Assembly: GCF_000830005.1 (NCBI RefSeq)
Contig: NZ_CP010408.1
Span: forward strand, 62,001-126,000
Length of the DNA stretch: 64,000 bases
Direction of reading: 5' to 3'
Source: Streptomyces vietnamensis
GTDB taxonomy: Bacteria > Actinomycetota > Actinomycetes > Streptomycetales > Streptomycetaceae
Under the pieces are notes generated by a model. The model did not search any database, had not been told where the DNA came from, and was given only the letters and a program-made list of their open reading frames with translations. Of the stretch, positions 1-64,000 are shown piece after piece. A program made the position numbers and the translations under genes. Each line of letters opens with the position of its first letter. The first letter of the stretch is position 1.

Positions 1-1
1 G

Positions 2-601
2 GCGGTCCAGGAGGCCGGCGATGCAGTCGGAGGGAAGCCCGGTCGGCACCGCTCGGTTGCTGGTGAGGGAGATAGCGCGGGCGGGATCGCGGAAGGCGAG
101 GCGTTCTCGCTCGAGTTCCTGGTGAAGAAGTCGATCGAGTACGGCGAGCCGGTCCACTGCGTCGCCCGGACGATCGCCACGCGGGAGGACGGAACCACCG
201 CGTGCCCCTCGCTGCGGTACCGGCATCTGCTCCACAAGGTCACCGGCCGGACCGTCGCCGAACTCGGGTTCACCCTGCCTGCCCCGTGTGCGGCCGGGCG
301 GTCGATGGAAGGCGATGGTGAGGACATGCGGCGACTCACCATGCTCCTGGGAACCGGCGCCGCGGTGCTGGCCGTCGTCCGTCTCGCCGTCCGCCCCGGC
401 TGGCAAGGCCACGGCATCGGCACCCGGATCCGCCAAGCCCTCCTGGATGCCATGCGCCCCCAGTGGGTCTCACTCCTCGCCATGCCCGGCGCCCCCGCCC
501 AGAACCTCTACCGGCAGCTCGGCTACCAGTACGCAGGCCCGTACAAGACCGGGCCGAACGGACCTGTACTCGATCTGTTGCTTCTGCGCCTCAGCCCCTG
601 A
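2..601 (+). CDS. Partial ORF with GNAT acetyltransferase C-terminus
   Basis: The frame is open from the window edge to the stop at 601, so the 5' end is missing. The last ~75 residues look like the acetyl-CoA-binding part of a GNAT N-acetyltransferase: a V-R-P-x-W-Q-G-H-G-I-G-T-R-I motif A followed by a typical C-terminal A-Q-N-L-Y-R-Q-L-G-Y-Q stretch. The residues before it (C-V-A-R-T-I-A-T-R-E-D-G and onward) do not resemble GNAT motifs, and the join is abrupt near nucleotide 290, where a Cys- and Arg-rich linker lies. It may be a truncated acetyltransferase fused by deletion to an unrelated gene. The substrate cannot be told. The GNAT tail is reasonably sure; an intact enzyme is doubtful. 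Confidence 0.45.
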   Translation, partial: AVQEAGDAVGGKPGRHRSVAGEGDSAGGIAEGEAFSLEFLVKKSIEYGEPVHCVARTIATREDGTTACPSLRYRHLLHKVTGRTVAELGFTLPAPCAAGRSMEGDGEDMRRLTMLLGTGAAVLAVVRLAVRPGWQGHGIGTRIRQALLDAMRPQWVSLLAMPGAPAQNLYRQLGYQYAGPYKTGPNGPVLDLLLLRLSP

Positions 602-682
602 CAGCACGTGGAGCCCCCGGTATGTCCGGAGGCTCCGGCGACAGCCGTCGCGGCCAGACGCGGCGAGGGCCGTCCGACAGAC

Positions 683-1543
683 TCACAGCCGCTGCGGCTG
701 TCGTCCCTCGCTCTCCACGGGTGGGAGCAGCTCGTTACAGACGGGACAGTGGGCACTGCCCTCGAGAACCGAGCGGAACCTGAATCGGCTGACTGTGTCG
801 CACAGGATGTGCCGGGCGGACCACGGCGCCACCGGCCCACGGTATTTGTCGAGCGGAATGAGCCCGGCTTCCCGCATGCGGTCCTTGGCTTCGGGAGCCT
901 GTCTCTGAATGACCCTCCTGGCTTCTCTTCGTTCTCTCTCCCGGACGGCTTGGCGCCTCCCCTGGACTCGTCCCCACGCCTGGACCCACATGGGGAACTT
1001 CGCCTCAGGCACCTCGCAGGCGACCAGGTACGCGTGCAGGGTCCGCTGCGAACCGGGCAGCGACTTGCGGCGCGAGATCCTCTCCGCCGTACTGCGGGAG
1101 AGAGGCGCCCTTGTTTCCTTGTAGCGGCCTTCCGCCCGCCTCTCCATTTCCCTGGTGGAGGGGCGGCCGTTTTGCTCCCAGACCCGAGCAAGCGCGGCGC
1201 CGAGTTCGTCGGCGGTGCGCACCAGGTCGGGTCGGGGAGCCTGCGTGTAGCTGCGCGGCACGCGGCCGCGGTAAAAGCTCACGGCCTTGTTCCACAGCGC
1301 TTCGGCTTGGACGTGGTCCAGGACGCAGACGCGGATGTATCCGTGAACGGTGTCGCGTGCGGGAGGGATTTTCCCTCCTTCGGCACGCTGGACGGTCGTG
1401 ATGGAGCATCCAAGCTTGCTCGCGAGTTCCCCGCGGGTGAGTCCCCTCTTGCGGCGCGCCGCTCGGAGGTACTCGGCTAGCTCGCCCATGCCGTTGGCGG
1501 CATTGGCCACCGGGCTCGTTGGCCGGCCCTTCCGGGGCGCCAT
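683..1543 (-). CDS. XRE-type helix-turn-helix regulator with C-terminal Cys pair
   Basis: A 286-residue protein. Residues ~18-70 form a clear lambda-repressor/XRE helix-turn-helix (E-Y-L-R-A-A-R-R-K-R-G-L-T-R-G-E-L-A-S-K-L-G-C is split across helices 1-3, followed by T-T-V-Q-R-A-E-G-G-K). The middle is rich in Arg and Glu. The C-terminus has C-D-T-V and later H-C-P-V-C-N-E-L-L, which could be a small metal-binding knuckle. It lies 22 bp downstream of a small membrane protein gene on the same strand and is probably cotranscribed. The target is unknown; such single-copy regulators are common in Streptomyces accessory DNA. Confidence 0.75.
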   Translation of the reverse strand: MAPRKGRPTSPVANAANGMGELAEYLRAARRKRGLTRGELASKLGCSITTVQRAEGGKIPPARDTVHGYIRVCVLDHVQAEALWNKAVSFYRGRVPRSYTQAPRPDLVRTADELGAALARVWEQNGRPSTREMERRAEGRYKETRAPLSRSTAERISRRKSLPGSQRTLHAYLVACEVPEAKFPMWVQAWGRVQGRRQAVRERERREARRVIQRQAPEAKDRMREAGLIPLDKYRGPVAPWSARHILCDTVSRFRFRSVLEGSAHCPVCNELLPPVESEGRQPQRL

Positions 1544-1565
1544 GGAGCCACCTCCTCTGCCTCAC

Positions 1566-1832
1566 TCAGTCCTGCGGAGAAGCGGAGCTGAGGATGCGCA
1601 TGGCCGTCGTTCGCAGCGGGTCGGCGAAGCCGGTGGCCGTGAGGCGGATCGCAAGTACGCCGATGCCAGCAGAGGTGGCGAGCAGGCTGATGACGCCGAT
1701 GGGCGGCGTGGGCGCGGCCTCACCGCCCACGAGCGCAGTCAGGGCGGCGGCCGTCACCACGATCACAATGATGACGGCGGCGCCGGCTCCTCCGAGCGGC
1801 TGCCGACGGGAGGTCGTACGGATACGGGACAT
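1566..1832 (-). CDS. Small two-helix membrane protein
   Basis: An 88-residue protein starting ATG. After a basic N-terminus (M-S-R-I-R-T-T-S-R-R-Q) there is a long hydrophobic segment at ~18-40 and a second at ~46-66, so it is probably a two-pass membrane protein with both ends in the cytoplasm. No family is recognised. It is the first gene of a likely two-gene unit with the regulator that follows at 1543, suggesting the pair acts together, for instance as membrane sensor and regulator, but that is inference only. Confidence 0.55.
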   Translation of the reverse strand: MSRIRTTSRRQPLGGAGAAVIIVIVVTAAALTALVGGEAAPTPPIGVISLLATSAGIGVLAIRLTATGFADPLRTTAMRILSSASPQD

Positions 1833-2497
1833 GGGTCTTCTCTCTCTGTACCTGCCGCCACGGGGCGGTCATGGGGGCCCTCGGGTTACGAGGGTGTCCG
1901 GCTCCAACCAGCTTCGTACGTACGGGCGTTTGGCTCGCCACGTCGCGTGAGAGCATCGTGCCACTGAGTGAGGGCCCGTCAGGTCGGATCGAGGACACAT
2001 AGTTCACTCCTGTCTCACACGACGAAGTTCGTTCCATTGCCATGCCGGGGGCAATCCGCGACAGACCCGAGACGTATCTGAGCGCCGGATACCTGTTCGC
2101 CAACGAGAGCCACCTCAAGCTCAGGCCAAAGCGGGTGCGCACCGTAGCTGCCCGCTATGCGACCTGCCGCTTCCTGGCGACTCTTTCCGGCGGCCCGGCT
2201 TCCGCTTTCCGGGTCATCGGATATTCATGCAGCGCTGACTCACTTTCGGTTGCGCCGACCTTGTCCCAGTGGAACTATTCGGTCACCCTCTGTGCCACTA
2301 CCGGCTCCAACCGCAGGTCAGCAGGGAATTCGTGCGTCGGTGATTGGCCACTGCCGCACAACCGGTGAGCCGGTGCTCCATAGGCGCACCGGCTCACCGC
2401 TCCTCTTTCGCAGCCCAGCACAGATCCGCCCGGTCACACACAGAGGTACGGACCGGCGGCCGCCGCACTACGGTCCTCGCCCTCGCCGTCCTCTTCA
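1833..2497. other. Intergenic stretch upstream of the IS cluster
   Basis: About 660 bases with no convincing gene. Open frames here lack ribosome binding sites and do not resemble known proteins. It should hold the promoter of the leftward membrane protein/regulator pair near 1833-1950. Confidence 0.4.
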
Positions 2498-2501
2498 CTA
2501 G

Positions 2502-3882
2502 TAGTGCTTTGTTAGGTGGTGTCGTAGGGCTGCCATGGGACGGTCTGTCGGCAGGTGGGGCAGGTCCCGGTCCAAGTGGCGATGAGCTGTTGGAGGAGGT
2601 CCAGGGCCTGGTAGAGGGTCAGGCCCTGGCAGGGGCTTTTGGGTGTCTCCGCTGTTCGGTCAGGAACAGGTGGGCGGCGGTGACGAGGGTGACGTGCCGG
2701 TGCCAGCCGGCGAACGAACGGCCCTCGAAGTGGTCCAGGCCCAGGGCTGTTTTCAGCTCGCGGTAGTCGTGCTCGATCCGCCACCGGGCTTTCGCCAGCC
2801 GGACCAGATCCCTGGCAGGGATATCGGGTGGCAGGTTCGAGATCCAGTACTGCACCGGTTCACGCTCGCCCTCGGGCCACCGGGCGATCAGCCAGGACAA
2901 CCCGATCGTGCCGTCGGCGGCCGGTTTCGGGCGACGGCCCGCGAGCCGGACGCGCAGGAACACGAAGTGCGAGCTCATCGCCGCCTTCGATCCCTTGCGC
3001 CAGGTCACGGTCCGACCGCGGCCGCGACCCGCGGCCAGCACGTGCTCGCGCAAGGACACCGGCCGGGTGCGATAGCGGGGCAGCGGCCTGGGGCCGAGCC
3101 CGCCGTATTCGGGCTGGTGCGGCACCGCGTCCTGGCCGTGGGCGGTCATCTCGCCCCTGGCCTGCAGCACCCAGGCCAGGCCGCGTTCGTCCAGGCCGTC
3201 GCGGAAGTCGGCGTTCGCGCCATAGCCGGTATCGGCGACCAGCACAGCGGGCCGCAGCCCAAAGCCGGCGAGTTCGTCGAGCATGTCCAGGGCGAGCTGC
3301 CACTTGGGACGGTGGCACTCACCATCAGGGATCCGGCAGGCCCGCCTGCGGGCCTGGGCGCCGGGACCGTCCCAGGCGGCAGGCAGGAACAGACGCCAGG
3401 ACAACGGGCACGAAGCCTCCTCGGAGGCGGCGTGGACACTGACGCCGATCTGGCAGTTGCCGACCTTGCCCAGGGTGCCGGAGTACTGCCGGGCCACCCC
3501 GGGCGAGGAACGGCCGTCCTTGGGGAAGCCGGTGTCGTCCACCACCCACACCTGCGGCCGCACGACCGCCACCGCCCGCCACGCCAGCCGGGCCCGCACG
3601 TCCCTGACCTGCCACGTCGAGGTCGTCATGAACTGCTGCAACTGCTGGTGATCGACACCGAGCCGTTCAGCCATCGGCTGCATCGACTTCCTGCGACCGT
3701 CCAGCAGCAGCCCCCGAAGGTATAACGCACCCTTCGCCCGCTGGTCCCGACGCACCAACGGCGCGAACACCTCCGCCGCGAACTCCTCCAACCGGCCCCG
3801 CACCGCGGCAAGCTCCCCAGCCCTCATACAGCCAGCGAACTACCACCCACCCACCACGACAAGACCACCTAACAAAGCACTA
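2502..3882 (-). mobile_element. IS701-family insertion sequence
   Basis: The element has perfect 19-bp terminal inverted repeats, TAGTGCTTTGTTAGGTGGT at 2502-2520 and its complement at 3864-3882, and is flanked by a 4-bp direct repeat CTAG at 2498-2501 and 3883-3886. A 4-bp YTAR/CTAG duplication is the known habit of the IS701 family. Total length is 1381 bp with one transposase. It looks complete and recently inserted. The right CTAG overlaps the first base of the neighbouring IS630 element, so it went in after that element. Confidence 0.95.
2619..3827 (-). CDS. IS701-family DDE transposase
   Basis: A 402-residue transposase with the usual length for the family. The first DDE aspartate is in V-W-V-V-D-D-T-G-F-P-K-D-G (~residue 95), followed by a G-N-C-Q-I-G-V-S segment. 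The second is in L-V-A-D-T-G-Y-G (~200), and the catalytic glutamate lies in the C-terminal R-I-E-H-D-Y-R-E-L-K-T-A-L-G-L-D-H-F-E-G signature (~365). The reading frame is intact and lies wholly within the inverted repeats, so the enzyme is probably active. Confidence 0.93.
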   Translation of the reverse strand: MRAGELAAVRGRLEEFAAEVFAPLVRRDQRAKGALYLRGLLLDGRRKSMQPMAERLGVDHQQLQQFMTTSTWQVRDVRARLAWRAVAVVRPQVWVVDDTGFPKDGRSSPGVARQYSGTLGKVGNCQIGVSVHAASEEASCPLSWRLFLPAAWDGPGAQARRRACRIPDGECHRPKWQLALDMLDELAGFGLRPAVLVADTGYGANADFRDGLDERGLAWVLQARGEMTAHGQDAVPHQPEYGGLGPRPLPRYRTRPVSLREHVLAAGRGRGRTVTWRKGSKAAMSSHFVFLRVRLAGRRPKPAADGTIGLSWLIARWPEGEREPVQYWISNLPPDIPARDLVRLAKARWRIEHDYRELKTALGLDHFEGRSFAGWHRHVTLVTAAHLFLTEQRRHPKAPARA

Positions 3883-4974
3883 CTAGTGTCCTGAGTCGGA
3901 GATTCGTCGGCAGTAAGCGGCGACTTTGTCGAGGATGTCGTCGGCGGTCTTCGTCCAGACGAAGGGCCGGGGGTGTTCGTTCCAGTCGGCGAGCCAGGCC
4001 CGGATGTCGCGTTCGAGGGCCTGGACGGAGCGGTGGACGCCCCGGCGGAGCTTCTTCGTGGTGAGTTCGGCGAACCACCGCTCGACCAGGTTCAGCCAGG
4101 AGGAGCCGGTCGGGGTGAAGTGCAGGTGGAAGCGTGGATGCGCCAGCAGCCAGGTCTTCACGGCCGGGACCTTGTGGGTGACGTAGTTGTCCAGGATCAA
4201 ATGGACCTCGAGGTCCGCGGGGACTTCCTTGTCGAGCTTGACCAGGAACTTCTTGAACTCCACCGTGCGGTGGCGGCGGTGGAGCGAGCCGATGACCTTG
4301 CCGGTCGCGGTGTCGAGTGCGGCGAACAGGGTGGTGGTGCCCGCGCGCACGTAGTCGTGGCTGCGGCGTTCGGGCACCCCGGGCATCATCGGCAGGACCG
4401 GCTGGGACCGGTCCAGGGCCTGGATCTGGGACTTCTCGTCCACACACAGCACCAGGGCCCGCTCCGGCGGGTCGAGATACAGCCCGACCACGTCACGGAC
4501 CTTGTCGATGAACAGCGGGTCTTTGGAGAGCTTGAACGTCTCGGCCCGGTGGGGCTGGAGGGCGAAGGCCCGCCAGATCCGGGAGATCGCCGACTGCGAC
4601 ATTCCGGTCGCCGCGGCCATCGACCGGGTCGACCAGTGCGTGGCGTCTTTCGGTGTCTCCTCGAGCGTCTTGACGATGACGCGTTCGACGTCGGTGTCGG
4701 TGATCTTCCGGGGGACACCGGGGCGTGGTTCGTCGCACAGGCCGTCGAGCCGGCGTTCCAGGAAGCGTCGCCGCCAGGCCCGGACGGTGTCCGTGGTGAT
4801 GCCCAGCCGCCGGGCGACCTCGGCGATCGCGTGTCCGTCCGCGCTCTCCAGGACGATCCGCGACCGCAAGGCCAGCGACTGGGCACTCGAACGACGGCGC
4901 ACCCACGACTGCAACATCGCCCGCTCGGCATCGGACAACACCACCGGCGGGATCTTCGGTCCAGGACGACTCAC
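3883..4974 (-). CDS. IS630-family transposase
   Basis: A 363-residue protein. The N-terminal half has paired helix-turn-helix regions (A-I-A-E-V-A-R-R-L-G-I-T-T-D-T-V-R-A-W and later M-A-A-A-T-G-M-S-Q-S-A-I-S-R-I-W). The DDE catalytic domain follows: L-C-V-D-E-K-S-Q-I-Q-A-L-D (~185), L-I-L-D-N-Y-V-T-H-K (~265) and W-L-N-L-V-E-R-W-F-A-E-L (~305). The last element-encoded codon is CAC at 3886-3888; the TAG stop comes entirely from the flanking TA duplication plus the adjacent host C, so the exact C-terminus depends on the insertion site. Otherwise intact and probably active. Confidence 0.93.
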   Translation of the reverse strand: MSRPGPKIPPVVLSDAERAMLQSWVRRRSSAQSLALRSRIVLESADGHAIAEVARRLGITTDTVRAWRRRFLERRLDGLCDEPRPGVPRKITDTDVERVIVKTLEETPKDATHWSTRSMAAATGMSQSAISRIWRAFALQPHRAETFKLSKDPLFIDKVRDVVGLYLDPPERALVLCVDEKSQIQALDRSQPVLPMMPGVPERRSHDYVRAGTTTLFAALDTATGKVIGSLHRRHRTVEFKKFLVKLDKEVPADLEVHLILDNYVTHKVPAVKTWLLAHPRFHLHFTPTGSSWLNLVERWFAELTTKKLRRGVHRSVQALERDIRAWLADWNEHPRPFVWTKTADDILDKVAAYCRRISDSGH

Positions 4975-5008
4975 ACCAGACCAACGACAAATCTCCGACT
5001 CAGGACAC
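3886..5008 (-). mobile_element. IS630-family (IS630/Tc1/mariner) insertion sequence
   Basis: Terminal inverted repeats of 24 bp with one mismatch lie at 3886-3909 and 4985-5008, both beginning GTGTCCTGAGTCGGAGATT. The element is flanked by TA at 3884-3885 and 5009-5010, the TA duplication expected for the family. Removing both IS elements restores a target reading ...CTCTTCAC-TA-GGAGCTG.... It is 1123 bp with one intact transposase. Confidence 0.93.
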
Positions 5009-5065
5009 TAGGAGCTGTCCGGGCGATCACGCGTCCCCGTTAGGGTGACTCAGCGGAGGGACGTC

Positions 5066-5296
5066 ATGAGTGCTGTGGAGATGAGTCGCGCGGAGGCGGT
5101 CACGCTCGTGCAGCGGATCATGGAGGCGGACTACGCCTCGGACGACGAGGTGGACCGCTGGCTGGACAGACTGGACAGAGCCCTGGCATGCCCGTCTGGT
5201 CATGTCAGCGACTTGATCTTTTGGTCGCGGGCGCGGGAGCTTTCGGCTGACGAGGTAGTCGACCAGGCTCTGGCGTACCGGCCGATCGCTTTGTGA
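5066..5296 (+). CDS. Colicin E/pyocin-type nuclease immunity protein, orphan
   Basis: A 76-residue acidic protein. Start ATG at 5066 follows GGAGGG by about 5 bases; an upstream in-frame GTG at 5045 has no such site. The sequence follows the Im9/Im2 layout of DNase immunity proteins: E-A-V-T-L-V-Q-R-I-M helix, an acidic loop A-D-Y-A-S-D-D-E-V-D, then H-V-S-D-L-I-F-W, equivalent to the conserved S-D-L-I-Y-Y nuclease-contact segment, and a final V-V-D-Q-A-L-A-Y-R helix. Such proteins block the active domain of E-type colicin or pyocin nucleases. No nuclease toxin gene lies beside it; it sits alone between the IS630 and IS5 elements, so it is either a stranded half of a pair or a stand-alone protective gene. 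Confidence 0.75.
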   Translation: MSAVEMSRAEAVTLVQRIMEADYASDDEVDRWLDRLDRALACPSGHVSDLIFWSRARELSADEVVDQALAYRPIAL

Positions 5297-5305
5297 GGTG
5301 ACGGC

Positions 5306-6267
<962 letters not shown>

Positions 6268-6323
6268 GGGAGGAAGAACGACCTGGACAGACGGCAGTCA
6301 CAAGATCACGCGAACCCTGATCC

Positions 6324-6797
6324 CTACTTCGTGACGAAGGGTGCGTATCCGACCGGGACCTCGCTCACCTGAAGGTCCGAGAAGAGCAAGGTCACGTTGT
6401 GCGCGTTGGTTTCCATGCGCACCTCGTGAAAGTCGATCCCGAGGGCCTTCGACCAGCGGCGGGTCGCCTCGGACTCAGGAAGGAGTTTGGCTCCTGGGTA
6501 CAGGGTGTGCCACTTCACCCCCCAGACGTATCCGTCGAGGTCAACACCGGTTTCGTGGTCGATGAGCCGGTCGTCCAAGGAGCCCCGCCAGGTGTCCGCC
6601 GGTACTGATGTCTCGCATCGGGCCTCGACGCAGTACCGGAAGAGATACCGCAGGTGGGACGGCGCGATGCCGGTTCGGGGATCAGCTGTCGCGTAGATGA
6701 TGACCTCGTAGTCGCGCATGTAGTTGGTGTATCCGTGGTGCACGACGGCGTGATCGAAGGTCTCGTCCAGCATCTGCTCAAGTACGGCGGTGTCCAT
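6324..6797 (-). CDS. Conserved actinobacterial protein, YxiG-like
   Basis: A 157-residue soluble protein with no signal or membrane segment. The pattern M-L-D-E-T-F-D-H-A-V-V-H-H-G-Y-T near the start, Y-A-T-A-D-P-R-T-G-I in the middle and H-E-T-G-V-D-L-D-G-Y-V-W-G-V-K-W matches a small conserved Streptomyces family that I associate with YxiG-like proteins; the assignment is from memory of the pattern. The Bacillus yxi cluster is linked to secreted toxins and immunity, so an immunity-type role is possible but unproven. It stands alone between the IS5 element and the Tad operon terminator. Confidence 0.55.
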   Translation of the reverse strand: MDTAVLEQMLDETFDHAVVHHGYTNYMRDYEVIIYATADPRTGIAPSHLRYLFRYCVEARCETSVPADTWRGSLDDRLIDHETGVDLDGYVWGVKWHTLYPGAKLLPESEATRRWSKALGIDFHEVRMETNAHNVTLLFSDLQVSEVPVGYAPFVTK

Positions 6798-7016
6798 GCC
6801 GCCCTTCTACCTCACTGGGCAAGACCCTCGGTAACGAGATTCACGGGTGCTGGGCGCCGCTGCCCTCAGAGATCGCCCAGCCAAGTCCTAGCAGCTGCGT
6901 CACCCACACACACCACCAACTCACCCAACTCGCGCCCGCCCGCAGGCCTCGCTCCCCACCTGGAGCCGAAGAAGCGCAGCGACAGCACCACGGTGAATGA
7001 GGACGAGCACCAACGA

Positions 7017-7065
7017 GCAAGGCCCGGATTCCTCCCAGCCGCAGCGGGGGGATTCCGGGCCTTGC
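7017..7065 (-). terminator. Hairpin ending the Tad operon
   Basis: The arms GCAAGGCCCGGA at 7017-7028 and TCCGGGCCTTGC at 7054-7065 pair perfectly, extended by imperfect pairing inward. It lies 30 bases beyond the stop of the last gene of the leftward operon, the expected place for a terminator. Confidence 0.75.
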
Positions 7066-7094
7066 CTGTATGGCCATACCTCGTGGGCCTGCGG

Positions 7095-10000
7095 TCAGCG
7101 CAGGATGACCGGCTTCGGCAGCAGTGTGCTCAGCAGCTGTGCTGTCTCCGCTTCCATGTCCACTCCCCCGCCAAGGCCTTCATTGATGCGGGCCAGCCGG
7201 GCGGCGGCTTCGCGCAGGGCGTCCACGTCTCCGGCGCCGTGGTGGGCGAGGAAGACCTGTCGGTGAAGGAGTTCGTTCTCCTCGGCGGCGAGAAGGCCCT
7301 GGTGCGCGGCCCAGAGCGCGCCGGTGTAGTCGGAGGCTTCCCGGCGACGGGTGGACAGCTCGTAGGCGACGTCGGCAATGGCCGAGACCATCTCCTGGAC
7401 GACCGGCTCGGCCCAGGCGTAGCGCTGAGGGTCGATCGCGGCGAAGGGGCGGCCGCGGACGAGTGCGAGGGCCCGGCGCAGGGAGAGGTCCCCGTCTTCG
7501 TCGTGGCGGGCCAGACCGATGCGTGCGTGGAACTGGAAGGACCGCCAGTCGCAGGTGACGGCCGCAGCGAGACGGTAGCGGCTGTCGCTGGTGTCCTGGA
7601 CCCGCGGGAAGTAGGCCTCGCTGTCGCTGTTCTTCCCGAGCCAGGACCGGGTGCGGGAGATGACGGCGTTGCGCATCTGCTTGTTGACCAGGCGGCCCGG
7701 CCAGAGCGCGTCGTCGATGGCGTGGTGGTCGGCGCCGGGGTTGAGCACGAGGTAGGAGACGAGCTCGACGGCTGCGCTCCGGCGGTTGGAGTCGATCCGG
7801 CCTGCTACGCCCTCGATGACCACCGGTCCCAGCAGGAGGACCGCGGGGGCAGTGTCGTACGACTCCTCGACGCCGTCGGTAGTCGAGGCCGGGCCGGGAG
7901 CCGGGAGGGGAGCCGGGATCGGGTTGCCAGCCGCAGAGCCTGCCTTGGCGGGGTTCGGGGTTTCCTTCGTCAGTCCTGCGGCGGCCGCCGCCGGGTCGGT
8001 CGTGGCCGGGACCGGGGCACTCGCAGGCAGGGGTGCCGCTTCGGTCTCCTGGGTGGGCTCGGTGGTCTCGCCCTGTGCGGTTTCCAGCTCCTCCCGCTCG
8101 ATGTCGGCGTACTCGGCGGGCATGCCGTCCTCGTCGGCATCAGCAGGCGGCTCCGGGGCGGGTGCTCCTTCGTCGTCGCTGTTCTCCCCCGGGTCCTCCG
8201 CGGAGTCCTCCTGCTCCAGCCTCTGCTGGTCTCCCTCTTCCGGCTCCTCTTCGGGGTCGTCAAGAAGGAGGTCGTCCAGCCACTCGTCGCGGGCGGGTAC
8301 GTCGGCGGTGCTGGCGGACAGGGTGAGCAGCTCGATCGCGTCGGCGAAGTGGGAGTCGGTCAGGCCCTGGAGCTTGATGGGCAGGCCGGAGCCGGGCAGG
8401 ACGATGGTCTCGTCCGGTCCCGTGCAGTGGAGTGTCCAGCCCTCGTCCGGGGCCAGGCTGGCGTTCTCGCTCGATGTCACCACCGCGCCGGCCACCCGCG
8501 GCTCGGCCGTGATCAGGTCGAACAGTTCCTCGGTCTCGGTCCCTTCGGGCAGTTCGGCCGCGAGGAGGATGTGGGGGGTCCACGAACCGCCGGCGTCCTC
8601 CTGCAGGCGGGCCGTGCGGAGGGTGGGTGCGCCGAGCGCGGCCAGGGCGCGGCGCTGGTCGGCCGTGTGGCTGGCCAGGTCGGCGAGCGCGTCGGCGAGC
8701 GCGCTGGTGCGGGCGACGCGTTCGGGTGCTGCGTCGTCCAGGCCGGGGGTGGTGTCGGCCAGCGCGGTGATTTCCAGGTGGCCGGGCAGGGGGGTGCTGG
8801 CGAGCTCGACCGCGATGGCCTGCAGGACGTGGCGGGTGTGGTCGGCGTCGCCGTCCAGGTGAAGGACGCCGATGTACTCCAGGTCGACGAGGACCAGGCG
8901 GCCGGCGCCGTCCCAGCCCAGGGAGACCAGGGCCGGGTAGGGGGCATCGGCGCCCTGGAGGGCGTCGTGGTCGGCGAGGTCGGGGTTGGAGGCGGTGCAG
9001 GTCCACAGGTCGGTGCGGCCAGCGGTGCCCGAGAAGGGCTTCATCGGCGCGGTGTCCTGGTCGAGGTGGAGTTCGACCTTGTTCTCGTGGAGCACGACGG
9101 CGGTGACCACGGGCAGGTCGCGGTCGGCTTCGGCGAGGTTGAGGGCCAGGGTGCGCAGGGTCGCGTCGAGGAGGTCGAAGCCGGTGGGGTGCTGGGCGGA
9201 GCGCAGGCCCTGCTCGGTGGCGGCGGCGCTGCCGGTGGGCATGGGGATGCGTCGGCCGGGCCGGCGGCGGCGCTGCTGGAGGATGCGGCGGGTGGTGATC
9301 GTGCTGATGAGGGCGGCGGCCAGGGCGCCGGCGCCCATCCAGACGGCAGCGGGTGCCAGGGCTTCGTCGGCGTCCTGTGTCTGCTGGGTTGTGTCCGCCT
9401 TCTGGCCGTCCTGCGCGGGCGTTGGAGCGGCGGTGGTGGGCGTGGTGCTCGGCCTGGACGCGGCGGGCGCGGGGGTGGAGGCGGCGGGTGCGGGTGTGGA
9501 GGGTTTCGAGGGGGCGGGTGCGGGGGCCGTCGGCGTGGGGGTGTCTTTCGACGTGTCCGGCTTCGGTGGTGTCTTGGTGCCCGGGGTGGGACGGGTGTCG
9601 GGAGCGGGGGCTGGGGCGGTTGCTGTGGGGAGGGTGAGTTTCTGGCCGGGGACGATCAGGTTGGGGTTGTCGAAGGTTCCGCCGCCGGGCAGCGGGGTGC
9701 CCTTGTTGGCTTCGAAGATCTTCGGCCAGTCCTCGGGGTTGCCGTGGTCGTCGGCGATGGTCCACAGGCTGTCTCCGGGCCGTACGGTGACGTGCTCGGC
9801 CTGGGTCGGGGCGGGCTTCGTGTCCGCGGGGCCGGCCTGCTCGGGCTGCTGCGCGGGCGGGGCTGTCTCGGGCGCGGTCTGGGTGGGTGTCGTTGCCGGG
9901 GTGGCGGGTTGGGCGATGTTGGCGTCGGCGGGGAGGCGGATGACGGCGCCCTTGGGGAGGAACTGGTCGCCGGCCGCGAGCTGGGGGATGGAGGGGTTGA

Positions 10001-10538
10001 GGGCGGCGATGTCCTTCCATCGCGGGCCGCTGCCGAGGTACTGCTCCGCCAGGTCCCAGGGGAGTTCGGAGTCTCCGGTGACGGTGTGGGTGGGCCAGGT
10101 GTCCTGTTCCGCCGCGGCTGCGGGGGCGGTCGCCATGCTGCTGGTGCCCGTGGTCTGTACGGCGGTCGCCGTGACGGCCGGGCCGGTGGCGGCCGAGGCG
10201 GTGGTGGGGGCGAGCAGCACGAGGCCGCCGATGAGGAGGCCGGCGAAGGACTGCATCCCGCCGAGGCCCTTGATCCGCCGGGCCTTGCGGCCGCGGAGCA
10301 TCGCGACGGTCTCGACGAGGGCGGAGAAGGTGAAGGCGGCCCAGGCGATCCAGCCGATGGTCGTGAGCACCGTGAAGAACAGCCGGCCGTCGTCCTGCTG
10401 GGTCAGCAGGTCCCATCCGCCGGCGAGGTCGGTGGGCTGGTGGCCGATGGCCAGCAGGACGAGGGGGATGCCGGCGATGAGTGCGGCCAGGACGGCGAGG
10501 CCGAGCAGGGCGCGGAGCAGGCGTAGGTGGGTGCTCAT
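7095..10538 (-). CDS. Large membrane LysM-BTAD protein, last gene of Tad operon
   Basis: A 1147-residue protein. Hydrophobic segments at ~8-32, ~52-77 and ~95-118 anchor the N-terminus. Two LysM peptidoglycan-binding domains follow: W-P-T-H-T-V-T-G-D-S-E-L-P at ~133-185 and H-V-T-V-R-P-G-D-S-L-W-T-I-A at ~255-310. After a Pro/Ala/Thr-rich linker comes another membrane segment (~394-417), then a cytoplasmic-type region and a C-terminal BTAD-like domain with a winged-helix front (~890-1147; A-L-W-P-G near its middle). BTAD domains usually occur in SARP/AfsR-type transcriptional activators. The mix of wall-binding and regulator-like parts in one membrane protein is typical of genes at the end of Streptomyces Tad clusters; its job, perhaps sensing or anchoring the pilus, is not established. 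It starts 7 bases after the upstream stop. Confidence 0.85.
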   Translation of the reverse strand: MSTHLRLLRALLGLAVLAALIAGIPLVLLAIGHQPTDLAGGWDLLTQQDDGRLFFTVLTTIGWIAWAAFTFSALVETVAMLRGRKARRIKGLGGMQSFAGLLIGGLVLLAPTTASAATGPAVTATAVQTTGTSSMATAPAAAAEQDTWPTHTVTGDSELPWDLAEQYLGSGPRWKDIAALNPSIPQLAAGDQFLPKGAVIRLPADANIAQPATPATTPTQTAPETAPPAQQPEQAGPADTKPAPTQAEHVTVRPGDSLWTIADDHGNPEDWPKIFEANKGTPLPGGGTFDNPNLIVPGQKLTLPTATAPAPAPDTRPTPGTKTPPKPDTSKDTPTPTAPAPAPSKPSTPAPAASTPAPAASRPSTTPTTAAPTPAQDGQKADTTQQTQDADEALAPAAVWMGAGALAAALISTITTRRILQQRRRRPGRRIPMPTGSAAATEQGLRSAQHPTGFDLLDATLRTLALNLAEADRDLPVVTAVVLHENKVELHLDQDTAPMKPFSGTAGRTDLWTCTASNPDLADHDALQGADAPYPALVSLGWDGAGRLVLVDLEYIGVLHLDGDADHTRHVLQAIAVELASTPLPGHLEITALADTTPGLDDAAPERVARTSALADALADLASHTADQRRALAALGAPTLRTARLQEDAGGSWTPHILLAAELPEGTETEELFDLITAEPRVAGAVVTSSENASLAPDEGWTLHCTGPDETIVLPGSGLPIKLQGLTDSHFADAIELLTLSASTADVPARDEWLDDLLLDDPEEEPEEGDQQRLEQEDSAEDPGENSDDEGAPAPEPPADADEDGMPAEYADIEREELETAQGETTEPTQETEAAPLPASAPVPATTDPAAAAAGLTKETPNPAKAGSAAGNPIPAPLPAPGPASTTDGVEESYDTAPAVLLLGPVVIEGVAGRIDSNRRSAAVELVSYLVLNPGADHHAIDDALWPGRLVNKQMRNAVISRTRSWLGKNSDSEAYFPRVQDTSDSRYRLAAAVTCDWRSFQFHARIGLARHDEDGDLSLRRALALVRGRPFAAIDPQRYAWAEPVVQEMVSAIADVAYELSTRRREASDYTGALWAAHQGLLAAEENELLHRQVFLAHHGAGDVDALREAAARLARINEGLGGGVDMEAETAQLLSTLLPKPVILR

Positions 10539-10545
10539 GGGGTGG

Positions 10546-11004
10546 TCAGCCTCCGGCTTGGGTGTGCAGTCGGGCGTGTGCCGTGCCGGACACGCTGATC
10601 GTCGACCTGCCTACGAACTGTGCGCACAGCGTGTTGTAGGTGTCGTGGACGGTGACTTCGAGGCGCTGGCCGCCGTCTGTGATGGTCACGTTGCCGCTGG
10701 CGTTCTGGGCGGCGAGGTAGTCCTGGGCGGCGGCGACGGCGGCGTCTGGGTCCACCGTGATGTCGGTGCCCTGGACGGCGGCGGGGACGTTGAGCTGTTG
10801 GCCGGCCGCGCGGGCGGCCTCCTGTGCGAGTCCGGTTGCGCGGTTGGTGGCGTTGAGGGCTCCGCCGCCGTCGACCAGCAGTCCCATGAGCATGATGATG
10901 CCGATGGCGCTCAGCGCGTAGAACGGGGACAGCGAGCCCCGGTCGCGGCCGTGGCGGATCCGGTGCCGCAGGCGGGTGATGTGGCAGGTGAGGGCGGTGG
11001 TCAC
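10546..11004 (-). CDS. TadG-like pilus assembly protein
   Basis: 152 residues from GTG at 11004, which overlaps the upstream stop in a GTGA. The N-terminal region D-R-G-S-L-S-P-F-Y-A-L-S-A-I-G-I-I-M-L-M-G-L is the TadE/TadG-type membrane segment with a Gly/Ser prepilin-like cleavage context, followed by D-G-G-G-A-L-N-A-T-N-R-A-T. The rest is an extracytoplasmic beta-rich domain. It is shorter than full TadG proteins and lacks a von Willebrand domain. Expected role: minor pseudopilin in the Tad (tight adherence) pilus. Confidence 0.8.
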   Translation of the reverse strand: MTTALTCHITRLRHRIRHGRDRGSLSPFYALSAIGIIMLMGLLVDGGGALNATNRATGLAQEAARAAGQQLNVPAAVQGTDITVDPDAAVAAAQDYLAAQNASGNVTITDGGQRLEVTVHDTYNTLCAQFVGRSTISVSGTAHARLHTQAGG

Positions 11005-11444
11005 GGGCGGCTCCTGTAGGAGTCGATCGGGCTGGTCCACGACGACCGGAGCGTGCGGGATCCGGGAAGTCCGGGCAGCCCGATCTCGCCGAGCGGGGCC
11101 GTGCAGGTGACGGTGGCCCTGACGGTGGCCTCCTGGCCGATGTCGAGGCCGTACCCGGAGGTGTCGACCGAGACGCTGGAGGCGGCGCAGTGGATTCCCT
11201 CGCCGGTGAGGCTGCGGTTCGCGGCCGCTGCCCCGGCGGCCTGCGCTGCGCCTGCTTCGAGTTCGAGGGAGGCGGCGCGGGCGGCCGCGCGGGCGGCGCC
11301 GTCCACGGCGCCGGAGGCGTCGGTGACCCTGCCGAACGCGATCATGAGGAGCATGAGGGCGATGATGGCTGGGGCGAGGATGACGGTCTCGACGGAGTAG
11401 CTGCCCCGGTCCTCGCGCCAGTTGTGGCGTCGGGCCCGCCTCAC
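11001..11444 (-). CDS. TadE-like minor pseudopilin
   Basis: 147 residues. I choose GTG at 11444, which overlaps the stop of the preceding gene by 4 bases (GTGA); the frame continues open upstream but only as a shadow. D-R-G-S-Y-S-V-E-T-V-I-L-A-P-A-I-I-A-L-M is the conserved TadE cleavage and membrane motif with the Glu five residues after the cleaved Gly. The C-terminal part has two Cys residues that may pair outside the membrane. Part of the same translationally coupled set of pseudopilins. Confidence 0.85.
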   Translation of the reverse strand: MRRARRHNWREDRGSYSVETVILAPAIIALMLLMIAFGRVTDASGAVDGAARAAARAASLELEAGAAQAAGAAAANRSLTGEGIHCAASSVSVDTSGYGLDIGQEATVRATVTCTAPLGEIGLPGLPGSRTLRSSWTSPIDSYRSRP

Positions 11445-11863
11445 TGGGCTGTGACCCAGCGTTCGACGGGGGCCTGGGCGCTCTGGACGACGTCGAGTTC
11501 GAGGCCGGGGACGAGGGTGGCGACGGTGCCTCGGACGGTGATGCGGATCTGTTCTGGTCCGCTGCCGTCGGCGGAGACGGTCGCCCCGCGGACGGTGGCG
11601 TACTTCGTGAGGAGTTCCTGGGCCTGGGCGACGCCGTCGCCGGGGCCGGCGCCGAGCTGGCGTCCGGCTTCGACTCCCTGGGTGGCGGCGGAGCGGGCGA
11701 CGGAGCGGGCGTAGAAGTACATGCCGGTCTGGATCGCGGCGAAGACCAGGAACAGCACGACGACAGCGAGGACGGCCAGCTCGACGCTGCCCGAGCCTCG
11801 GTCGCCTTCGTTCCGCAGGCGTGCGCGGAGGCGCTGCCACCGGTTGCTGGCCTGGTCTTTCAC
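11441..11863 (-). CDS. TadE-like minor pseudopilin
   Basis: 140 residues from a GTG preceded by AGGAGGAAGG. After a basic cytoplasmic stretch comes D-R-G-S-G-S-V-E-L-A-V-L-A-V-V-V-L-F-L-V, the TadE signature with a prepilin-type site and conserved Glu. The remainder forms a periplasmic-type (outer-face) domain. It is the first of three consecutive pseudopilin genes. Confidence 0.87.
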   Translation of the reverse strand: MKDQASNRWQRLRARLRNEGDRGSGSVELAVLAVVVLFLVFAAIQTGMYFYARSVARSAATQGVEAGRQLGAGPGDGVAQAQELLTKYATVRGATVSADGSGPEQIRITVRGTVATLVPGLELDVVQSAQAPVERWVTAQ

Positions 11864-11890
11864 GCCGTTTCCTTCCTCCTGGTGGTGGGT

Positions 11891-12076
11891 TCAGCCGCTG
11901 ATGAGCGGGATCTTGGCGTCGGTGAAGGTCTTGATCGCGGCGACGACGGCGATCGCGATGGCGATGACGACGCCGGCGATGACGGCGAGCTCGGCCGAGC
12001 TCTGGCCGGCGTCGCCGCCCTTCTTCAGGCGCTCCCAGCGGGCGGCGAGGACGGTGGTCAGGACGCGGATGTGCAT
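11891..12076 (-). CDS. Flp-family type IVb major pilin
   Basis: 61 residues, the usual size. A strong AAGGAG precedes the ATG. The basic leader R-W-E-R-L-K-K-G-G-D-A-G ends at a likely prepilin-peptidase site before Q-S-S-A-E-L-A-V-I-A-G-V-V-I-A-I-A, with Glu at mature position 5 and a single hydrophobic helix. This is the expected structural subunit of the Tad pilus. No prepilin peptidase (TadV) gene is visible in the window, so processing must rely on one encoded elsewhere. Confidence 0.85.
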   Translation of the reverse strand: MHIRVLTTVLAARWERLKKGGDAGQSSAELAVIAGVVIAIAIAVVAAIKTFTDAKIPLISG

Positions 12077-12094
12077 GGGGTTCTCCTTTTTGAT

Positions 12095-12985
12095 CTAGCC
12101 GTTGAACATGCTGACGACGGGCGGCAGCACGACGAAGACGAGCATGAGCAGCACGGCGAAGGTCACCGGCAGCACCATCGACGTGCTCGCTTCGTTGGCC
12201 TGGGCCTTGGCGTCGGCGAGGATCGCGACGCGCAGTTGGCGGGCCTGGGCCTGGAGGGTGGTGTAGACGGCGGCGCCGTCGCCCGCGAGGGCGAGGGTGT
12301 CGGCGGGGCGGGTGAGTTCGGGGATGTCGAGGTCCTCGCCGAGTTGCTTGAGGGCGTCCCAGACGGTGACGCCGGCGAGGTCGGCCTCGTAGAACGCCTG
12401 CCGCATCCGTTCGAAGATCCAGCCGTCGCCCACGTCGGCGGTGTCGGTCAGGGCCTGGGCGGCGCCGCTGTTGGCGATGCGGGCCAGGGCGACGCGGTCG
12501 AGGTAGGAGGCGGCGGCGTGCCGGACGACGAGGCGGGCTGCTGCGGCCTCTTTGCGGACTTCCTGTCCGGGCCAGAGCCAGAACAGGGCGCCCAGGCCGA
12601 GGCCGGCGGCGGCGGGCATCACGAACGGCAGGGTGACCCCCAGCATTGCCAGGAGCTCGCCGGCCAGCTGGGGCAGGACCAGCCCGTAGAGGGCGAAGAG
12701 GGCTCTCTTGCCGAGGTGTTCGGCCGGGCTGATCCGCAGCAGGTTCAGGTCCCGGACGGGCAGGGTGATCCGCTCGCCGAAGGCGCCGAGGAGGCGGGTG
12801 CCGACCTTCTCGGGCAGGGATCCGGTGGTGGTGGCGGTGGTTTTGGGCTGGCGGGCGATGTGGTCGGCGTCGAGCCGGTCGAGGACGGAGGCGAGGTCGG
12901 GTCGTGCCGGCCACAGGGCGCGGATGGCCAGGCCGGCGAAGGCTCCGGCGGCCGCGGCGGGCAGGACCGCTTCCATGGGGATCAT
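12095..12985 (-). CDS. tadC: TadC, type II secretion F-domain membrane protein
   Basis: 296 residues with an N-terminal helix, a central pair of helices (~100-145) and a C-terminal helix ending F-V-V-L-P-P-V-V-S-M-F. The cytoplasmic stretch between is the GspF/T2SF fold typical of TadB and TadC platform proteins, which form the inner-membrane base of the pilus together with the TadA ATPase. ATG at 12985 overlaps the TadB stop (ATGA). Confidence 0.88.
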   Translation of the reverse strand: MIPMEAVLPAAAAGAFAGLAIRALWPARPDLASVLDRLDADHIARQPKTTATTTGSLPEKVGTRLLGAFGERITLPVRDLNLLRISPAEHLGKRALFALYGLVLPQLAGELLAMLGVTLPFVMPAAAGLGLGALFWLWPGQEVRKEAAAARLVVRHAAASYLDRVALARIANSGAAQALTDTADVGDGWIFERMRQAFYEADLAGVTVWDALKQLGEDLDIPELTRPADTLALAGDGAAVYTTLQAQARQLRVAILADAKAQANEASTSMVLPVTFAVLLMLVFVVLPPVVSMFNG

Positions 12986-13902
12986 CGGACGGCTCCTGTC
13001 ACGGTGGCCGGCTCGGCCTGGGGCAGGGGGTTGAGCAGGCGGGGGTCCGGCTTGGTGGCGGCGGCCCGGCGCAGCCAGGACAGCGTCCAGGCGAAGAGGC
13101 CGCCGAGGACGGCGAGGGCCAGCTGCCCGGGCGGGGACTGGTACCAGGCGGACCAGGCCTCGTTGAGCATGGAGGCGACGAAGACGATGCAGATCACGAT
13201 GGACACGATCCTGCTGGACTTGCGGATCTTGGCGCGGTCGGACTCGATGTCGCGGGCATCGGCGGCCTGCTGGTGGATCGTCACCGCGAGCGCTTCCAGT
13301 GCCGTGCTCAGGCCGGGGCCCATGTTCGCCGCGTGCGACTGGAAGAGCAGCGCGACGTGGTCCACGACCCCGTCGCCGAGTTCGTCCGCGAACAGGGCGA
13401 ACGCCTGCTTCGCGTCCATGCCGGAGCGCAGCCGCTCATCCAGTGCACGAACGTTGGCGGCGATGGGTGCGGGGGCGTTGCGGGCGCTGGCGCGGATGGT
13501 CTGGACGAGGCTGATACCCCCGGTGTGGATGCCGGCCAGGCCGTTGAGCCACTGGCCGATCGCCTCCAGGCGCTCGATGCGCTGCTCGGCCGCCGTCCCG
13601 GGGTTGAGCAGGAAGGGGAAGCCGAGAACCGCCGCGCCTGCGAGAACACCGTGGACGGGCCATCCCGTCCACGCCCAGACCACGAGGACGGTGATGCCGG
13701 CGGTAGTGACCAGGGTGCGCCAGCGGCGCTGCCATGCCTCGGGCAGGCCGGCCTTCGCCGCTTGGATCCGGTTGGCGCGGCGGGAGGCGGGCTTCGCCGG
13801 GTCCACGGCGCGGCCGCGCCACTCGCGTACGGCGGCCAGAGCAGCAAGGACCGTGACGAGGGCGCACAGCGCGGCAACAAGGGCGAGCTGGGACGAGTTC
13901 AC
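12982..13902 (-). CDS. tadB: TadB, type II secretion F-domain membrane protein
   Basis: 306 residues. It has an N-terminal helix, two helices at ~62-105, the T2SF cytoplasmic domain with T-G-G-I-S-L-V-Q-T-I-R-A-S-A, and two C-terminal helices (V-S-I-V-I-C-I-V-F-V-A-S-M and L-A-L-A-V-L-G-G-L-F-A-W). Together with TadC it makes the membrane platform. The GTG start at 13902 overlaps the stop of the tiny ORF upstream by 4 bases. Confidence 0.88.
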   Translation of the reverse strand: MNSSQLALVAALCALVTVLAALAAVREWRGRAVDPAKPASRRANRIQAAKAGLPEAWQRRWRTLVTTAGITVLVVWAWTGWPVHGVLAGAAVLGFPFLLNPGTAAEQRIERLEAIGQWLNGLAGIHTGGISLVQTIRASARNAPAPIAANVRALDERLRSGMDAKQAFALFADELGDGVVDHVALLFQSHAANMGPGLSTALEALAVTIHQQAADARDIESDRAKIRKSSRIVSIVICIVFVASMLNEAWSAWYQSPPGQLALAVLGGLFAWTLSWLRRAAATKPDPRLLNPLPQAEPATVTGAVR

Positions 13903-14042
13903 CGGGCCTCCCGGGCCTGTGCGGTCATCGGCTGAGGAGCCGCCGGCGCAGGAGACTGCCGAGGGCCACGGCTGTCCCCGTGGCGACGGCTGCGACGCGG
14001 GCGGGTCTCCTCACCGGTCCTCCCGTGCAGGGGGCGGTTCAC
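13899..14042 (-). CDS. Tiny ORF bridging tadA and tadB
   Basis: 47 residues. Its GTG at 14042 overlaps the tadA stop in a GTGA, and its TGA overlaps the tadB GTG in another GTGA, so it exactly fills the gap with coupling signals at both ends. The peptide is very basic in the middle (R-P-R-R-S-R-R-H) and Pro/Ala-rich at the end, with no known match. It may act only to carry ribosomes from tadA to tadB. A competing 29-codon ORF in another frame (13925-14014) has a GGGAGG site and a hydrophobic core. Confidence 0.5.
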   Translation of the reverse strand: MNRPLHGRTGEETRPRRSRRHGDSRGPRQSPAPAAPQPMTAQAREAR

Positions 14043-15610
14043 CGTGGCCCCACCAGCTGCAGAGACGGGCCCCAGGCGGTCTCGGGGCTGTGGGTCAGCC
14101 ATCTGCGGTCGAAGGAGCCGGTGCGCTCCAGGACGTCCAGGAACGAGGGCATGTTGCGGTACACGGCGCGGGGCTCGCCCCCGTGGGGGGCGAAGATTTC
14201 GCTGGTGGTGGGGCGGCCGCCTTCGCCGACGACGTCGTGGACCTCGTACACGTGGCTGACGAATCGGTGCTTGCGGCCGCCGATCGCGGTCTCGTCGAGG
14301 TAGGTGAGGTAGACGACCACGTCGATCGCGGAGGCGATCAGGTGGTTCGCGGCTTCGGTCTGCATGCCGGCCTCGGTGCACAGCTGCACCAGGCGGGAGA
14401 TGATCGCGTGCGGGCGGCGGACATGCAGGGTGCACATCGAGCCGGAGCCGCCCGCCGACATGGCCTGGAGCATGGGCAGGACCTCGGTGGAGCGGACTTC
14501 GCCGACGATCACCCGGTTGACGTTGTAGCGCAGGGCGGTGGGGAACATGTCGCCGATGGTGACCTCGCCTGCGGCGCTGCCGCCGCGGACCTCGCCGTTG
14601 GACTGGCGGGCCTCGAACGCGAACGTCAGTGGACCCGGCTTGTCCGCGGGCCCGGGCTCGTCGAGGTAGAGCTCGCGGTCGGACTCCAGGGTGGCGATGC
14701 GTTCCCCGGGCGGGATCTCCCGGCCGAGGGCGCGCAGCAGGCTGGTTTTGCCGGCGCCCATGTCGCCCACGACCAAAATGTTGAGCTTGGCCTGGACGCA
14801 GGCCAGAAGGAATGCCCTGATGAGGGGGTTGATGGAGCCCCACTGGACGAGCTCGTCGATGCCGTGCTGGCGGATGCGGTGCTTTCGGATCACCACCGAC
14901 GGGCGGGTGGTGAGCAGGCTCGCGGTGACGCGGGAGCCGTCGGGCATGCGGAAGCCGACCATGGGGGTGGCCTGGGTCAGGGCGCGTTCGCCGTGTCCGG
15001 ACAGGCCGGCCATCCGGTTGACCCAGGCGATCAGTTCCTCGTGCGAGTCGGCGACCCGTTCGATGGTGCGGCGGGGCCGGTCGTAGTACTCGATGTGGGC
15101 GCGGAGCCCGTCGACCATGACGTCCTCGACGCCCTGCTCGTCGAGGAGGCCCTGGAGGCGGCCGCCGCGGAACATCGCGTCGAACACCGCCGCTCCGACG
15201 GCGTGCTCTTCATCCGCCGACAGTGCGGGGTTGCCGTGCGCGTACTTCGTGGCCCACTGCGCGACCGTCTTCGTCACCATGGAGCGGGCCTGGGCCCGGC
15301 GGTCGTCCTCTTCCAGCAGGCGGCTGGGATCGTGTGCGGACAGCTCGGCGGACACCTCGGCCTGCAGCGCCTCGATCACCTCCCAGCCCACCGGAAGCTG
15401 GCCGGGCAACCCGGCCAGCTTCGGAATCGCGGCCGGGCCGGCGGCCGTCGCCGGATGGTGGGGAGCGGGCGTGACGGGGGCCGGCGTGAGTGCTGCTGCG
15501 GGCTGGGGGATCCGGGTCGGGCCGATGCGGCCGGCGAGCAGTCCGGCGATGTCGGCGGGGCCGTGCGCGGCCGGGCTGTCGGGGCGCTGCTGGGTGTCAG
15601 CCACGGGCAC
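14039..15610 (-). CDS. tadA: TadA/CpaF secretion ATPase
   Basis: 523 residues. The Walker A motif V-G-D-M-G-A-G-K-T-S-L-L is near residue 280, an Asp-box-like T-L-E-S-D-R-E-L-Y follows, and Walker B/His-box segments I-V-G-E-V-R-S-T-E-V and S-T-L-type G-S-M-C-T-L-H-V-R-R-P are present. This is the hexameric type II/IV secretion ATPase that powers assembly of the Tad pilus. The first ~90 residues are Pro/Ala-rich and variable. The GTG start overlaps the end of the TadZ-like gene. Confidence 0.93.
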   Translation of the reverse strand: MPVADTQQRPDSPAAHGPADIAGLLAGRIGPTRIPQPAAALTPAPVTPAPHHPATAAGPAAIPKLAGLPGQLPVGWEVIEALQAEVSAELSAHDPSRLLEEDDRRAQARSMVTKTVAQWATKYAHGNPALSADEEHAVGAAVFDAMFRGGRLQGLLDEQGVEDVMVDGLRAHIEYYDRPRRTIERVADSHEELIAWVNRMAGLSGHGERALTQATPMVGFRMPDGSRVTASLLTTRPSVVIRKHRIRQHGIDELVQWGSINPLIRAFLLACVQAKLNILVVGDMGAGKTSLLRALGREIPPGERIATLESDRELYLDEPGPADKPGPLTFAFEARQSNGEVRGGSAAGEVTIGDMFPTALRYNVNRVIVGEVRSTEVLPMLQAMSAGGSGSMCTLHVRRPHAIISRLVQLCTEAGMQTEAANHLIASAIDVVVYLTYLDETAIGGRKHRFVSHVYEVHDVVGEGGRPTTSEIFAPHGGEPRAVYRNMPSFLDVLERTGSFDRRWLTHSPETAWGPSLQLVGPR

Positions 15611-16475
15611 CTGCCCCCTGGTTCAGTCGCTGAAGGACCCCGGCGAGCTGCGGGGCCGCTGGTGCCGGGAGGGCGGCCGGGTACTTCTGGTGCAGGGCCC
15701 GGCGCGAGGCGGCCGCCTGCAGGTGGCCCAGCGCGGTGCGGGCGGAGTTCAAGAGCGCGGACTTCTTCAGCGTCCGCGGGGCGCGCCCGGTGCCAGCGAG
15801 GTAGGCGGCGGTGTCCGGTTCCCAGGGCAGTGCGGCCATGACGGGGAGCCGGAGTGCTTCGGAGACTTCGTGCGCACGCCGGGGGCCGTCTTCGATGAGG
15901 AGGACGCCCAGGGCGTCCGCGCCGGTACCGCGGTCGGTGAGCTCGTTGCGCAGCGGTCCGGTCATGTGCCGGGCCAGGGCGAGGGAGTGCTCGGTGGCGC
16001 GTACGACGAGCAGGACCAGGTCCGCGCCGTGAAGGAGCGGTGCGGGTGTGAGGGTGGGGTGCAGGTGGCCGGATTCCAGGGCCAGGCGGCCGGCGTCGAT
16101 GACGACGTCGTAGCCGCCCTCGTCCGACAGCACGCGCATGACCTGAGCCAGCGCGGGCCAGGTCCGCGCCAGGGCCGGTGCCTGGGCAGGGTCAGTCAGG
16201 CCGGGCAGGACCTGGCGATGGCCGGACTCGTCGAGGCGGACGAGGTGGCTGGCGAAGGCCTGGGCGAGGGCGTCCTCGCCCGCGCGCTCGGCGGCGGCGA
16301 GGTGGTAGAGGCCGGTCCCGGCGGTGATCTGGGCCTGGAAGAGCCCCGCTCTTATGGTGCCGCCGGCCGGGTCGCATTCGGCCAGCAGCGAGGGGCGCGT
16401 GGAGGACAGGGTCATGGCGAGGGCGCTGGTGGTGACGCCGCACGACTTCGCGCTCACCAGCGCGGTGACGGTCAC
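15597..16475 (-). CDS. TadZ/CpaE-like ParA-family protein
   Basis: 292 residues with a ParA/MinD fold: N-terminal T-A-L-V-S-A-K-S-C-G-V-T-T-S-A-L-A replaces the deviant Walker A box, keeping one Lys and the T-T but losing the usual K-G-G-x-G-K-T, then L-L-A-E-C-D-P-A-G-G and Y-D-V-V-I-D-A-G. The weak P-loop suggests poor or no ATP hydrolysis, as is known for some TadZ proteins, which place the pilus machine at a cell site. Coupled to the SAF gene upstream by GTGA and overlapping tadA downstream. Confidence 0.8.
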   Translation of the reverse strand: MTVTALVSAKSCGVTTSALAMTLSSTRPSLLAECDPAGGTIRAGLFQAQITAGTGLYHLAAAERAGEDALAQAFASHLVRLDESGHRQVLPGLTDPAQAPALARTWPALAQVMRVLSDEGGYDVVIDAGRLALESGHLHPTLTPAPLLHGADLVLLVVRATEHSLALARHMTGPLRNELTDRGTGADALGVLLIEDGPRRAHEVSEALRLPVMAALPWEPDTAAYLAGTGRAPRTLKKSALLNSARTALGHLQAAASRRALHQKYPAALPAPAAPQLAGVLQRLNQGAGARG

Positions 16476-17164
16476 GATCCGCTCCGGACGTCGCGGACCA
16501 GGGCCACCCGGCCGGACGAGGCGCGGGTGGCCAGCAGCGGTCCGTCGGAGGGGGCGACCGCGAGGTTGACGACGACGGCGCCGGAGGCGTCGGGCCGGCT
16601 GACGGAGACCACGACCGCCTTGACCGACGTGGGCGGGGCCTCAGCCCCGTCCTTGCCGGTCGGCTGCTCGCCCTGGCCGGGGACCGTGACGGCGAGGACC
16701 TTGTCGCCGGGGACGAGGGAGCCGGCGGGGGCCTGGCCGCGCTTGACCTGGACGCCGACCTGCTGCTTGTCGTCGCCGAGGCCGGTACCGGGCTGGAGCT
16801 GGGCGGCGACCAGCAGGCTGCCCTTGCGCAGGTCGACGGCGGGGCGCTTGCCCACGACCAGGGCGCGGTCGGTGGCGGGCATCGGGGTCAGGGCCGCATC
16901 CGCGGAGACCTCGGCGACGACGATGTCGGCGTCCGTGAGCGGCTGTCCGGCCGGGACGTCGTTGGCGATGGCCAGCACCTTCGTACGGTCGCCGACGGCG
17001 GACACGGCGGCGGCCGCGCCGAGGGCGGCCGCGACGGCCAGCACGGTGCTCAGCGCGGCCGCGGCATACCGGCGCTGCTTCTTCACCGGTGCCGCGGTGG
17101 TGATGGGGAGTTCGGTGCGCGGACCGGCCGGACGCGGCACCGGCGGGGCGGCGGGGGATTCCAT
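16472..17164 (-). CDS. SAF-domain protein (CpaB/RcpC-like)
   Basis: 230 residues: a Pro-rich cytoplasmic start, one membrane segment (~32-55), then a SAF domain at ~62-125 (V-L-A-I-A-N-D-V-P-A-G-Q-P-L-T-D-A-D-I) on the outer face. Proteins of this kind (CpaB/RcpC/FlgA-related) accompany Tad pili and may bind glycan or guide the pilus through the wall. It is the third gene of the operon, immediately before the TadZ-like gene. Confidence 0.8.
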   Translation of the reverse strand: MESPAAPPVPRPAGPRTELPITTAAPVKKQRRYAAAALSTVLAVAAALGAAAAVSAVGDRTKVLAIANDVPAGQPLTDADIVVAEVSADAALTPMPATDRALVVGKRPAVDLRKGSLLVAAQLQPGTGLGDDKQQVGVQVKRGQAPAGSLVPGDKVLAVTVPGQGEQPTGKDGAEAPPTSVKAVVVSVSRPDASGAVVVNLAVAPSDGPLLATRASSGRVALVRDVRSGS

Positions 17165-17204
17165 TCGGGTACTGCCTCTCGGGGAAGTGCAAGCAGTGCG
17201 CGGG

Positions 17205-18080
17205 CTAGTTGAGGACCTGGACCTCGGCGACGTTGATGTCCACGGAGCTGGTGCGGACCTCGGTCAGCTGACCGGCCTGAGCGCCACCGGTGACCTGCCA
17301 GTCGATCGACCAGGTCGACGTCGCGGTGACGTGGTACGTGCCGGAGCCGGTGCTGGAGGACGGCTTGTCGTAGCGGTGGCCGCAGTCCGGGGAAGGCGAC
17401 TTGCCGTACTCCGGCTTGTAGGGCGTACCGGCCGTCGTGCAGGTGACGGTGTGGCCGTCGCCCATGTTCCACACGATCTTCGACACCCGGGCGGTGGCCG
17501 TCACCGACACCGGGCCGATCGACGCGGAGGCCGTGTTCGGGCCGTACGTCTCGGGGCCGGTGTCGGTCCACATGTAGACGGGCATGCCGACCACGCCCTT
17601 GCCGCCCGGCTTCGGCGTGATGCCGATCGCGGGCGCGCGCAGCCGCATCTTGTCCACTGCCTGCTGTGCCACGACCGCGGGGTCGATCACCGGACCGCCG
17701 CCGCCGGGCGGGGCCGTGGTGAAGATGTTCTTCACGTCGTGGATGCCGGTCTCGTTGTCGAGGCAGTCCTCGAGGTACATGGAGACGCCGGGCTTCCGGC
17801 CGCCTGGGCCCCAGAGCGCACTGTCGTCACCGGGCTGAGGGTCAGCGAGGGTGTAGGTGCACGTGTAGCGGCTGTCGCCACCACCGGTGTCGTCTCCTCC
17901 GTCTCCCCCACCCCCTCCGCCACCGCCTGGTGGTTGGTCTCCTCCCGGGTCTTTGGGGCCTTCCACGATGGTGCACACCCAGCCCACTTGGCACTTTGGG
18001 CCCTCGTCGGCAACAGCGACAGGACCGGTCAGGGCGAGCAAAAGCCCGAGGGCCAGAGCCGTACTTCTCCGGGTCAGCAC
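17205..18080 (-). CDS. Secreted Gly-rich protein of the Tad operon
   Basis: 291 residues with a Sec signal peptide (R-R-S-T-A-L-A-L-G-L-L-L-A-L, cleavage likely after V-A-D or A-V-A). A short Cys-containing section and a glycine tract at ~50-68 lead into a beta-rich domain with conserved C-T-T and D-C-G-H-R-Y-D motifs, resembling proteins that sit in Streptomyces Tad clusters and are usually annotated as hypothetical. Probably extracellular; it could be a pilus tip or wall component. The start overlaps the end of the lipoprotein gene. Confidence 0.7.
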   Translation of the reverse strand: MLTRRSTALALGLLLALTGPVAVADEGPKCQVGWVCTIVEGPKDPGGDQPPGGGGGGGGDGGDDTGGGDSRYTCTYTLADPQPGDDSALWGPGGRKPGVSMYLEDCLDNETGIHDVKNIFTTAPPGGGGPVIDPAVVAQQAVDKMRLRAPAIGITPKPGGKGVVGMPVYMWTDTGPETYGPNTASASIGPVSVTATARVSKIVWNMGDGHTVTCTTAGTPYKPEYGKSPSPDCGHRYDKPSSSTGSGTYHVTATSTWSIDWQVTGGAQAGQLTEVRTSSVDINVAEVQVLN

Positions 18081-18688
18081 GGCTGGTCCGCCTTGGGCTC
18101 GGCCTTGAGTACCTTCCAGCCGTCCGGCCAGCGCTCCACCAAAGACACGACCACGTACTTAGTCACCCGGTTACTGGGCATCACGGCTGGCTTGCCGCTC
18201 GCCTTGTCGATGATCTTCCACTGTGAGACGTCGAGACAGCTGGAGATGGTCACACTCGGCGTCTTCTTGTCGAGGGCGGCGTCTGTGACCGTGGGGTTCG
18301 TCATCACTGGCAGACCGGTCATGACTGACTTGGTGGTCTTGAGGTTCTTGACGCCGGCTTCCGCCTGACTCAACGCTTCGGCCGCGGTGTACCGCTTGAG
18401 GTCGGTTCCGTCGATGGAGGGAATCGCGTAGACCTTGGGCAGCTCTGTCCAGTACGACGTGTAGGTCGAGATGGCCTCCGCCTTCGCGGCCTCGGACGGA
18501 TCCACCGTCGCCGACTTGCTCGGTGCGGCCGAGACCGTAGGCAGCTCGCCCTTGTCCTTCTCGCTGCCGGAGTCGCTCGACGAGGTACAAGCCGAAACTG
18601 CCAGCGCAGCGACGAGGACGAGGAGGAAGCCCCTCTGCCGGTACGGCGCCATGACGGAGCGCATGCGTCGCATTTGTGTATGAGTCAC
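18074..18688 (-). CDS. Lipoprotein, first gene of the Tad operon
   Basis: 204 residues from GTG at 18688, which follows GGGAGG by a few bases. After a basic leader comes L-V-L-V-A-A-L-A-V-S-A-C, a clean lipobox with Cys ~32 and a Ser-rich tether. The folded part contains an alpha+beta region with a V-S-L-V-E-R-W-P-D-G-W-K-V-L end reminiscent of NTF2-like helper lipoproteins, though I cannot assign a family. It is followed without a gap by the secreted protein gene, marking it as the operon leader. Confidence 0.7.
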   Translation of the reverse strand: MTHTQMRRMRSVMAPYRQRGFLLVLVAALAVSACTSSSDSGSEKDKGELPTVSAAPSKSATVDPSEAAKAEAISTYTSYWTELPKVYAIPSIDGTDLKRYTAAEALSQAEAGVKNLKTTKSVMTGLPVMTNPTVTDAALDKKTPSVTISSCLDVSQWKIIDKASGKPAVMPSNRVTKYVVVSLVERWPDGWKVLKAEPKADQPC

Positions 18689-18996
18689 GAAGCCTCCCGA
18701 TGCATACGCGGTCACCTGGCTTCAGCTGCGGTCGTTCCCCCTTGAGAAGATCACGCCCTGCCATCGACCACTCGATTACCGCAAAGGCCCACACTACGCA
18801 AGATCACAACAACCGCACCGGGCGTAACGACAGTTGAGGCCCGAAGATGCGCTGTAACCGGCCAAAATCGGCCTGGAAGGCGTCGTGAGTGTGTCAGGTC
18901 AACTCACGGCTTTCATCGGTAGTGCGGCCATGGGGTATCGGCTCGGTGGATGGCGGTTTGGGTGTTCAGTTCCCTGACCACCCTCGCGCCGGGTAA
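18689..18996. other. Tad operon upstream region
   Basis: About 300 bases between the operon's first gene and the pentapeptide gene, both leftward. The promoter of the Tad operon should be here, but no clear -35/-10 pair stands out. Confidence 0.4.
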
Positions 18997-20994
18997 TCAG
19001 CGTTTGATGCGCCCTCGGACGGCAAGGACGGCGAGGGCGAGGAGGGCGGGTTCGAGGAGGCGAGAGGTCATCTCGATGTAGGTTCCGGTGGTGGTGAGGT
19101 CCTGGCCGCTGGAGCGGAACACTACGGAGTTGAGCGTGACGGTCAGGGCCTTGTCGAAGCGTTTGCTGGTGAACCTGTCCCCGGTGGGGTTCTTCGGGTC
19201 CTGCTTGTCGATGGTGAGGGTGATGGTGCCGCCGCCCGCCGGGACAGTGCCGGTGGCTTCCTGTTTCGGGGACGACATCGGCAGGCCGAAGGCCATCAGC
19301 AGCACGATGGTGGCGAGCATGGCGGCGGCGAGCCAGCCTAGGGCGCGGCCGGCGCGCAGGCCGTAGCCGGAGAGCAGCCAGTAGGCCCACAGCAGGCGGC
19401 GCTCGGCTTTCGGGGTGCCGGTGCGGTCGTGGCGGCGCATCTCGCACTCGCCGTAGTAGAAGTCGGCGGCGCCGGGTTCGTTCTTGCCGTCCTCGAACGC
19501 CTTGCGGAGCTGCCGGTACAAGGGGGCGACGTCGTCGGGGTCCGGGGTCCGGGCGGGGTCGGGGTGGTACGGGCCGGTACGCCACCGGCGGGGGTCGGGC
19601 GGGGTGCCAGCGGATGTGGGGGGCTGTCCGGCGGTCTGCGCCCGCCAATGCTGCTCCTCTGCCAGCGTCCGCCGGCGGGTCCAGCGGACCGGGGCTATGC
19701 CCTTGCGGTGCCAGCCGGTAGGGGTGGAAGCGAGGGTGGTACGGCCCTCCAGCCGGAGCTGGTCAAGATGGAAGGCCCCGGAGAACAGGCAGCCGGACAG
19801 GTCGGTGTCGGTCAGGACCAGGTGGGCGGCGTCCACGCCCTGCACCGACACCACCCGCACCGCCCCGCTCCCCGGCAAAGTGCTCTCGTCCAGGGTCGGG
19901 CCACCGGCGATGGTGAACGGGGTGGGGTGAGCGGTGACGGCGAGAGGGGCCTCCAGCACCGCATGCCCAAGATCAACAGAAGCATGGCGAACCCGGACGG
20001 TCGCGGTCGACTGCCAACGGGTCCGCGTGCACCGCACCTGCTTCGCTGCGACCTCCAGCGTCACCGGCGCTCCAAACACCGCTCCCGACAAATCGACCGT
20101 CCCCCCGCACACCACCGGCCCCCATCTCGAAGCCGCCAAGAACTGCGCCTCATCGAACCGGGCATCGCCGGAGAACCGTGCCTTGCCGAACCCGGTGGCG
20201 CCGGAGAACCGTGCCTCGTCGAACCGGGCGTTGCCGACGAACTGCGCCCCGTAGAACTGGGCGTTGCCAGAGAACTGCGCCTCGTAGAAGCGGGCGCTGC
20301 CGGAAAACTGCACCCCGACGGACCAGACGTCACCGAAGAACTGCACCCCGTCGAACCAGACGTCACCGAAGAACTGCGCGCCGTCGAACCGGGCGTCGCC
20401 GGAGAACTGCGCCCTCCTAAACTGGGCGTCGCCGGAGAACTGCGCCCGGCTGAACCGGGCATCGTAAGAGAACTGCGCCTCACCGAAGTGGACTTCGTCG
20501 GAGAGGTGCGCCTGGTCGAACCAGGCGTCGGCGGAGAACTGTGCCCCTCTGAACTGGGCGTTGCCGGAGAATTGAGCCTTGCTGAACCGGGCGCTGCGGG
20601 AGAACTGCGCCCCACCGAACTGGGCGCGACCGAAGAACTGCGCTCCTCTGAACTGGGCACTGCCAGAGAACTGCGTCCCGCCGAACTGGGCACTGCCGGA
20701 GAACCGCGCCTCGCCGAACAAGGCGGTCCCGAGGTGGGGGCGTCGGCTGGTGGGGTCGCGGACGGCGTTGAGGAGGCGGTTGAGGAGGTCTTCGGTGAAG
20801 GGGGTGCCGCGGTGGTCGATGTCGGCGCCGGGGGCCAGGCCGGCAAGGTAGGTGTCGCGGTCGGTGTCGGTCAGGTGGGCGAGGCAGGCGGTGTGGCCTG
20901 GAGTCTGGATGCCGCGGCAGCCGACGGGATCGCTGGAGTGGGCGCTGTGGGCGCAGTGCGGCCAGGACGGTGCCGACGGTGCGGGTGTGCTCAT
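18997..20994 (-). CDS. Pentapeptide-repeat membrane protein
   Basis: 665 residues. A His/Cys-rich start (C-A-H-S-A-H-S, G-H-T-A-C-L-A-H-L) is followed at ~89-290 by about 40 tandem A-(Q/R)-F-x-x pentapeptides, in which Phe rather than Leu fills the central core position. Such repeats fold as a right-handed square beta-helix. A second, looser repeat region follows to ~400. Near residue 551-572 and at the very C-terminus are membrane helices flanking an outer domain (~580-630). The layout, cytoplasmic beta-helix plus C-terminal membrane anchor, resembles Streptomyces proteins annotated only as pentapeptide-repeat; ion-channel or effector roles have been guessed for others. No partner is evident. 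Confidence 0.85.
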   Translation of the reverse strand: MSTPAPSAPSWPHCAHSAHSSDPVGCRGIQTPGHTACLAHLTDTDRDTYLAGLAPGADIDHRGTPFTEDLLNRLLNAVRDPTSRRPHLGTALFGEARFSGSAQFGGTQFSGSAQFRGAQFFGRAQFGGAQFSRSARFSKAQFSGNAQFRGAQFSADAWFDQAHLSDEVHFGEAQFSYDARFSRAQFSGDAQFRRAQFSGDARFDGAQFFGDVWFDGVQFFGDVWSVGVQFSGSARFYEAQFSGNAQFYGAQFVGNARFDEARFSGATGFGKARFSGDARFDEAQFLAASRWGPVVCGGTVDLSGAVFGAPVTLEVAAKQVRCTRTRWQSTATVRVRHASVDLGHAVLEAPLAVTAHPTPFTIAGGPTLDESTLPGSGAVRVVSVQGVDAAHLVLTDTDLSGCLFSGAFHLDQLRLEGRTTLASTPTGWHRKGIAPVRWTRRRTLAEEQHWRAQTAGQPPTSAGTPPDPRRWRTGPYHPDPARTPDPDDVAPLYRQLRKAFEDGKNEPGAADFYYGECEMRRHDRTGTPKAERRLLWAYWLLSGYGLRAGRALGWLAAAMLATIVLLMAFGLPMSSPKQEATGTVPAGGGTITLTIDKQDPKNPTGDRFTSKRFDKALTVTLNSVVFRSSGQDLTTTGTYIEMTSRLLEPALLALAVLAVRGRIKR
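20124..20730. repeat. 15-bp coding repeat array in the pentapeptide gene
   Basis: About 40 units of 15 bp, each containing variants of GAACTGCGCC on the plus strand, encode the pentapeptides. Adjacent units are nearly identical in DNA as well as protein, a sign of recent unit duplication. Confidence 0.85.
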
Positions 20995-21071
20995 GGGGTG
21001 ACGGCTCCAAGAGGGAAGGGTGCCGGGTTGCTGCCCGGGCGGGTAGCGGCGGGGCGGGACAAGGCGCGGGG

Positions 21072-21815
21072 TCAGCCGCGCCCGGGGCGGAACGGGTTGT
21101 ACGCGGTGTACGGGTTCTCGTCTGTCTCGCCGCGGCGGTGGCGCTCGGCCTGGTAGGTGGTCCAGGCATCCGCGCCCTGGCGGATGGACTGCGTAGGCGT
21201 TCTGGTCCGGGCGCAGAACTCGGCGTAACCGAGGTCCGGCTCGGCCGGTCGTCGGCGCCGCTCCGCTCGCGGCTCGTCCCGGACACGCGCCGTATCAAGG
21301 TCCTCGACCGCGCGGACGCGGACCAGTTCTTCGACGTCGAACGCGACACGCGCAGCACGGCCGCCACCCTCGCCAGATCCACGACCACCGCGTGCCGGTC
21401 GGGAAAATCGGCTTCGGGCCGCAGGTTCACCACCGGCGGAAAACTCTCCTACTGAAGGTGTTCGACCCACTGCGCGCACTGGAGGATCCAGCCGCCCCGC
21501 CGCAACCGCCCGCCTCGCCGGCTCCGCGTCGCCACCGGCATTCAGGTCCTCCGGGGCGGGCCAGCCCGCCGCCCACAGCTCCCCCAGCCCGGCATCCAGC
21601 ACATCCACCGCAACATCCTGGGTGAGCTGATGCACCCGGGGCGGCGACAGACCCACCGCCTCCGAGGCCTTCCGCACCGACACCCCCTCGGCCCGCGCCG
21701 CAACAAGCGCCCAGAGCCGTTCCCGCTCCGCCTGCTCCAACCGCCACGTGGCCCGCCGCACTCGCGCCAGCACCCGCCGCTTCCGCCGGAATTTCCCCAG
21801 CCAGTCACCCCTCAC
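21072..21815 (-). pseudogene. Decayed helix-turn-helix protein gene
   Basis: One frame stays open for 247 codons, and its N-terminus has a good helix-turn-helix (A-E-G-V-S-V-R-K-A-S-E-A-V-G-L-S-P-P-R-V-H-Q-L-T) and its C-terminus a conserved E-F-C-A-R-T-R-T-P-T ... G-E-T-D-E-N-P-Y-T-A-Y-N-P-F-R-P tail. The centre, however, reads sensibly only in another frame: W-I-L-Q-C-A-Q-W-V-E-H-L-Q, a TAG near 21456, then V-V-N-L-R-P-E-A-D-F-P-D-R and V-V-V-D-L-A-R-V-A-A-V-L-R. So the gene appears to have two compensating frameshifts (near 21500 and 21340) and an internal stop. Either it is dead or it makes a protein with a scrambled centre. Confidence 0.65.
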
Positions 21816-22338
21816 CCACCTCAGACTGCCAGCCCCACACCACCCCGTACGGGCCGTTCAGCAAACTGAACACCCAGCTGCTACCCACCACGGCGATACT
21901 CCCCGATGCCCTCGTGGTGACCGGCGTTGTCGTTGGTGGGCTGGCTGTATGCCGACGTAAGAGGCCGACTGGTAGAGCGCGGATGGCGAGTGCCCATTTC
22001 CTGTCTGCTGACAGGGGCGAAAGCTGGGCGTCTGGAGGCATGCGTGTCAGGTGCCTGAGAGGAGGGCGTGCTCGGCGCATCCACTACGTGCACTCCTGCC
22101 GTACGTAGGTAGGTAGGTCTGGCCGAGATTGGGTTCGTCATCCCGGATCGAGTGCTCCGGGCAGATGGCGACGCTCGCGTAGACACCGTCGGTCTCCGCC
22201 TCGAAGGCGCGTGGGTCTGCCAATCGAGCGGTACTCCCGAGCGTCTGTGCTCATTGCTTTGGCGCTGTTCCTGTCATGGGACGGGCGTCGTGGTCGGGGC
22301 CGTCGGGGGTGTCAGTGCTGCCCGGCATAGTGCCGGGC
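21816..22338. other. Intergenic, divergent promoter region
   Basis: About 520 bases between the leftward decayed regulator and the rightward HEAT-repeat gene. No gene or strong hairpin is seen. A GTAG-GTAG-GTAG-type short repeat occurs at ~22103-22116. Confidence 0.4.
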
Positions 22339-24537
22339 ATGATCAACGACTTGGAGAGCATTGACTGGGCGTCCTTGGGGCACGCCTACGGGCCGGCCGA
22401 TGAGGTGCCGGGATGGCTGCGCGGCATGGTCTCGCCCGACCCCGACGTGCGGGAGGAGGCGTTCGGCAACTTCTATGGCGCGGTGCTCCATCAGGGGAGC
22501 GTGTATCCGAGCACGGTGGCCAGTGTGCCGTTCCTGTTCGCGATGGCGGACGATCCGGCGACGCCTGACCGTGGGGAGGTCGTCGCGCTGCTGCTCAGCA
22601 TCGGGCAGGAGGTCATCGACGCCGAGGAGGTCTACGCCGTCATCTGCGGCCCGGACGGGGAGGATTCCACGATCTACCCGGACACGGCGAACCTGATGCG
22701 TGAGCACGCCGACGCCTTCGTCGCCTACGCCTGTGACCCCGATCCGGAGGTGCGCAGGGCGGCAATCGAGGGGCTGGGGCTTTTCCTGGACGATGCCGAG
22801 CGGGCGGTGGCGCTTCTGCGGGACCGTCTCGTGGAGGAGAGCGGGGTCGCCGAGCGTGGGCTGGTGGTGCGGACGATGGCGAATTTGGCGCTTCGGCTGC
22901 CCGCGGCCGCCGCGGCGGCGAGGAGGTGGCTCGACGCACTGTCCGACAGCAGCACGACCGATCCGGACACCCGTCTGGCAGCGCTCGTCCACCGGACCCG
23001 CTGCGCTCCCGATTCCATCAACGATCAGACGGTGCCGACCGCGATCGGACTGCTCCGCCAGGTCACACCCGTGCCCCGGCCCGAGAAGGACGAGGATCAG
23101 GGGAACCGGGACTCCTCCCGCCCGTGTGCGTGCGAGGCCGAACCCGAACCCGACCCGAACGTCCCCGGGCACATCGCCGCCGCCTTCGCCGACCTCGAAC
23201 GACACGGCCGCCTCCACGCTCCCACCACTCCCCTGCTCACGGCCTTCCACAAGGCCCTGGACGCGCGCCTCGACGACCGGACGGCCCTGCTCACCGAACA
23301 GCTGCGCAGCCCGGACCCAGGAACCCGGTACGACGCCATCGACATGGCACGCCGTCTGATCGCCTCCTGGCGGGGAGAACACACCGACCTCGTCCGGCTC
23401 CTCGCCGACTGCCTGCTGCCGCGCGACTCCTACACCGCCGCGGCCGCGGCCGAGGCCCTCGGATCCCTGGCCGAACTGGCCGAACCCGCCCGGGAGGCCC
23501 TCGCCGCCTATGTCACCGCGCAGCGCACCGAGCACCGGCCTGATGCGTGGGCGAGCCCGCACCGCGTGCTGCGCCGTGCCCACCAGCAGGCCGTCGTGGC
23601 GCTGGCAGGCCTCGGAGACGAACGTGCCCTGCCCAGTCTGCTGACCGCGCTGGACACCGATATGGACGCCTGGCGCGCGGTGAACGCGGCCGGCCACTTG
23701 CCCCGGGCCGCCGCCGAGCTCACGCCCCGGCTCGTTCATCGCCTCGCCGATGTAGACCACTCCCGGGAGTGGCCCGATGTCGGCCCCACGGCTCTCGCCT
23801 CCGCCCTCGCGAAGCTCGGTGATCCGGCGGCCGTGCCCGCACTCACCGACGCCGTCCAAGCCGCCGTCCAGCACAAGCAGTGGAGTACCGCAGTTCCCGT
23901 TCTGAAGGCGCTCGCCTCGTTCGGCACCCGTGCCGCATCCGCCCTGGATACCGTCCGGGCCCTTACCGAGGCGGATGGCGTGGATATCCGTACGGCCGCG
24001 GTGGGCGCCGTCTGGGAACTCGAGCGCTGCCCCGAACGTGTGGTGCCATTGCTGGAGCACCTCCTCGAATCGCACCGGAACTTCGACGCGATCGACCTCG
24101 CCGGCCGGATCGGTCCTCCCGCCGCTCCCGTTCTGCCGCGCCTGCGGCAGATGCTGGGCGAGCAGGTCGAGCAGAACGCGCGCAACGAGCGGAATGGTTC
24201 GGCCGTGCTGAACGACTCGTGGACCCTCGTCCACGTCGCGTCAGCCCTGTGGGACATAGGCGGCACGAGCGAGGCCGACATCGTTGTACCGGCGCTGCTG
24301 AACGCCTGGGAGGACAACGACTCCACCGCGTGTGACGTCGTCGCCTGCTTCGACCGCATGGGCCCGGCCGCACGCCCCGCCCTGCCCCGTATCGAGGCCG
24401 CGACGGCGCAGCCACAGCGCGGCGGAGAGCCCTGGGGGTGGGGAGTCACCCGCGACCTGAAGTTCCAGCGCACCTGCCGTGCCATCCTGACCCGCCTGCG
24501 GGAGCTCCCGGAGCCTGCGCTTGCCGGGGAGGAGTAG
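22339..24537 (+). CDS. HEAT-repeat protein
   Basis: 732 residues from ATG at 22339 (M-I-N-D-L-E-S-I-D-W, the usual start of this family in Streptomyces; an upstream in-frame ATG at 22276 has no ribosome site). The protein is almost wholly made of paired amphipathic helices with D-P-x-P-x-V-R-x-x-A and G-x-A-A-x-x-A-L-P-x-L elements, i.e. HEAT/armadillo repeats, in two blocks separated by an acidic linker with E-A-E-P-E-P-D-P-N near residue 270. It is a scaffold for protein binding; no catalytic motif is seen. Such proteins are frequent in Streptomyces and some flank toxin loci, but no partner gene adjoins it here. Confidence 0.8.
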   Translation: MINDLESIDWASLGHAYGPADEVPGWLRGMVSPDPDVREEAFGNFYGAVLHQGSVYPSTVASVPFLFAMADDPATPDRGEVVALLLSIGQEVIDAEEVYAVICGPDGEDSTIYPDTANLMREHADAFVAYACDPDPEVRRAAIEGLGLFLDDAERAVALLRDRLVEESGVAERGLVVRTMANLALRLPAAAAAARRWLDALSDSSTTDPDTRLAALVHRTRCAPDSINDQTVPTAIGLLRQVTPVPRPEKDEDQGNRDSSRPCACEAEPEPDPNVPGHIAAAFADLERHGRLHAPTTPLLTAFHKALDARLDDRTALLTEQLRSPDPGTRYDAIDMARRLIASWRGEHTDLVRLLADCLLPRDSYTAAAAAEALGSLAELAEPAREALAAYVTAQRTEHRPDAWASPHRVLRRAHQQAVVALAGLGDERALPSLLTALDTDMDAWRAVNAAGHLPRAAAELTPRLVHRLADVDHSREWPDVGPTALASALAKLGDPAAVPALTDAVQAAVQHKQWSTAVPVLKALASFGTRAASALDTVRALTEADGVDIRTAAVGAVWELERCPERVVPLLEHLLESHRNFDAIDLAGRIGPPAAPVLPRLRQMLGEQVEQNARNERNGSAVLNDSWTLVHVASALWDIGGTSEADIVVPALLNAWEDNDSTACDVVACFDRMGPAARPALPRIEAATAQPQRGGEPWGWGVTRDLKFQRTCRAILTRLRELPEPALAGEE

Positions 24538-24738
24538 GCATCGCCGCGGAGGTCTCGTACGCCTGATGGCGCTTCCTGAAATCGGCCACCCGGTGCTCGG
24601 GATGGCTCCAGACCTGCTCACGGGATCTCCCCAGCCGTGCGCGGGATGACCTGGGATCGCGCGGCACAGCGGAGGAGCTGGCGGGCGCGGAGGCGGGACG
24701 GCCGCAACGCCGTTGAGTTAGGGCGGCGCTGGGTGGTG

Positions 24739-25125
24739 TCAAGGGTCGGTTGTGAGCAAGTTGATGCTGATGGTGGCCTTGTAGGTAGCACGGTCGATGG
24801 CCGGTCCGCGGGCGTTGTACTTGGAGATCGCGCGTTTGACGATGCGGTTTTTGGTGCGGACTCGCCGCTGGGGCAGGAGCTGGACCGGCACATGGCGGCC
24901 GATGCCTCTGACCAGGTCGATGATAGTGCCGGCGATGACGCCCGCAGCCGGTGCGAGCTTGTCGCGGGCGGCGGTCAGCGCGATAGTGAAGCTGGCCCGG
25001 TCTGGATCGGTGCCCGGGACGCTGTCGGTGGCATCGGTCATCGCGGTCAGCAGTGCCTGGTAGGCGGTCAACAGTGCCCAGACCTCCTGTCGATGCCGGC
25101 CGGGGTTACGGGCCCGCAGGACCCG
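24739..25125 (-). pseudogene. IS4-family transposase remnant (C-terminal part)
   Basis: About 128 codons read L-R-A-R-N-P-G-R-H-R-Q-E-V-W-A-L-L-T-A-Y-Q, then G-T-D-P-D-R-A-S-F-T-I-A-L and finally R-I-V-K-R-A-I-S-K-Y-N-A-R-G, the C-terminal end of Streptomyces IS4-type transposases. The catalytic core is missing upstream, where an iolB fragment begins abruptly. It is a dead remnant; the element's left end is probably near 24735. Confidence 0.8.
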
Positions 25126-25159
25126 CCCGCCCAGGGCCGTGGACTTCAGCTCCGCGTAG

Positions 25160-25351
25160 GCCGACGGCCTCGGCTACCAGCGGATCTCCCCGTCCCGCCC
25201 TGGCGGCGCCGACCTCCTCGCCGAGGTCCGCACGGGTGACCTCGTCCTCATCCCCGACGGCTGGCACGGCCCGTCCGTCGCCCAGCCCGGCAATGCCATG
25301 TACTACCTGAACGTGATGGCGGGCCCGGGCGCCGAACGGGCGTGGCGGATC
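25160..25351 (+). pseudogene. iolB: Fragment of 5-deoxy-glucuronate isomerase
   Basis: A short open stretch reads A-D-G-L-G-Y-Q-R-I-S and then D-L-V-L-I-P-D-G-W-H-G-P-S-V-A, M-Y-Y-L-N-V-M-A-G-P-G, the cupin-side conserved end of IolB, the myo-inositol catabolism isomerase. Both ends are cut: an IS4 remnant abuts it and, beyond ~25351, the sequence passes into unrelated frames. It is a non-functional scrap carried in by rearrangement. Confidence 0.75.
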
Positions 25352-25575
25352 CACTTCACGTGCGATCCCGGTGGCTGTGGGCTGCCACTCCTTCGGTGGC
25401 TGGAAGGATTCGCTCTTCGGCGACCACCACATCTACGGCAACGCGGAGTGCACCTCTACACCCGCGGCATGGTCGTCACCACCCGCTGGCCGGACCCGTC
25501 CGAGGCCCCGGCCGGCGTCCACTTGGGATCCCTGCGCAACCACTGACGCACGGCAGGCACGACAGGCACGCCCGG

Positions 25576-25611
25576 ACGGCCCGTACGGATCGGAGGATCC
25601 GTACGGGCCGT
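25576..25611. terminator. 16-bp perfect hairpin terminator
   Basis: Arms ACGGCCCGTACGGATC (25576-25591) and its complement (25596-25611) enclose a GGAG tetraloop and are followed by TTT on the plus strand. It separates the iolB scrap from the RTX gene. Confidence 0.85.
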
Positions 25612-25715
25612 TTCGCGCCGCCATCCGGTTGCACCGCGAGCCCGCATCGTTACTGGCCGCGCCCCAGGGGGGCATCGGTCTGCACGAACGATCGTGCCGA
25701 CCGGAGGGAAGAACG

Positions 25716-26873
25716 ATGACGAGCAGTCGTCACGGAACCGGAGCCAGGACGCGGCTTCGTCGTGCCGTCGCGAGCGGGTTTGCGGGGGCGCTCGTGCTCG
25801 GAGGCGTCCTCGGTCTCGGCGCGACGGACGCGGGCGCGGCGGCGCCGACCTGCCTGGGCCGCCCGGCCACGATCGTCATCACCACGCCCGGCGTGACGAC
25901 GAACGGGACCAGCGGCGCGGACGTGATCATCGGGACCTCAGGCGATGACATCATCCACGGCTTGGGCGGGAACGACCGGATCTGCAGCCTCGGTGGCACC
26001 GACGTCGTCAGTGGCGGACTCGGCAACGACCAGCTCGACGGCGGCACGGGCTCCGACGAGCTGGTCGGCGATACCTTCGGCATTCAAAGCAACACCACGG
26101 GCGGCGGCAACGACCTTCTGATCGGAGGCGACGAGGCCGACACTCTGATCGGGGACAGTCGGTCCGTGGACGGCGGAGACGCCACAGGCGGCGGGAACGA
26201 CCGCCTGTACGGCGGCGACGACGCCGACGTCATGATCGGCGACAGCTTCGGCACCAACGCGTCCGGCGGCGGGCGCGACTACCTCGACGGCGGCGACGGC
26301 ACCGACGACATGGGGGGCGACTCCCGGGCCCTTCACGGCACCGCCCAGGGCGCCGGCGACGACGTGCTCTTCAGCGGAGCGGGCGCCAGCGACCGCATGG
26401 TCGGCGACAGCGACGCCGACGGCAACGTCGAAGGCAACGACGGCGATGACACCCTGATCGCGGGCGGCGACAGTGTGATCGTTATCGGGGACCACAACAT
26501 CCATGACGAGTTCGGCGGTTACGCGACGGGCTCAGGCCGTGACCACATCATCGGCACCGGCGGGCCGGACCTGCTGGTCGGCGAGAGTTCGGTGGTCGAC
26601 GCCAACCTCAGCTCGGCCAGCGCCGACCGGATCGAGGGGGGCGGCGGTAACGACCAGATCTTCGGGGACAACACCGACTTCTTCGTCACCAGGACGGTCG
26701 GCACCGCTGGCGGCCGCGACGACCTGCGCGGCGACGCCGGGGCCGACACCCTCCGCGCCGGCCCCGGCGACGATGACCTCGACGGCGGTGCCGACGGCCC
26801 GGACGTCTGCGACGGCGAGGCTGGCACCGACAGCGCCACCCAGTCCTGCGAGACGACCCCGAACGTCCCGTAA
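25716..26873 (+). CDS. Secreted RTX-like calcium-binding repeat protein
   Basis: 385 residues from ATG at 25716, with GGAGGG 8 bases upstream. A signal peptide (R-R-A-V-A-S-G-F-A-G-A-L-V-L-G-G, cleavage near A-G-A-A-A) leads into a body of Gly/Asp nonapeptides such as G-G-N-D-R-I-C-S-L, G-G-L-G-N-D-Q-L-D, G-G-D-E-A-D-T-L-I, that is, haemolysin-type calcium-binding repeats forming a parallel beta-roll. Two Cys pairs near the ends may close the roll. No catalytic domain or type I secretion genes are present, so it is likely exported by Sec and acts as a calcium-dependent surface or matrix protein. Confidence 0.85.
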   Translation: MTSSRHGTGARTRLRRAVASGFAGALVLGGVLGLGATDAGAAAPTCLGRPATIVITTPGVTTNGTSGADVIIGTSGDDIIHGLGGNDRICSLGGTDVVSGGLGNDQLDGGTGSDELVGDTFGIQSNTTGGGNDLLIGGDEADTLIGDSRSVDGGDATGGGNDRLYGGDDADVMIGDSFGTNASGGGRDYLDGGDGTDDMGGDSRALHGTAQGAGDDVLFSGAGASDRMVGDSDADGNVEGNDGDDTLIAGGDSVIVIGDHNIHDEFGGYATGSGRDHIIGTGGPDLLVGESSVVDANLSSASADRIEGGGGNDQIFGDNTDFFVTRTVGTAGGRDDLRGDAGADTLRAGPGDDDLDGGADGPDVCDGEAGTDSATQSCETTPNVP

Positions 26874-26894
26874 CGGCAGCCCAGCAAAACCAGT

Positions 26895-26930
26895 GGCCCC
26901 CGGGGTGCGCGTTGACGCACCCTGGGGGCC
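26895..26930. terminator. Terminator after the RTX gene
   Basis: Arms GGCCCCCGGGGTGCG (26895-26909) and CGCACCCTGGGGGCC (26916-26930) pair with one mismatch around a 6-base loop, 22 bases past the stop codon. Confidence 0.85.
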
Positions 26931-27220
26931 ATGTCCGTTCCGCCCAGTACCGGTCCGCGCCGCGTACACCGACGCGACGATCACCGTCTCCCAGGCGTAC
27001 GGCCCGGCCAATGGCGCTCACGCTCGCTCCCCACTCGGTTCAGCCACGGATCAAGTGGGGCGACGAGTAGGGGTGGTCGTTTCCAAGAATCGCCATCACG
27101 CCTTCTCGTACGCCTTCAGCGCGTCGGTCTCGACCTGGTCCGCCGCGAGACCCCAGCGCAACTTCCTCGCGGTCCGCCGTACCACCGCATCGATGACCAT
27201 TAGCAACATCATGTCCGAGC
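26931..27220. other. Non-coding stretch
   Basis: About 290 bases with no gene I can support; only short frames without ribosome binding sites. Confidence 0.4.
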
Positions 27221-27240
27221 TTCAGTCGCTCGGGTCGCTA
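27221..27240. repeat. Iteron relic matching the putative origin
   Basis: The 20 bases are identical to 48077-48096 in the origin-proximal repeat cluster. It lies just beyond the 3' end of a decayed copy of the third replication gene, the same place iterons occupy at 51561-51583. Confidence 0.7.
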
Positions 27241-27254
27241 TGTGGCGGCCCAGG

Positions 27255-27446
27255 TTATCGGGGAAGGCTTATGCCGAGTTCGCGCATGGCGCTGGACGGG
27301 GGGCCACCTTCGCTGTGCTCGGTCTTGCGGCCTTGACAATGGGTTGGAGGGCGCCGGGGTCGACGGGGGCAGAGCTGGCATAGAGGCCGTTGGGCTCGGT
27401 GTCGCGGCCGTACGGAAGGTGCCGGAAGCTCGTGAGGCCTTGACGG
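27255..27446 (-). pseudogene. Decayed copy of the small replication-operon gene
   Basis: The minus strand reads K-A-S-R-A-S-G-T-F-R in one frame and, after a deletion and frame change, G-R-K-T-E-H-S-E-G-G-P-P-S-S-A-M-R-E-L-G-I-S-L-P before a TAA. Both halves match the gene at 51138-51539 (K-A-S-R-A-S-G-T-F-R and G-R-K-T-E-R-S-E-G-G-P-P-S-S-A-M-R-E-L-G-I-T-L-P). The first ~80 codons are absent. It is a relic of a second replication module. Confidence 0.75.
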
Positions 27447-27593
27447 TGGCGACTTCGCCCCAGCCTCCCGCGCGGCGCACGTCTTGCTGCTCACCGTCGC
27501 GGCGCTGGCCTGCCCCACCCTGATTGCACGTTTCCACTTCGGCAGCAACCGGCTGGGGCAGGTATAGTGCGGTGCAACTTGTTACTCAGGCGC

Positions 27594-27619
27594 GAGGCCC
27601 CCACCACGGTGGGGGCCTC
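27594..27619. terminator. 12-bp stem terminator
   Basis: GAGGCCCCCACC and its exact complement surround two bases; TCCTTTT follows on the plus strand. It lies 10 bases beyond the end of the leftward winged-helix operon and can stop transcription from either side. Confidence 0.8.
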
Positions 27620-27629
27620 TCCTTTTGTG

Positions 27630-28043
27630 TCAGGCGATCCGGAGCTCCGGGCGGCCCTTCGTCGGCGGGGCCGTCTGGTACTCAGGCGCCTTGAGCACCG
27701 GCAACCGTCCCGCCCTCATGTCTTCCAGAGCCTGCTGGAAGGCCTCTTCCATCGAATCGATGCTGTCGTACTTGGCTGCCAGCGGGTGAAGCCGGTATCG
27801 GTTCCCGCCGCGCTCTTCTGCCTGTCGGCGCAGAACGAAGTTCAGGTCGAAGAGCGGCGCAAGCAGCGTGCTGACGGTGGCCGCCGACACCTTGTACTCA
27901 ACCGCCATGGTCCGCTGGCTGGGCAGACCGCCACCGTTCTCGCTGCGGAAAACCAGGTACTGCAGGAACTTCACCGACGGCGCGCTGATGGGCAGCGCCC
28001 AGATGCGCTCAGACACCAGCGGTGACATCACGGGAAGTGCCAT
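27630..28043 (-). CDS. Winged-helix protein, possible replication regulator
   Basis: 137 residues from ATG with GGAGG 8 bases upstream. Residues ~20-85 form a winged helix: S-V-K-F-L-Q-Y-L-V-F-R-S, G-L-P-S-Q-R-T-M-A-V-E-Y-K-V-S-A-A-T-V-S and F-D-L-N-F-V-L-R-R, ending in a wing with R-G-G-N-R-Y-R-L-H. The C-terminus is an acidic helix and a Pro-rich tail. It starts 35 bases after the larger winged-helix gene and is likely in the same operon. It resembles MarR- or RepL-type helix-turn-helix domains; a role in copy control of a plasmid is plausible but unproven. Confidence 0.6.
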   Translation of the reverse strand: MALPVMSPLVSERIWALPISAPSVKFLQYLVFRSENGGGLPSQRTMAVEYKVSAATVSTLLAPLFDLNFVLRRQAEERGGNRYRLHPLAAKYDSIDSMEEAFQQALEDMRAGRLPVLKAPEYQTAPPTKGRPELRIA

Positions 28044-28078
28044 CGGCTACGTCCTCCGAATCAAGTGGTCGTTGAGAC

Positions 28079-28801
28079 TCATCCTGTACGCCGTCTCGGG
28101 CGAGCAGTCAGGGGGGTGCCGGAGAGCCCCAGGTCGAGCTCTTCCTGGTGATGAATCAGCTCGGGCCCGATCTGGTGAGGGAACCGGTCGGCGGGGTCGG
28201 CACCTTGTGGAAGGTTGCTCTCGATCTCGGCGAGCACGTCTCGCTGCTCGTTGCTCCCCCCGAAGAACCACAGGCGAACGTTAAGGCGGATCAACCCGTT
28301 GCCGACCCGCTCCAGCCAGCCGAGCTCGCACAGACGCCGCACCGCACGGTTGACAGTAGGACGGACGATCTTCTTGGAGTTTGGAGTCTTGACAGCAAGC
28401 TTGTTGAGCCCGTCCGTGATCTCCTGCTGGGTGTACTCGGTGATCCCGGTGCCCCGTTTCTGACCGCCGGCCACGTACAGGAAGACGCACAGCTCGCTCC
28501 GGGTGATGGCGTTCGCGATGAACAGCTGCGCCAGGAGCTGGGTGAACCAGTTGCTCGAGATGCTGTAGCCGAAGGGACCAGCCATGTCGTGCGACCGGCG
28601 GTCATCGCTGTACTCCGCGGTGACCTTGACGTTCTTCAGTCGTCGGCCGCCGGCATGTGGGTCGGCAGCCTGTTGAATCGTCTTACCCAGCTGCTCGCCG
28701 AGGAGGCTGAGTAGCTCGTTGCTGACAACGTCTTCTGTTGTGGCGGGTGAAGGTACCGATCGGGGCCGTCGCGGCTCTCGCGACGGCGAAGCAGGTGTCA
28801 C
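28079..28801 (-). CDS. RepL-like winged-helix replication initiator candidate
   Basis: 240 residues. GTG at 28801 follows AAGGAGG by 7 bases; the frame extends further upstream only as read-through of the repeat region. After a Pro/Ser-rich start the core (~75-200) reads N-W-F-T-Q-L-L-A-Q-L-F, S-E-L-C-V-F-L-Y-V-A-G-G, a helix-turn-helix T-Q-Q-E-I-T-D-G-L ... R-P-T-V-N-R-A-V-R-R-L-C-E-L-G-W-L and then R-L-N-V-R-L-W-F-F-G-G. This order, including the final N-x-x-L-x-F-x-G-G strand, is like RepL plasmid replication proteins. Four 25-bp palindromes lie just upstream and are probably its binding sites. Confidence 0.6.
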   Translation of the reverse strand: MTPASPSREPRRPRSVPSPATTEDVVSNELLSLLGEQLGKTIQQAADPHAGGRRLKNVKVTAEYSDDRRSHDMAGPFGYSISSNWFTQLLAQLFIANAITRSELCVFLYVAGGQKRGTGITEYTQQEITDGLNKLAVKTPNSKKIVRPTVNRAVRRLCELGWLERVGNGLIRLNVRLWFFGGSNEQRDVLAEIESNLPQGADPADRFPHQIGPELIHHQEELDLGLSGTPLTARPRRRTG

Positions 28802-28840
28802 TGGACCCTCCTTGTTACTCAGGCGGTCCGAGCGTATCTC

Positions 28841-29093
28841 AAAAGTTAGGCCCTGCCTTACTTTTGACGCGGCGACACACCCTACAGCTAGGCATGCGGA
28901 GAAAGTTTGGCTGTGCCTGATTTTCAGTGCGCACAGGCGCCGAAAGTTAGGCCACGCCGAACTTTCAGTCGCGCCTAGCGCGACATTTCCTGAGGGCCGA
29001 CGGGAGGTGCGACGGTCCGTGGACAACCCTGCGACCTGGGGCGTTGCCCTACCACGCGCCCACCTCCAGAAAGTTTGGCCTGGCCTAACTTTC
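28841..29093. repeat. Four 25-bp palindromes (iterons or operators)
   Basis: Palindromes at 28841-28865, 28901-28925, 28942-28966 and 29069-29093 share arms GAAAGTTWGGC and GCCWAACTTTC separated by three bases; arm mismatches are 1, 3, 1 and 1. Centre spacings are 60, 41 and 127 bp. The first lies 40 bp before the start of the RepL-like gene, in its promoter zone. They are AT-richer than the surroundings. Confidence 0.85.
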
Positions 29094-29774
29094 GATGCGG
29101 AATGTGCTGCCTGCGTTAACAACTTCAACCCTAAAATGTCGCGGCCGGAGCATGATCATCTTCGTAATTCCGCAGGTCAGAGCCCTATCGGAGGTGCGCG
29201 CTTCTTATAAAAGAGCGGACGGGCGGCCGCTCAGAGAGCTTCCCCAGACGGTGCTGGGCGCCCTCCACCGTCCTGCGGTGAGCACGATGCCGGCATCTCT
29301 CCGAGCCCTGTATGCACCTCAGCCACCGAAAGTCAGCCACGACGCTGGGGTTTGCCGAACGACGGCGCACGCGTGTGCCTCCAGCAACCCCTTCCCGGTA
29401 TCAGCCACGCTATCTATCTGTTCCTCGGCGTCAGCCAGTGACTGCTCAGGGGGACAACGCAGGCTCCGAGGACATGGCCTTTGATCTTGAAGGGGGATTG
29501 GGAACCCCCAGTGATGGTCAGTCCAGCACGGCCAGGTGCTGGCGGGGTTCGGGGCTCGCCCCGATGGGGGTCCAGGGGGCAAAGCCCCTTGGCAACGGTC
29601 CGCGCGCGACAACGGACAAGAGCCTCGCCGTCGACGTCAGGTGAGCAAGGCCCGTCGGCAGGAGGGGTGATCGGCGCGGGCTCACGGGACCGCTCCGCCG
29701 CAGTGGAGATCACGCCCCGCGGGAAAGGGCACAGCCCCCGCTCTAGCCCCTGTAGCCCTGGTGTGGTCTTGCCA
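29094..29774. other. Non-coding region between replication and transfer genes
   Basis: About 680 bases with no supported gene. Short GC hairpins such as GGGGCTCGCCCC (~29554) and GGGGGCAAAGCCCC (~29574-29588) lie at ~29550-29590, a pattern often found beside Streptomyces plasmid genes and possibly a terminator for the leftward replication-relaxation gene. Confidence 0.4.
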
Positions 29775-30716
29775 TCAGGACACACTGGCAAGAGGTCCTG
29801 GGAGCCAGGCGTTGACCGGTTCTGCATTGCCGAGGACCGGTGTGAAGACCTGCTCGAACGGCCCCCTGGCTCGGAGCTGGTTGAGGGTGGTGACGCCGGC
29901 CCGAAGCGCGGTGGTGGCGAGCACCGGGTCGCTGGCGGCAAGGCTGCGCAGGTCGGCAATCCGGCGGGCGAGGCGCTCCTCGGACGCTCCGGTCAGGACC
30001 ATCAGAAGTCGGGGGAAGACCGGGTAGCGGCTGCGCCAAGCCGGCATCGTGGCCTGGCGACGGGGCCCGCGGGCGCCCTTGGCGGTTGGAGGCTGGGGAG
30101 CGTACGCGTGGTAGGCGGCGTAGGCGTGCAGTTTCTGGGCCAGGCGGGCGATCGTCATCTGGGTGCGGTCGACCTCGATGAAGAACGTGAGCAGGGTGCG
30201 CTGTCGTGCTTCGGTGTGGACGTAGTTGAGGACGGCATCGGGGACGAGGCACAGCTCTTCCCCCGGTCGGGCCTCGTCACGGTAGTAGTGCGCGATCTCT
30301 GGCGACCAGTCCAGGGGACCGCACTCGTGGTCGAGTCGGCGGGCGTGCTCGACGAACGCGGCTCCGGTATCCACGACTGCAAGGGTGTGTTCCTGGAGCG
30401 GGCCGAGGGCAGCCTCGGGGCTCATCCGGTACGGGCGCTGCTGAAGCAGACCGACCGCTTCGACGGCCTGGGCGCCCTTTTCGGTGAGCCACCACAGCAG
30501 CTCGGTCTGGCCGGTGGTGCGGCGGCCGACGACGCCAGCGAACCCGGCTTCGCGAAGGGTGTGGAGCTGGCGGCGCAGGTACTCAGTGCGGGTGTGGTGC
30601 GGGGTGACGAGCCGGTGGAGCTGCCTCGTGGAAACCAGACGGTGCTGGTAGAGGACCTGGGCGGCCTGCTGGGCGACCTGGCCCAGCCCGGTGGGGGCGG
30701 ACTGCGGGTAGGGCAT
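29775..30716 (-). CDS. Replication-relaxation family protein
   Basis: 313 residues from ATG with GGGGAG 6 bases upstream. The N-terminal third is a winged helix (L-Y-Q-H-R-L-V-S-T-R-Q-L-H-R-L ... L-R-E-A-G-F-A-G-V-V-G-R), followed by the family core with L-T-E-K-G-A-Q-A-V, H-T-L-A-V-V-D-T-G-A-A-F, P-D-A-V-L-N-Y and F-F-I-E-V-D-R-T-Q-M-T, a possible nuclease-like strand with Glu/Asp/Arg. This matches the Streptomyces plasmid proteins grouped as replication-relaxation. The family is linked to plasmid replication and transfer, although the reaction is not firmly known. It sits directly downstream of the VirD4-like ATPase gene. Confidence 0.82.
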   Translation of the reverse strand: MPYPQSAPTGLGQVAQQAAQVLYQHRLVSTRQLHRLVTPHHTRTEYLRRQLHTLREAGFAGVVGRRTTGQTELLWWLTEKGAQAVEAVGLLQQRPYRMSPEAALGPLQEHTLAVVDTGAAFVEHARRLDHECGPLDWSPEIAHYYRDEARPGEELCLVPDAVLNYVHTEARQRTLLTFFIEVDRTQMTIARLAQKLHAYAAYHAYAPQPPTAKGARGPRRQATMPAWRSRYPVFPRLLMVLTGASEERLARRIADLRSLAASDPVLATTALRAGVTTLNQLRARGPFEQVFTPVLGNAEPVNAWLPGPLASVS

Positions 30717-30733
30717 GGGGTACTCCCCTTCTT

Positions 30734-32908
30734 CTAGTCGATGACGCTGGTGGGGTCGCCGGCGTTCGTTCCGCCCGGGCGTCGTCCGGTGTGGTGGGCG
30801 AGGACGGTGCTGTCGAGGACCTCGAGGTCGGCGAGGATGTCGCTCAGCGGGCGGCGGTTGAGGTTGGTGTCGATCGCCTGGTCGAGGGCAGGGACGCCGG
30901 CCGGGTTGTCGTAGTGCGCGAAGACCTCATCCACGGGCAGGCCGCGGACGCGGAAGGGCGTGGTCCTGCCGCCGTTGAGGTTGACGGACATCACGTAGTG
31001 GTACTTGGGGAGTTCGGTGATCGTCTCCGGGCTGACGTGCCCGTTCCACCTCTTGGCGACGAAGGCAGCCTCGTCGTAGTCCGCGGCGCAGGTGCTCAGC
31101 CAGGACTGGTTCTGCAGCAGGGCCTGGCGGGTGATGGCGGAGAGCCGGAGTGCCATCTGGGTCATGCCGATGAAGCGCACCTCGTACTTGCGCAGCTGCT
31201 CGGCGATGGCGGCGAGGAACCCCTTGCTGGAGGAGTCGAGGGCGGTGAGTTCATCGCCCCAGGCCCAGAAAGTGTTCCGTTGCTCGCGGGGGGTGTCCTG
31301 CCGGGAGAGTCCGGCGCGGTGCAGGTCGTGGATGAGCAGGCAGCTGACCAGGGCGTCGCTCTCGCTGCCGGACGGGCAGACGAACACCACCTTCGAGGTG
31401 TCCATGGCGTGGCGGACGTCGTATGCGGAGCGGGGGCTGCCGAAGAAGCCCTGGAGGCTCTGGCTGGTGTCGAGGCGGTCGATGGCGTAGGTGACGGTGG
31501 GCACCGCGTCCGGGCCGAGTTTGGGGAACGTGGTCTCCCAGTACGCGCGGACGCGGTCCGGGAGCTTGGGCAGGAGCTGCTCGCGCCAGTCCTCGTCGGT
31601 GAGCCAGGTGCGCAGTTGGAAGAGGGTGCACTGCGCCTCGGGGTGGCCGGCCTGGACGGCCTGGAGGTTGAGCAGGGCCAGGGCCTGGGAGGCGCGGGCC
31701 AGGATCGTGCGGGCGCGGGGGGCGTTGTCGCCCCAGTCCTGCGCCGCGGCGATGCCCTCGGTGACGGAGCGGACGATGTCCTGGACGTCGGAGAGGGTGC
31801 GGCCTTCCATGGACAGGGGGTTCCAGGAGACGACGGGCTGGTCCGGGGCGGTCTTGGCGAGGTTGATCTCCCAGAGCCGATCGGCGATCTCCGGGTGCGC
31901 AAGGTAGGGCTTGGCCCGGGCCCAGCCTTCGCCGTGCGGGTCGAGGAACCAGCAGCCGTAGCCGGAGTGCGCCATCGCGATGCACTGCACGAGGGCCTCT
32001 TCGGTCTTGCCGTGGCCGGCTTTGCCGAGCTGGAGGCCGAAGAGGAGGTCCTGCACCCGGGCGGCGCCGATCCGTTCGCGGCCGTCCGGGTAGACGACGG
32101 CGCCGAGCGGGATCAGGTCGCGCTGTCCGGTGTAGACGGGGAGGTCGGCCGGGGCCGGCGGGACCAGGCCGCCGGAGCGGACCACGCTGGAGGCGGCGCA
32201 CTTTACCGTCGGCGGCTTGAGCCAGCCGGCCAGCTCGGGCACCGTCAGCCACTGTCGGCGATGCGGCGCGAACTCCCCGCTCGCGAACCGGCGCTCGAAG
32301 TGGCCGATCGACCAGCTGTGGGGCCGGTGGACCTTGAGGTAGTTCTCCCCCGAAGTCATCGACAGCGCGGCAATCAGCTGGTGCATCCGGGCCAGGGCCA
32401 GCTGCGGGTGCGCGGCCTCGGTCCGCAGCAGGATCTGCACGGCGAACACCGCGCCCGCGCCGGGCTCGAGCTTGCCGACTCCGTCACGCAGGTCGGCCTG
32501 CCGCGGAATCCGCTCGGAACGGCCGGTGGACCCGGCGCCGCCGGACCAGGCGGAGGTCATCGTCCCCCAGAACCCGCCCCCTCCAAGTCCACCGGTGAGG
32601 CGCTCGCCGTACGCGGACGGCCCGCGGCGGGCGGCCCGGGCCATCAGGCGGCGCCGGCGGCGGGCCAGGCGGCGCTCGGAGACCGGGACCAGGTCGAAGA
32701 CGGCCTCGGCCTTCTCCCCGTCCTCGGTCCGGACCGAGGACATGGCCGCGGCCAGCTGCTGAAGCGGGTCCGGGCTCAGGCCGAGCGAGGCGAGAGCCTT
32801 GTAGTCGGGCAATCCCAGGGCCAGCTCGGCGCGCTGCACGTACCGGCGCCCGCTCGCCCTGGCGGTGGGCGCTGACGTCGGTTTGGCGAGGGAGATGACG
32901 GCGGTCAC
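30734..32908 (-). CDS. VirD4/TraG-like conjugative coupling ATPase
   Basis: 724 residues. Walker A is G-K-A-G-H-G-K-T at 295-302, Walker B is T-F-W-A-W-G-D-E-L near 555, and a sensor-like F-I-G-M-T-Q-M-A-L and N-Q-S-W-L-S segment follow, as in the HerA/FtsK-type ATPases that feed DNA into conjugative channels. The N-terminal 290 residues lack clear membrane helices, which instead are supplied by the gene upstream; the two overlap by GTGA. Expected role: recruiting the transfer DNA to the T4SS encoded at 52-61 kb. Confidence 0.83.
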   Translation of the reverse strand: MTAVISLAKPTSAPTARASGRRYVQRAELALGLPDYKALASLGLSPDPLQQLAAAMSSVRTEDGEKAEAVFDLVPVSERRLARRRRRLMARAARRGPSAYGERLTGGLGGGGFWGTMTSAWSGGAGSTGRSERIPRQADLRDGVGKLEPGAGAVFAVQILLRTEAAHPQLALARMHQLIAALSMTSGENYLKVHRPHSWSIGHFERRFASGEFAPHRRQWLTVPELAGWLKPPTVKCAASSVVRSGGLVPPAPADLPVYTGQRDLIPLGAVVYPDGRERIGAARVQDLLFGLQLGKAGHGKTEEALVQCIAMAHSGYGCWFLDPHGEGWARAKPYLAHPEIADRLWEINLAKTAPDQPVVSWNPLSMEGRTLSDVQDIVRSVTEGIAAAQDWGDNAPRARTILARASQALALLNLQAVQAGHPEAQCTLFQLRTWLTDEDWREQLLPKLPDRVRAYWETTFPKLGPDAVPTVTYAIDRLDTSQSLQGFFGSPRSAYDVRHAMDTSKVVFVCPSGSESDALVSCLLIHDLHRAGLSRQDTPREQRNTFWAWGDELTALDSSSKGFLAAIAEQLRKYEVRFIGMTQMALRLSAITRQALLQNQSWLSTCAADYDEAAFVAKRWNGHVSPETITELPKYHYVMSVNLNGGRTTPFRVRGLPVDEVFAHYDNPAGVPALDQAIDTNLNRRPLSDILADLEVLDSTVLAHHTGRRPGGTNAGDPTSVID

Positions 32909-33366
32909 GACGTACCTCCCGGGCCGGTGAAGCGAACCGGCCGGATTTCGCTCTGTCCTTGGTGGGTTCGGACCTCCACCTCGGCGAAGCCGGGCATGGC
33001 CAGGATCGCGGCCGCGGCCGCCGGCCCTTCGATGTAGCAGCGCATCTTGCCGTCCACGGCGGTGTACCGCAGTCGCACCGCGGATCCCCGGGCCGGAACA
33101 CCGTCAGCCGCGTAGTGCACCCGGCCGAGCTGGCGGGCCCAGCGGCCCACCTCCCCCTCACTGGGGTCGAAGGTGGCTGTCGGGATGGCCTCGACCTGCA
33201 CCCTGTCGGCGAGCGCCTCCCGGACCAGCGCCGCGCGACGGATCGTCCACCACACCCAGACAGCCGCCCCCAGGACGCTGAGGGCGAGGAGGTACGGGGC
33301 GGCCGCGTCCAGCGTGGCCCGGAGTTGAGCGAGGAGCTCGTCGACCGGCAGGTCCGGGAGGCTCAT
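32905..33366 (-). CDS. Membrane partner of the coupling ATPase
   Basis: 153 residues. One or two helices at ~24-45 (L-L-A-L-S-V-L-G-A-A-V-W-V-W-W) are followed by a cytoplasmic alpha/beta domain (~50-150). Because the ATPase lacks its own anchor, this protein probably tethers it to the membrane. The pair overlaps by 4 bases, so it is translated together. No family name can be given. Confidence 0.65.
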   Translation of the reverse strand: MSLPDLPVDELLAQLRATLDAAAPYLLALSVLGAAVWVWWTIRRAALVREALADRVQVEAIPTATFDPSEGEVGRWARQLGRVHYAADGVPARGSAVRLRYTAVDGKMRCYIEGPAAAAAILAMPGFAEVEVRTHQGQSEIRPVRFTGPGGTS

Positions 33367-33697
33367 GTCGTTCGGCCCAGGGCCGGTCGGGATGGGATGG
33401 TGTGCTTCATGGCGCCTCCAGGTCGGGTGGGAAGAAGCCCTTCACCTGGACCAAGTAAGAATCCGGGGCCCGTTCAGACACCGAGTCCGAATGCTTTGCC
33501 ATCCCTTGAACTGTCTCGGCCTCGGCACAGGTCGAGGCAGTCGTAGTCCCGTAGCCCGGCCGTGCAGCAACTACTCATCATCGCCACTCATGCATCGCCG
33601 CCTCTCGCGCACGGGCCACGCTCGGCCTCCGCGCGCCTCGAAGACGCACCGGAGGATCGATAGCATTCATCGCCCCAACTGATCACACTAAGGACCG
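33367..33697. other. Divergent promoter region
   Basis: 330 bases between the leftward transfer genes and the rightward kinase gene, without a gene. Both promoters should lie here. Confidence 0.45.
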
Positions 33698-35296
33698 ATG
33701 GTGCCCAGCCGCATCAAGCCCGTACTCCCTGGCGATCCGCGCCGAATAGGTACGTATCGTGTCGTCGGCCGGCTCGGGAGTGGCGGCATGGGTACCGTCT
33801 ACGCAGCCGTCGATTCTGCTGGGCTCCGCCTGGCTGTCAAGGTCATCCACCCTGCGCACGCCGCCAACGAAGAGTTCCGGGCACGCTTCCGCCGTGAGGT
33901 GCGGCTCTCCGAAAGGGTGACGGGACCGTGCCTGGTCCCAGTCCACGATGCCGACACCGACGGGCCCGCTCCATGGCTTGCCACCCCTTTCGTCCCCGGG
34001 CCCACCCTCGCCCAGTACGTTGCCGCACACGGCCCAGCACAGGGGGCGCCCTTGTACGCTCTCGCGGCGGGAACCGCGGCCGCGCTCACTGCGGTGCATG
34101 AGGCGGGGATCGTGCACCGGGACATCAAGCCCGATAACGTGATCCTCTCTCCGTCCGGTCCCAGGGTGCTGGACTTCGGCATATCCCGGGCTCTGGACGG
34201 CACGTCCGTGACGCGAACCGGGGTCGTCACCGGAACTGCGGGCTGGATCAGCCCCGAGCACTACCAGACGGGCGCGGTGGGTCCTGAAGGCGACATCTTC
34301 GCCTGGGGTGCTCTCGTCGCCTATGCGGCTACGGGCCGTCTTCCGTTCGGCACGGGTGCCCCTGATGCCGTGGCCTTCCGTGTCATGTCCGCAGATCCGG
34401 ACCTTTCGGATATTCCTGACGATCTTTTGCCTCTGCTCGAGAACGCGCTGACCAAGCGCCCAAGCGATCGGCCTCATGCGGCAGAACTCGCCCGTGCCTG
34501 CTCTGCCTTGCTCGCCACGCAGGACACGGCAGTCGTACCACCCGCAGATGAGCAGTGGATGTTCCCGGCTGGCCTGCCAAGCGTTCCTTGGGATGTGCCG
34601 GACGAGGACGATCGGGCCTGGCGGACCGATGTCCTTCGGCGAGGGCGCCGTGGAGTCTATGCGGCAGCCGCGGCGATTGCCCTCATCGCAGGAAGCATCG
34701 GCGGAGTCGTCGCTGCGCAATCCGCCACCAGATCCGGCCAGACGCCCATAGCCGGGCCGAGCAGATCGATCGCCCCGACCACTTCCACCGCACCAGCGCC
34801 GCAGCGGTCTCCGGAGGAAGCACGTCGGCAGAGCACTTCGCCCGCGTCCTTGGCCACCACGGCCCGTTCAGCCCCGGTCGAGGCCCCGACGGCATCCCCC
34901 TCCCCCTCACTGCAGCCGCCACCGTTCACCTACCTGCCAGCCGAGCTGGACTGCACCCCGCGAAAGGACCCGGAGATCGAGGGAGCATGGCAAACCGTAG
35001 CTCCGGTGGGTGAGGTCCGGCCCGGCGACGCGGTGGAACTCTCGCTGCGCAACAAGTACGGCAACTTCGATCCCGTGCAGCCGGAGATGGACGTCGTGGC
35101 CCGTGTGTACGTGCCCGACGGGACGTCACGGCTGGCACGGGCGAGCCTGCAGTCCGACACCTCAGCGATCGTCACCTGGCCAGGCGACTTCGCCGGAGCC
35201 ACCGCCTCCTACCCCCCGGGCACGTACACCGTGGTGTGGTCCGTCGGCGACGGTTCACGCCGCCATATCACCTGCACCGGATTCACCGCATCCTGA
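33698..35296 (+). CDS. Membrane Ser/Thr protein kinase (PknB/Hanks type)
   Basis: 532 residues. The kinase domain (~20-275) is complete: G-R-L-G-S-G-G-M-G-T-V-Y glycine loop, A-V-K-V-I with Lys48, I-V-H-R-D-I-K-P-D-N with catalytic Asp142, D-F-G at 159-161, and G-T-A-G-W-I-S-P-E in the activation segment. A single membrane helix at ~313-335 separates it from an outer part with a Ser/Thr/Pro-rich linker and a beta domain with two Cys (~410-532). The outer domain is probably the sensor. It converges on the STAND NTPase gene with only 40 bases between stops. Confidence 0.92.
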   Translation: MVPSRIKPVLPGDPRRIGTYRVVGRLGSGGMGTVYAAVDSAGLRLAVKVIHPAHAANEEFRARFRREVRLSERVTGPCLVPVHDADTDGPAPWLATPFVPGPTLAQYVAAHGPAQGAPLYALAAGTAAALTAVHEAGIVHRDIKPDNVILSPSGPRVLDFGISRALDGTSVTRTGVVTGTAGWISPEHYQTGAVGPEGDIFAWGALVAYAATGRLPFGTGAPDAVAFRVMSADPDLSDIPDDLLPLLENALTKRPSDRPHAAELARACSALLATQDTAVVPPADEQWMFPAGLPSVPWDVPDEDDRAWRTDVLRRGRRGVYAAAAAIALIAGSIGGVVAAQSATRSGQTPIAGPSRSIAPTTSTAPAPQRSPEEARRQSTSPASLATTARSAPVEAPTASPSPSLQPPPFTYLPAELDCTPRKDPEIEGAWQTVAPVGEVRPGDAVELSLRNKYGNFDPVQPEMDVVARVYVPDGTSRLARASLQSDTSAIVTWPGDFAGATASYPPGTYTVVWSVGDGSRRHITCTGFTAS

Positions 35297-35336
35297 CCAC
35301 AGGCCGACCACGCACGTGGTGGCCATGCCCGGTGGG

Positions 35337-38006
35337 CTACCGCGAGGTGCGCAGCAGGTCGCGGCGTGCGGTGACCAGGGCCCGCCACCGGGCGCGGGTG
35401 GCTGTTGCGCTGTCCAGCCAGCGCGGTGGGGTGTGGTCGTTGGGCAGGGGCAGGTCGGCCATGAAGTGCGCGATGTCGGTGTAGTAGGCGTACATGCCGT
35501 TGCTGGTCTGTTCGCGGAGCCGGGCGATGGTGGCGGCCAGCGCCTCGTGGTCGCCCTGGACGGCTTGGTGGAAGGCGACGGCGACGTCGAGGGTGGGCGT
35601 CATGGAGGTGAGGCCGGCGGCGTCGAGTTCGGTGCGCAGGGTGCGGACGCGGTCGTCGAGGGTCGGGTTGCCGGCGTCGCGGATGAGGGAGGCGATGGCG
35701 GCGTTGATCGTGGTGGCCCGCAGGTCGAGGTTGGCGAGGAGCCGCTGGGCCAGGTCCAGTTCGTCGTCCGCCTGGCGGGGGTCGGTGAACGCGACGGCGA
35801 CGGCCCGCATGGCCTGGGTGTGGGCAGCTTCGCCGGCCTTGGCGTGCTGCTCGGCTTCGAGGCGCCCGGCCAGGTACGCCTCGGCCGCGCGCTCGACTTC
35901 TCCCTGGACCCAGTACAGGTCGCCGAGAACGCGCTGGTGGCGGCCCTCCCAGCCCAGCTGCTGGGCGGCGGCAAGGGCGGTGGGGAAGTCGCCGGCCAGG
36001 CGGGCGGCCTGGGCCAGGCCGCGGCGGGCGGCGGCGGCCAGGCGGCCCCCGTGGTCGGCCACCTGCTGGTAGCCGCGGCGGGAGTCCTCGTCGCGTCCGA
36101 TGTCACGCAACGCCTTGGCCCGGTAGTAGAGCGGCATCTCCTGGAGTTCGGCGGGCAGCAGGCCGGAGTCGATGACGGCGGTCAGCCGCTGGACGGTGCG
36201 GGCGCGGTGTTCGCGCTGGCGCCGGGCCAGGGCGCTGAGGGTCTCGACGAGCGCGTCGGCCGGCGTGGACAGCTCGGTGCCCTGGTGGCCGTGGGCGGGC
36301 GGGTCGAGCGGCTCCCACACGGAGTCGCCGATGTAGGAGAAGGCGGCGTCGGCGAGCCAGCCCAGCTCGTCGAGGTTGAAGTCGCGGGCCAGGCGCAGCC
36401 CCTGCCGAAGGACGCCGATCAGGACCGCGCGGTCCCGGCGTGGCCCGTGGGCCCATTCCTGCCCGAGGGCGGTCAGCGCGCGGGTGGCGGCCCGGTGCCA
36501 GTCCTGCTCGGACCAGCGGTCGTCGGTGTGGTCCTCGGCGTTGCGGATCGCGGAGCGGACGACCTGGTGGAGGTGGAAGGGCCACAGTCCGCTCTGGTCC
36601 TCGCGGATGAAGGGACGGTCGGTCAGCCGGAGGGCGGCGGCGTCGTGGGTGAGGCCGGCGACCTGGGTGGCCAGGGAGACGGAGAAGGCGTCCAGCAGGG
36701 ACACCGAGCGCAGGACGTGGCGTTCGTCGCTGGTCAGGTCGCTCAGCGTGCGGGAGATGAGGGCGGGGAAGTCGCCGAAGTCGTCCGGCTGCGGGGTGCG
36801 TCCGGTGCGCCGTATCTCCAGGAAGCGCATGACGGCGAGGTCGAGGTAGAGGGGCAGGCCGTGGGAGCGGGCGGTGATGGCGGCGCGCAGGTCGAGCCCG
36901 ATCAGGGGCTGGCCGCCTGTGGCCAGGCGGCGGGCGAGGTGGTCGTCGCAGTCCTGGGGGGAGAAGTCTCCGACCAGGATCTGCCGTACGGCGGGGCCGT
37001 GGTGGGCGCGGGCGCCGGGCACGTGGCCGGCCAGGCCGGGCCAGGCGGTGGGACCGGTCCAGTCGAGCTGCCCGGCAAGTCCCTCCTCGGCCCACTGCAG
37101 ACGGTCGCGGCCGGTGATGACGAAGAAGACGTTCGGCATCAGCCACACGATGCGCTGCAGCAGCCGCTCGAAGTCGCGGTGGGTGCGGGTCCCGACCTCC
37201 TCGAAGCTGTCGAAGAGGACGACTGGGGTGACGCGCTGGTCGGCGGGGAGCTGGTGCAGGTCCCAGGCGAGCAGGTGGGCGGCGAAGCTGAGGGTCTCCA
37301 GGTCCGCCTCGGCCTCCAGGATGTCGGCCAGGCGGGCGCAGCCGGCCAGAGCGCGCACGGTCTGGCGCCGCTCGCGCAGGGCGCCGACCAGGGCGGTGGT
37401 GAGCTGGCCGACGGCGCCCCCGATCGTGCCGGGCATGGCCAGGACCTGGGCGACGTCGGCCAGGGAGGACTGCAGCTGGCTGGGCAGGTTGACCGCGTTG
37501 CTGAAACGGCTGAACAGCCCGCCGCGCCGCAGGTAATCCTCCAGCGGCTCGCCCGGGTGATTGCGTTCCCAGTGGCGGCGCAGGGCGAGGTCGAAGGCGG
37601 GCATGGGCCGCCCGAGGGAGGCGACGGCCAGGCGGATCGACAGCATGAGCCGCTCGAAGTCGATGCCGGTGGAGCGGGCCAGGTCGATGCGCACCGGCAG
37701 CAGCTTCTCGATCGGCCACGCCGGTTCGGCCCACTGTGCCGGTCGTCCTTCGGGGTGGGTGAGCGACGCCTCGATCTTGCGCGAGAGCGTCGACTTTCCG
37801 ATCCCTCCGACCCCGTGGGCGACCAGGACGTTGTGCCGCGGGCCGGCGAAGTCCTCGACGTCGAACGTGGGGCCGGCGACGCGGTGCAGGTGATCGGTGA
37901 GCGCCGTGACGACGGCCTGCCACTGAGCCTGACGATTCGTGAACGCCTCCTCGGCCGCCACCGACTGGTCATTCGCTCCGAACAGCATCCGCAGATCCCG
38001 CGCCAC
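35337..38006 (-). CDS. STAND-type NTPase with TPR-like C-terminus
   Basis: 889 residues from GTG at 38006, preceded by GGGGG; a TTG four codons upstream is possible. Walker A is H-G-V-G-G-I-G-K-S-T near residue 64-73, Walker B is P-V-V-L-F-D-S-F-E-E-V near 270, and F-V-I-T-G-R-D-R-L sensor follows. This is the AAA/NACHT-like signature of STAND signalling ATPases. The C-terminal ~400 residues form helical TPR-like repeats (Y-Y-R-A-K-A-L-R-D-I-G-R, G-L-A-Q-A-A-R-L-A-G-D-F), a ligand-sensing array. There is no recognisable nuclease or protease effector at the short N-terminus, so output may be through a partner. Known relatives act in phage defence or regulation. Confidence 0.78.
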   Translation of the reverse strand: MARDLRMLFGANDQSVAAEEAFTNRQAQWQAVVTALTDHLHRVAGPTFDVEDFAGPRHNVLVAHGVGGIGKSTLSRKIEASLTHPEGRPAQWAEPAWPIEKLLPVRIDLARSTGIDFERLMLSIRLAVASLGRPMPAFDLALRRHWERNHPGEPLEDYLRRGGLFSRFSNAVNLPSQLQSSLADVAQVLAMPGTIGGAVGQLTTALVGALRERRQTVRALAGCARLADILEAEADLETLSFAAHLLAWDLHQLPADQRVTPVVLFDSFEEVGTRTHRDFERLLQRIVWLMPNVFFVITGRDRLQWAEEGLAGQLDWTGPTAWPGLAGHVPGARAHHGPAVRQILVGDFSPQDCDDHLARRLATGGQPLIGLDLRAAITARSHGLPLYLDLAVMRFLEIRRTGRTPQPDDFGDFPALISRTLSDLTSDERHVLRSVSLLDAFSVSLATQVAGLTHDAAALRLTDRPFIREDQSGLWPFHLHQVVRSAIRNAEDHTDDRWSEQDWHRAATRALTALGQEWAHGPRRDRAVLIGVLRQGLRLARDFNLDELGWLADAAFSYIGDSVWEPLDPPAHGHQGTELSTPADALVETLSALARRQREHRARTVQRLTAVIDSGLLPAELQEMPLYYRAKALRDIGRDEDSRRGYQQVADHGGRLAAAARRGLAQAARLAGDFPTALAAAQQLGWEGRHQRVLGDLYWVQGEVERAAEAYLAGRLEAEQHAKAGEAAHTQAMRAVAVAFTDPRQADDELDLAQRLLANLDLRATTINAAIASLIRDAGNPTLDDRVRTLRTELDAAGLTSMTPTLDVAVAFHQAVQGDHEALAATIARLREQTSNGMYAYYTDIAHFMADLPLPNDHTPPRWLDSATATRARWRALVTARRDLLRTSR

Positions 38007-38162
38007 GTTCGCCCCCAAAAGAAGATCAACACCGGTAGCAACCTACGTGCCCCGACCCTGCCGCACAGCCGCTTTCGGCAACACCGACCGCCCGGCCGCA
38101 TGGTCTCAGCCAGCGACAATGACGCCCATCACCCGATCGATACCCCGCGGAAGGACACCGCC

Positions 38163-38405
38163 TTGTCTGAGCCCATCACTCCTGAGGAAGTCGAGCAGCA
38201 GGTACTGGAGATCAACGCCTGGTACGCCGAGCAGCTCATGGCCGAACGGCGCGCCGGCACGCCCGACCCCGAGCGGCTGAAGGCCTTGAAGGAGGGCCTG
38301 GCGGCGTGTGCCGCCGACCGCCAGGCCCTGCAGGATGCCGATGAGGAGGAGGTCGCCGAGATCGCGGCCCGCTACGCGGCCCGTGCGAAGGAGCTGCGGG
38401 AGTAG
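38163..38405 (+). CDS. Small acidic helical protein
   Basis: 80 residues from TTG at 38163 with AAGGA 7 bases upstream; an in-frame ATG at 38100 would add 21 residues. It is highly charged and all-helical (E-E-V-E-Q-Q-V-L-E-I-N-A-W-Y-A-E-Q-L, A-D-E-E-E-V-A-E-I-A-A-R-Y-A-A-R-A-K-E), perhaps a coiled coil. It lies head-on to the tandem zeta-like gene, their ends overlapping by 34 bases, and behind the divergent STAND gene. An antitoxin-like role is possible by position and size, but no family is recognised. Confidence 0.5.
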   Translation: MSEPITPEEVEQQVLEINAWYAEQLMAERRAGTPDPERLKALKEGLAACAADRQALQDADEEEVAEIAARYAARAKELRE

Positions 38406-40195
38406 CGCAGGACGGGAAGCGGCGAGGTGGGGATCGTGGACGCAAGCACGCGCGGCTGCAGGCCGGCAGGCATCAACGGCCAGGCCAGCGCGGCGATCTC
38501 GACCAGCTCGCGGTGGTACTGCGGCAGCTCGCCCTGCACCTGCCGAAGCAGCGCCCAGAACGGCCCCGCCTCGGCCAGGGTGTAGGGGCGCTGCTGCTCC
38601 GCCTCCACCACGTCCCCGCCCCTCGGCGGCTTCGCCCAGACGCCGCCCGCGAGGCGCGCGTTGCGGTACACCGCCGTCAGGTCCCGGCGGATGACGGAGA
38701 CGGAGTCGACGAGGTCCGGAACCTGCTCGGCCGCGCGGACCACGTCCGCGAGCACGGCGAACGTGCGGTCGTGCGCGGCGGCCTGGGTGAAGCGGGGGAT
38801 GCCGCCGAGGCGGGCCACGCCCGCGCACCGGGTCGCGATCCCCAGCCGGCTGTCGGCGGCCCGCATCCCCAGCACGATCAACTCCACCCGGCGGCCCGCC
38901 GCACGGTCCCGCCGTGCGGAGTCGAGGAAGTGGGCGACGTCGTCCGGGGCGATCTCGATCAGCAGGTCGCCCCGGCGCTCGCGCACATACTGCTCGGCCT
39001 TGTGCTGCCAGGACCGGTAGTCCGGGCGGATCCGGGCCGACGCCGTACGCGGGTCCTCCTCCAGGAGTCGGCGGTAGTCGGGGTGCATTGACTTGAACAG
39101 GCCGCCCTCGATCCGGACGGGCCGACGGGCGCGCAGCACGCGGCGCAGCGTACGGGCCGTGTAGGACTTCCCGGCCCCCTGCGGCCCTATCACGTACAGC
39201 GTCACCGGCTGCTCGTGCGGCGTGATGCCGCTCAGGTACATCGGCACGATCAGCTCGTCGAAGACGAATCGGTGCTCGTCGGCGGACAACCGGTGGTAGT
39301 CGACCCCCGGCGGCACCATGAGCGGCTGGGCGATACGGCGCACCGGCTCGGCCAGCGCCACAGCCCGCTCCAGACCGGCGGCCACCGCGAGCCGCCGCTC
39401 CGGCGTGCTCACCGCCGGGTGCAGTTGCTGCTCCAGGCCGGTCACCTGACGCCTGAACCGCCAGGTCTCCGGCGCCGTCCACGGCCGCGTCCGGGCCGCC
39501 TGCAGCGCCCGGTGCGCGCCGACGGCCGGGGCCGGGCCGGTCAGCTGGTTGTTGTAGAGCACCTGAAGGTCGCGCCGTACCACCATCACCTGGTCGGCAA
39601 GCCGCTCACGCTCGATGGTCTCCAGCGACTCGGGCAGACGGCGCACGCACTGGTCGTGGTTGTCCCAGGACACGTACCGGCCCGCTCCGTCCTCGGCAAC
39701 CTGGGCCATGTAGCGCTCCAGCACACTCAGCTGTGTCACCGCCTCCGCCTCGGCAACCACGACCACCTCGACGCGATATCCCGCGTCCCGGTAGGCGCGG
39801 GCCTGCTCGGGGTCGACGACAGGGGTTTCGACCAGCGCGTCGAACCGCCGCTCGCGTACGTACTCCTCGACCTCCGCCTGCCACCGCAGCACGTCCGGCC
39901 GCACCCGCACGCCAGCGGTGCGGTCGTCGCTGTGCAGGAGACGCCGGTAGGCGGGGTGAGCGGACTTGTAGAGGTCGCGGCCGATCAGTACCGCGCCGCC
40001 CCGTCGGTCGAGCATCGCCTTCAGCACCTGGCATACGGTGGACTTCCCGCTGCCGGGCGGTCCACCGACCAGCACGGCCACGGGCTGCTTCTGAGGGACT
40101 GCGTCGCTGGTCCAGGCGGGCAGGATGTGCGACGCCAGGATCTCCTCGTGCTCGTGCTCGGACAGTACGACCGGGATGACATCTGCGTCCCTCAC
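38372..40195 (-). CDS. Tandem zeta-toxin-like kinase
   Basis: 607 residues with two related P-loop kinase domains. Domain 1 (~1-230): V-L-V-G-G-P-P-G-S-G-K-S-T at ~42-53, I-G-R-D-L-Y-K-S-A-H-P-A-Y-R-R-L-L, W-Q-A-E-V-E-E-Y-V-R-E-R-R. Domain 2 (~300-530): Y-V-I-G-P-Q-G-A-G-K-S-Y, I-E-G-G-L-F-K-S-M-H-P-D-Y-R-R-L-L, W-Q-H-K-A-E-Q-Y-V-R-E-R-R. Each ends in a V-x-R-R-D-L segment. Zeta toxins phosphorylate UDP-N-acetylglucosamine and block wall synthesis; here the repeated domain is unusual. GTG start has GGAGGA upstream. No epsilon antitoxin is seen, so it may be a house-keeping or defence kinase. Confidence 0.85.
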   Translation of the reverse strand: MRDADVIPVVLSEHEHEEILASHILPAWTSDAVPQKQPVAVLVGGPPGSGKSTVCQVLKAMLDRRGGAVLIGRDLYKSAHPAYRRLLHSDDRTAGVRVRPDVLRWQAEVEEYVRERRFDALVETPVVDPEQARAYRDAGYRVEVVVVAEAEAVTQLSVLERYMAQVAEDGAGRYVSWDNHDQCVRRLPESLETIERERLADQVMVVRRDLQVLYNNQLTGPAPAVGAHRALQAARTRPWTAPETWRFRRQVTGLEQQLHPAVSTPERRLAVAAGLERAVALAEPVRRIAQPLMVPPGVDYHRLSADEHRFVFDELIVPMYLSGITPHEQPVTLYVIGPQGAGKSYTARTLRRVLRARRPVRIEGGLFKSMHPDYRRLLEEDPRTASARIRPDYRSWQHKAEQYVRERRGDLLIEIAPDDVAHFLDSARRDRAAGRRVELIVLGMRAADSRLGIATRCAGVARLGGIPRFTQAAAHDRTFAVLADVVRAAEQVPDLVDSVSVIRRDLTAVYRNARLAGGVWAKPPRGGDVVEAEQQRPYTLAEAGPFWALLRQVQGELPQYHRELVEIAALAWPLMPAGLQPRVLASTIPTSPLPVLRYSRSSFARAA

Positions 40196-40377
40196 CCGGT
40201 TCCTCCATCGTGGTGGCGGCAGTCGAGAGCGGCATGGGGCTCGGGTATCGACAGGCGAGTGGACGGAGATCTCACGTACTTCTCCACGGGACGGACGGGC
40301 GGCACGACACGGGCGGGCTTGACCGGACGGGCTACGCCTCCCGGCACGGAGAATGACTCATTACGGCTGCTAGGAGC

Positions 40378-40467
40378 CAGTTTCTGTTTAACAACAATAG
40401 AACCTATAGATCTACCCGGTCAAGCTTGAAGGGCAGGTGAGTGCTAGATTCTGTTAAACACAAACTG
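40378..40467. promoter_or_regulatory. Paired 16-bp inverted repeat in a divergent promoter
   Basis: CAGTTTCTGTTTAACA at 40378-40393 and, inverted with one mismatch, TGTTAAACACAAACTG at 40452-40467 flank an AT-rich stretch between the leftward zeta-like gene and the rightward ribbon-helix-helix gene. The right copy abuts the GGAGG site of the regulator gene. They are likely operators bound by the ribbon-helix-helix protein. Confidence 0.7.
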
Positions 40468-40478
40468 GAGGGGACCCG

Positions 40479-40676
40479 ATGGGCCGACCTGCCACCGGAA
40501 AGACCCCAGTCATGGGCTTCCGCCCGCCCAAGGCACTGCGTGACGAGTTCGAGCAGCTGGCCAAAGCCGAAGGCCGCAGCCCATCGGAGGCCCTGATCGA
40601 AGCCATGCACGACTGGGTCAGGAAGAAGCAGCGCCGGCGCAAAGCCGCCGAGGACGGTACGCAGACCACAGCCTGA
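40479..40676 (+). CDS. Ribbon-helix-helix (CopG/Arc-type) DNA-binding protein
   Basis: 65 residues. A basic strand T-P-V-M-G-F-R-P-P-K is followed by A-L-R-D-E-F-E-Q-L-A-K-A-E-G-R-S-P-S-E-A-L-I-E-A-M, the two helices of the fold, and a basic tail. Such proteins are autorepressors or antitoxins. The operator-like inverted repeats immediately upstream support autoregulation, and the divergent zeta-like gene could be co-regulated. GGAGG precedes the ATG. Confidence 0.85.
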   Translation: MGRPATGKTPVMGFRPPKALRDEFEQLAKAEGRSPSEALIEAMHDWVRKKQRRRKAAEDGTQTTA

Positions 40677-40749
40677 GCCACCGCGCAAAACTCGTGAAAG
40701 CCACCAGCCGCGTGGCCCCAGTCAGCCACGGCGCGCCATAATCAGGGCT

Positions 40750-41115
40750 ATGGCTTCTTCCTCCGCCTCTGCCCTGCCGTCGGCGTTCGACGTGCTGCGC
40801 ACGCGCTACAGCAGGCGGCTCCCTGCTCGGCTGGAAGACCTGACCGGCCCCACCCAGGGCAGCGTCGACCTGCCGTTGCACGTGGTCTGGTCAGGCCGGC
40901 GCAGCTACCAGCTGGAGGGCATCCGCTCGAGGATGAGCCTGTACCGCACCGTGCTCGCCGAAGGCCAGCGCGAGGACCTGGAAGCCATCCTCAACCAAGA
41001 CCTACTGATCAGCCAGTGGCCGGTCCTGCGCACCCTCGTCAGCCGCCCCCTGCGTGATGCGTGGGAAGCAGCCTTTCCCCAGCTCGCCGCCACCCGGGGC
41101 GCCTCCGCCGCGTGA
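40750..41115 (+). CDS. Partner of AbiEii-type toxin
   Basis: 121 residues, no signal or membrane segment. It contains A-F-D-V-L-R-T-R-Y-S-R-R-L and L-P-L-H-V-V-W-S-G-R-R-S-Y-Q-L and ends in a helical region. Its TGA overlaps the start of the nucleotidyltransferase gene (GTGA), the usual arrangement of a toxin-antitoxin pair. It is shorter than classic AbiEi antitoxins and lacks their winged-helix start, so it is assigned as the partner only from position. Confidence 0.55.
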   Translation: MASSSASALPSAFDVLRTRYSRRLPARLEDLTGPTQGSVDLPLHVVWSGRRSYQLEGIRSRMSLYRTVLAEGQREDLEAILNQDLLISQWPVLRTLVSRPLRDAWEAAFPQLAATRGASAA

Positions 41116-41783
41116 ACCTGAACGACCTGCACCGCCAGCTGCTGGCCGATGTCCTCGCCATCGGCACCCCCTACCCCCTGGTCATCACCGGCGGCTACGC
41201 CGTCCAGGCCCATGGCCTGGTCCGCCGGCTGAGCCAGGACCTGGACGTCGCCACCGAGAACCCTGCACCGATGGCCGACATCGTCCGCACCGTCAGCGAC
41301 GGCCTGGCCGCACGCGGCTGGACCGTACGGCAGATCGAGACCGACCCACTCTCCGGCCGACTCCTCATCACCGACCCCGCCACGAGTGAAGAGTGCGAGG
41401 TCGACATTCTCAAGGAGGCCTTCTGGGCCCCACCCACTGTGACCGAGTACGGGCCTGTCCTCTCTCTCGATGACGTGATCGGCACCAAGGTCCGCGCTCT
41501 GGCCGACCGTGGCGCGGTCCGCGACCTGATCGACGTCCACGCCGCTTCCCGCCACCGCACCAACGCCGACCTCGAAGCTCTTGGCCGCCGTCACGCCCGC
41601 TTCGAGTTCAGCCTCCACGACCTACGCGACCGCCTCGTGGGTGCTGAGTGGTGGGACGATCAGGACTACGCCGACTACAACCTCACCCCCGACCAGATCA
41701 CCGGGCTACGGACCTGGGCCCTTGCCTGGGCCACCGATCTTGAGACACGGCTCCTGGCAGAAGACCCGCCGGACGACGAATAG
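41112..41783 (+). CDS. AbiEii/AbiGii-family nucleotidyltransferase toxin
   Basis: 223 residues from GTG at 41112. The nucleotidyltransferase signature is clear: V-I-T-G-G-Y-A-V-Q-A-H-G at ~25-35, then R-L-S-Q-D-L-D-V-A-T with the paired Asp at 43 and 45, and a third acidic position in E-C-E-V-D-I-L. A downstream D-D-V-I-G-T-K-V-R-A-L-A-D-R-G-A-V-R-D-L-I-D-V matches the helical part of the family. AbiEii-type enzymes add nucleotides to tRNA or other targets and arrest growth unless restrained; some provide abortive phage resistance. Confidence 0.85.
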   Translation: MNLNDLHRQLLADVLAIGTPYPLVITGGYAVQAHGLVRRLSQDLDVATENPAPMADIVRTVSDGLAARGWTVRQIETDPLSGRLLITDPATSEECEVDILKEAFWAPPTVTEYGPVLSLDDVIGTKVRALADRGAVRDLIDVHAASRHRTNADLEALGRRHARFEFSLHDLRDRLVGAEWWDDQDYADYNLTPDQITGLRTWALAWATDLETRLLAEDPPDDE

Positions 41784-42072
41784 CGCCAGGAACGGACAGC
41801 CATCGGACGCGGCCCGGGGTTGGTTCACCGCGTACCTCAACGCCGACGGGAACCCGACGGAAGGGCTGGTCGACGACCTGTCGAAGCTCTAGGCCCCCGC
41901 CAAGGACTTCGACACTGTTGGCGAATCCAATCCGTCGCGTTGTGCGTAGCACTGCCGTGCGGCTCGATCGACTTTGCCGCCGGGGTGGGGGCGGGCCTGA
42001 TGGCCATGCTCACTGAGTGCATGACGGCATGGGTAGTGTCATCGGGCGTGGCGGCAACGGAGAGGGAAAGCC
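41784..42072. other. Intergenic stretch with a possible gene scrap
   Basis: About 290 bases. A short plus-strand frame at ~41815-41892 reads W-F-T-A-Y-L-N-A-D-G-N-P-T-E-G-L before a stop and looks protein-like but is too short to assign. Confidence 0.35.
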
Positions 42073-43314
42073 GTGTCTGATGAGGTGACGAATTGGTTAG
42101 CCCGGACCGCTTTACCTCTGAGCGGCCTGACCGCAGGCGTTTCCACCGCTGACCTCCAACCCCTGAAGCGCATCCTCGACGGCGTACGGATCGTGGGCTT
42201 GGGGGAGGCCACCCATGGGGCGAGTGAGTTCTTCCAGCTCAAGCACCGCCTGCTGGAGTTCCTCGTCGAGGAGATGGGGTTTACGGTCCTGGCCATGGAG
42301 GCCAGCGCATCGGCCGGCCCAGCAGTGGACGCCTACGTCCGTCAAGGCGTCGGTGACGCCGCAAGGGTGCTTGCCGGGCTTGGGTTCTGGACGTGGCGGA
42401 CCCGTGAGGTGCTCGGGATGATCGAGTGGATGCGCGCGTACAACCGGGGACGTCCAGAAGACCAAAAGGTGCGTTTTGTGGGTATCGACCCACAACAGTG
42501 CGGTGTCTCCCTGGCTGTACTCGGCTCCTTCCTGCGCAAGGTGGCACCGGATCGCGAGGCCGACCTTGTCTTCCCACTCCGAGTGCTCGCCCAGGCGTAT
42601 CCGGGATCGCGCCCTGATCCTCAGCGGCGCCTGGTGCACGATGCGGAAGAACTGCTGGGGTTCCTCCATGGACACGGCCCCGGAGCAGCCGACGCTCTCC
42701 GGCATGCCCGAATTCTGGTGCAGGCCGCCGACCTGGTGACGCGAACCAGGCAGCACACGGATGCGGAGCAGACCGTCTTCGCCGCACGCGACCGGTTCAT
42801 GGCCGAGGCCGTCGGAGAGCTCCTCAATGATCCATCCACCAAGATCGCTCTCTGGGCACACAACGGGCACATCACCAAGAGCCGTCACGGTGGAGCGGTA
42901 CCGGCGATGGGGCAGCGTCTGCATGCACGGTATGGCGACGCCTACTACGCACTCGGTCTGCTGTTCGGCAGCGGCTCCTTCCGTGCCCGTCGGATGTGGC
43001 CCGGTCCTTGGTCTCGCCCCCGCGCCGGCGCCCCCGTCTCCAACCGGATCGGCCCCGCCCGCCCGGACACCGTGGAAGCCCAACTCGCCGCCGCCAGTCC
43101 GGGCGACCACCTCGTGGACCTGCGCAGCGCAGCCACCGCGCCAACGGCAGTACGGGAGTGGCTCAACGGTCGGCATCACATGCGAAGTTTCGGCGCCATG
43201 GTGCCGCGCTGGTTCTACCGCTTCAACGTGAGCCCTGCCTCCCTGGCCGAGGAGTACGACGGGCTGGCCTACGTCGCGGTGTCGACCGGTTCCCAGCCTC
43301 TCCCGACCTCCTAG
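42073..43314 (+). CDS. Erythromycin-esterase-family enzyme
   Basis: 413 residues from GTG at 42073 with GAGAGGGAAA upstream. The family motifs are in place: V-G-L-G-E-A-T-H-G with Glu45 and His48, V-L-A-M-E-A-S-A-S-A, R-F-V-G-I-D-P-Q-Q-C, and I-A-L-W-A-H-N-G-H-I. In EreA/EreB the equivalent Glu/His pair activates water for macrolide ring opening. Many relatives have other or unknown substrates, so macrolide resistance is possible but not shown. No signal peptide; probably cytoplasmic. It stands alone. Confidence 0.85.
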   Translation: MSDEVTNWLARTALPLSGLTAGVSTADLQPLKRILDGVRIVGLGEATHGASEFFQLKHRLLEFLVEEMGFTVLAMEASASAGPAVDAYVRQGVGDAARVLAGLGFWTWRTREVLGMIEWMRAYNRGRPEDQKVRFVGIDPQQCGVSLAVLGSFLRKVAPDREADLVFPLRVLAQAYPGSRPDPQRRLVHDAEELLGFLHGHGPGAADALRHARILVQAADLVTRTRQHTDAEQTVFAARDRFMAEAVGELLNDPSTKIALWAHNGHITKSRHGGAVPAMGQRLHARYGDAYYALGLLFGSGSFRARRMWPGPWSRPRAGAPVSNRIGPARPDTVEAQLAAASPGDHLVDLRSAATAPTAVREWLNGRHHMRSFGAMVPRWFYRFNVSPASLAEEYDGLAYVAVSTGSQPLPTS

Positions 43315-43341
43315 ACGCCCCCATTCCAGGCCAGAGCAAGC

Positions 43342-44117
43342 TCAAGAGCAGTCTGCGGAAGCAACACGGACCGCTGACCTGCTGTCGCGGCTACTCAGAG
43401 GGCGGGATGTGTGCTTATGTCCGTTTCGTCGTTGGGATGAAGTAGCCTTCGCCTGACGACTTCGGACGTGGCAGGTGAACAGCCCCGGTTCTGGCTCGGT
43501 CAGGATGTTGCGCCCGGTCAGGCGCTTGAGCTTCAAACGGACGTTGTTGATGTTGTTCGGAGCCGGGTCCAGGTCCATCGCCTCGCACACGCCCCGTGCC
43601 CGTAGCGGACCGTCTGCCTGGGCGAACACCGCCATGATCTCCTGGTAGGCCGCCCCGTCCGGCAGCTCCGGGGCGGACGCCGACGGCGCGGGCGGGCCGG
43701 GGTCGGGCAGTTCCAGCAGCGTCTTGCGGGTGATCCGCACTTCCTCGGCGGCCCGGCCGAGCTCGTCCAGCACGGCGGTGACGCGCAGTGTGTAGCCCTG
43801 ACCGCGCCGTACGACGCCCTGGTCGAGCGTGGCGCGCTCGGCGGGTCCCAGGTCGGTGGCGCGGAGGAAGCTGGTGATTTTGCCGGGCATGTCGAGGGTG
43901 ACCAGCAGCTCCGGGGCTGGGCGTCCGCCTCCTCGATGACGGCGTGGTCGGGCAGGAGGTCGGCGATGGCGGTGCGGATTGCGCCGCAGCTGACCCGGTG
44001 GTCGCAGGCGAGGGCGGCGATCGAGCGGCCCTCCAGGTACGCGGGGCGGACGGCGGCGGTCTTGTCGGCCGGGACGCCGGGGCGTCGTCCACTCTTGTTG
44101 GGCGGCACATGGGTCAT
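43342..44117 (-). pseudogene. Frameshifted DNA-binding protein gene
   Basis: The start M-T-H-V-P-P-N-K-S-G-R-R-P-G-V with a helix-turn-helix (R-S-I-A-A-L-A-C-D-H-R-V-S-C-G-A-I-R-T-A-I) lies in one frame; from ~43915 the sensible reading (P-E-L-L-V-T-L-D-M-P-G-K-I-T-S-F-L-R-A-T-D, then V-C-E-A-M-D-L-D-P-A-P-N-N-I-N-N-V-R-L-K-L-K-R-L) is in another. The second half carries a winged-helix-like end. A single indel near 43915 explains it. It lies 10 bases after the caspase gene and could once have been part of that operon. Confidence 0.65.
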
Positions 44118-44126
44118 CACGCCTGC

Positions 44127-45500
44127 TCAGGGCACCACCGGTCCGGAGCCGCCAAGGCTCCGGCGTTGGCGCGAGCGCCGACGGGAACGGCTACTTGGTC
44201 CCGCCTCCGCTGACGGTGCGAAGTCCCCGGCGGGCGGCGAAGCGCACTGATCCGGCTCTGGGTTCCCGAGTCGGTCGTGGTGCGTGGCCGGATTGAAGGT
44301 GAGGGCGAGGGACCGTGGTCCGCTGGTCCGTGTGAACAGGTGGGGTGTTGGCAGGGCTGCATTGGCAAGGCGGCGGGAGAGCGCCCTGTGCAGAGTCGGA
44401 ACGTCCAAGTAGGGGCACGTGTCTGCACCCCGGTCCGTCAGCACGTGGAGCAGAGCGGTCGTGAAGGCCGTGTACGGGCTTGCAGGATTCGCTGGGTCGC
44501 GGTCCAGAGCCCATCCGTCCGGCCCGGTGGCTGTGAGGACGTACTCCTCCTTCGGGCCACCGGGAGCTGTGTCCTCCGCGTCTGTCCGGTCGGAGAAGTC
44601 GGCGAGCGCACTGCCGCTGGCGCATGCGTCGAGGATGACTAGTGTTCTGTTCGCCTGACTGCCACGCACCAGGTCGTGAACATAGGTGAAGGGCAGCGCC
44701 GTATCCGTGATGCTGCTGCCGGAACTGCTACCGAGGAACAGGTCCCCGCGAAGATCGGTAGTTCCGTGACCTGCGAAATAGAAGATCAGGGTGTCAGTTG
44801 CCTCAGCGGCCGCCGCCCTGAGAGCGCTGATCGTCGCATCGGGTGTCGCCTCGTCCCCGATCAGGGTGACTGTCCGGGGAACACCGAGATCGCCGAGCTG
44901 TTCTGCCAGCTTGAGGGCTGACGCTTCGACGCCCGGCAAGGCTGTGCCCTGCTGGCTGGCGCCCACGACGACGGCGCGGGACTCCTGCGGGTCCGGGCAG
45001 GTAGGCCGAGAACCCGCCTCCCGATGCCCCGTCCGGTGCGCCCCACAGCGCTCCGGTGCCACCGGGTACCGCGTCCACTCGCGTGACTCGCCTCCGGTCG
45101 GGGCCGTCACCGTTCGCTGGTGCTGGTTAGCCGCGAGTCTGGACAGCCGAAGGAGAAGCTCGCCCACGTCATCGCGGGCCGCGTCGGTCCGGCGGATCTG
45201 ACGCATGGCCGAGGCGAAGACACCTTCGGCGAGGTCCGCGCAGACGCGGTTGTCGGGCACACGCGAGTACAGGTAGCGGTGCACGACCACGGCGAACTGT
45301 TCCTTCAGCGCCCACTCGTCCACTTCACAGGGGACGGTGGGTACAGGGGCCTCCCGGGGCGGGCGAGTAGTTTTAGCGAGCTGCGGCCGGCTCGACGAGG
45401 TGCCGGCCGCTCCGAGAGAAGAACTGGCGAGGAGTCGGCGGAAGACGTCGCTGTCCTCCGCCCGATCGATGTCATGCCGTTGGCCGGCCAACGCGCTCAT
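44127..45500 (-). CDS. Caspase-like (C14) protease with N-terminal helical domain
   Basis: 457 residues. The peptidase core (~173-380) has V-V-V-G-A-S-Q-Q-G, I-F-Y-F-A-G-H-G with catalytic His245, and V-I-L-D-A-C-A-S-G with catalytic Cys293. N-terminal residues ~60-135 form a helical domain (A-L-K-E-Q-F-A-V-V-V-H-R-Y-L) of unknown type, and the last ~60 residues are Pro/Ser/Arg-rich and disordered. The ATG overlaps the sigma-factor stop (ATGA), so the two are translated together. Bacterial caspase-like enzymes coupled to regulators are recognised in conflict and defence systems; the substrate here is unknown. Confidence 0.85.
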   Translation of the reverse strand: MSALAGQRHDIDRAEDSDVFRRLLASSSLGAAGTSSSRPQLAKTTRPPREAPVPTVPCEVDEWALKEQFAVVVHRYLYSRVPDNRVCADLAEGVFASAMRQIRRTDAARDDVGELLLRLSRLAANQHQRTVTAPTGGESREWTRYPVAPERCGAHRTGHREAGSRPTCPDPQESRAVVVGASQQGTALPGVEASALKLAEQLGDLGVPRTVTLIGDEATPDATISALRAAAAEATDTLIFYFAGHGTTDLRGDLFLGSSSGSSITDTALPFTYVHDLVRGSQANRTLVILDACASGSALADFSDRTDAEDTAPGGPKEEYVLTATGPDGWALDRDPANPASPYTAFTTALLHVLTDRGADTCPYLDVPTLHRALSRRLANAALPTPHLFTRTSGPRSLALTFNPATHHDRLGNPEPDQCASPPAGDFAPSAEAGPSSRSRRRSRQRRSLGGSGPVVP

Positions 45501-46228
45501 CCCTTCTCAATGCGGCGCCGGTGGCGGTACAGGGCCCCTTCCACAGCTCGGGGAGTCGTCCCGTCGGCGAGGAGTTCGGCGATCTCCTCGTGCGAGTAGC
45601 CGTCGGTATCCAGGGCGATGATCCTGGCGAGTCTCGGATCGCGGGCGTGCAGGGTCTGCAGGGCTTCCCTGGCCGCGGTCCTGTCCATGGCCAGGGCACC
45701 TACTCGCTGGTGCGTGGGAACAGGTGCGGACGATCCCAGCTGCTGCGCCAGGTTCCGGAGCTCCAGCCTGCGCACGTTCTGGCGGTCCAACCAGGCCCGA
45801 TATTCGTCGGCGAAGGCGTAGATGCAGGATCCGATGAAGTAGGTCTTCAGACTGGCCCCGCCGGCCGGATTCCACTGACGGGCTTGCAGCGCCTTGTCCT
45901 TGAACCGCTTGAAGGCTCTGAGGATCGTGTCCTGGACCAGGTCACAACGGTCATCCTCGGACCAGTCTGACGGGGGATCCCCCAGCCTGATGCCTCTGCG
46001 GGCACACTTCGTAAAGATCTTGCGGCTGATGGTCCAGGCATGCAGGACATGCAGGCCATGGTCGATCAGTTGCTCGGCAAAGGTGTCGAACTCCGGTCCT
46101 TCGAATCCGGACTGCTCGAGGTACTCGACAAGGGCTAGATCATCAGCGTGCTGCTGAGACGGTGCGCTCGCGGGTGGTTGCGGGTTCGGCTGCTCGGCGC
46201 TGGGGCCGATGGGGCGGCGGGGCAGCAT
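45497..46228 (-). CDS. ECF-like RNA polymerase sigma factor
   Basis: 243 residues. Region 2 lies at ~95-140 (D-D-R-C-D-L-V-Q-D-T-I-L-R-A-F-K-R-F-K-D with S-L-K-T-Y-F-I-G-S-C), and region 4 at ~190-240 (A-L-Q-T-L-H-A-R-D-P-R-L-A-R-I-I-A-L and G-Y-S-H-E-E-I-A-E-L-L ... A-V-E-G-A-L-Y-R-H-R-R-R-I). The extra N-terminal ~85 residues are unlike ordinary ECF factors. It directly precedes and overlaps the caspase gene, with no anti-sigma gene, so the caspase may itself act on the sigma factor or its targets. Confidence 0.8.
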   Translation of the reverse strand: MLPRRPIGPSAEQPNPQPPASAPSQQHADDLALVEYLEQSGFEGPEFDTFAEQLIDHGLHVLHAWTISRKIFTKCARRGIRLGDPPSDWSEDDRCDLVQDTILRAFKRFKDKALQARQWNPAGGASLKTYFIGSCIYAFADEYRAWLDRQNVRRLELRNLAQQLGSSAPVPTHQRVGALAMDRTAAREALQTLHARDPRLARIIALDTDGYSHEEIAELLADGTTPRAVEGALYRHRRRIEKG

Positions 46229-46571
46229 CGGACTGCCAGTTTCGGGGGGGCTTCAGCGTGTAGGCGACCTCAGCGGATTCAGATAGAGATGGTGACGAGG
46301 ACGAAGGTCATCGAGGACGGTGGAGTGCTCTGACTGCACAACATGGGCGGATCCCCTTACTCGGGTCGGCTTGGGCCTGTACGCCGCTGCCTCGCAGGCC
46401 GGCGGCATCGAACGGTTCTCGCTCCTCTCCTAGGGGCCTGCGGGGGGGCTACCCCACGGCCTCCACGAAAGTTCTCGAAGTTTTTTCTGGCCGTGGGATC
46501 CGGGGCGGAAGCGTCCGTAAGAGGCAGCGACCGGCGTCGCCCGACGGCCGGCCGTACTCGAGGAGACCACG
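46229..46571. other. Intergenic region
   Basis: About 340 bases between divergent genes without a supported gene. A short AT-rich spot (AAGTTTTTTC) is at ~46480. Confidence 0.4.
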
Positions 46572-46874
46572 ATGGTTCAGAAGCATGATCACCTCCCGGA
46601 TGAAGCCGACACGACCCAGGACTCCAGCCTGCCCGCGCACTCTGGGCCCTCCACCGTACGGGAGCTGTCCCCGGCAGCGAAGGCCCAACTGCCCGAAGGC
46701 ACCCCGTCGAATGACGTCGATCACCAGCACGAGACGCCCACCAGCGGCGCTCGAGCGCCAGGCCGTCTTCGGCGAGCTTGCACGTTCATGGCAGTCCATG
46801 CCGCGAAGGGCGCAGCGACCTCGGCCGGAGGGCTGCTGGTGACCGCCCTCTGGGTCTACCTCTCCCATCGCTAG
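46572..46874 (+). CDS. Small protein with C-terminal hydrophobic segment
   Basis: 100 residues from ATG with GAGGAGA 6 bases upstream. The first ~70 residues are polar and acidic (H-D-H-L-P-D-E-A-D-T-T-Q-D), the last ~30 are Ala/Gly-rich and hydrophobic (A-A-K-G-A-A-T-S-A-G-G-L-L-V-T-A-L-W-V-Y), so it could be a tail-anchored membrane peptide. No family is recognised and no partner gene is attached. Confidence 0.5.
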   Translation: MVQKHDHLPDEADTTQDSSLPAHSGPSTVRELSPAAKAQLPEGTPSNDVDHQHETPTSGARAPGRLRRACTFMAVHAAKGAATSAGGLLVTALWVYLSHR

Positions 46875-47287
46875 CGATGGTCTATCGCACGGTGGTCGGC
46901 AACCCGGCAGCCTCATGCGGGGCCGCAACGTACGCCTCCGGCGGTCAGGCGTGTCCACACCCGACCACTCCGGCTGACCGACCGGGAGGCTGCCCGCTCG
47001 ACCGCGGCAGGCCTCCCGGTCGGTGCCGGGCGCGGCCCGGCACCTTCAGCCCACCAGACGCCCCCAGGAGCAGGACTAGGTTCGGCGAGCGGGGCTACTG
47101 CCCCGGCGGGCCAAGGAGCCAACGCGGGGAGACCACCTCCGCGGCTCGCCACCGACCCCGGTCTGCGGGTTCAGGAGCGGTGACAGGCGGCGCACGGGAC
47201 TTTCTGCGTCCGGCTGCCGACGCCGCGCGGAGCGGGGGGTAGTGGAGCCTGGGACAAGTCCGGCACCTCGCCGAGGCGACGGGATTC
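46875..47287. other. Non-coding or decayed stretch
   Basis: About 410 bases with no supported gene. A short coding-like run at its right end (Q-V-R-H-L-A-E-A-T-G-F) continues in frame into the next gene, suggesting that gene has lost its natural N-terminus. Confidence 0.4.
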
Positions 47288-47926
47288 GTGAGGTACACGG
47301 CCACCGTCGGCGCCGCCCGTCTGGCGTTCCAGGATGAATCCGGCAAGTCGGTGCTCCTTGACCGCCTCTCCGACGCGTGGGCCTGGCTGGAGGCGCACGC
47401 TCTGCTGTCCAAGGTCCCGAGCCAGACCGAGACGTTCCGACGAGTCACCCAGGCGGGCCGCGATCTGCTGGCGGACCCGCAGGGCATCCTCCGGTTCGAC
47501 GCGCGCCACAGACTGGCCGGCCCCTTGCACCCCGCGCTCGAGGGCACCATCCGGACGTACTACGACCTCGGCGACTACGAGACGGCCTGCTTCGCCGCGA
47601 TAAAGGCCGCCGAGGTCACCGTCCGGGACACTGCTGGGTACGACAACTCTCAGCTCGGGGTCGGGCTCATGTGCAAGGCGTTCACACCGCACCAGAACGG
47701 AAAGACCGGCGGCCCACTCGCTGACGTCGGCGCCGAGGGCGGCGAGCAGGAAGCAGCTTCCGCGTTGTTCACTGGAGCCATCGGCGCCTACAAGAACCCG
47801 ACGAGTCACCGGACAGTCGACTTCGAGGATCCGATCGAGGCGGCCGAGATCATCCAGCTCGCCAACCTGCTGCTGCGTCAGGTCGACCGCGCGGCACACC
47901 GCCAAGCCATGGAGCTGACGGACTGA
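47288..47926 (+). CDS. TIGR02391-like (Ymh) protein, possibly N-truncated
   Basis: 212 residues if translated from GTG at 47288; a TAG at ~47239 closes the frame upstream. The C-terminal half carries the family pattern: H-P-A-L-E-G-T-I-R-T-Y-Y, F-A-A-I-K-A-A-E-V-T-V-R, G-V-G-L-M-C-K-A-F, E-A-A-S-A-L-F-T-G-A-I-G-A-Y-K-N-P-T-S-H-R, then I-I-Q-L-A-N-L-L-L-R. The K-N-P-x-S-H-R box is typical of these helical proteins, often found beside restriction or defence genes. The usual family members have a longer N-terminal domain, so this may be a truncated copy. Confidence 0.7.
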   Translation: MRYTATVGAARLAFQDESGKSVLLDRLSDAWAWLEAHALLSKVPSQTETFRRVTQAGRDLLADPQGILRFDARHRLAGPLHPALEGTIRTYYDLGDYETACFAAIKAAEVTVRDTAGYDNSQLGVGLMCKAFTPHQNGKTGGPLADVGAEGGEQEAASALFTGAIGAYKNPTSHRTVDFEDPIEAAEIIQLANLLLRQVDRAAHRQAMELTD

Positions 47927-48071
47927 TCGCCACCGCCCCGCCAGACGCTGACGCAGCGAAGCAGCGCGGCCCGTACTTCCAGAGGGGCTGGTGCGGCCGA
48001 CCTGCCGGCGACGACGAGTCCAGGCGTGGGAGCAGATGACGAACTAGATCCAGGCTGCGGGGCTGAGCTTC

Positions 48072-48536
48072 GGTCGCTTCAGTCGCTCGGGTCGCTGAAG
48101 TGACAGCCTCGGAGTGACCAGCGACTAAAGCTCAGCGACCCTGGAAATCTTCAGTCGCTGGAACAAAAGCGCAGGTCAAGAGCCTGATAGCGACATGGGC
48201 AGCGACTGAAGCGACCGAAGTTCTACATATCGGTGCTGCAGATCGCGTGTGTGCGTGTCATATATAGGCGTCTTGAGTCGCTTCAGTCGCTGATTAGTCC
48301 TGGATGGTGCCCCTGACCTGCGGGTTTATTGAAGCTACCGAAGGCGCTTGCCCAGCGATCGAGTCGCTTGTGTCAGTCGCTCGGTCGCTGGTCGGGCAAG
48401 AGAGCGGCACGCCCGGATGGGAAGGTGGTCCACCCGAACAGACGTCTTCGCTAGTCTGTCTCCGTCGTTGAGTCGCTTCAGTCGCTATTGGGAGATCGAA
48501 TGCCTGCTGACCTGCGGGTTTCCTCCAGCGACTCAA
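48072..48536. repeat. Iteron cluster, putative replication origin
   Basis: The 16-mer RGTCGCTTCAGTCGCT occurs at 48072-48087, 48276-48291 and 48471-48486 on the plus strand and 48201-48216 on the minus strand. Partial copies lie at ~48119-48140, 48150-48161, 48361-48392 and 48527-48535. Each is built of two GTCGCT hexamers about 9 bp apart. An AT-richer stretch (CATATATAGG near 48258-48269) lies between. A 14-base repeat TGACCTGCGGGTTT occurs at 48313 and 48508. The cluster ends at the start of the primase-polymerase gene, the classic place for a plasmid origin. Confidence 0.75.
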
Positions 48537-49609
48537 GGAGCACCATCGCTCCAGCCGCCCAGCCCAGTCCGTTGACGCTGGCCCGCTGGTGTGCCAGCCA
48601 CGGCTGGCCGGTCCACCCGCTCGCCCCCGGTAAGAAGACCCCCGCTGCCAACTGTCCCGCCTGCCGCGAGCCCGGGCACGACCGCAGGACCTGCTCCTGC
48701 CGGACAGCAGGCCGTTGGTGTCACGGCTTCCACGCCGCCACCCTGGACAGCATCCGTATCCAGGAATGGTGGGGACCCAGGCCGCAGATGGGTGTGGGCG
48801 TGGCCTGCGGGCCGGCGAACCTCGTGGTCATCGACATCGACGCCCACCCCGCACCGCCACCGGCACGTAACCGGCTCCTGCCCGGCATCGACATCGCCGA
48901 GGACATCGACGTGTCCGCGATGACCACCGGCTTCCACACCCTGGCTGTGCTCGCCGCTCTCCGCGGTCAGCCCAGCCCTGCCGACGACACCACCACCCTG
49001 CGGGTGCGCACCCCCTCCGGTGGCCTGCACGTCTGGTACCGCCAGACCGATTCCCGCCGCTGGCAGTGCTCCTCCGGCTCCAGCACCACCCGCGCCCTGG
49101 CCTGGCAGGTCGACGTCCGGGCCGACGGCGGCTACATCATCGCGCCCGGCACCACCACCGATGCCGGCACCTACACCCCGCTCGGCACCGTCCGGACCCC
49201 GGCGCCGCTCCCGGCCTGGCTCGCCCAGGAACTCCAGCGCACCCACCACCTGCCCGCCGCCCACGTATCCGCCCCCCGCCCCGTTCCCGGCCGCGCCCGG
49301 CAGGCGGTTCTCGCCGCCCGTGGCAGCGGCAACCCCGTCGTTGCCGTACTCACCACCGTCCTCGCCGAGATCGCCGACTGCGCCCACGCCGCCGAAGGCA
49401 CCGGGTTCACCGAGAAACTCAACCGCGCCGCCTACACCGTCGGCGGTCTCGTCGCCGCAGGACACCTCACCGGTCAGGACGCGGAGAACGCCCTCATGGA
49501 AACCGCCCGCCTCGCCCGTCCCGGGCAGGAATCCCGTGCCCAGGCGATCATCCGCAGCGGCATGACCGCCGGAGCCCGCCGTCCCCTTCACCCCGGGAGC
49601 CGCCCGTGA
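48500..49609 (+). CDS. Bifunctional DNA primase-polymerase (prim-pol)
   Basis: 369 residues from ATG at 48500, 5 bases after GGGAG; a TTG at 48488 is possible. The archaeo-eukaryotic primase core shows L-V-V-I-D-I-D with the catalytic Asp pair at 112 and 114 and T-P-S-G-G-L-H-V-W-Y at ~171-180. An N-terminal zinc-knuckle-like C-P-A-C-x(9)-C-S-C (~52-67) precedes. Such enzymes start and extend DNA on plasmids and phages. It overlaps the helicase gene by GTGA and lies beside the iterons. Confidence 0.9.
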   Translation: MPADLRVSSSDSRSTIAPAAQPSPLTLARWCASHGWPVHPLAPGKKTPAANCPACREPGHDRRTCSCRTAGRWCHGFHAATLDSIRIQEWWGPRPQMGVGVACGPANLVVIDIDAHPAPPPARNRLLPGIDIAEDIDVSAMTTGFHTLAVLAALRGQPSPADDTTTLRVRTPSGGLHVWYRQTDSRRWQCSSGSSTTRALAWQVDVRADGGYIIAPGTTTDAGTYTPLGTVRTPAPLPAWLAQELQRTHHLPAAHVSAPRPVPGRARQAVLAARGSGNPVVAVLTTVLAEIADCAHAAEGTGFTEKLNRAAYTVGGLVAAGHLTGQDAENALMETARLARPGQESRAQAIIRSGMTAGARRPLHPGSRP

Positions 49610-51141
49610 CCAGCCCCGCCGGCGGCGAGCCGAACATGCTCTTCGACTTCGACCCCCACGCCATGGCCGAGCAGATCATGGCCAAGGCCGCGCCCGTCCT
49701 GCCGCCCCAGCACGGCGTACCGGCCGAGCAGACGACGCCGACAGCCCCGCCGACCGCGACCGCCCACGGCCTGCGACCCGACTCCCTCACCGACCGCGGC
49801 AACGCCAAGCTCTTCGTCAGGCTCTACCAGGCCGACTTCCGCCACGTCCCCGGACTGGGCTGGTACCGGTGGGACACCACCCGCTGGCAGGTCGACGAGG
49901 ACGACTCCGTCCTGTGGGCCGCCGGCGAGATCGGCGAGCACCTCGCCACCACCGACCCCACCGGCGAGCACCCGGCCGAGGCGCTCAAGAAACACCGCCG
50001 CCGAGCCCTGAGCACCTCCGGCATCAACGCGATGCTCACCCAGGCCAAATCCGCGCCCGGCATGGTCCTCAAGGCCGAATACCTCGACGCCGACCCCTAC
50101 GCCCTGTGCACCCCGGCCGGGATCGTCGACCTCCATACCGGCCTCGTGCGCACCCCCGACCCAAACAAGGACTTCCACTCCCGCTCGACGACCGTCGGCC
50201 CGGCCGCGATGCCGATCCCCAGATTCCAGCGCTTCCTCGCCGACACCTTCGGCGACGACGCCGAAGGCACCCAGATGATCAGCTTCCTGCAGCTGCTCCT
50301 GGGCTACTCCATCACCGGCGACGTCGGCGGCCAGGTCATGCCGTTCCTCTTCGGCGCCGGCAAGAACGGCAAGTCCGTCCTCCTCGACGTTTCAATGAAG
50401 CTCCTGGGCGACTACGCCGACGCCGCACCGCCCGGCTTCCTCATGGCCCGCCTCTACGAAGGCCACCCCACCGACCTCGCAGAACTCCACGGCCGACGCG
50501 TCGTCGTCTGCTCCGAGGTCAAGCCCGGAGACAAGTTCGACGAGGCCCGTGTCAAGCACCTGACCGGCGGCGACCGCATCAAGGCCCGCCGCATGCGGCA
50601 GGACTTCTTCTCCTTCAACCCCACCCACAAGCTCTGGCTCCTGGGCAACCACCGCCCCGAGGTCGGCACCGGCGGCTTCGCCTTCTGGCGCCGCATGCGC
50701 CTTATCCCCTTCGAGCGCACCGTCGCCGACGAGCGCCGCATCGACAACCTCGCCGACATCCTCGTCGCCGAGGAAGGCCCGGGCATCCTCAACTGGCTCA
50801 TCGACGGCGCCCGCCGCTACCTCGCCGGCGAGAAGGACCTCACCGGCCCCGACAAGGTCCGCATCGCCACCAACGCCTACGCCGAGACCGAGGACCACAC
50901 CGGCCGCTTCTTCGACGAAGCCTGCATCACCAACCCGGACTGCCGAACCGAGCAGAAAACCCTCTACGACGCCTACCGCGGCTGGTGCCTGAGCGAGGGA
51001 TGCATCCCCATGAGCAACCGCACCTTCGCCGCCCGCGCCCGCGAACTGCTCGGCCTCGCCTCCCCGAAAGAGATGATCTTGTCGAATTCGAGGAAGTACT
51101 ACCCTGGCATCGGGCTGCTCGCCGACGAGGAGATGGCATGA
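49606..51141 (+). CDS. Phage/plasmid primase, D5/P4-type helicase
   Basis: 511 residues from GTG at 49606. A D5_N-like domain (~65-235) with G-L-G-W-Y-R-W-D-T-T-R-W is followed by a superfamily 3 helicase: Walker A F-G-A-G-K-N-G-K-S at ~249-257, V-V-V-C-S-E-V as Walker B (~290), and W-L-L-G-N-H-R-P-E-V with the motif C Asn (~345). The end is a winged-helix-like C-terminal domain. It would unwind the origin for the prim-pol beside it. Confidence 0.92.
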   Translation: MTSPAGGEPNMLFDFDPHAMAEQIMAKAAPVLPPQHGVPAEQTTPTAPPTATAHGLRPDSLTDRGNAKLFVRLYQADFRHVPGLGWYRWDTTRWQVDEDDSVLWAAGEIGEHLATTDPTGEHPAEALKKHRRRALSTSGINAMLTQAKSAPGMVLKAEYLDADPYALCTPAGIVDLHTGLVRTPDPNKDFHSRSTTVGPAAMPIPRFQRFLADTFGDDAEGTQMISFLQLLLGYSITGDVGGQVMPFLFGAGKNGKSVLLDVSMKLLGDYADAAPPGFLMARLYEGHPTDLAELHGRRVVVCSEVKPGDKFDEARVKHLTGGDRIKARRMRQDFFSFNPTHKLWLLGNHRPEVGTGGFAFWRRMRLIPFERTVADERRIDNLADILVAEEGPGILNWLIDGARRYLAGEKDLTGPDKVRIATNAYAETEDHTGRFFDEACITNPDCRTEQKTLYDAYRGWCLSEGCIPMSNRTFAARARELLGLASPKEMILSNSRKYYPGIGLLADEEMA

Positions 51142-51539
51142 GTTCACTGATCAGCGAGAACGATCTCAAGCACGAGACCGCGCTCGTCTGGCTCGAGGAC
51201 ATCACCCACCTCGACTACGTACGCCAGAGCCTCGACCGTCTCCCCACCCGCAGCGGCAAGCCCGCCTACCACCGCGACGGCCGCATGGTCGGCTACGCCA
51301 CACTCAGCGCCGACGCCAAGGCCTCCCGCGCCTCCGGCACCTTCCGGCGGCGCGTCTTCTGGCTCCTGCCCCACGACCGCGACAGCGAGCCCGTCGGCCT
51401 GTACGCCAGCTCCGCGCCGGCCGAAGCCGTAGACCCAGACACCCTCGAACCACGAGTCAAAGGCAGGAAGACGGAACGCTCGGAGGGCGGTCCTCCATCA
51501 AGCGCGATGCGGGAACTCGGGATAACGCTTCCCCTGTGA
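51138..51539 (+). CDS. Small conserved protein of the replication operon
   Basis: 133 residues; ATG overlaps the helicase stop (ATGA). It starts with helical H-E-T-A-L-V-W-L-E-D-I-T-H-L-D-Y and ends with a charged tail G-R-K-T-E-R-S-E-G-G-P-P-S-S-A-M-R-E-L-G-I. No known family. A decayed copy at 27255-27446 keeps the same tail, showing that this gene travels with iterons. Its position suggests a role in replication or its control. Confidence 0.65.
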   Translation: MSSLISENDLKHETALVWLEDITHLDYVRQSLDRLPTRSGKPAYHRDGRMVGYATLSADAKASRASGTFRRRVFWLLPHDRDSEPVGLYASSAPAEAVDPDTLEPRVKGRKTERSEGGPPSSAMRELGITLPL

Positions 51540-51560
51540 CGCCAGCTTCCCGAGACAGAG

Positions 51561-51583
51561 ACTGAAGCGACTCAAGCGACTGA
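51561..51583. repeat. Iteron copies downstream of replication genes
   Basis: Three AGCGACT-type hexamer units (ACTGAAGCGACT and AAGCGACTGA) lie 22 bases after the third replication gene and match the inverted orientation of the origin iterons. The replication operon is thus flanked by iterons on both sides. Confidence 0.7.
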
Positions 51584-52121
51584 ACTCTCCACATCCCTGA
51601 AGCTTGAGCGCCTTGGAGTTCACGGCTCCCTGCGGGCTACTGAAGAGCCCGCCATCGGACACACTGGCCAGCCCCGTGAACCTCGGCCGACGACGGTGCC
51701 TGGACGACGCTGCGGCCCTCGCGTCCCGCCCAGCGGCGCGAGGGGAATCGTTCTTCTGCCCCGTTGCTGAAGCCGCACCCACCGGCTGGCGGCATGAATG
51801 CCCGCCGCAGGACTACGTGGCTATGTGCACGAGAACCGGCTCTGGCACACATTCCGTGAAGTTGAGTCGGCTCAGTTCGTTCCTGTACGGACACGAACCG
51901 CTGACCTGCCGGTTCATCAGGACTGCCGGTCCTGCAGGCCGAGGGCCGGCACAGGTTCACGGAATGTGTGCCAGACCCCGTTCTCGTGAACATCGGGCGC
52001 GGGCGAGTGCCTCCCGAACTGCTGTCGAAACGCTGCTACGACGTGAACAGAGCCACTCGTCCCTGTATCTGGCAGCGGAGCTGGCCCGTTCATCGGCGGG
52101 GCGGGAAACGATATGTGTGGT
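51584..52121. other. Non-coding region between replication and transfer operons
   Basis: About 540 bases without a supported gene. It contains the long inverted repeat listed separately. As the rightward replication and leftward transfer operons converge here, terminator functions are expected. Confidence 0.45.
51824..51992. repeat. 37-bp inverted repeat around a 95-bp core
   Basis: Arms at 51824-51860 and 51956-51992 match in inverted order with three mismatches in 37; each holds TCTGGCACACATTCCGTGAA. The core includes a smaller imperfect dyad GTTCGTTCCTG/CGGACACGAAC at ~51875-51897. It could be a terminator, centromere, transfer origin or a miniature mobile element. Confidence 0.8.
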
Positions 52122-53282
52122 TCACCCGACGATGCGTCGGACAACGAGGATCGGGCCCAGGTTGACCTCTTTGGTGACCTCCACGACGCGGCCTGGCTTC
52201 GGTGCGTGTACGACGTACCCGTAGCCGATCGCCATGGCCACGTGCTCGGGAGCGGAGGCGGAGCCGACGGCGAAGACGAGGTCACCCGGCTGGATCGCGT
52301 TCGTCGGGACGGCGCGGCCGTCGTGGATCTGGGTGTAGGTGGTGCGGGTGATCTCCTTGCCGGCGACTCCGTAGGCGCGCTGGGTCAGGGACGAGCAGTC
52401 GCACCGTTCAGCCGGGTTGCTGCCGTGGGGGTTCGTGCAGCTGCCGCCCCACTGGTACATCGTGCCGAGCTGGCCGAGGGCCCAGCGGATCGCGGTGCGG
52501 ACCTCCAGCGGCGCCGTTGCCGGGATCTGGTACCCCTCCGGCAGTGTGCCGGGCGGAATCTCCCCGAAATCAGCGGTGCCCTCGCCAGAGCACCCGCCGG
52601 TGCCGAAGCCTCCGCCGAGGCCGGGCTGTCCCGGCATCGGTCCGGCGGGTGCGGCGCCGAGCGTGGGGGCGATGGCCTGCTGGAGGGCCGTGGCGAGAGG
52701 TTCGTGCTTGGCGTACGCGTCGGGGAACGCGCTGCGCTGGACTTTCTGTGCGGCCACCGTGACCGGCATCTGCTCCCAGTCCTTTATCTTTACGAGCCCG
52801 TCGTAGAACTTCCCGGACGCGTAGACGGGATCCATGATCTGCTCGCGGGTCCCCCAGCCCTGGGAGGGTCGCTGCTGGAACAGGCCGAGCGAGTCACGGT
52901 CGCCGTGGTCGAGGTTGATCAGCGTGGACTCCTGCAGGGCGGTGGCGAGGGCGACGACCTGTCCGCGGGCGGGCACCCGTTTCTGGATGCCGGTCGCGAC
53001 GATGACCTTCGCGTTGGGGACCTGCTTCTCGGGCTCGGAGAGGCCGGGGACGTTCACGTCGCCGCTGCCGGCCAGCATCTCCTTGACCTTGTGGGCGATG
53101 TCGGTGGTTTCCGGGTCGAGTTCGGGCTGGTCGGCATTGGGGCAGCGGGCCGAGGCCGCGGCGGCCTCGGCCTCGCTCTGGCCAAGGCCGGCGACGTGGG
53201 CGGCGATCGCGGCGAGCAGGACGAGTCCCAGCCCGATCAGCCCGGCGGCGCCGGCCAGCCACCGTGTGCTCCCCTTCTTCAT
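52122..53282 (-). CDS. NlpC/P60 lytic protein of the T4SS (VirB1-like)
   Basis: 386 residues from ATG at 53282 (ATGA overlap with the gene upstream). One N-terminal membrane helix (~8-30) is followed by a lysozyme-like helical domain (V-A-L-A-T-A-L-Q-E-S-T-L-I-N, D-S-L-G-L-F-Q-Q-R-P-S-Q-G-W-G) and a C-terminal NlpC/P60 peptidase with C-D-C-S-S-L-T-Q-R-A-Y-G (catalytic Cys) and E-H-V-A-M-A-I-G (catalytic His). Gram-positive conjugation systems use such two-domain enzymes to open the cell wall. Last gene of the transfer operon. Confidence 0.9.
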   Translation of the reverse strand: MKKGSTRWLAGAAGLIGLGLVLLAAIAAHVAGLGQSEAEAAAASARCPNADQPELDPETTDIAHKVKEMLAGSGDVNVPGLSEPEKQVPNAKVIVATGIQKRVPARGQVVALATALQESTLINLDHGDRDSLGLFQQRPSQGWGTREQIMDPVYASGKFYDGLVKIKDWEQMPVTVAAQKVQRSAFPDAYAKHEPLATALQQAIAPTLGAAPAGPMPGQPGLGGGFGTGGCSGEGTADFGEIPPGTLPEGYQIPATAPLEVRTAIRWALGQLGTMYQWGGSCTNPHGSNPAERCDCSSLTQRAYGVAGKEITRTTYTQIHDGRAVPTNAIQPGDLVFAVGSASAPEHVAMAIGYGYVVHAPKPGRVVEVTKEVNLGPILVVRRIVG

Positions 53283-55597
53283 GAACGCCCCTGCTGGCGG
53301 CGACGACGGTTTAGTTCCCACTGCTCGTTACGGCTGAGGGAGGCGGCGCTCGGCCGCGGGGTCACGGAGATGACGCGGCGTGTGACGGGCTGGCGCCGGC
53401 TGCCACGGTTCAGGCGCTGCCGGAGCTGCTGCTGTCGCGGCGAGGCTGCGGGCTGGGTCGGCGCCGGGTGGCGGGGCTGGGCCCGCTGTCTTGTCGTCTG
53501 CGTTGCCTGCGGGTTGGGCTGGTTCGGGGTGGTGGTCGCCGGGCCGCTGCTGGTGGCCGGGTTCTGCGCCGGTCCCCCCGGCGGCTGGTTCGCCGGGGTG
53601 CTGCCGGGCGGGTTCGGGGGCTGAGTGGGCTGTGGTGGTACGGGGGGCCTCTGGCCAGGATTCCCTGTGTTGCCCGGCCGGGGCTGAGGCTGGGGGCCCG
53701 CCGGCCGGGCTGGCCGGGTGCCGCGGCCCTTGCCTCCGGACTGGATCCGGTTCATCAGGGCGACGGTGCTGACACTGGAGGACGTGGCGTAGCCGATTGC
53801 GGCCGCCGGGTTGCCCGAGGCGAGGGCTGCACCGACCATCGCGGTGCGGACCGCTCCGCGGGTGATCTTGCGGGCGATGCTCTGATTCTTCGCCACCGGC
53901 GTGGAGGACGGGGTGAACACGCTGCCGTGGGTCCCGCCGATCCGGGCGGCGGACATCTTGGCGCGGAAGTTCGCCGCGACCTGCTTCGACCGGACCGTGA
54001 GGGCCTTGCGCTTCTTGATCGCGCCGATGCACACGATGTCCACGGCCAGGAACCGGAGGGTGAGTTCGGTGCCCCAGTCCTGCTGCACAGGGTCGAGGAC
54101 GGCCTGGATGATCAGGATGAGGACGGCGAGGCCGATGATGGAGGCGAGGAGCTGTCCGAGGGAGTGCAGCACGGATGCCGCCCAGTCCCACAGGAAGGCG
54201 CGGCCGGCGCCGGGCATCAGCCCGGCCACGAGGGCGGGTTCGGCACGTACGGCGTCCCAGGCGATACGGCCCTGCGCGACGAGGAAGCTGCCGGCGAGGC
54301 CGGCGATCAGAACGGTGACGATCAGGGCGGCGACGAGCAGGAAGATCGCTCCGCCGACCTTGTCCAGCGAGGCCCGCTTGGCGGCCTGCACGTCGCCCTG
54401 GACGCACCGCTGCTCGAACTGCTCCATCGGCGAGTTGCCGAAGTGGTCGAGCGCCCACTGCTTGGCGATGGGCAGGGTCCAGTCGGTGATGGCCGCGCCG
54501 GAGGGGTCGATCCAGGCCCGGTAGCTGTTGAACTTCTTCAGCCGCTCCATCTGCTGGTTCAGCGCCCGGTCGTAGGCGAGCTGCGTGATCTTGGTGTTGG
54601 AGTACCTCTTCGCGCAGTCGCCTTCGAAGACCCGGCCGTACTGGAGGAGCATGGCCGGCTTGACGATGAAGGCGTCGGTCAGGGCGTTGGTCAGCGGGCG
54701 GGAGAGCGCTCGGCTGCTGGCCGAGTCCTCGGCGTCGGGGGCCTTCTCCCGCTCGCCGGGGTTGGCGTCGAGGATGATGTCGGCGACTTCGAGGGCCAGG
54801 CCGCGGGCGGCGGCGATGGCGCCGTCCTGCTCCCCCAGCAGGAGCTGCGGGGGTGAGGACAGCAGCGTGGCGGTGAGCGCGGCGATCAGGAGGGACAGGG
54901 TTGCGTCGCCCCACCCCTTGGCCCGGTCCCCGAAGAAGATGCGGGCGACGGTGACCAGGGCGCACACCGACAGGAAGAGGCTGGGCAGCCCCATCTGGAG
55001 GATGACCTGGGTGTGCAGGGAGTTGGCGACGGACAGGACGGGCGCCAGGAGCAGTTTGGCGAGGCCGAAGCCGAGGGACCAGGCGATGAGCCAGCAGCAG
55101 AACGCGATGACCCATTTGGTGATCATGAAGCAGAGTTCGGTGATCAGGTTCTGGATGCCGAGGTCCCAGTCGGTCAGGCCTCCGGTGTCGGACTTGACGG
55201 TGTAGGCCGAGATCGGCAGGTTGTGCGCGTCGGTGACGTTGAAGACCGCGAGGACACCGCCCTCGTCGGGCAGGAGCTTGCGCAGGCGCTCCTCCTCGGC
55301 CTTGAGGTAGGCCTCCTGCATGGTGCCGGTGACGCGCTTGTTGAGCTCGTCGAGGATCTTCTCGATCTCGGCGAGTTCCTCCGGGGTGGGCGTACGCGTG
55401 CCGGGAGTGGGCGGTCCGAGGGGGTTGGCCGCCGACGGGCTGGTGGGAGTCGGGGACGGGCTCGGCTCGGCGAGGGCGGGCAGCGCGGTGAGCAGGGTGA
55501 AGACGGTGGCGGCGAGCGCCGCCAGGAGCAGGGCAATACGCAGACGGGCTGCGCCGAGCAGACGCAGTCGCTGCCACGGGGAGCGACGGGCCGTCAT
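53279..55597 (-). CDS. VirB6/TrbL-like polytopic membrane protein
   Basis: 772 residues from ATG at 55597. A signal-like helix and short outer domain (~1-140) precede about six to eight membrane helices (~150-480; e.g. W-V-I-A-F-C-C-W-L-I-A-W-S-L and I-F-L-L-V-A-A-L-I-V-T-V-L-I). The C-terminal ~220 residues are Pro/Gln/Asn-rich and cytoplasmic. Size, topology and position next to VirB4 fit the TrbL/VirB6 channel subunit. Confidence 0.85.
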   Translation of the reverse strand: MTARRSPWQRLRLLGAARLRIALLLAALAATVFTLLTALPALAEPSPSPTPTSPSAANPLGPPTPGTRTPTPEELAEIEKILDELNKRVTGTMQEAYLKAEEERLRKLLPDEGGVLAVFNVTDAHNLPISAYTVKSDTGGLTDWDLGIQNLITELCFMITKWVIAFCCWLIAWSLGFGLAKLLLAPVLSVANSLHTQVILQMGLPSLFLSVCALVTVARIFFGDRAKGWGDATLSLLIAALTATLLSSPPQLLLGEQDGAIAAARGLALEVADIILDANPGEREKAPDAEDSASSRALSRPLTNALTDAFIVKPAMLLQYGRVFEGDCAKRYSNTKITQLAYDRALNQQMERLKKFNSYRAWIDPSGAAITDWTLPIAKQWALDHFGNSPMEQFEQRCVQGDVQAAKRASLDKVGGAIFLLVAALIVTVLIAGLAGSFLVAQGRIAWDAVRAEPALVAGLMPGAGRAFLWDWAASVLHSLGQLLASIIGLAVLILIIQAVLDPVQQDWGTELTLRFLAVDIVCIGAIKKRKALTVRSKQVAANFRAKMSAARIGGTHGSVFTPSSTPVAKNQSIARKITRGAVRTAMVGAALASGNPAAAIGYATSSSVSTVALMNRIQSGGKGRGTRPARPAGPQPQPRPGNTGNPGQRPPVPPQPTQPPNPPGSTPANQPPGGPAQNPATSSGPATTTPNQPNPQATQTTRQRAQPRHPAPTQPAASPRQQQLRQRLNRGSRRQPVTRRVISVTPRPSAASLSRNEQWELNRRRRQQGRS

Positions 55598-58137
55598 GCC
55601 GCGGCCTGTTCGCTGGTCGGGGTGGTGTGGATGACGCGCTCGATCGCCCGGTCCATGGGGATGAGGACCCGCATGAGGCCGATACGGCCAGCCAGGTCGC
55701 GGTAGAGGCACTCCCCCGCGCGGGCCCGGCGCTGGTCCTCGGGCAGGCCGAGCGGCGAGAGACCGCCGGTCACGAGGTCCAGCAGGTCGGTGTCGGCGGT
55801 GTCCACGCCGAGGAATTCGAGGCTGCGCGCGGCGAGCGTGCGGCTGGTCTGCCGGAAGACGAACCGGTGCGGGATGAGGCCGCGGACGATGGCGCCCTTC
55901 TCACTGTCGGCCGGCCCGATGTCGTCCGCGTCGTGACTGCCGACGTAGGCGGCGGCGTTCCTCTTGCGGCCGTCGCGCACCAGTTCCAGGAGCAGCTCCA
56001 GGCCCTCGTCGCTGGAGGTGAGCCACCAGCACTCGTCGAAGACGGTGACCGCGAACTCGTCGCGGGAGCGCATCGCGGTTTCGCGGGAGACTGCCGCGAT
56101 CAGGTACATCAGCGCCCGGCCCAGCACCTTCTCGAACTCCAGGCGCTGCATGCGGTGCTCGGAGGCGAGCTCGGACTTCTTCGGCAGGGCGAGCGAGTTG
56201 ACGAGGAAGACGACACTGTCGGCGCGCTGGGTATCGACGACCGGCAGCGTCTCGTCGAACACCACCCTCGCCAGGTCCTTGCGGGCGACCGCGGCGAGCT
56301 TGCGGGCCAGGCCGTGGGCGGCCGTGTCGCCGGCGCTGCGCGCGGTGAGTTCGTCCATCAGGGCGCGCATCGACGGTTCCGGCCTGGCCAGGACGGCCTG
56401 GACGGCTTCGGACAGGGCGACGCCTTCGAGGTCCATCGGTCTGACCCCGAGCAGCAGGGTGAGGAAGGACTCGGTGAAGCGGGCCGCGACCTGGGGGCTG
56501 GTCTTCACGTACAGGCGCAGGGGGTCGAGGGAGACCGCGGCGGTGTGGTCGATGCGGATCAGCTGGGTGGTGCCGGGGCAGGCCTGGGCGAAGCGGGCCC
56601 ATTCCTGGTCGGTGGTGCGGTCGACGATGACGGCGCGGCCGCGGCTGCCGGGCCGGCCGAGCTGGTGGCCGCGGGCGAGGACGTTGTAGACGGCGGTTTT
56701 CATGCCGACGGACTTTCCGGCGCCGAGCTCGCCGAGCCAGGCCATCGATGCGGACGCGTTCTCGCGGGGACCGCGAGCGGGGTCGATCAGGACGGGGCGG
56801 GCGCCGCCGGAGGCGACCTGGAGACCGTAGAGGCCGCCGCGTTCGTCGCCGAGCTGGGAGCCGCACCAGGGCATGGCCATCGCGAAGTCCTTCGCGAGGA
56901 GGATCTGCGCGTAGCCGACCATGACGCGGGGGGTGCGGCAGCCGGGCAGCATCGCCTGCCAGAGGCTGGTCTGCTCGCCGGCGGGTCGGGAGAAGGTGTA
57001 GTCGGTGGAGCCGAAGTCGCTGGCGAGGGCGGCGGCGCGGTCCATCGCGTCCTGGGGGCTGTCGCCCCACACGGCGAGGGTGACCATGGCGCGGATCTCG
57101 ACCTCGCGCCGGTTGGCGGTGATCCGCTCGTGGTACTCCTCGTTGTCGGCCTGGTTGCGGGCGACGGCGGCGGGCGGGCCGGCCGGGTCGCCCTCGTACT
57201 CGGCGGCCTGCGCCTTCAGGTGCCGGGCCCGCTTGCGGATCTTCGGCTCGGCCTTCGCGCCGGGGACGACGACGAGCCGGGCGGTCCAGTCGACGGGGTA
57301 GGCCAGGTCGTCAAGCTGCTGGAGGTAGGCGGCCCCCGGCAGGGCGAATGCCTCGGGCATCTCCGAGAGGGCCAGGAGCGCCTGGTAGGAGTCGCCCCAC
57401 TCGCTGGAGACCTGAAGGAAGCGCCGCGTGAAGGGGTTGGCCGGCAGGGCGGGGGCGGTAGTGAAGTCGGCGCCGCCCTCGGCGACGAGGATCTCCCCCA
57501 GGGCCGCGACGTTCCGGCCGCGGCCCCGGACCGGGGTCTCGGTGCCGTCCGGCAGGAACGGCTCCGCGAGCCCCCGGCGTGCGCTGTGGCCGTAGATCCA
57601 CAGGATCTCCGCCTCGGACGCCGGCCGCATCGACACACCGGACGGCCACTGGGCCTGGATCCGCTGGGCCTGCTCCAGACGCCGCTGCACCTCCGCGTCG
57701 GTGACGACGGCTGGCATCAGGCCGAGCTGCAGAGCGACTTCCGCCCGCGCCGCCCGGAACGCGGACAGCACCGCGTCCTTCTGGGACAGCGGAGGAAGCG
57801 GGAGCGCGAGCCAGTCGGTGCGTCCGGTCAGCTCCATGGTCTCCAGCTGGTCCAGGACGGCGTGCCCGAGACGCTCGTAGCGGGGCGCGCGCTCGAGGTC
57901 GATGTCGTCGACCATGGCGCGGACCACTGCGGTCGGGTCGATCTGCGGGCACAGGCTCATGAGCATCGGCTCGCCCGTGAGCGCCTTGAACAAGCCCTCC
58001 AGCGCCTTGAGGCGGCGGCGCTTCACGGCGGCCGGGGCGTGGGAGTAGTTGGTCGCGGCGACGCGCCAGACGGCCCAGACGGTGCCGTGGGTGGTGAAGA
58101 TCAGGTTCTGCTGGACATGCCGGATCGGCAGGCGCAT
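55594..58137 (-). CDS. VirB4-like T4SS ATPase
   Basis: 847 residues from ATG at 58137 with GGAGAA 5 bases upstream; the frame stays open further but only as a shadow. Walker A is L-G-E-L-G-A-G-K-S-V-G (~467-476), Walker B is F-A-V-T-V-F-D-E-C-W-W-L (~692), and an R-G-L-I-P-H-R-F-V-F-R-Q-T-S motif follows. These mark the VirB4/TraC ATPase that energises assembly and substrate movement. N-terminal ~400 residues fit the VirB4 N domain. It overlaps the VirB6-like gene by ATGA. Confidence 0.93.
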   Translation of the reverse strand: MRLPIRHVQQNLIFTTHGTVWAVWRVAATNYSHAPAAVKRRRLKALEGLFKALTGEPMLMSLCPQIDPTAVVRAMVDDIDLERAPRYERLGHAVLDQLETMELTGRTDWLALPLPPLSQKDAVLSAFRAARAEVALQLGLMPAVVTDAEVQRRLEQAQRIQAQWPSGVSMRPASEAEILWIYGHSARRGLAEPFLPDGTETPVRGRGRNVAALGEILVAEGGADFTTAPALPANPFTRRFLQVSSEWGDSYQALLALSEMPEAFALPGAAYLQQLDDLAYPVDWTARLVVVPGAKAEPKIRKRARHLKAQAAEYEGDPAGPPAAVARNQADNEEYHERITANRREVEIRAMVTLAVWGDSPQDAMDRAAALASDFGSTDYTFSRPAGEQTSLWQAMLPGCRTPRVMVGYAQILLAKDFAMAMPWCGSQLGDERGGLYGLQVASGGARPVLIDPARGPRENASASMAWLGELGAGKSVGMKTAVYNVLARGHQLGRPGSRGRAVIVDRTTDQEWARFAQACPGTTQLIRIDHTAAVSLDPLRLYVKTSPQVAARFTESFLTLLLGVRPMDLEGVALSEAVQAVLARPEPSMRALMDELTARSAGDTAAHGLARKLAAVARKDLARVVFDETLPVVDTQRADSVVFLVNSLALPKKSELASEHRMQRLEFEKVLGRALMYLIAAVSRETAMRSRDEFAVTVFDECWWLTSSDEGLELLLELVRDGRKRNAAAYVGSHDADDIGPADSEKGAIVRGLIPHRFVFRQTSRTLAARSLEFLGVDTADTDLLDLVTGGLSPLGLPEDQRRARAGECLYRDLAGRIGLMRVLIPMDRAIERVIHTTPTSEQAAA

Positions 58138-58151
58138 CGTCAGTTCTCCGG

Positions 58152-58769
58152 TCAGGTACGGGGTGTGGGGATGCGGCGGGCGAGCAGGGCCTGCGCCCCC
58201 GAGGCCACCGGTGCGGCAGGCGCCGTGGGATCGGCAGGCGCTGCAGGTTCTGCGGGCCCGGGCCCTGCCGGCTTCGGACGGGCAGCGGCCGGTGTGCGGG
58301 CCGCGCCGCTCGCAGGGGCCGTGGCTTCGGCGGGCGATGGGCCTGCGAGCAGGTGGATACGGGTGTCGCCACGGGTGGGCCGGGCCGGTCGGTAGGCCCG
58401 GCCGCGGAGCTGGCCGCGTCGGGGCGCGGCCAGCATCAGGGCGATGCTCAGCAGGGCGGCCGCGGGGTTGCGGCCGTCGATGTGGAGATGGCGGAGCACG
58501 AACGCCACCGCGAACGGCAGGACGATCAGGAGCACGACGTCGAGCCAGCCGTGGCCGCCCCATAGCGGGCGGGTCAGGATCAGGGCGGCGACGGTGGAGA
58601 CGATCCCGGCGAGCTGGGTGAGGGTGTACGGGCCGCCGGGGAGCCGGATCCCCCGGCCGCCGTTGACGTCCCGGATCACCCCGTGGACCAGCGGCGCCCG
58701 CCGGGCCTTGGTGTAGCAGCGGCCGATCAGCTCGAAGTCCAGCTCGCCACCGCCGGCGGCCTCGGTCAC
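58152..58769 (-). CDS. PrgI/VirB3-like membrane protein
   Basis: 205 residues from GTG at 58769 overlapping the pilin-like stop (GTGA). After L-D-F-E-L-I-G-R-C-Y-T-K-A-R-R and G-G-R-G-I-R-L-P-G-G-P-Y-T-L are two adjacent membrane helices (~50-95), then a long Pro/Ala-rich cytoplasmic tail. Two close helices immediately before virB4 are the mark of PrgI/VirB3. A decayed copy lies at ~61870-62115. Confidence 0.75.
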   Translation of the reverse strand: MTEAAGGGELDFELIGRCYTKARRAPLVHGVIRDVNGGRGIRLPGGPYTLTQLAGIVSTVAALILTRPLWGGHGWLDVVLLIVLPFAVAFVLRHLHIDGRNPAAALLSIALMLAAPRRGQLRGRAYRPARPTRGDTRIHLLAGPSPAEATAPASGAARTPAAARPKPAGPGPAEPAAPADPTAPAAPVASGAQALLARRIPTPRT

Positions 58770-59050
58770 TGGTCGCTCCGGACGGCGTTGGCGCCGCCCT
58801 GGTACTGGACGATGTCCTCGGTCGTCTTGTTCTTGAGGGTGGCCATGTTGGCGGACAGGCCCCAGACGATCGCCGCGAAGATGACGGCCATGATCGTCGG
58901 TCCGGGTGCCTTCGTCTTCCAGCCGACAACGATGACGAAGAACCCGCACAGGACCGGGATGGCCACGTTGAAGATCAGGCCCTTGATGTCGTTGCCGAGG
59001 CCGGTGCCGGTCTGGATCCAGCCCGCGGCCAGGATGATGGTGGGAGGCAT
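58766..59050 (-). CDS. Small pilin-like (VirB2-type) membrane protein
   Basis: 94 residues from ATG with AAGGAG 7 bases upstream. Two hydrophobic helices (I-F-N-V-A-I-P-V-L-C-G-F-F-V-I-V-V-G and T-I-M-A-V-I-F-A-A-I-V-W-G) follow a short outer start. Size and place in the operon fit the VirB2-like subunit of Gram-positive systems, which forms part of the channel rather than a long pilus. Confidence 0.7.
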   Translation of the reverse strand: MPPTIILAAGWIQTGTGLGNDIKGLIFNVAIPVLCGFFVIVVGWKTKAPGPTIMAVIFAAIVWGLSANMATLKNKTTEDIVQYQGGANAVRSDQ

Positions 59051-59063
59051 GACGGTGCTCCTT

Positions 59064-60170
59064 CTATGCGGTGGGGGTAGTCGCCGGGCCCGGGGAGCCG
59101 GAGGCGGACGGGGCCGGGGTCGGTGAGGTGACGGCGGGGGCGCCGTCGAGGCTGGCGATCTCCCAGCGGCCGGCGCGGGCCTTGAGGGTCAGGGCGTAGG
59201 TGAGCGGAAGCCGCACCCCGTCCTGGCCGGTGGCACGGAGGGTGACGAGCAGGCGCAGGGTGGTGCCGTCGCCGGGAACGGAGACGACCGGTTCGCCGCC
59301 GGTCTCGCCCTCGACGGCGAGCTGGTCCACCGCGATGCCCGAGTACGGGGCCGGAGACGGGGCGGCCAGGCGGGTGCCGGGGGCGAGGTAGCGGTCGAGC
59401 TCGGCGCCGGCCCGGGTGAGGTAGGCCGTCAGGAAGCTGGTGACCGCCTGGGTGTGCGGGTCGGACGGCAAAGCCGGGCGCATCGCGCCGTAGACCAGCT
59501 CCGGTGACTTGGCCCGCTCGGGCCCGGCGACCTCGGCCGGCATCGCCAGCGCCGTGTACGCGGTCGCTCCCCCGGCGCCGGGCGCCGTGGCCACGGGCAC
59601 TTGGAAGTAGCGCACCGGGTCGGCCTCCGGAGACGGGGAAACGCCTGGCTGGGCGGACGGCGTCGCCGACGGCTGCGCGCCGATGACGCGGGCCGCTACC
59701 GTGACCGACCAGACGGCGGTGTCGGTCTGACGGAGCCGGACGACGGTCAGCTGCTCGCCCCGGTGCTGGCCGGAGACTCCTTCGAGCTGGAGGTTGGCAG
59801 CTGGCGGGTAGTAGGCGGCGAGCTTGGCCTCGTCTCCGTCGCCTGCGGACAGGTAGGCGGCGACGAAGAGGACCGCGAAGCCGGCCGCACCTTGGCCGCC
59901 GCTCGCGGTCGGTGCGGTCGGTGCGGCCTTCGGGGCGGGTGCCGCGGATGTGGTGGGCACCGACAGGTAGGCGAGGGCGCCCAGGAGCGGCCCGAGCGCG
60001 ATCAGGCCCCAGACGAGCCAGCGCAGCAGCGCGGCCGAGTTGGCCTGGGCGCCGGTCGACCAGCCCCCGACCCAGCCGGCGTCCTTCTCGGCCTCAGGCT
60101 CCTGGACAGCCGCCGGCTGCGGCTCCGCCGGTGCGGCCGGCTTCCGTCGGCCGGTGCCCACGGGGCTCAT
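59064..60170 (-). CDS. VirB8/TcpC-like conjugal transfer protein
   Basis: 368 residues from ATG at 60170 (ATGA overlap). A cytoplasmic Pro/Ala stretch leads to one membrane helix (~50-72), then two NTF2-like outer domains (~95-215 and ~230-345), the second with L-P-L-T-Y-A-L-T-L-K-A-R-A-G-R-W-E-I. This tandem arrangement is that of TcpC, the Gram-positive VirB8 counterpart that scaffolds the channel. The last part of this gene has also been copied into the chimera at 62491. Confidence 0.83.
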   Translation of the reverse strand: MSPVGTGRRKPAAPAEPQPAAVQEPEAEKDAGWVGGWSTGAQANSAALLRWLVWGLIALGPLLGALAYLSVPTTSAAPAPKAAPTAPTASGGQGAAGFAVLFVAAYLSAGDGDEAKLAAYYPPAANLQLEGVSGQHRGEQLTVVRLRQTDTAVWSVTVAARVIGAQPSATPSAQPGVSPSPEADPVRYFQVPVATAPGAGGATAYTALAMPAEVAGPERAKSPELVYGAMRPALPSDPHTQAVTSFLTAYLTRAGAELDRYLAPGTRLAAPSPAPYSGIAVDQLAVEGETGGEPVVSVPGDGTTLRLLVTLRATGQDGVRLPLTYALTLKARAGRWEIASLDGAPAVTSPTPAPSASGSPGPATTPTA

Positions 60171-60490
60171 GCCGTACCTCCGGCCGAGCGCAGGTTGTGG
60201 CCGGCCAGCTCCGCGATCCGGTTGCGCAGCTCGGCCTCGGGGCGACGGCGCAGCACGGCGAGCGAGGCGAGGACCGGCTCCGCGTCCTCGTCGAGGAAGG
60301 CGCGGAGCTTGTCGTAGGTGCCGGTGTCGAAGGGGCAGGCGACGAGGGCGGCGCCGAGGTGGATGAGCAGACGCTGGGCGCGGGTGACGCGCTCCTCATC
60401 CGCGTCCAGCGACTGCGCGACGGCGGGTGTGGTCAAGACACATCTCCAAAGGGGGGAGCGGGCGGTGGCCGGGGCGGTGGTCCAGCTCAT
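60167..60490 (-). CDS. Small protein of the transfer operon
   Basis: 107 residues if begun at ATG 60490, coupled (ATGA) to the regulator stop; a TTG at 60436, preceded by GGAG, gives 89 residues. Helical and acidic (S-L-D-A-D-E-E-R-V-T-R-A-Q-R-L-L-I-H-L-G), no membrane part. It overlaps the VirB8-like gene by ATGA. Function unknown. Confidence 0.6.
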   Translation of the reverse strand: MSWTTAPATARSPLWRCVLTTPAVAQSLDADEERVTRAQRLLIHLGAALVACPFDTGTYDKLRAFLDEDAEPVLASLAVLRRRPEAELRNRIAELAGHNLRSAGGTA

Positions 60491-61377
60491 GCCGCGGCCT
60501 TGGACCGGAGGGATGCTTTGAAGCGGGCCAGGGCCCGGGAGCGGCGGCGCTGCCAGGCGCCGGCCGTGGTCCCGGCGCGGGCGGCGACCTCGTCGTCCGG
60601 GATCCCGCCGCTGATGTGGTGCCAGGCCAGCGCCTGCGCGTCGGCGGTGGACAGCGCGCCGTCGCGCACCGCGTCAAGGAGGAGCTCCAGGAGCTCCAGC
60701 CGGGCCGGTGCCGCTTCGTCATCGGCCGGGCCGGCGTGGAGGCCAGCTTCGGTGGCGGCCGCGCGCACCGTGCGGGCGCGGGTGATCTCGTACGGGCCCG
60801 GCGCCGGGTCGGCGATGTGTTCCGCGGCCGCGAGGTCCTCCCCCGCGGGGCCCTGTTCGGCGGCGAGCTCGGCCAGGACCTGGCGCAGGGTGTCCAGCGT
60901 CAGGTTGGCGGCGGGCCGGCCGGGGCGGAGGTGGATGCGGCCGGAGCGGGCCACTTCGTAGAGGGCGGCCACGGTCATGTGACCGATCGCGTCCCGGGTG
61001 CGGCCACCGGTCGCACGGACCTGTCCGCGGGTGATGCGGATGACGGCGGGGAGCATCGCCTGGACGATGACGCGGCCGGCGAGAGCGGCCGATCGGTCAC
61101 GGCCGGCGGCGCGCTGAAGGAGGGCTCGCAGGACGGCATCGGTCAGCGCATCGGTAACGCCGTCGGCCGCCGGACGGAGCGCGGCGAGGAGCTGCGCGGG
61201 CCCCAGGGAGCCGGCCCAGGAATCGGTCACGGCCGCGATGTCGTCGCCGAGGTGGCCATCGGTCACCCAGTCGGTCACCGCGTGCTGGAGGCCGGGGTCC
61301 GCGCACAGCGCGGCCCAGTCGGCGTCCAGCCGGTCGAAGAACCCGCCGCCGGCGGCGGGGTGCAGCACATCGTGCAC
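60487..61377 (-). CDS. Sigma-region-4-like regulator heading the T4SS operon
   Basis: 296 residues from GTG at 61377 with AAAGGAGA 7 bases upstream. The C-terminus (~230-290) is a region-4-like helix-turn-helix: L-L-L-D-A-V-R-D-G-A-L-S-T-A-D-A-Q, I-P-D-D-E-V-A-A-R-A-G-T-T-A-G-A-W-Q-R-R-R-S-R. The N-terminal part is helical with L-G-P-A-Q-L-L-A-A-L-R. It likely controls the transfer genes. GATCGGTCAC-type sites occur both upstream and inside this gene. Confidence 0.65.
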   Translation of the reverse strand: MHDVLHPAAGGGFFDRLDADWAALCADPGLQHAVTDWVTDGHLGDDIAAVTDSWAGSLGPAQLLAALRPAADGVTDALTDAVLRALLQRAAGRDRSAALAGRVIVQAMLPAVIRITRGQVRATGGRTRDAIGHMTVAALYEVARSGRIHLRPGRPAANLTLDTLRQVLAELAAEQGPAGEDLAAAEHIADPAPGPYEITRARTVRAAATEAGLHAGPADDEAAPARLELLELLLDAVRDGALSTADAQALAWHHISGGIPDDEVAARAGTTAGAWQRRRSRALARFKASLRSKAAA

Positions 61378-61419
61378 GGCACGTCTCCTTTCGGATCTCG
61401 TGCCGTACACACTCCTCAG

Positions 61420-61830
61420 GCCGGCTTGCCCGAAGGCTTGCCCGCAGCCCTAAAAGCGCAGATGGGCGGCTTGCCCTCTATCTGGGCAAGCCGCCCGTGA
61501 CCGATGGGGCAAGCCTGGCGAGAGGGTGGGCAAGCCGCCTCGTGACCGGTCCGTGCAACCCGGGCAAGCCTCCCCCCGCAGGCGGGCAAGCCCGCTGGTT
61601 CGGGTACGCGGGCGTACCGGAAGACAGGGAAGACGAGGGGGCAATGGACGGGTGGCCGGCGGCCGCGCGTCGGTCATGACCGGTGACCGATGGGGCCTCG
61701 ATCGGTCACCGGTGACCAGGCGCGGCATCGGTCACCGGCGGCTCCCGCGATCGGTCACGGGATCGGTCACAGGCCGATCGGTCACGGCCGGACGGCTCCC
61801 CGAGGCGCCTGGCCGTGACCGATCGCAGTG
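61420..61830. repeat. Arrays of GGGCAAGC and GATCGGTCAC upstream of the T4SS operon
   Basis: GGGCAAGC or its complement occurs about eight times at 61428-61592, including a hairpin GGCTTGCCC/GGGCAAGCC at ~61470-61492. ATCGGTCAC or its complement occurs about eight times at 61670-61830. Two distinct DNA-binding arrays are implied. The same pair of arrays recurs at 63230-63645. Confidence 0.85.
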
Positions 61831-61869
61831 TGAAAGCGGCCGCGAACGTTGGGCCGAGCAGCGCCACCA

Positions 61870-62115
61870 GGCCACTCCACCCGTGTCGGCCCCGCCCCGT
61901 GCGGGACAGGATCAGCACCACAAAGGTGGCCACGACTGCGATAAGTCGGGGACCGTCTGCGGGCCGCCCGGCAGCCCGATCTCGCGGCCACCGCTGACGA
62001 CGGATGACGCCGCGGGCCAGCGGGGCGCGGAAGGAAACAGCATCCGATGAGCTCGCCGCCGACTCCGCCAGCGTCGACCAGGTGATCGCTGCCCATCGGG
62101 CACCTGCGCGGGCCG
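61870..62115 (-). pseudogene. Decayed copy of the PrgI/VirB3-like gene
   Basis: Minus-strand DNA reads G-E-L-I-G in one frame and G-G-R-E-I-G-L-P-G-G-P-Q-T-V in another, matching the N-terminal part of the 58152-58769 gene (G-G-R-G-I-R-L-P-G-G-P-Y-T-L). Frames are broken by indels and the membrane part is missing. Confidence 0.65.
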
Positions 62116-62119
62116 CTGC

Positions 62120-62494
62120 TCATCGGGGGCTCCTCCGCAGGCGCAGGACCACCGTGAGGCCGAGTGCGACCGGTACAAGCAGCAGGGCCCGTTCCGGAGT
62201 GCCGCCAGAGCTCCCCGGTCCGCGCTGGGCGGTCTGTGTGACGCCCCTCAGGCAGTAGTCGTGCGCCGGGCCCAGGATCAGGGCGCAGGCCTCGCTCTCC
62301 TTGGCGGGCGACGGGGCCGGCTGCGTGGGGGTGGGGTAGCTGGCGGCGAAGGCCTGTCCGGTCTCGGGCCACCAGGCATCCGGCACGCCGGTGAGCGCCA
62401 GGACCACGGTGCCGATGGCGGCGACCCAGACGGTGAACCAGGACAGGGCGCCGAACAGGCGCTGGGCCCGCGGGCGGGCGAACGTGTTGCTCAC
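62120..62494 (-). CDS. Small secreted/membrane protein
   Basis: 124 residues from GTG at 62494, overlapping the chimera stop (GTGA). A helix at ~14-34 (L-S-W-F-T-V-W-V-A-A-I-G-T-V-V-L-A-L), an outer loop with two Cys (E-A-C-A-L-I-L, H-D-Y-C-L-R-G) that may pair, and a helix at ~98-116 with a basic tail (R-L-R-R-S-P-R). It takes the place of the pilin-like gene in the duplicated half-operon but is not obviously related to it. Function unknown. Confidence 0.6.
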   Translation of the reverse strand: MSNTFARPRAQRLFGALSWFTVWVAAIGTVVLALTGVPDAWWPETGQAFAASYPTPTQPAPSPAKESEACALILGPAHDYCLRGVTQTAQRGPGSSGGTPERALLLVPVALGLTVVLRLRRSPR

Positions 62495-63189
62495 AGCTGG
62501 CTCCCCAGGGTGGCGGTCTTGGTTCGGTCGGCCGGGGCAGGCCCAGTGATGGTGATGGCGTTGGACGTGGGCGACTGGGCTCCGACACCAGCGCTGGAAA
62601 TGGCCGCGGCCGCGTGAGCGGGGGCGCCGGCGCGGCCGGCGATCTCCCACCGACCGACGTGAGCCATGACGGTGAGGGCATAGGTGAGCGGGACGTGTAC
62701 CTCGTCGTCGGCCGGCGACGCCGAGGTGGGCCGAGGCCCGCGGATCTCCTGCCGTGACAGCGGGCGGACGATGACCGGAGAGGAAGCACGCGAGCTGCGG
62801 TGCTGCGAGGCTCTGGCGGCGGCGCCGACGTGGGCGGCCGCCTCGGCGGCCGGGACGGCGGCGGTGCGACAGAGGATGCGGGCGGCAGGGGTGACCGGTC
62901 GGTCATGACCGGCCGAACAACGCAGCAGGGCACGCAGGACGGCATCGGTCAGCTCGCCGGTCAGGCGACCGCTGCCAGGCCAGAGTGCGGCGAGCAGCTG
63001 CGCGGGGCCGAGGGGGCGCACCCAGGAACCGGTCACGCCGTCGGTCTCGACGGCGATCTCGCCAGCCAGCCGGTCGGTCACGAGCCGGCTGGCCGCGGCG
63101 GCCGGGACCTGCCTGCCAGCGCGCAGCGCGGCCCGGTCGGCGTCCAGGCAGCGGAAGATCCTGCCAGCGGTGAGAGCGGGGTCGTGCAC
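62491..63189 (-). CDS. Chimera of T4SS regulator N-terminus and VirB8-like C-terminus
   Basis: 232 residues from GTG at 63189, behind the same GAAAGGAGACGTGCC leader as the real regulator gene. Residues ~1-125 follow the regulator (L-G-P-A-Q-L-L-A-A-L-W, E-L-T-D-A-V-L-R-A-L-L), then a divergent linker, then ~170-200 follow the VirB8-like protein (V-P-L-T-Y-A-L-T-V-M-A-H-V-G-R-W-E-I-A). A deletion after duplication has fused them. Both the DNA-binding end and the membrane helix are lost, so neither original function is likely; yet the frame is open and the downstream gene is still coupled by GTGA. Confidence 0.65.
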   Translation of the reverse strand: MHDPALTAGRIFRCLDADRAALRAGRQVPAAAASRLVTDRLAGEIAVETDGVTGSWVRPLGPAQLLAALWPGSGRLTGELTDAVLRALLRCSAGHDRPVTPAARILCRTAAVPAAEAAAHVGAAARASQHRSSRASSPVIVRPLSRQEIRGPRPTSASPADDEVHVPLTYALTVMAHVGRWEIAGRAGAPAHAAAAISSAGVGAQSPTSNAITITGPAPADRTKTATLGSQL

Positions 63190-63229
63190 GGCACGTCTCC
63201 TTTCGGATCTCGTGCCGTACACGCTCCTC

Positions 63230-63645
63230 AGACCGGCTTGCCCGAACGCTTGCCCTCCGTTCCAAAGGACCAGGTGACAGGCTTGCCCTCTACCCGGGCA
63301 AGCCGCCCGTGACCGATGGGGCAAGCCTGGCGAGGGTGCGGGCAAGCCCTCTCGTGACCGGTCCGTGCAACTTGGGCAAGCCACCCCCTGTGGAGGTGGG
63401 CAGGCCTCGGGATTCGGGTGCGCAGGCTCGCCCGGCAGGGACGGGGCGAGGATGCGGCGGACGGGTGACCGATGTCCTCAGACCGGTCATGACCGGTGAC
63501 CGATGGAGCCCGGATCGGTCACCGGTCACCGTGCGCGGTACCGGTCACCGGAGGAGCCAGCTATCGGTCACGGGATCGGTCACACGCCATCGGTCACAGC
63601 CGGACGGCTGCCGGAGGCGTCCGGAGCTGGTGACCGATGACCGGT
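63230..63645. repeat. Second copy of the GGGCAAGC and GATCGGTCAC arrays
   Basis: The region repeats the sequence around 61420-61830 with point changes: GGGCAAGC-type units at ~63235-63385, then about ten (A)TCGGTCAC or GTGACCGAT units at ~63464-63650. It is the upstream part of the duplicated half-operon. Confidence 0.85.
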
Positions 63646-63670
63646 CACCGCTTCCGGCGGAGGTGTTCGG

Positions 63671-64000
63671 TCAGCTGCGTTTGACGGAGCGAAGGTGCGC
63701 TCGGCCCTGCTGCTTGCGCTGCTCCGCCAGGTGCCGCTGCGCGTCGATTACGCGGCGTTGACCGGTCTTGGGTGAGACCCCCAGGCGCCGGGCGACCTCG
63801 GCACCGGAGAGCTTCTCTCCCGCCTGTTCCGCCTCGCTTAGCCACTCGGCGACGGTCACGACCTGCTGCTGAACGGGGTCCAGTTCCGGCTCTTCTGTCT
63901 GCTGCTCGGGCAGCCGCGCGGTCGCCGCTCCCGTGTCGGTGGCGGTGGATTCCCAGAGGGCCGGCTCGCCCAACGGATCCGCTGGCCGCACGGAGGGGAG
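63671..64000 (-). CDS. Partial protein with C-terminal helix-turn-helix
   Basis: The frame is open to the window edge, so the N-terminus may be missing. The C-terminal part E-K-L-S-G-A-E-V-A-R-R-L-G-V-S-P-K-T-G-Q-R-R-V is a winged-helix or homeodomain-like DNA-binding segment, as found at the ends of Streptomyces plasmid transfer and spread proteins. It adjoins the repeat arrays and could bind them. Confidence 0.6.
   Translation of the reverse strand, partial: LPSVRPADPLGEPALWESTATDTGAATARLPEQQTEEPELDPVQQQVVTVAEWLSEAEQAGEKLSGAEVARRLGVSPKTGQRRVIDAQRHLAEQRKQQGRAHLRSVKRS

Follow-up and report, generated by a model that had tools for sequence, protein, structure and literature searches.

A probable replication origin and initiation operon of an SCP1-like Streptomyces plasmid, with its iterons arranged as a dyad

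Results

The window, a stretch of 64,000 nucleotides from Streptomyces vietnamensis, contains an iteron array followed by a three-gene operon. Judged from sequence, this locus probably comprises the origin of replication of an SCP1-like Streptomyces plasmid together with its initiation operon; a dyad would be loaded with helicase and primed by a prim-pol. DUF6009, the product of the third gene, is best read as a putative accessory to replication. The operon occupies 110-113.5 kb of a 286.6-kb replicon, at 39% of its length and off the middle. The replicon appears to be a linear-looking plasmid, its ends sharing a terminal inverted repeat some 440 bp long with 81% identity; at the left end the repeat is offset by 72 bases.

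The replication operon

The operon (48500-51539, + strand) consists of genes for a prim-pol, an SF3 (D5-type) helicase and DUF6009, all three of which are open over their family models. The prim-pol, a bifunctional primase/polymerase (48500..49609, +), matched Prim-Pol PF09250 at E 3.9e-35, with 122 bits against a cut-off of 22.8. The helicase (49606..51141, +) matched D5_N, DUF5906 and TIGR01613, and the profiles place an SF3/D5-type core in it (D5_N PF08706, 119 bits, above cut-off; primase_Cterm TIGR01613, 270 bits, cut-off 108.7). The calls of both genes in the first-pass annotation were therefore borne out by profile matches over the cut-offs. The C-terminal stretch of the helicase bears a weak resemblance to winged-helix models: at E <=0.05, Pox_D5 was matched by 34/34 helicases and RFX, a winged helix, by 15/34, while the window's own helicase scored 18.1 bits with Pox_D5, under the Pfam cut-off of 21.4.

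The third gene (51138..51539, +; 133 aa) had been left nameless by that annotation. It encodes Pfam DUF6009 (PF19472, E 1.3e-62, 209.9 bits against a cut-off of 28.6), and UniRef names a relative, encoded on a 5.2-kb contig of S. antibioticus, 'Putative replication initiation protein'.

The iteron array and its dyad

The array (48072..48533, both strands) holds 16 RGTCGCT units, 11 forward and 5 reverse. The repeats had been described as ending at the prim-pol start; the array in fact overlaps the prim-pol reading frame by 34 bases, and an iteron (48527-48533) and a third TGACCTGC box (48508-48515) lie inside the first codons. The exact 16-mer RGTCGCTTCAGTCGCT was found in the array at 48072 (+), 48201 (-), 48276 (+) and 48471 (+), which accounts for all four clean repeats noted earlier, one of them being inverted. 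The further repeats reported after the third gene amount to one degenerate reverse pair (51566..51581, -) with one mismatch to the 16-mer.

Exactly five copies of RGTCGCTTCAGTCGCT occur in the whole 9.15-Mb genome. The fifth is chromosomal (C1:4189999), in a repetitive intergenic stretch rich in GAGCGACC, with flanking reading frames that presumably resemble FHA-domain and phosphatase genes. A second origin at this site was rejected, as six queries with replication proteins returned no more than chance matches in the surrounding 20 kb. Counting both strands, the 286.6-kb replicon has 44 copies of AGTCGCT, of which 11 lie in the array, 2 follow the operon and 31 are elsewhere. Given the density elsewhere on the replicon, the array of ~460 bp should contain about 0.05 by expectation; it contains 11, and an origin of the repeats in chance or low complexity was therefore rejected.

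Part of the array forms a symmetric layout of GCAGGTCA box, reverse iteron pair, centre of ~61 bp, forward iteron pair and TGACCTGC box. The left box (48171..48178, +), in a run of conserved columns, starts 30 bp outside the reverse pair (48201..48216, -), and the right box (48314..48321, +) ends 30 bp outside the forward pair (48276..48291, +). The iteron pairs are in 9-bp phase. The central tract (48216..48276, 61 bp between the two 15-mers) contains TATA elements together with an alternating purine-pyrimidine run of 15 bp, has a GC content of ~50% against ~70% outside the array, and is the presumed melting site. Downstream, a conserved CTTCGCTAGTCTGTCTCCGTCGT is followed by the forward iteron pair 48471-48486 (together 48446..48486, +); conservation suggests a presumed promoter with its operator, and a consensus promoter scan gave no match there.

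These features bear on a different reading, in which the array would serve chiefly as operator and copy-control (incompatibility) site and the working origin would lie elsewhere. The iteron pair beside the operon start is in keeping with that reading, and iterons of other plasmids often serve both as origin and as operator or copy control. GC skew, too, does not turn at the operon: the raw curve peaks near 215 kb, and the detrended one has its extremes near 40 and 179 kb. It was dropped as proof of an origin for that reason. A pure operator, however, needs no dyad, no AT-richer alternating centre and no pair of near-invariant boxes. In S. clavuligerus (L110), moreover, most of the array sits 3' of DUF6009, at a distance from the promoter; its centre is dyad-like and its boxes are imperfect, and one iteron pair and one single unit are retained at the prim-pol start. 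We consider a mainly regulatory role, with the origin elsewhere, improbable.

A relic of DUF6009, as the first-pass annotation had stated, lies elsewhere in the window (about 27261-27489, -), broken across frames and recovered as three collinear tblastn pieces (E 6e-17). Two iterons adjoin it at about 27224-27239, so that relic and iterons span 27221..27489 (-). This relic with its iterons, together with the frequent occurrence of several replication operons on one contig among relatives, would fit a locus that is itself decaying, left over from a second replicon acquired by fusion. Such a history is most improbable for an operon with three open genes and a dyad whose two boxes carry zero mismatches, in a genome where no second helicase of this family and no second intact DUF6009 was found at E 0.001.

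Conservation of the module and of the dyad

Related plasmids with the same genes number in the hundreds. Among the best 80 of 174 relatives, DUF6009 follows the helicase within 1 kb in 80/80 loci, and a prim-pol is present somewhere in the stretch in 78/80. Primase, helicase and repeats occur together as one module in more than 100 relatives, which agrees with the earlier description of a self-contained replicon, the best reading of a locus known from its sequence. Several phased direct repeats adjoining an initiator gene and kept in relatives are what generically marks an iteron plasmid, and they are found here.

The dyad layout with both boxes was detected in 134/166 units, the window counted, where 0.4 would be expected from shuffled flanks. 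At most two mismatches in total were allowed over both boxes, the best pair being taken, with the identical choice in the shuffled control. By iteron type, the layout was found in 98/109 units of type A, 32/34 of B, 3/4 of C and 1/1 of D, and after removal of identical stretches in 85/94, 28/30, 3/4 and 1/1 (0.28 expected). Only 54/165 units pass when exact boxes are required, and a search taking the tightest box pair missed most B boxes. Under the strict rule 32/166 units lack the full dyad, including the nearest named relative (L104), which fails through a changed base in one unit. Boxes lie 28-31 bp out on both sides in 82/85 units of A and 18/28 of B, which is less regular. In the centre, the longest run of alternating purines and pyrimidines measures 19.3 in A, 22.3 in B and 16.0 in C, against 6.4, 7.2 and 7.0 after shuffling; in the type D centre it is 5.0 against 6.5.

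Two helicase-DUF6009 pairs that have no prim-pol of their own (L069, L162) keep the cognate dyad upstream. A displaced prim-pol was considered for L054, L069 and L078 and rejected: the prim-pol in each comes from the class-B operon next to it, which is intact in L054, broken in L069 and truncated by the end of the stretch in L078, and the class-A helicase-DUF6009 pair has none of its own within the stretch. Large Streptomyces plasmids often hold several replication modules together.

Iteron types and protein clades

The iteron letters shift with the protein clade (AGTCGCT in A, AGTCCCT in B, AGTCCCG in C), whereas the GCAGGTCA and TGACCTGC boxes are near-invariant and do not change with it. 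Protein class and iteron type were compared in 144 complete operons for which 400 bp or more of upstream DNA was present, overlapping loci being retained. Class A carried type A in 102 operons and class B type B in 32; C accounted for 3. L077 was counted with B; the 64% cut-off places it in A, but it is 73% identical to B. Seven of the 144 had fewer than four units of types A-C in the counted stretch, among them L110, with its array 3' of DUF6009, and L107, with a type D array. The iteron had been taken as new, a view that does not hold, since the window's letters stand upstream of those 102 related operons; repeats sought in relatives were thus present.

Two changes of iteron type suffice on each of the three protein trees, whereas with shuffled labels the minimum was 20-26. 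Residues separating classes A and B number 21 in the helicase (14 in D5_N, 1 in the C-terminal part), 9 in DUF6009 and 2 in the prim-pol. Lying mostly in D5_N, they give no indication of a C-terminal reader, and the search for the iteron reader through such residues gave no clear answer.

DUF6009 could itself be the iteron-reading initiator, recruiting helicase and prim-pol. Its constant company with the helicase in the 80 loci, a tree that follows iteron type with two changes only, like both other trees, its 9 class-separating columns in 133 and the UniRef name of its relative all favour this role. Inverted doublets were nevertheless seen in 4/7 distant relatives (L105, L107, L171, L172), and beside the operons of L105, L171 and L172 no DUF6009 was found. 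Phage Hurricane likewise has an inverted doublet, just downstream of its primase/helicase gene, yet no phage record matched DUF6009. In the predicted DUF6009 model beta structure predominates and the listing shows no helix-turn-helix pattern; such a protein may nonetheless bind DNA. On balance, an initiator role for DUF6009 seems rather unlikely, and that of an accessory is preferred. No dyad was found in the distant relatives L106, L178 and L179 or in phage Strobilo.

Discussion

Proposed mechanism

We infer that the iterons would be read by the SF3 helicase, perhaps by way of the winged-helix-like part at its C-terminus, and that this helicase would assemble as two rings, one on each arm of the dyad, and melt the central tract. 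The prim-pol would then lay primers at the melted centre for host enzymes to extend, and forks would depart both ways from the dyad. Less certainly, the initiator might repress its own operon through the iteron pair beside the operon start, different iteron letters might keep co-resident replicons independent, and DUF6009 might aid loading or priming or set copy number.

We tentatively suggest, at somewhat less than even confidence, an origin code: the scaffold (dyad, spacing, alternating centre and GCAGGTCA/TGACCTGC boxes) would be fixed, and the iteron letters alone would be swapped, in concert over ~15 copies, with each change of initiator clade. The letters would define compatibility groups, allowing several such replicons to share one plasmid; DUF6009 would be a new initiation cofactor, and one factor shared by every group would read the boxes. 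Fused prim-pol/helicase relatives and some mycobacteriophages may have the scaffold too. The literature covered, to which Redenbach 1999 and Zhang 2009 do not belong, yielded no account of such a code or of its possible compatibility role.

Antibiotic gene clusters can reside on large Streptomyces plasmids. Should the iteron letters prove to be an identity tag of the module, compatible plasmid pairs could be predicted from sequence, compatible vector origins could be selected and the tag-reading protein could be asked for directly. DUF6009, present in 323 plasmid records, would gain a working context.

Comparison with known systems

The replicon is of a known kind. SCP1-like replicons are treated as common in Streptomyces linear plasmids in the passages available from PMC13152386. 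As cited from Redenbach 1999 in portions of two later papers, they are described either as having a central origin with a replication gene adjoining a primase/helicase-like gene (PMC5331497) or as having a helicase with an iteron and replicating bidirectionally (PMC13152386). By these descriptions, the present locus resembles SCP1-like replicons in its helicase and primase gene by an origin with iterons, on a large, often linear Streptomyces replicon. Neither a third gene nor a dyad layout nor iteron types figure in the SCP1-like descriptions in those portions of PMC13152386 and PMC5331497. An indirect link to this type is given by S. clavuligerus, whose pSCL4 is called SCP1-like in PMC13152386 and one of whose megaplasmids, pF1D31A, has this operon (L110).

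According to PMC7581432, SaPI Rep and SCCmec Cch2/CCPol-MP share a D5-type SF3 helicase, gene-adjacent iterons and a primase partner with this locus; the third protein of the SCCmec operon, MP, is small and largely beta, and DUF6009 can be likened to it by description. The primase here is a Prim-Pol rather than an A-family polymerase, and the origin here normally lies upstream of the operon, unlike in SaPI/SCCmec. P4 alpha and pRN1 ORF904, like this locus, combine a primase and an SF3 helicase, together with a C-terminal winged helix that the helicase here may also have, and P4 alpha binds origin repeats (PMC4234260, in part). In pRN1, primase and SF3 helicase are on one chain, whereas here the activities of these two systems are on separate chains; pRN1 further differs in having a stem-loop and no iterons, and P4 in its Toprim-type primase (same portion of PMC4234260). 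Finally, the excerpted description of pWTY27 (PMC3583192) has a noncoding stretch with iterons and a predicted primase/polymerase gene, as here, with RepA binding the iteron and a bidirectional mode; its repeats differ (GTGGGAAC / TTCCCAC), and its RepA is termed a hypothetical protein.

Organisation of the replicon and its operon

The window covers positions 62001-126000 of contig C2. This contig is 286,635 bp long, one of two in a genome presumed from its closest matches to be Streptomyces, and looks linear because its ends carry related inverted sequences (~440 bp, 81% identity). The prim-pol (48500-49609), SF3 helicase (49606-51141) and DUF6009 (51138-51539) genes follow one another with overlapping start and stop codons. 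At E 0.001, neither a second helicase of this family nor a second intact DUF6009 was found elsewhere in the genome. Five further Prim-Pol matches were obtained, all chromosomal and one of them marginal.

The first-pass annotation had proposed a relic of the third gene, and this proved real: it lies at 27221-27489 with iterons beside it, which reads as a vestige of another such replicon once carried by the plasmid. A reading frame at 25371-26873 matched RTX-type calcium-binding nonapeptide repeats (PF00353, 84 bits). Just upstream of the origin, a TIGR02391 (Hypoth_ymh) protein is encoded at 47288-47926; nothing so named is annotated at the equivalent place in an S. venezuelae relative. The minus strand of 44127-46228 encodes a caspase-domain protein of the EACC1-associated type, slightly below that model's cut-off, and a neighbouring protein that gave weak sigma-70-like matches.

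Conserved elements of the iteron array

The array at 48072-48533 holds the four exact 16-mers noticed at first pass, each composed of two 7-bp units 9 bp apart, and 16 RGTCGCT units in total; the repeats claimed past the third gene amount to one reverse pair after the operon. When 72 upstream regions were aligned, the window's among them, the conserved parts proved to be an AGCGAC unit (48120), the left box CGCAGGTCA, a reverse iteron pair, TATA-like and alternating GTGTGCG elements between the iteron pairs, a forward iteron pair, TGACCTGC with a T run, and a long block that closes with another forward pair and directly precedes the prim-pol start. A third box and a further iteron lie within the first codons of prim-pol.

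Downstream, an imperfect inverted repeat (51823-51993; arms 49 nt, 86%) includes an iteron-like TTGAGTCGGCTCAGT at 51862 and, between its arms, a TGACCTGC box at 51902; it looks like a decayed half-origin module.

The boxed dyad and its association with the helicase

Of 166 locus-strand units, 148 contained two same-type iteron doublets inverted relative to each other, and 134 of these carried both boxes with at most two mismatches in total, where shuffled flanks were expected to give 0.4. Among distinct boxed dyads, both boxes stood at 28-31 bp in 82/85 of class A, 18/28 of class B, 2/3 of class C and 0/1 of type D.

A wider search accepted any inverted, equally phased 6-mer doublet; the background was 0/49 for C2 chunks and 3/78 for unrelated loci, the latter with the phase range slightly widened. 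Four of seven distant relatives were positive, with phases of 8 bp (L105), 10 bp (L107) and 9 bp (L171 and L172), while no inverted doublet was found in L106, L178 or L179. One of two mycobacteriophages was also positive: Hurricane carries an inverted 9-bp-phased doublet immediately downstream of its primase/helicase gene (L261 5353-5757), and none was found in Strobilo. The L171 and L172 proteins are fused prim-pol/helicases; of the genomes they come from, G048 lacks any DUF6009 above the cut-off, and in G078 the sole DUF6009 sits on a different contig. Since such loci have the doublets with no adjacent DUF6009, the dyad layout accompanies the helicase more widely than it does DUF6009.

Among 72,556 plasmid records, 323 matched DUF6009, and 311 of those were Streptomyces; no match occurred in 50,697 phage records, and 2/296 sampled genomes of the phylum had it (the source genome of the window and a second from its genus). 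The helicase matched 409 plasmid records and, at E 1e-40, 62/199 genomes of the genus, a figure that includes the genome of the window. Outside Actinobacteria, DUF6009 occurred in two plasmid records (Nostoc, Natrinema). In the Nostoc sphaeroides plasmid (L181 5983-6363), the gene is flanked by two DUF3854 genes beside an HTH gene, and no SF3 helicase is annotated over the 12.3-kb stretch.

Correspondence of iteron type and protein class

The sample was widened by stretches for 70 regions, picked from helicase matches among genomes of the genus. Class A was paired with AGTCGCT, class B with AGTCCCT and class C with AGTCCCG; one locus, L107, had AGCCCCT. Cognate copies upstream averaged 14.8, 14.8 and 11.5 for A, B and C, and non-cognate copies 0 to 0.65. 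In more distant plasmids (L108, L109) the same array appears with one base changed throughout. Trees were available for 127 helicase, 127 DUF6009 and 117 prim-pol sequences; on each of them iteron type changed twice, the minimum for three types, against at least 20 changes with shuffled labels. As all three proteins track type equally, the trees do not reveal which one reads the iteron.

L154 and L160 contain adjacent complete A and B operons, each preceded by its own array. On 13 contigs with at least two helicase-DUF6009 operons, a hand-compiled list that includes a few operons truncated at a contig end or having no array, one same-type pair was counted versus 5.5 after shuffling (P 0.005); this count leaves out lone class-A helicase copies, which seven contigs have beside a class-A operon. 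The rarity of same-type pairs is a lead bearing on compatibility. The lone copies (L111, L116, L154, L160, L165, L166, L180) have matches starting at query residue 28-58 and lie close to a full operon, except in L180, where it is elsewhere on the contig; L165 and L166 also have an extra DUF6009.

Relation to known replicons

The excerpts consulted describe the SCP1-like replicon as a known, common type (PMC13152386; PMC5331497). Searching the literature for the iteron letters returned four papers, none on plasmid origins as judged by titles, and DUF6009 was not named in the literature searched. Given the known replicon and a limited search (Redenbach 1999 and Zhang 2009 via reference lists), we claim no priority for the iteron, which had at first seemed new. 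The replicon kind itself is known; the part worth following is the origin scaffold with exchangeable iteron letters.

According to excerpts of PMC7581432, SaPI Rep, which appears to sit on its iterons as a pair of hexamers, recognises them through its C-terminal domain, and repeats adjoining its own gene are bound by Cch2; in part of PMC4234260, the winged helix of P4 alpha binds origin repeats. By analogy, two SF3 rings might be loaded on the two dyad arms, the central tract would then be melted, prim-pol would prime, and forks could proceed bidirectionally; a central origin and bidirectional replication are reported for Streptomyces linear plasmids in the portion of PMC3583192 consulted. DUF6009, with a predicted mostly beta structure, may be likened to SCCmec MP, also a member of a three-gene primase-helicase operon; MP confers priming ability on its polymerase, and the likeness is one of analogy only.
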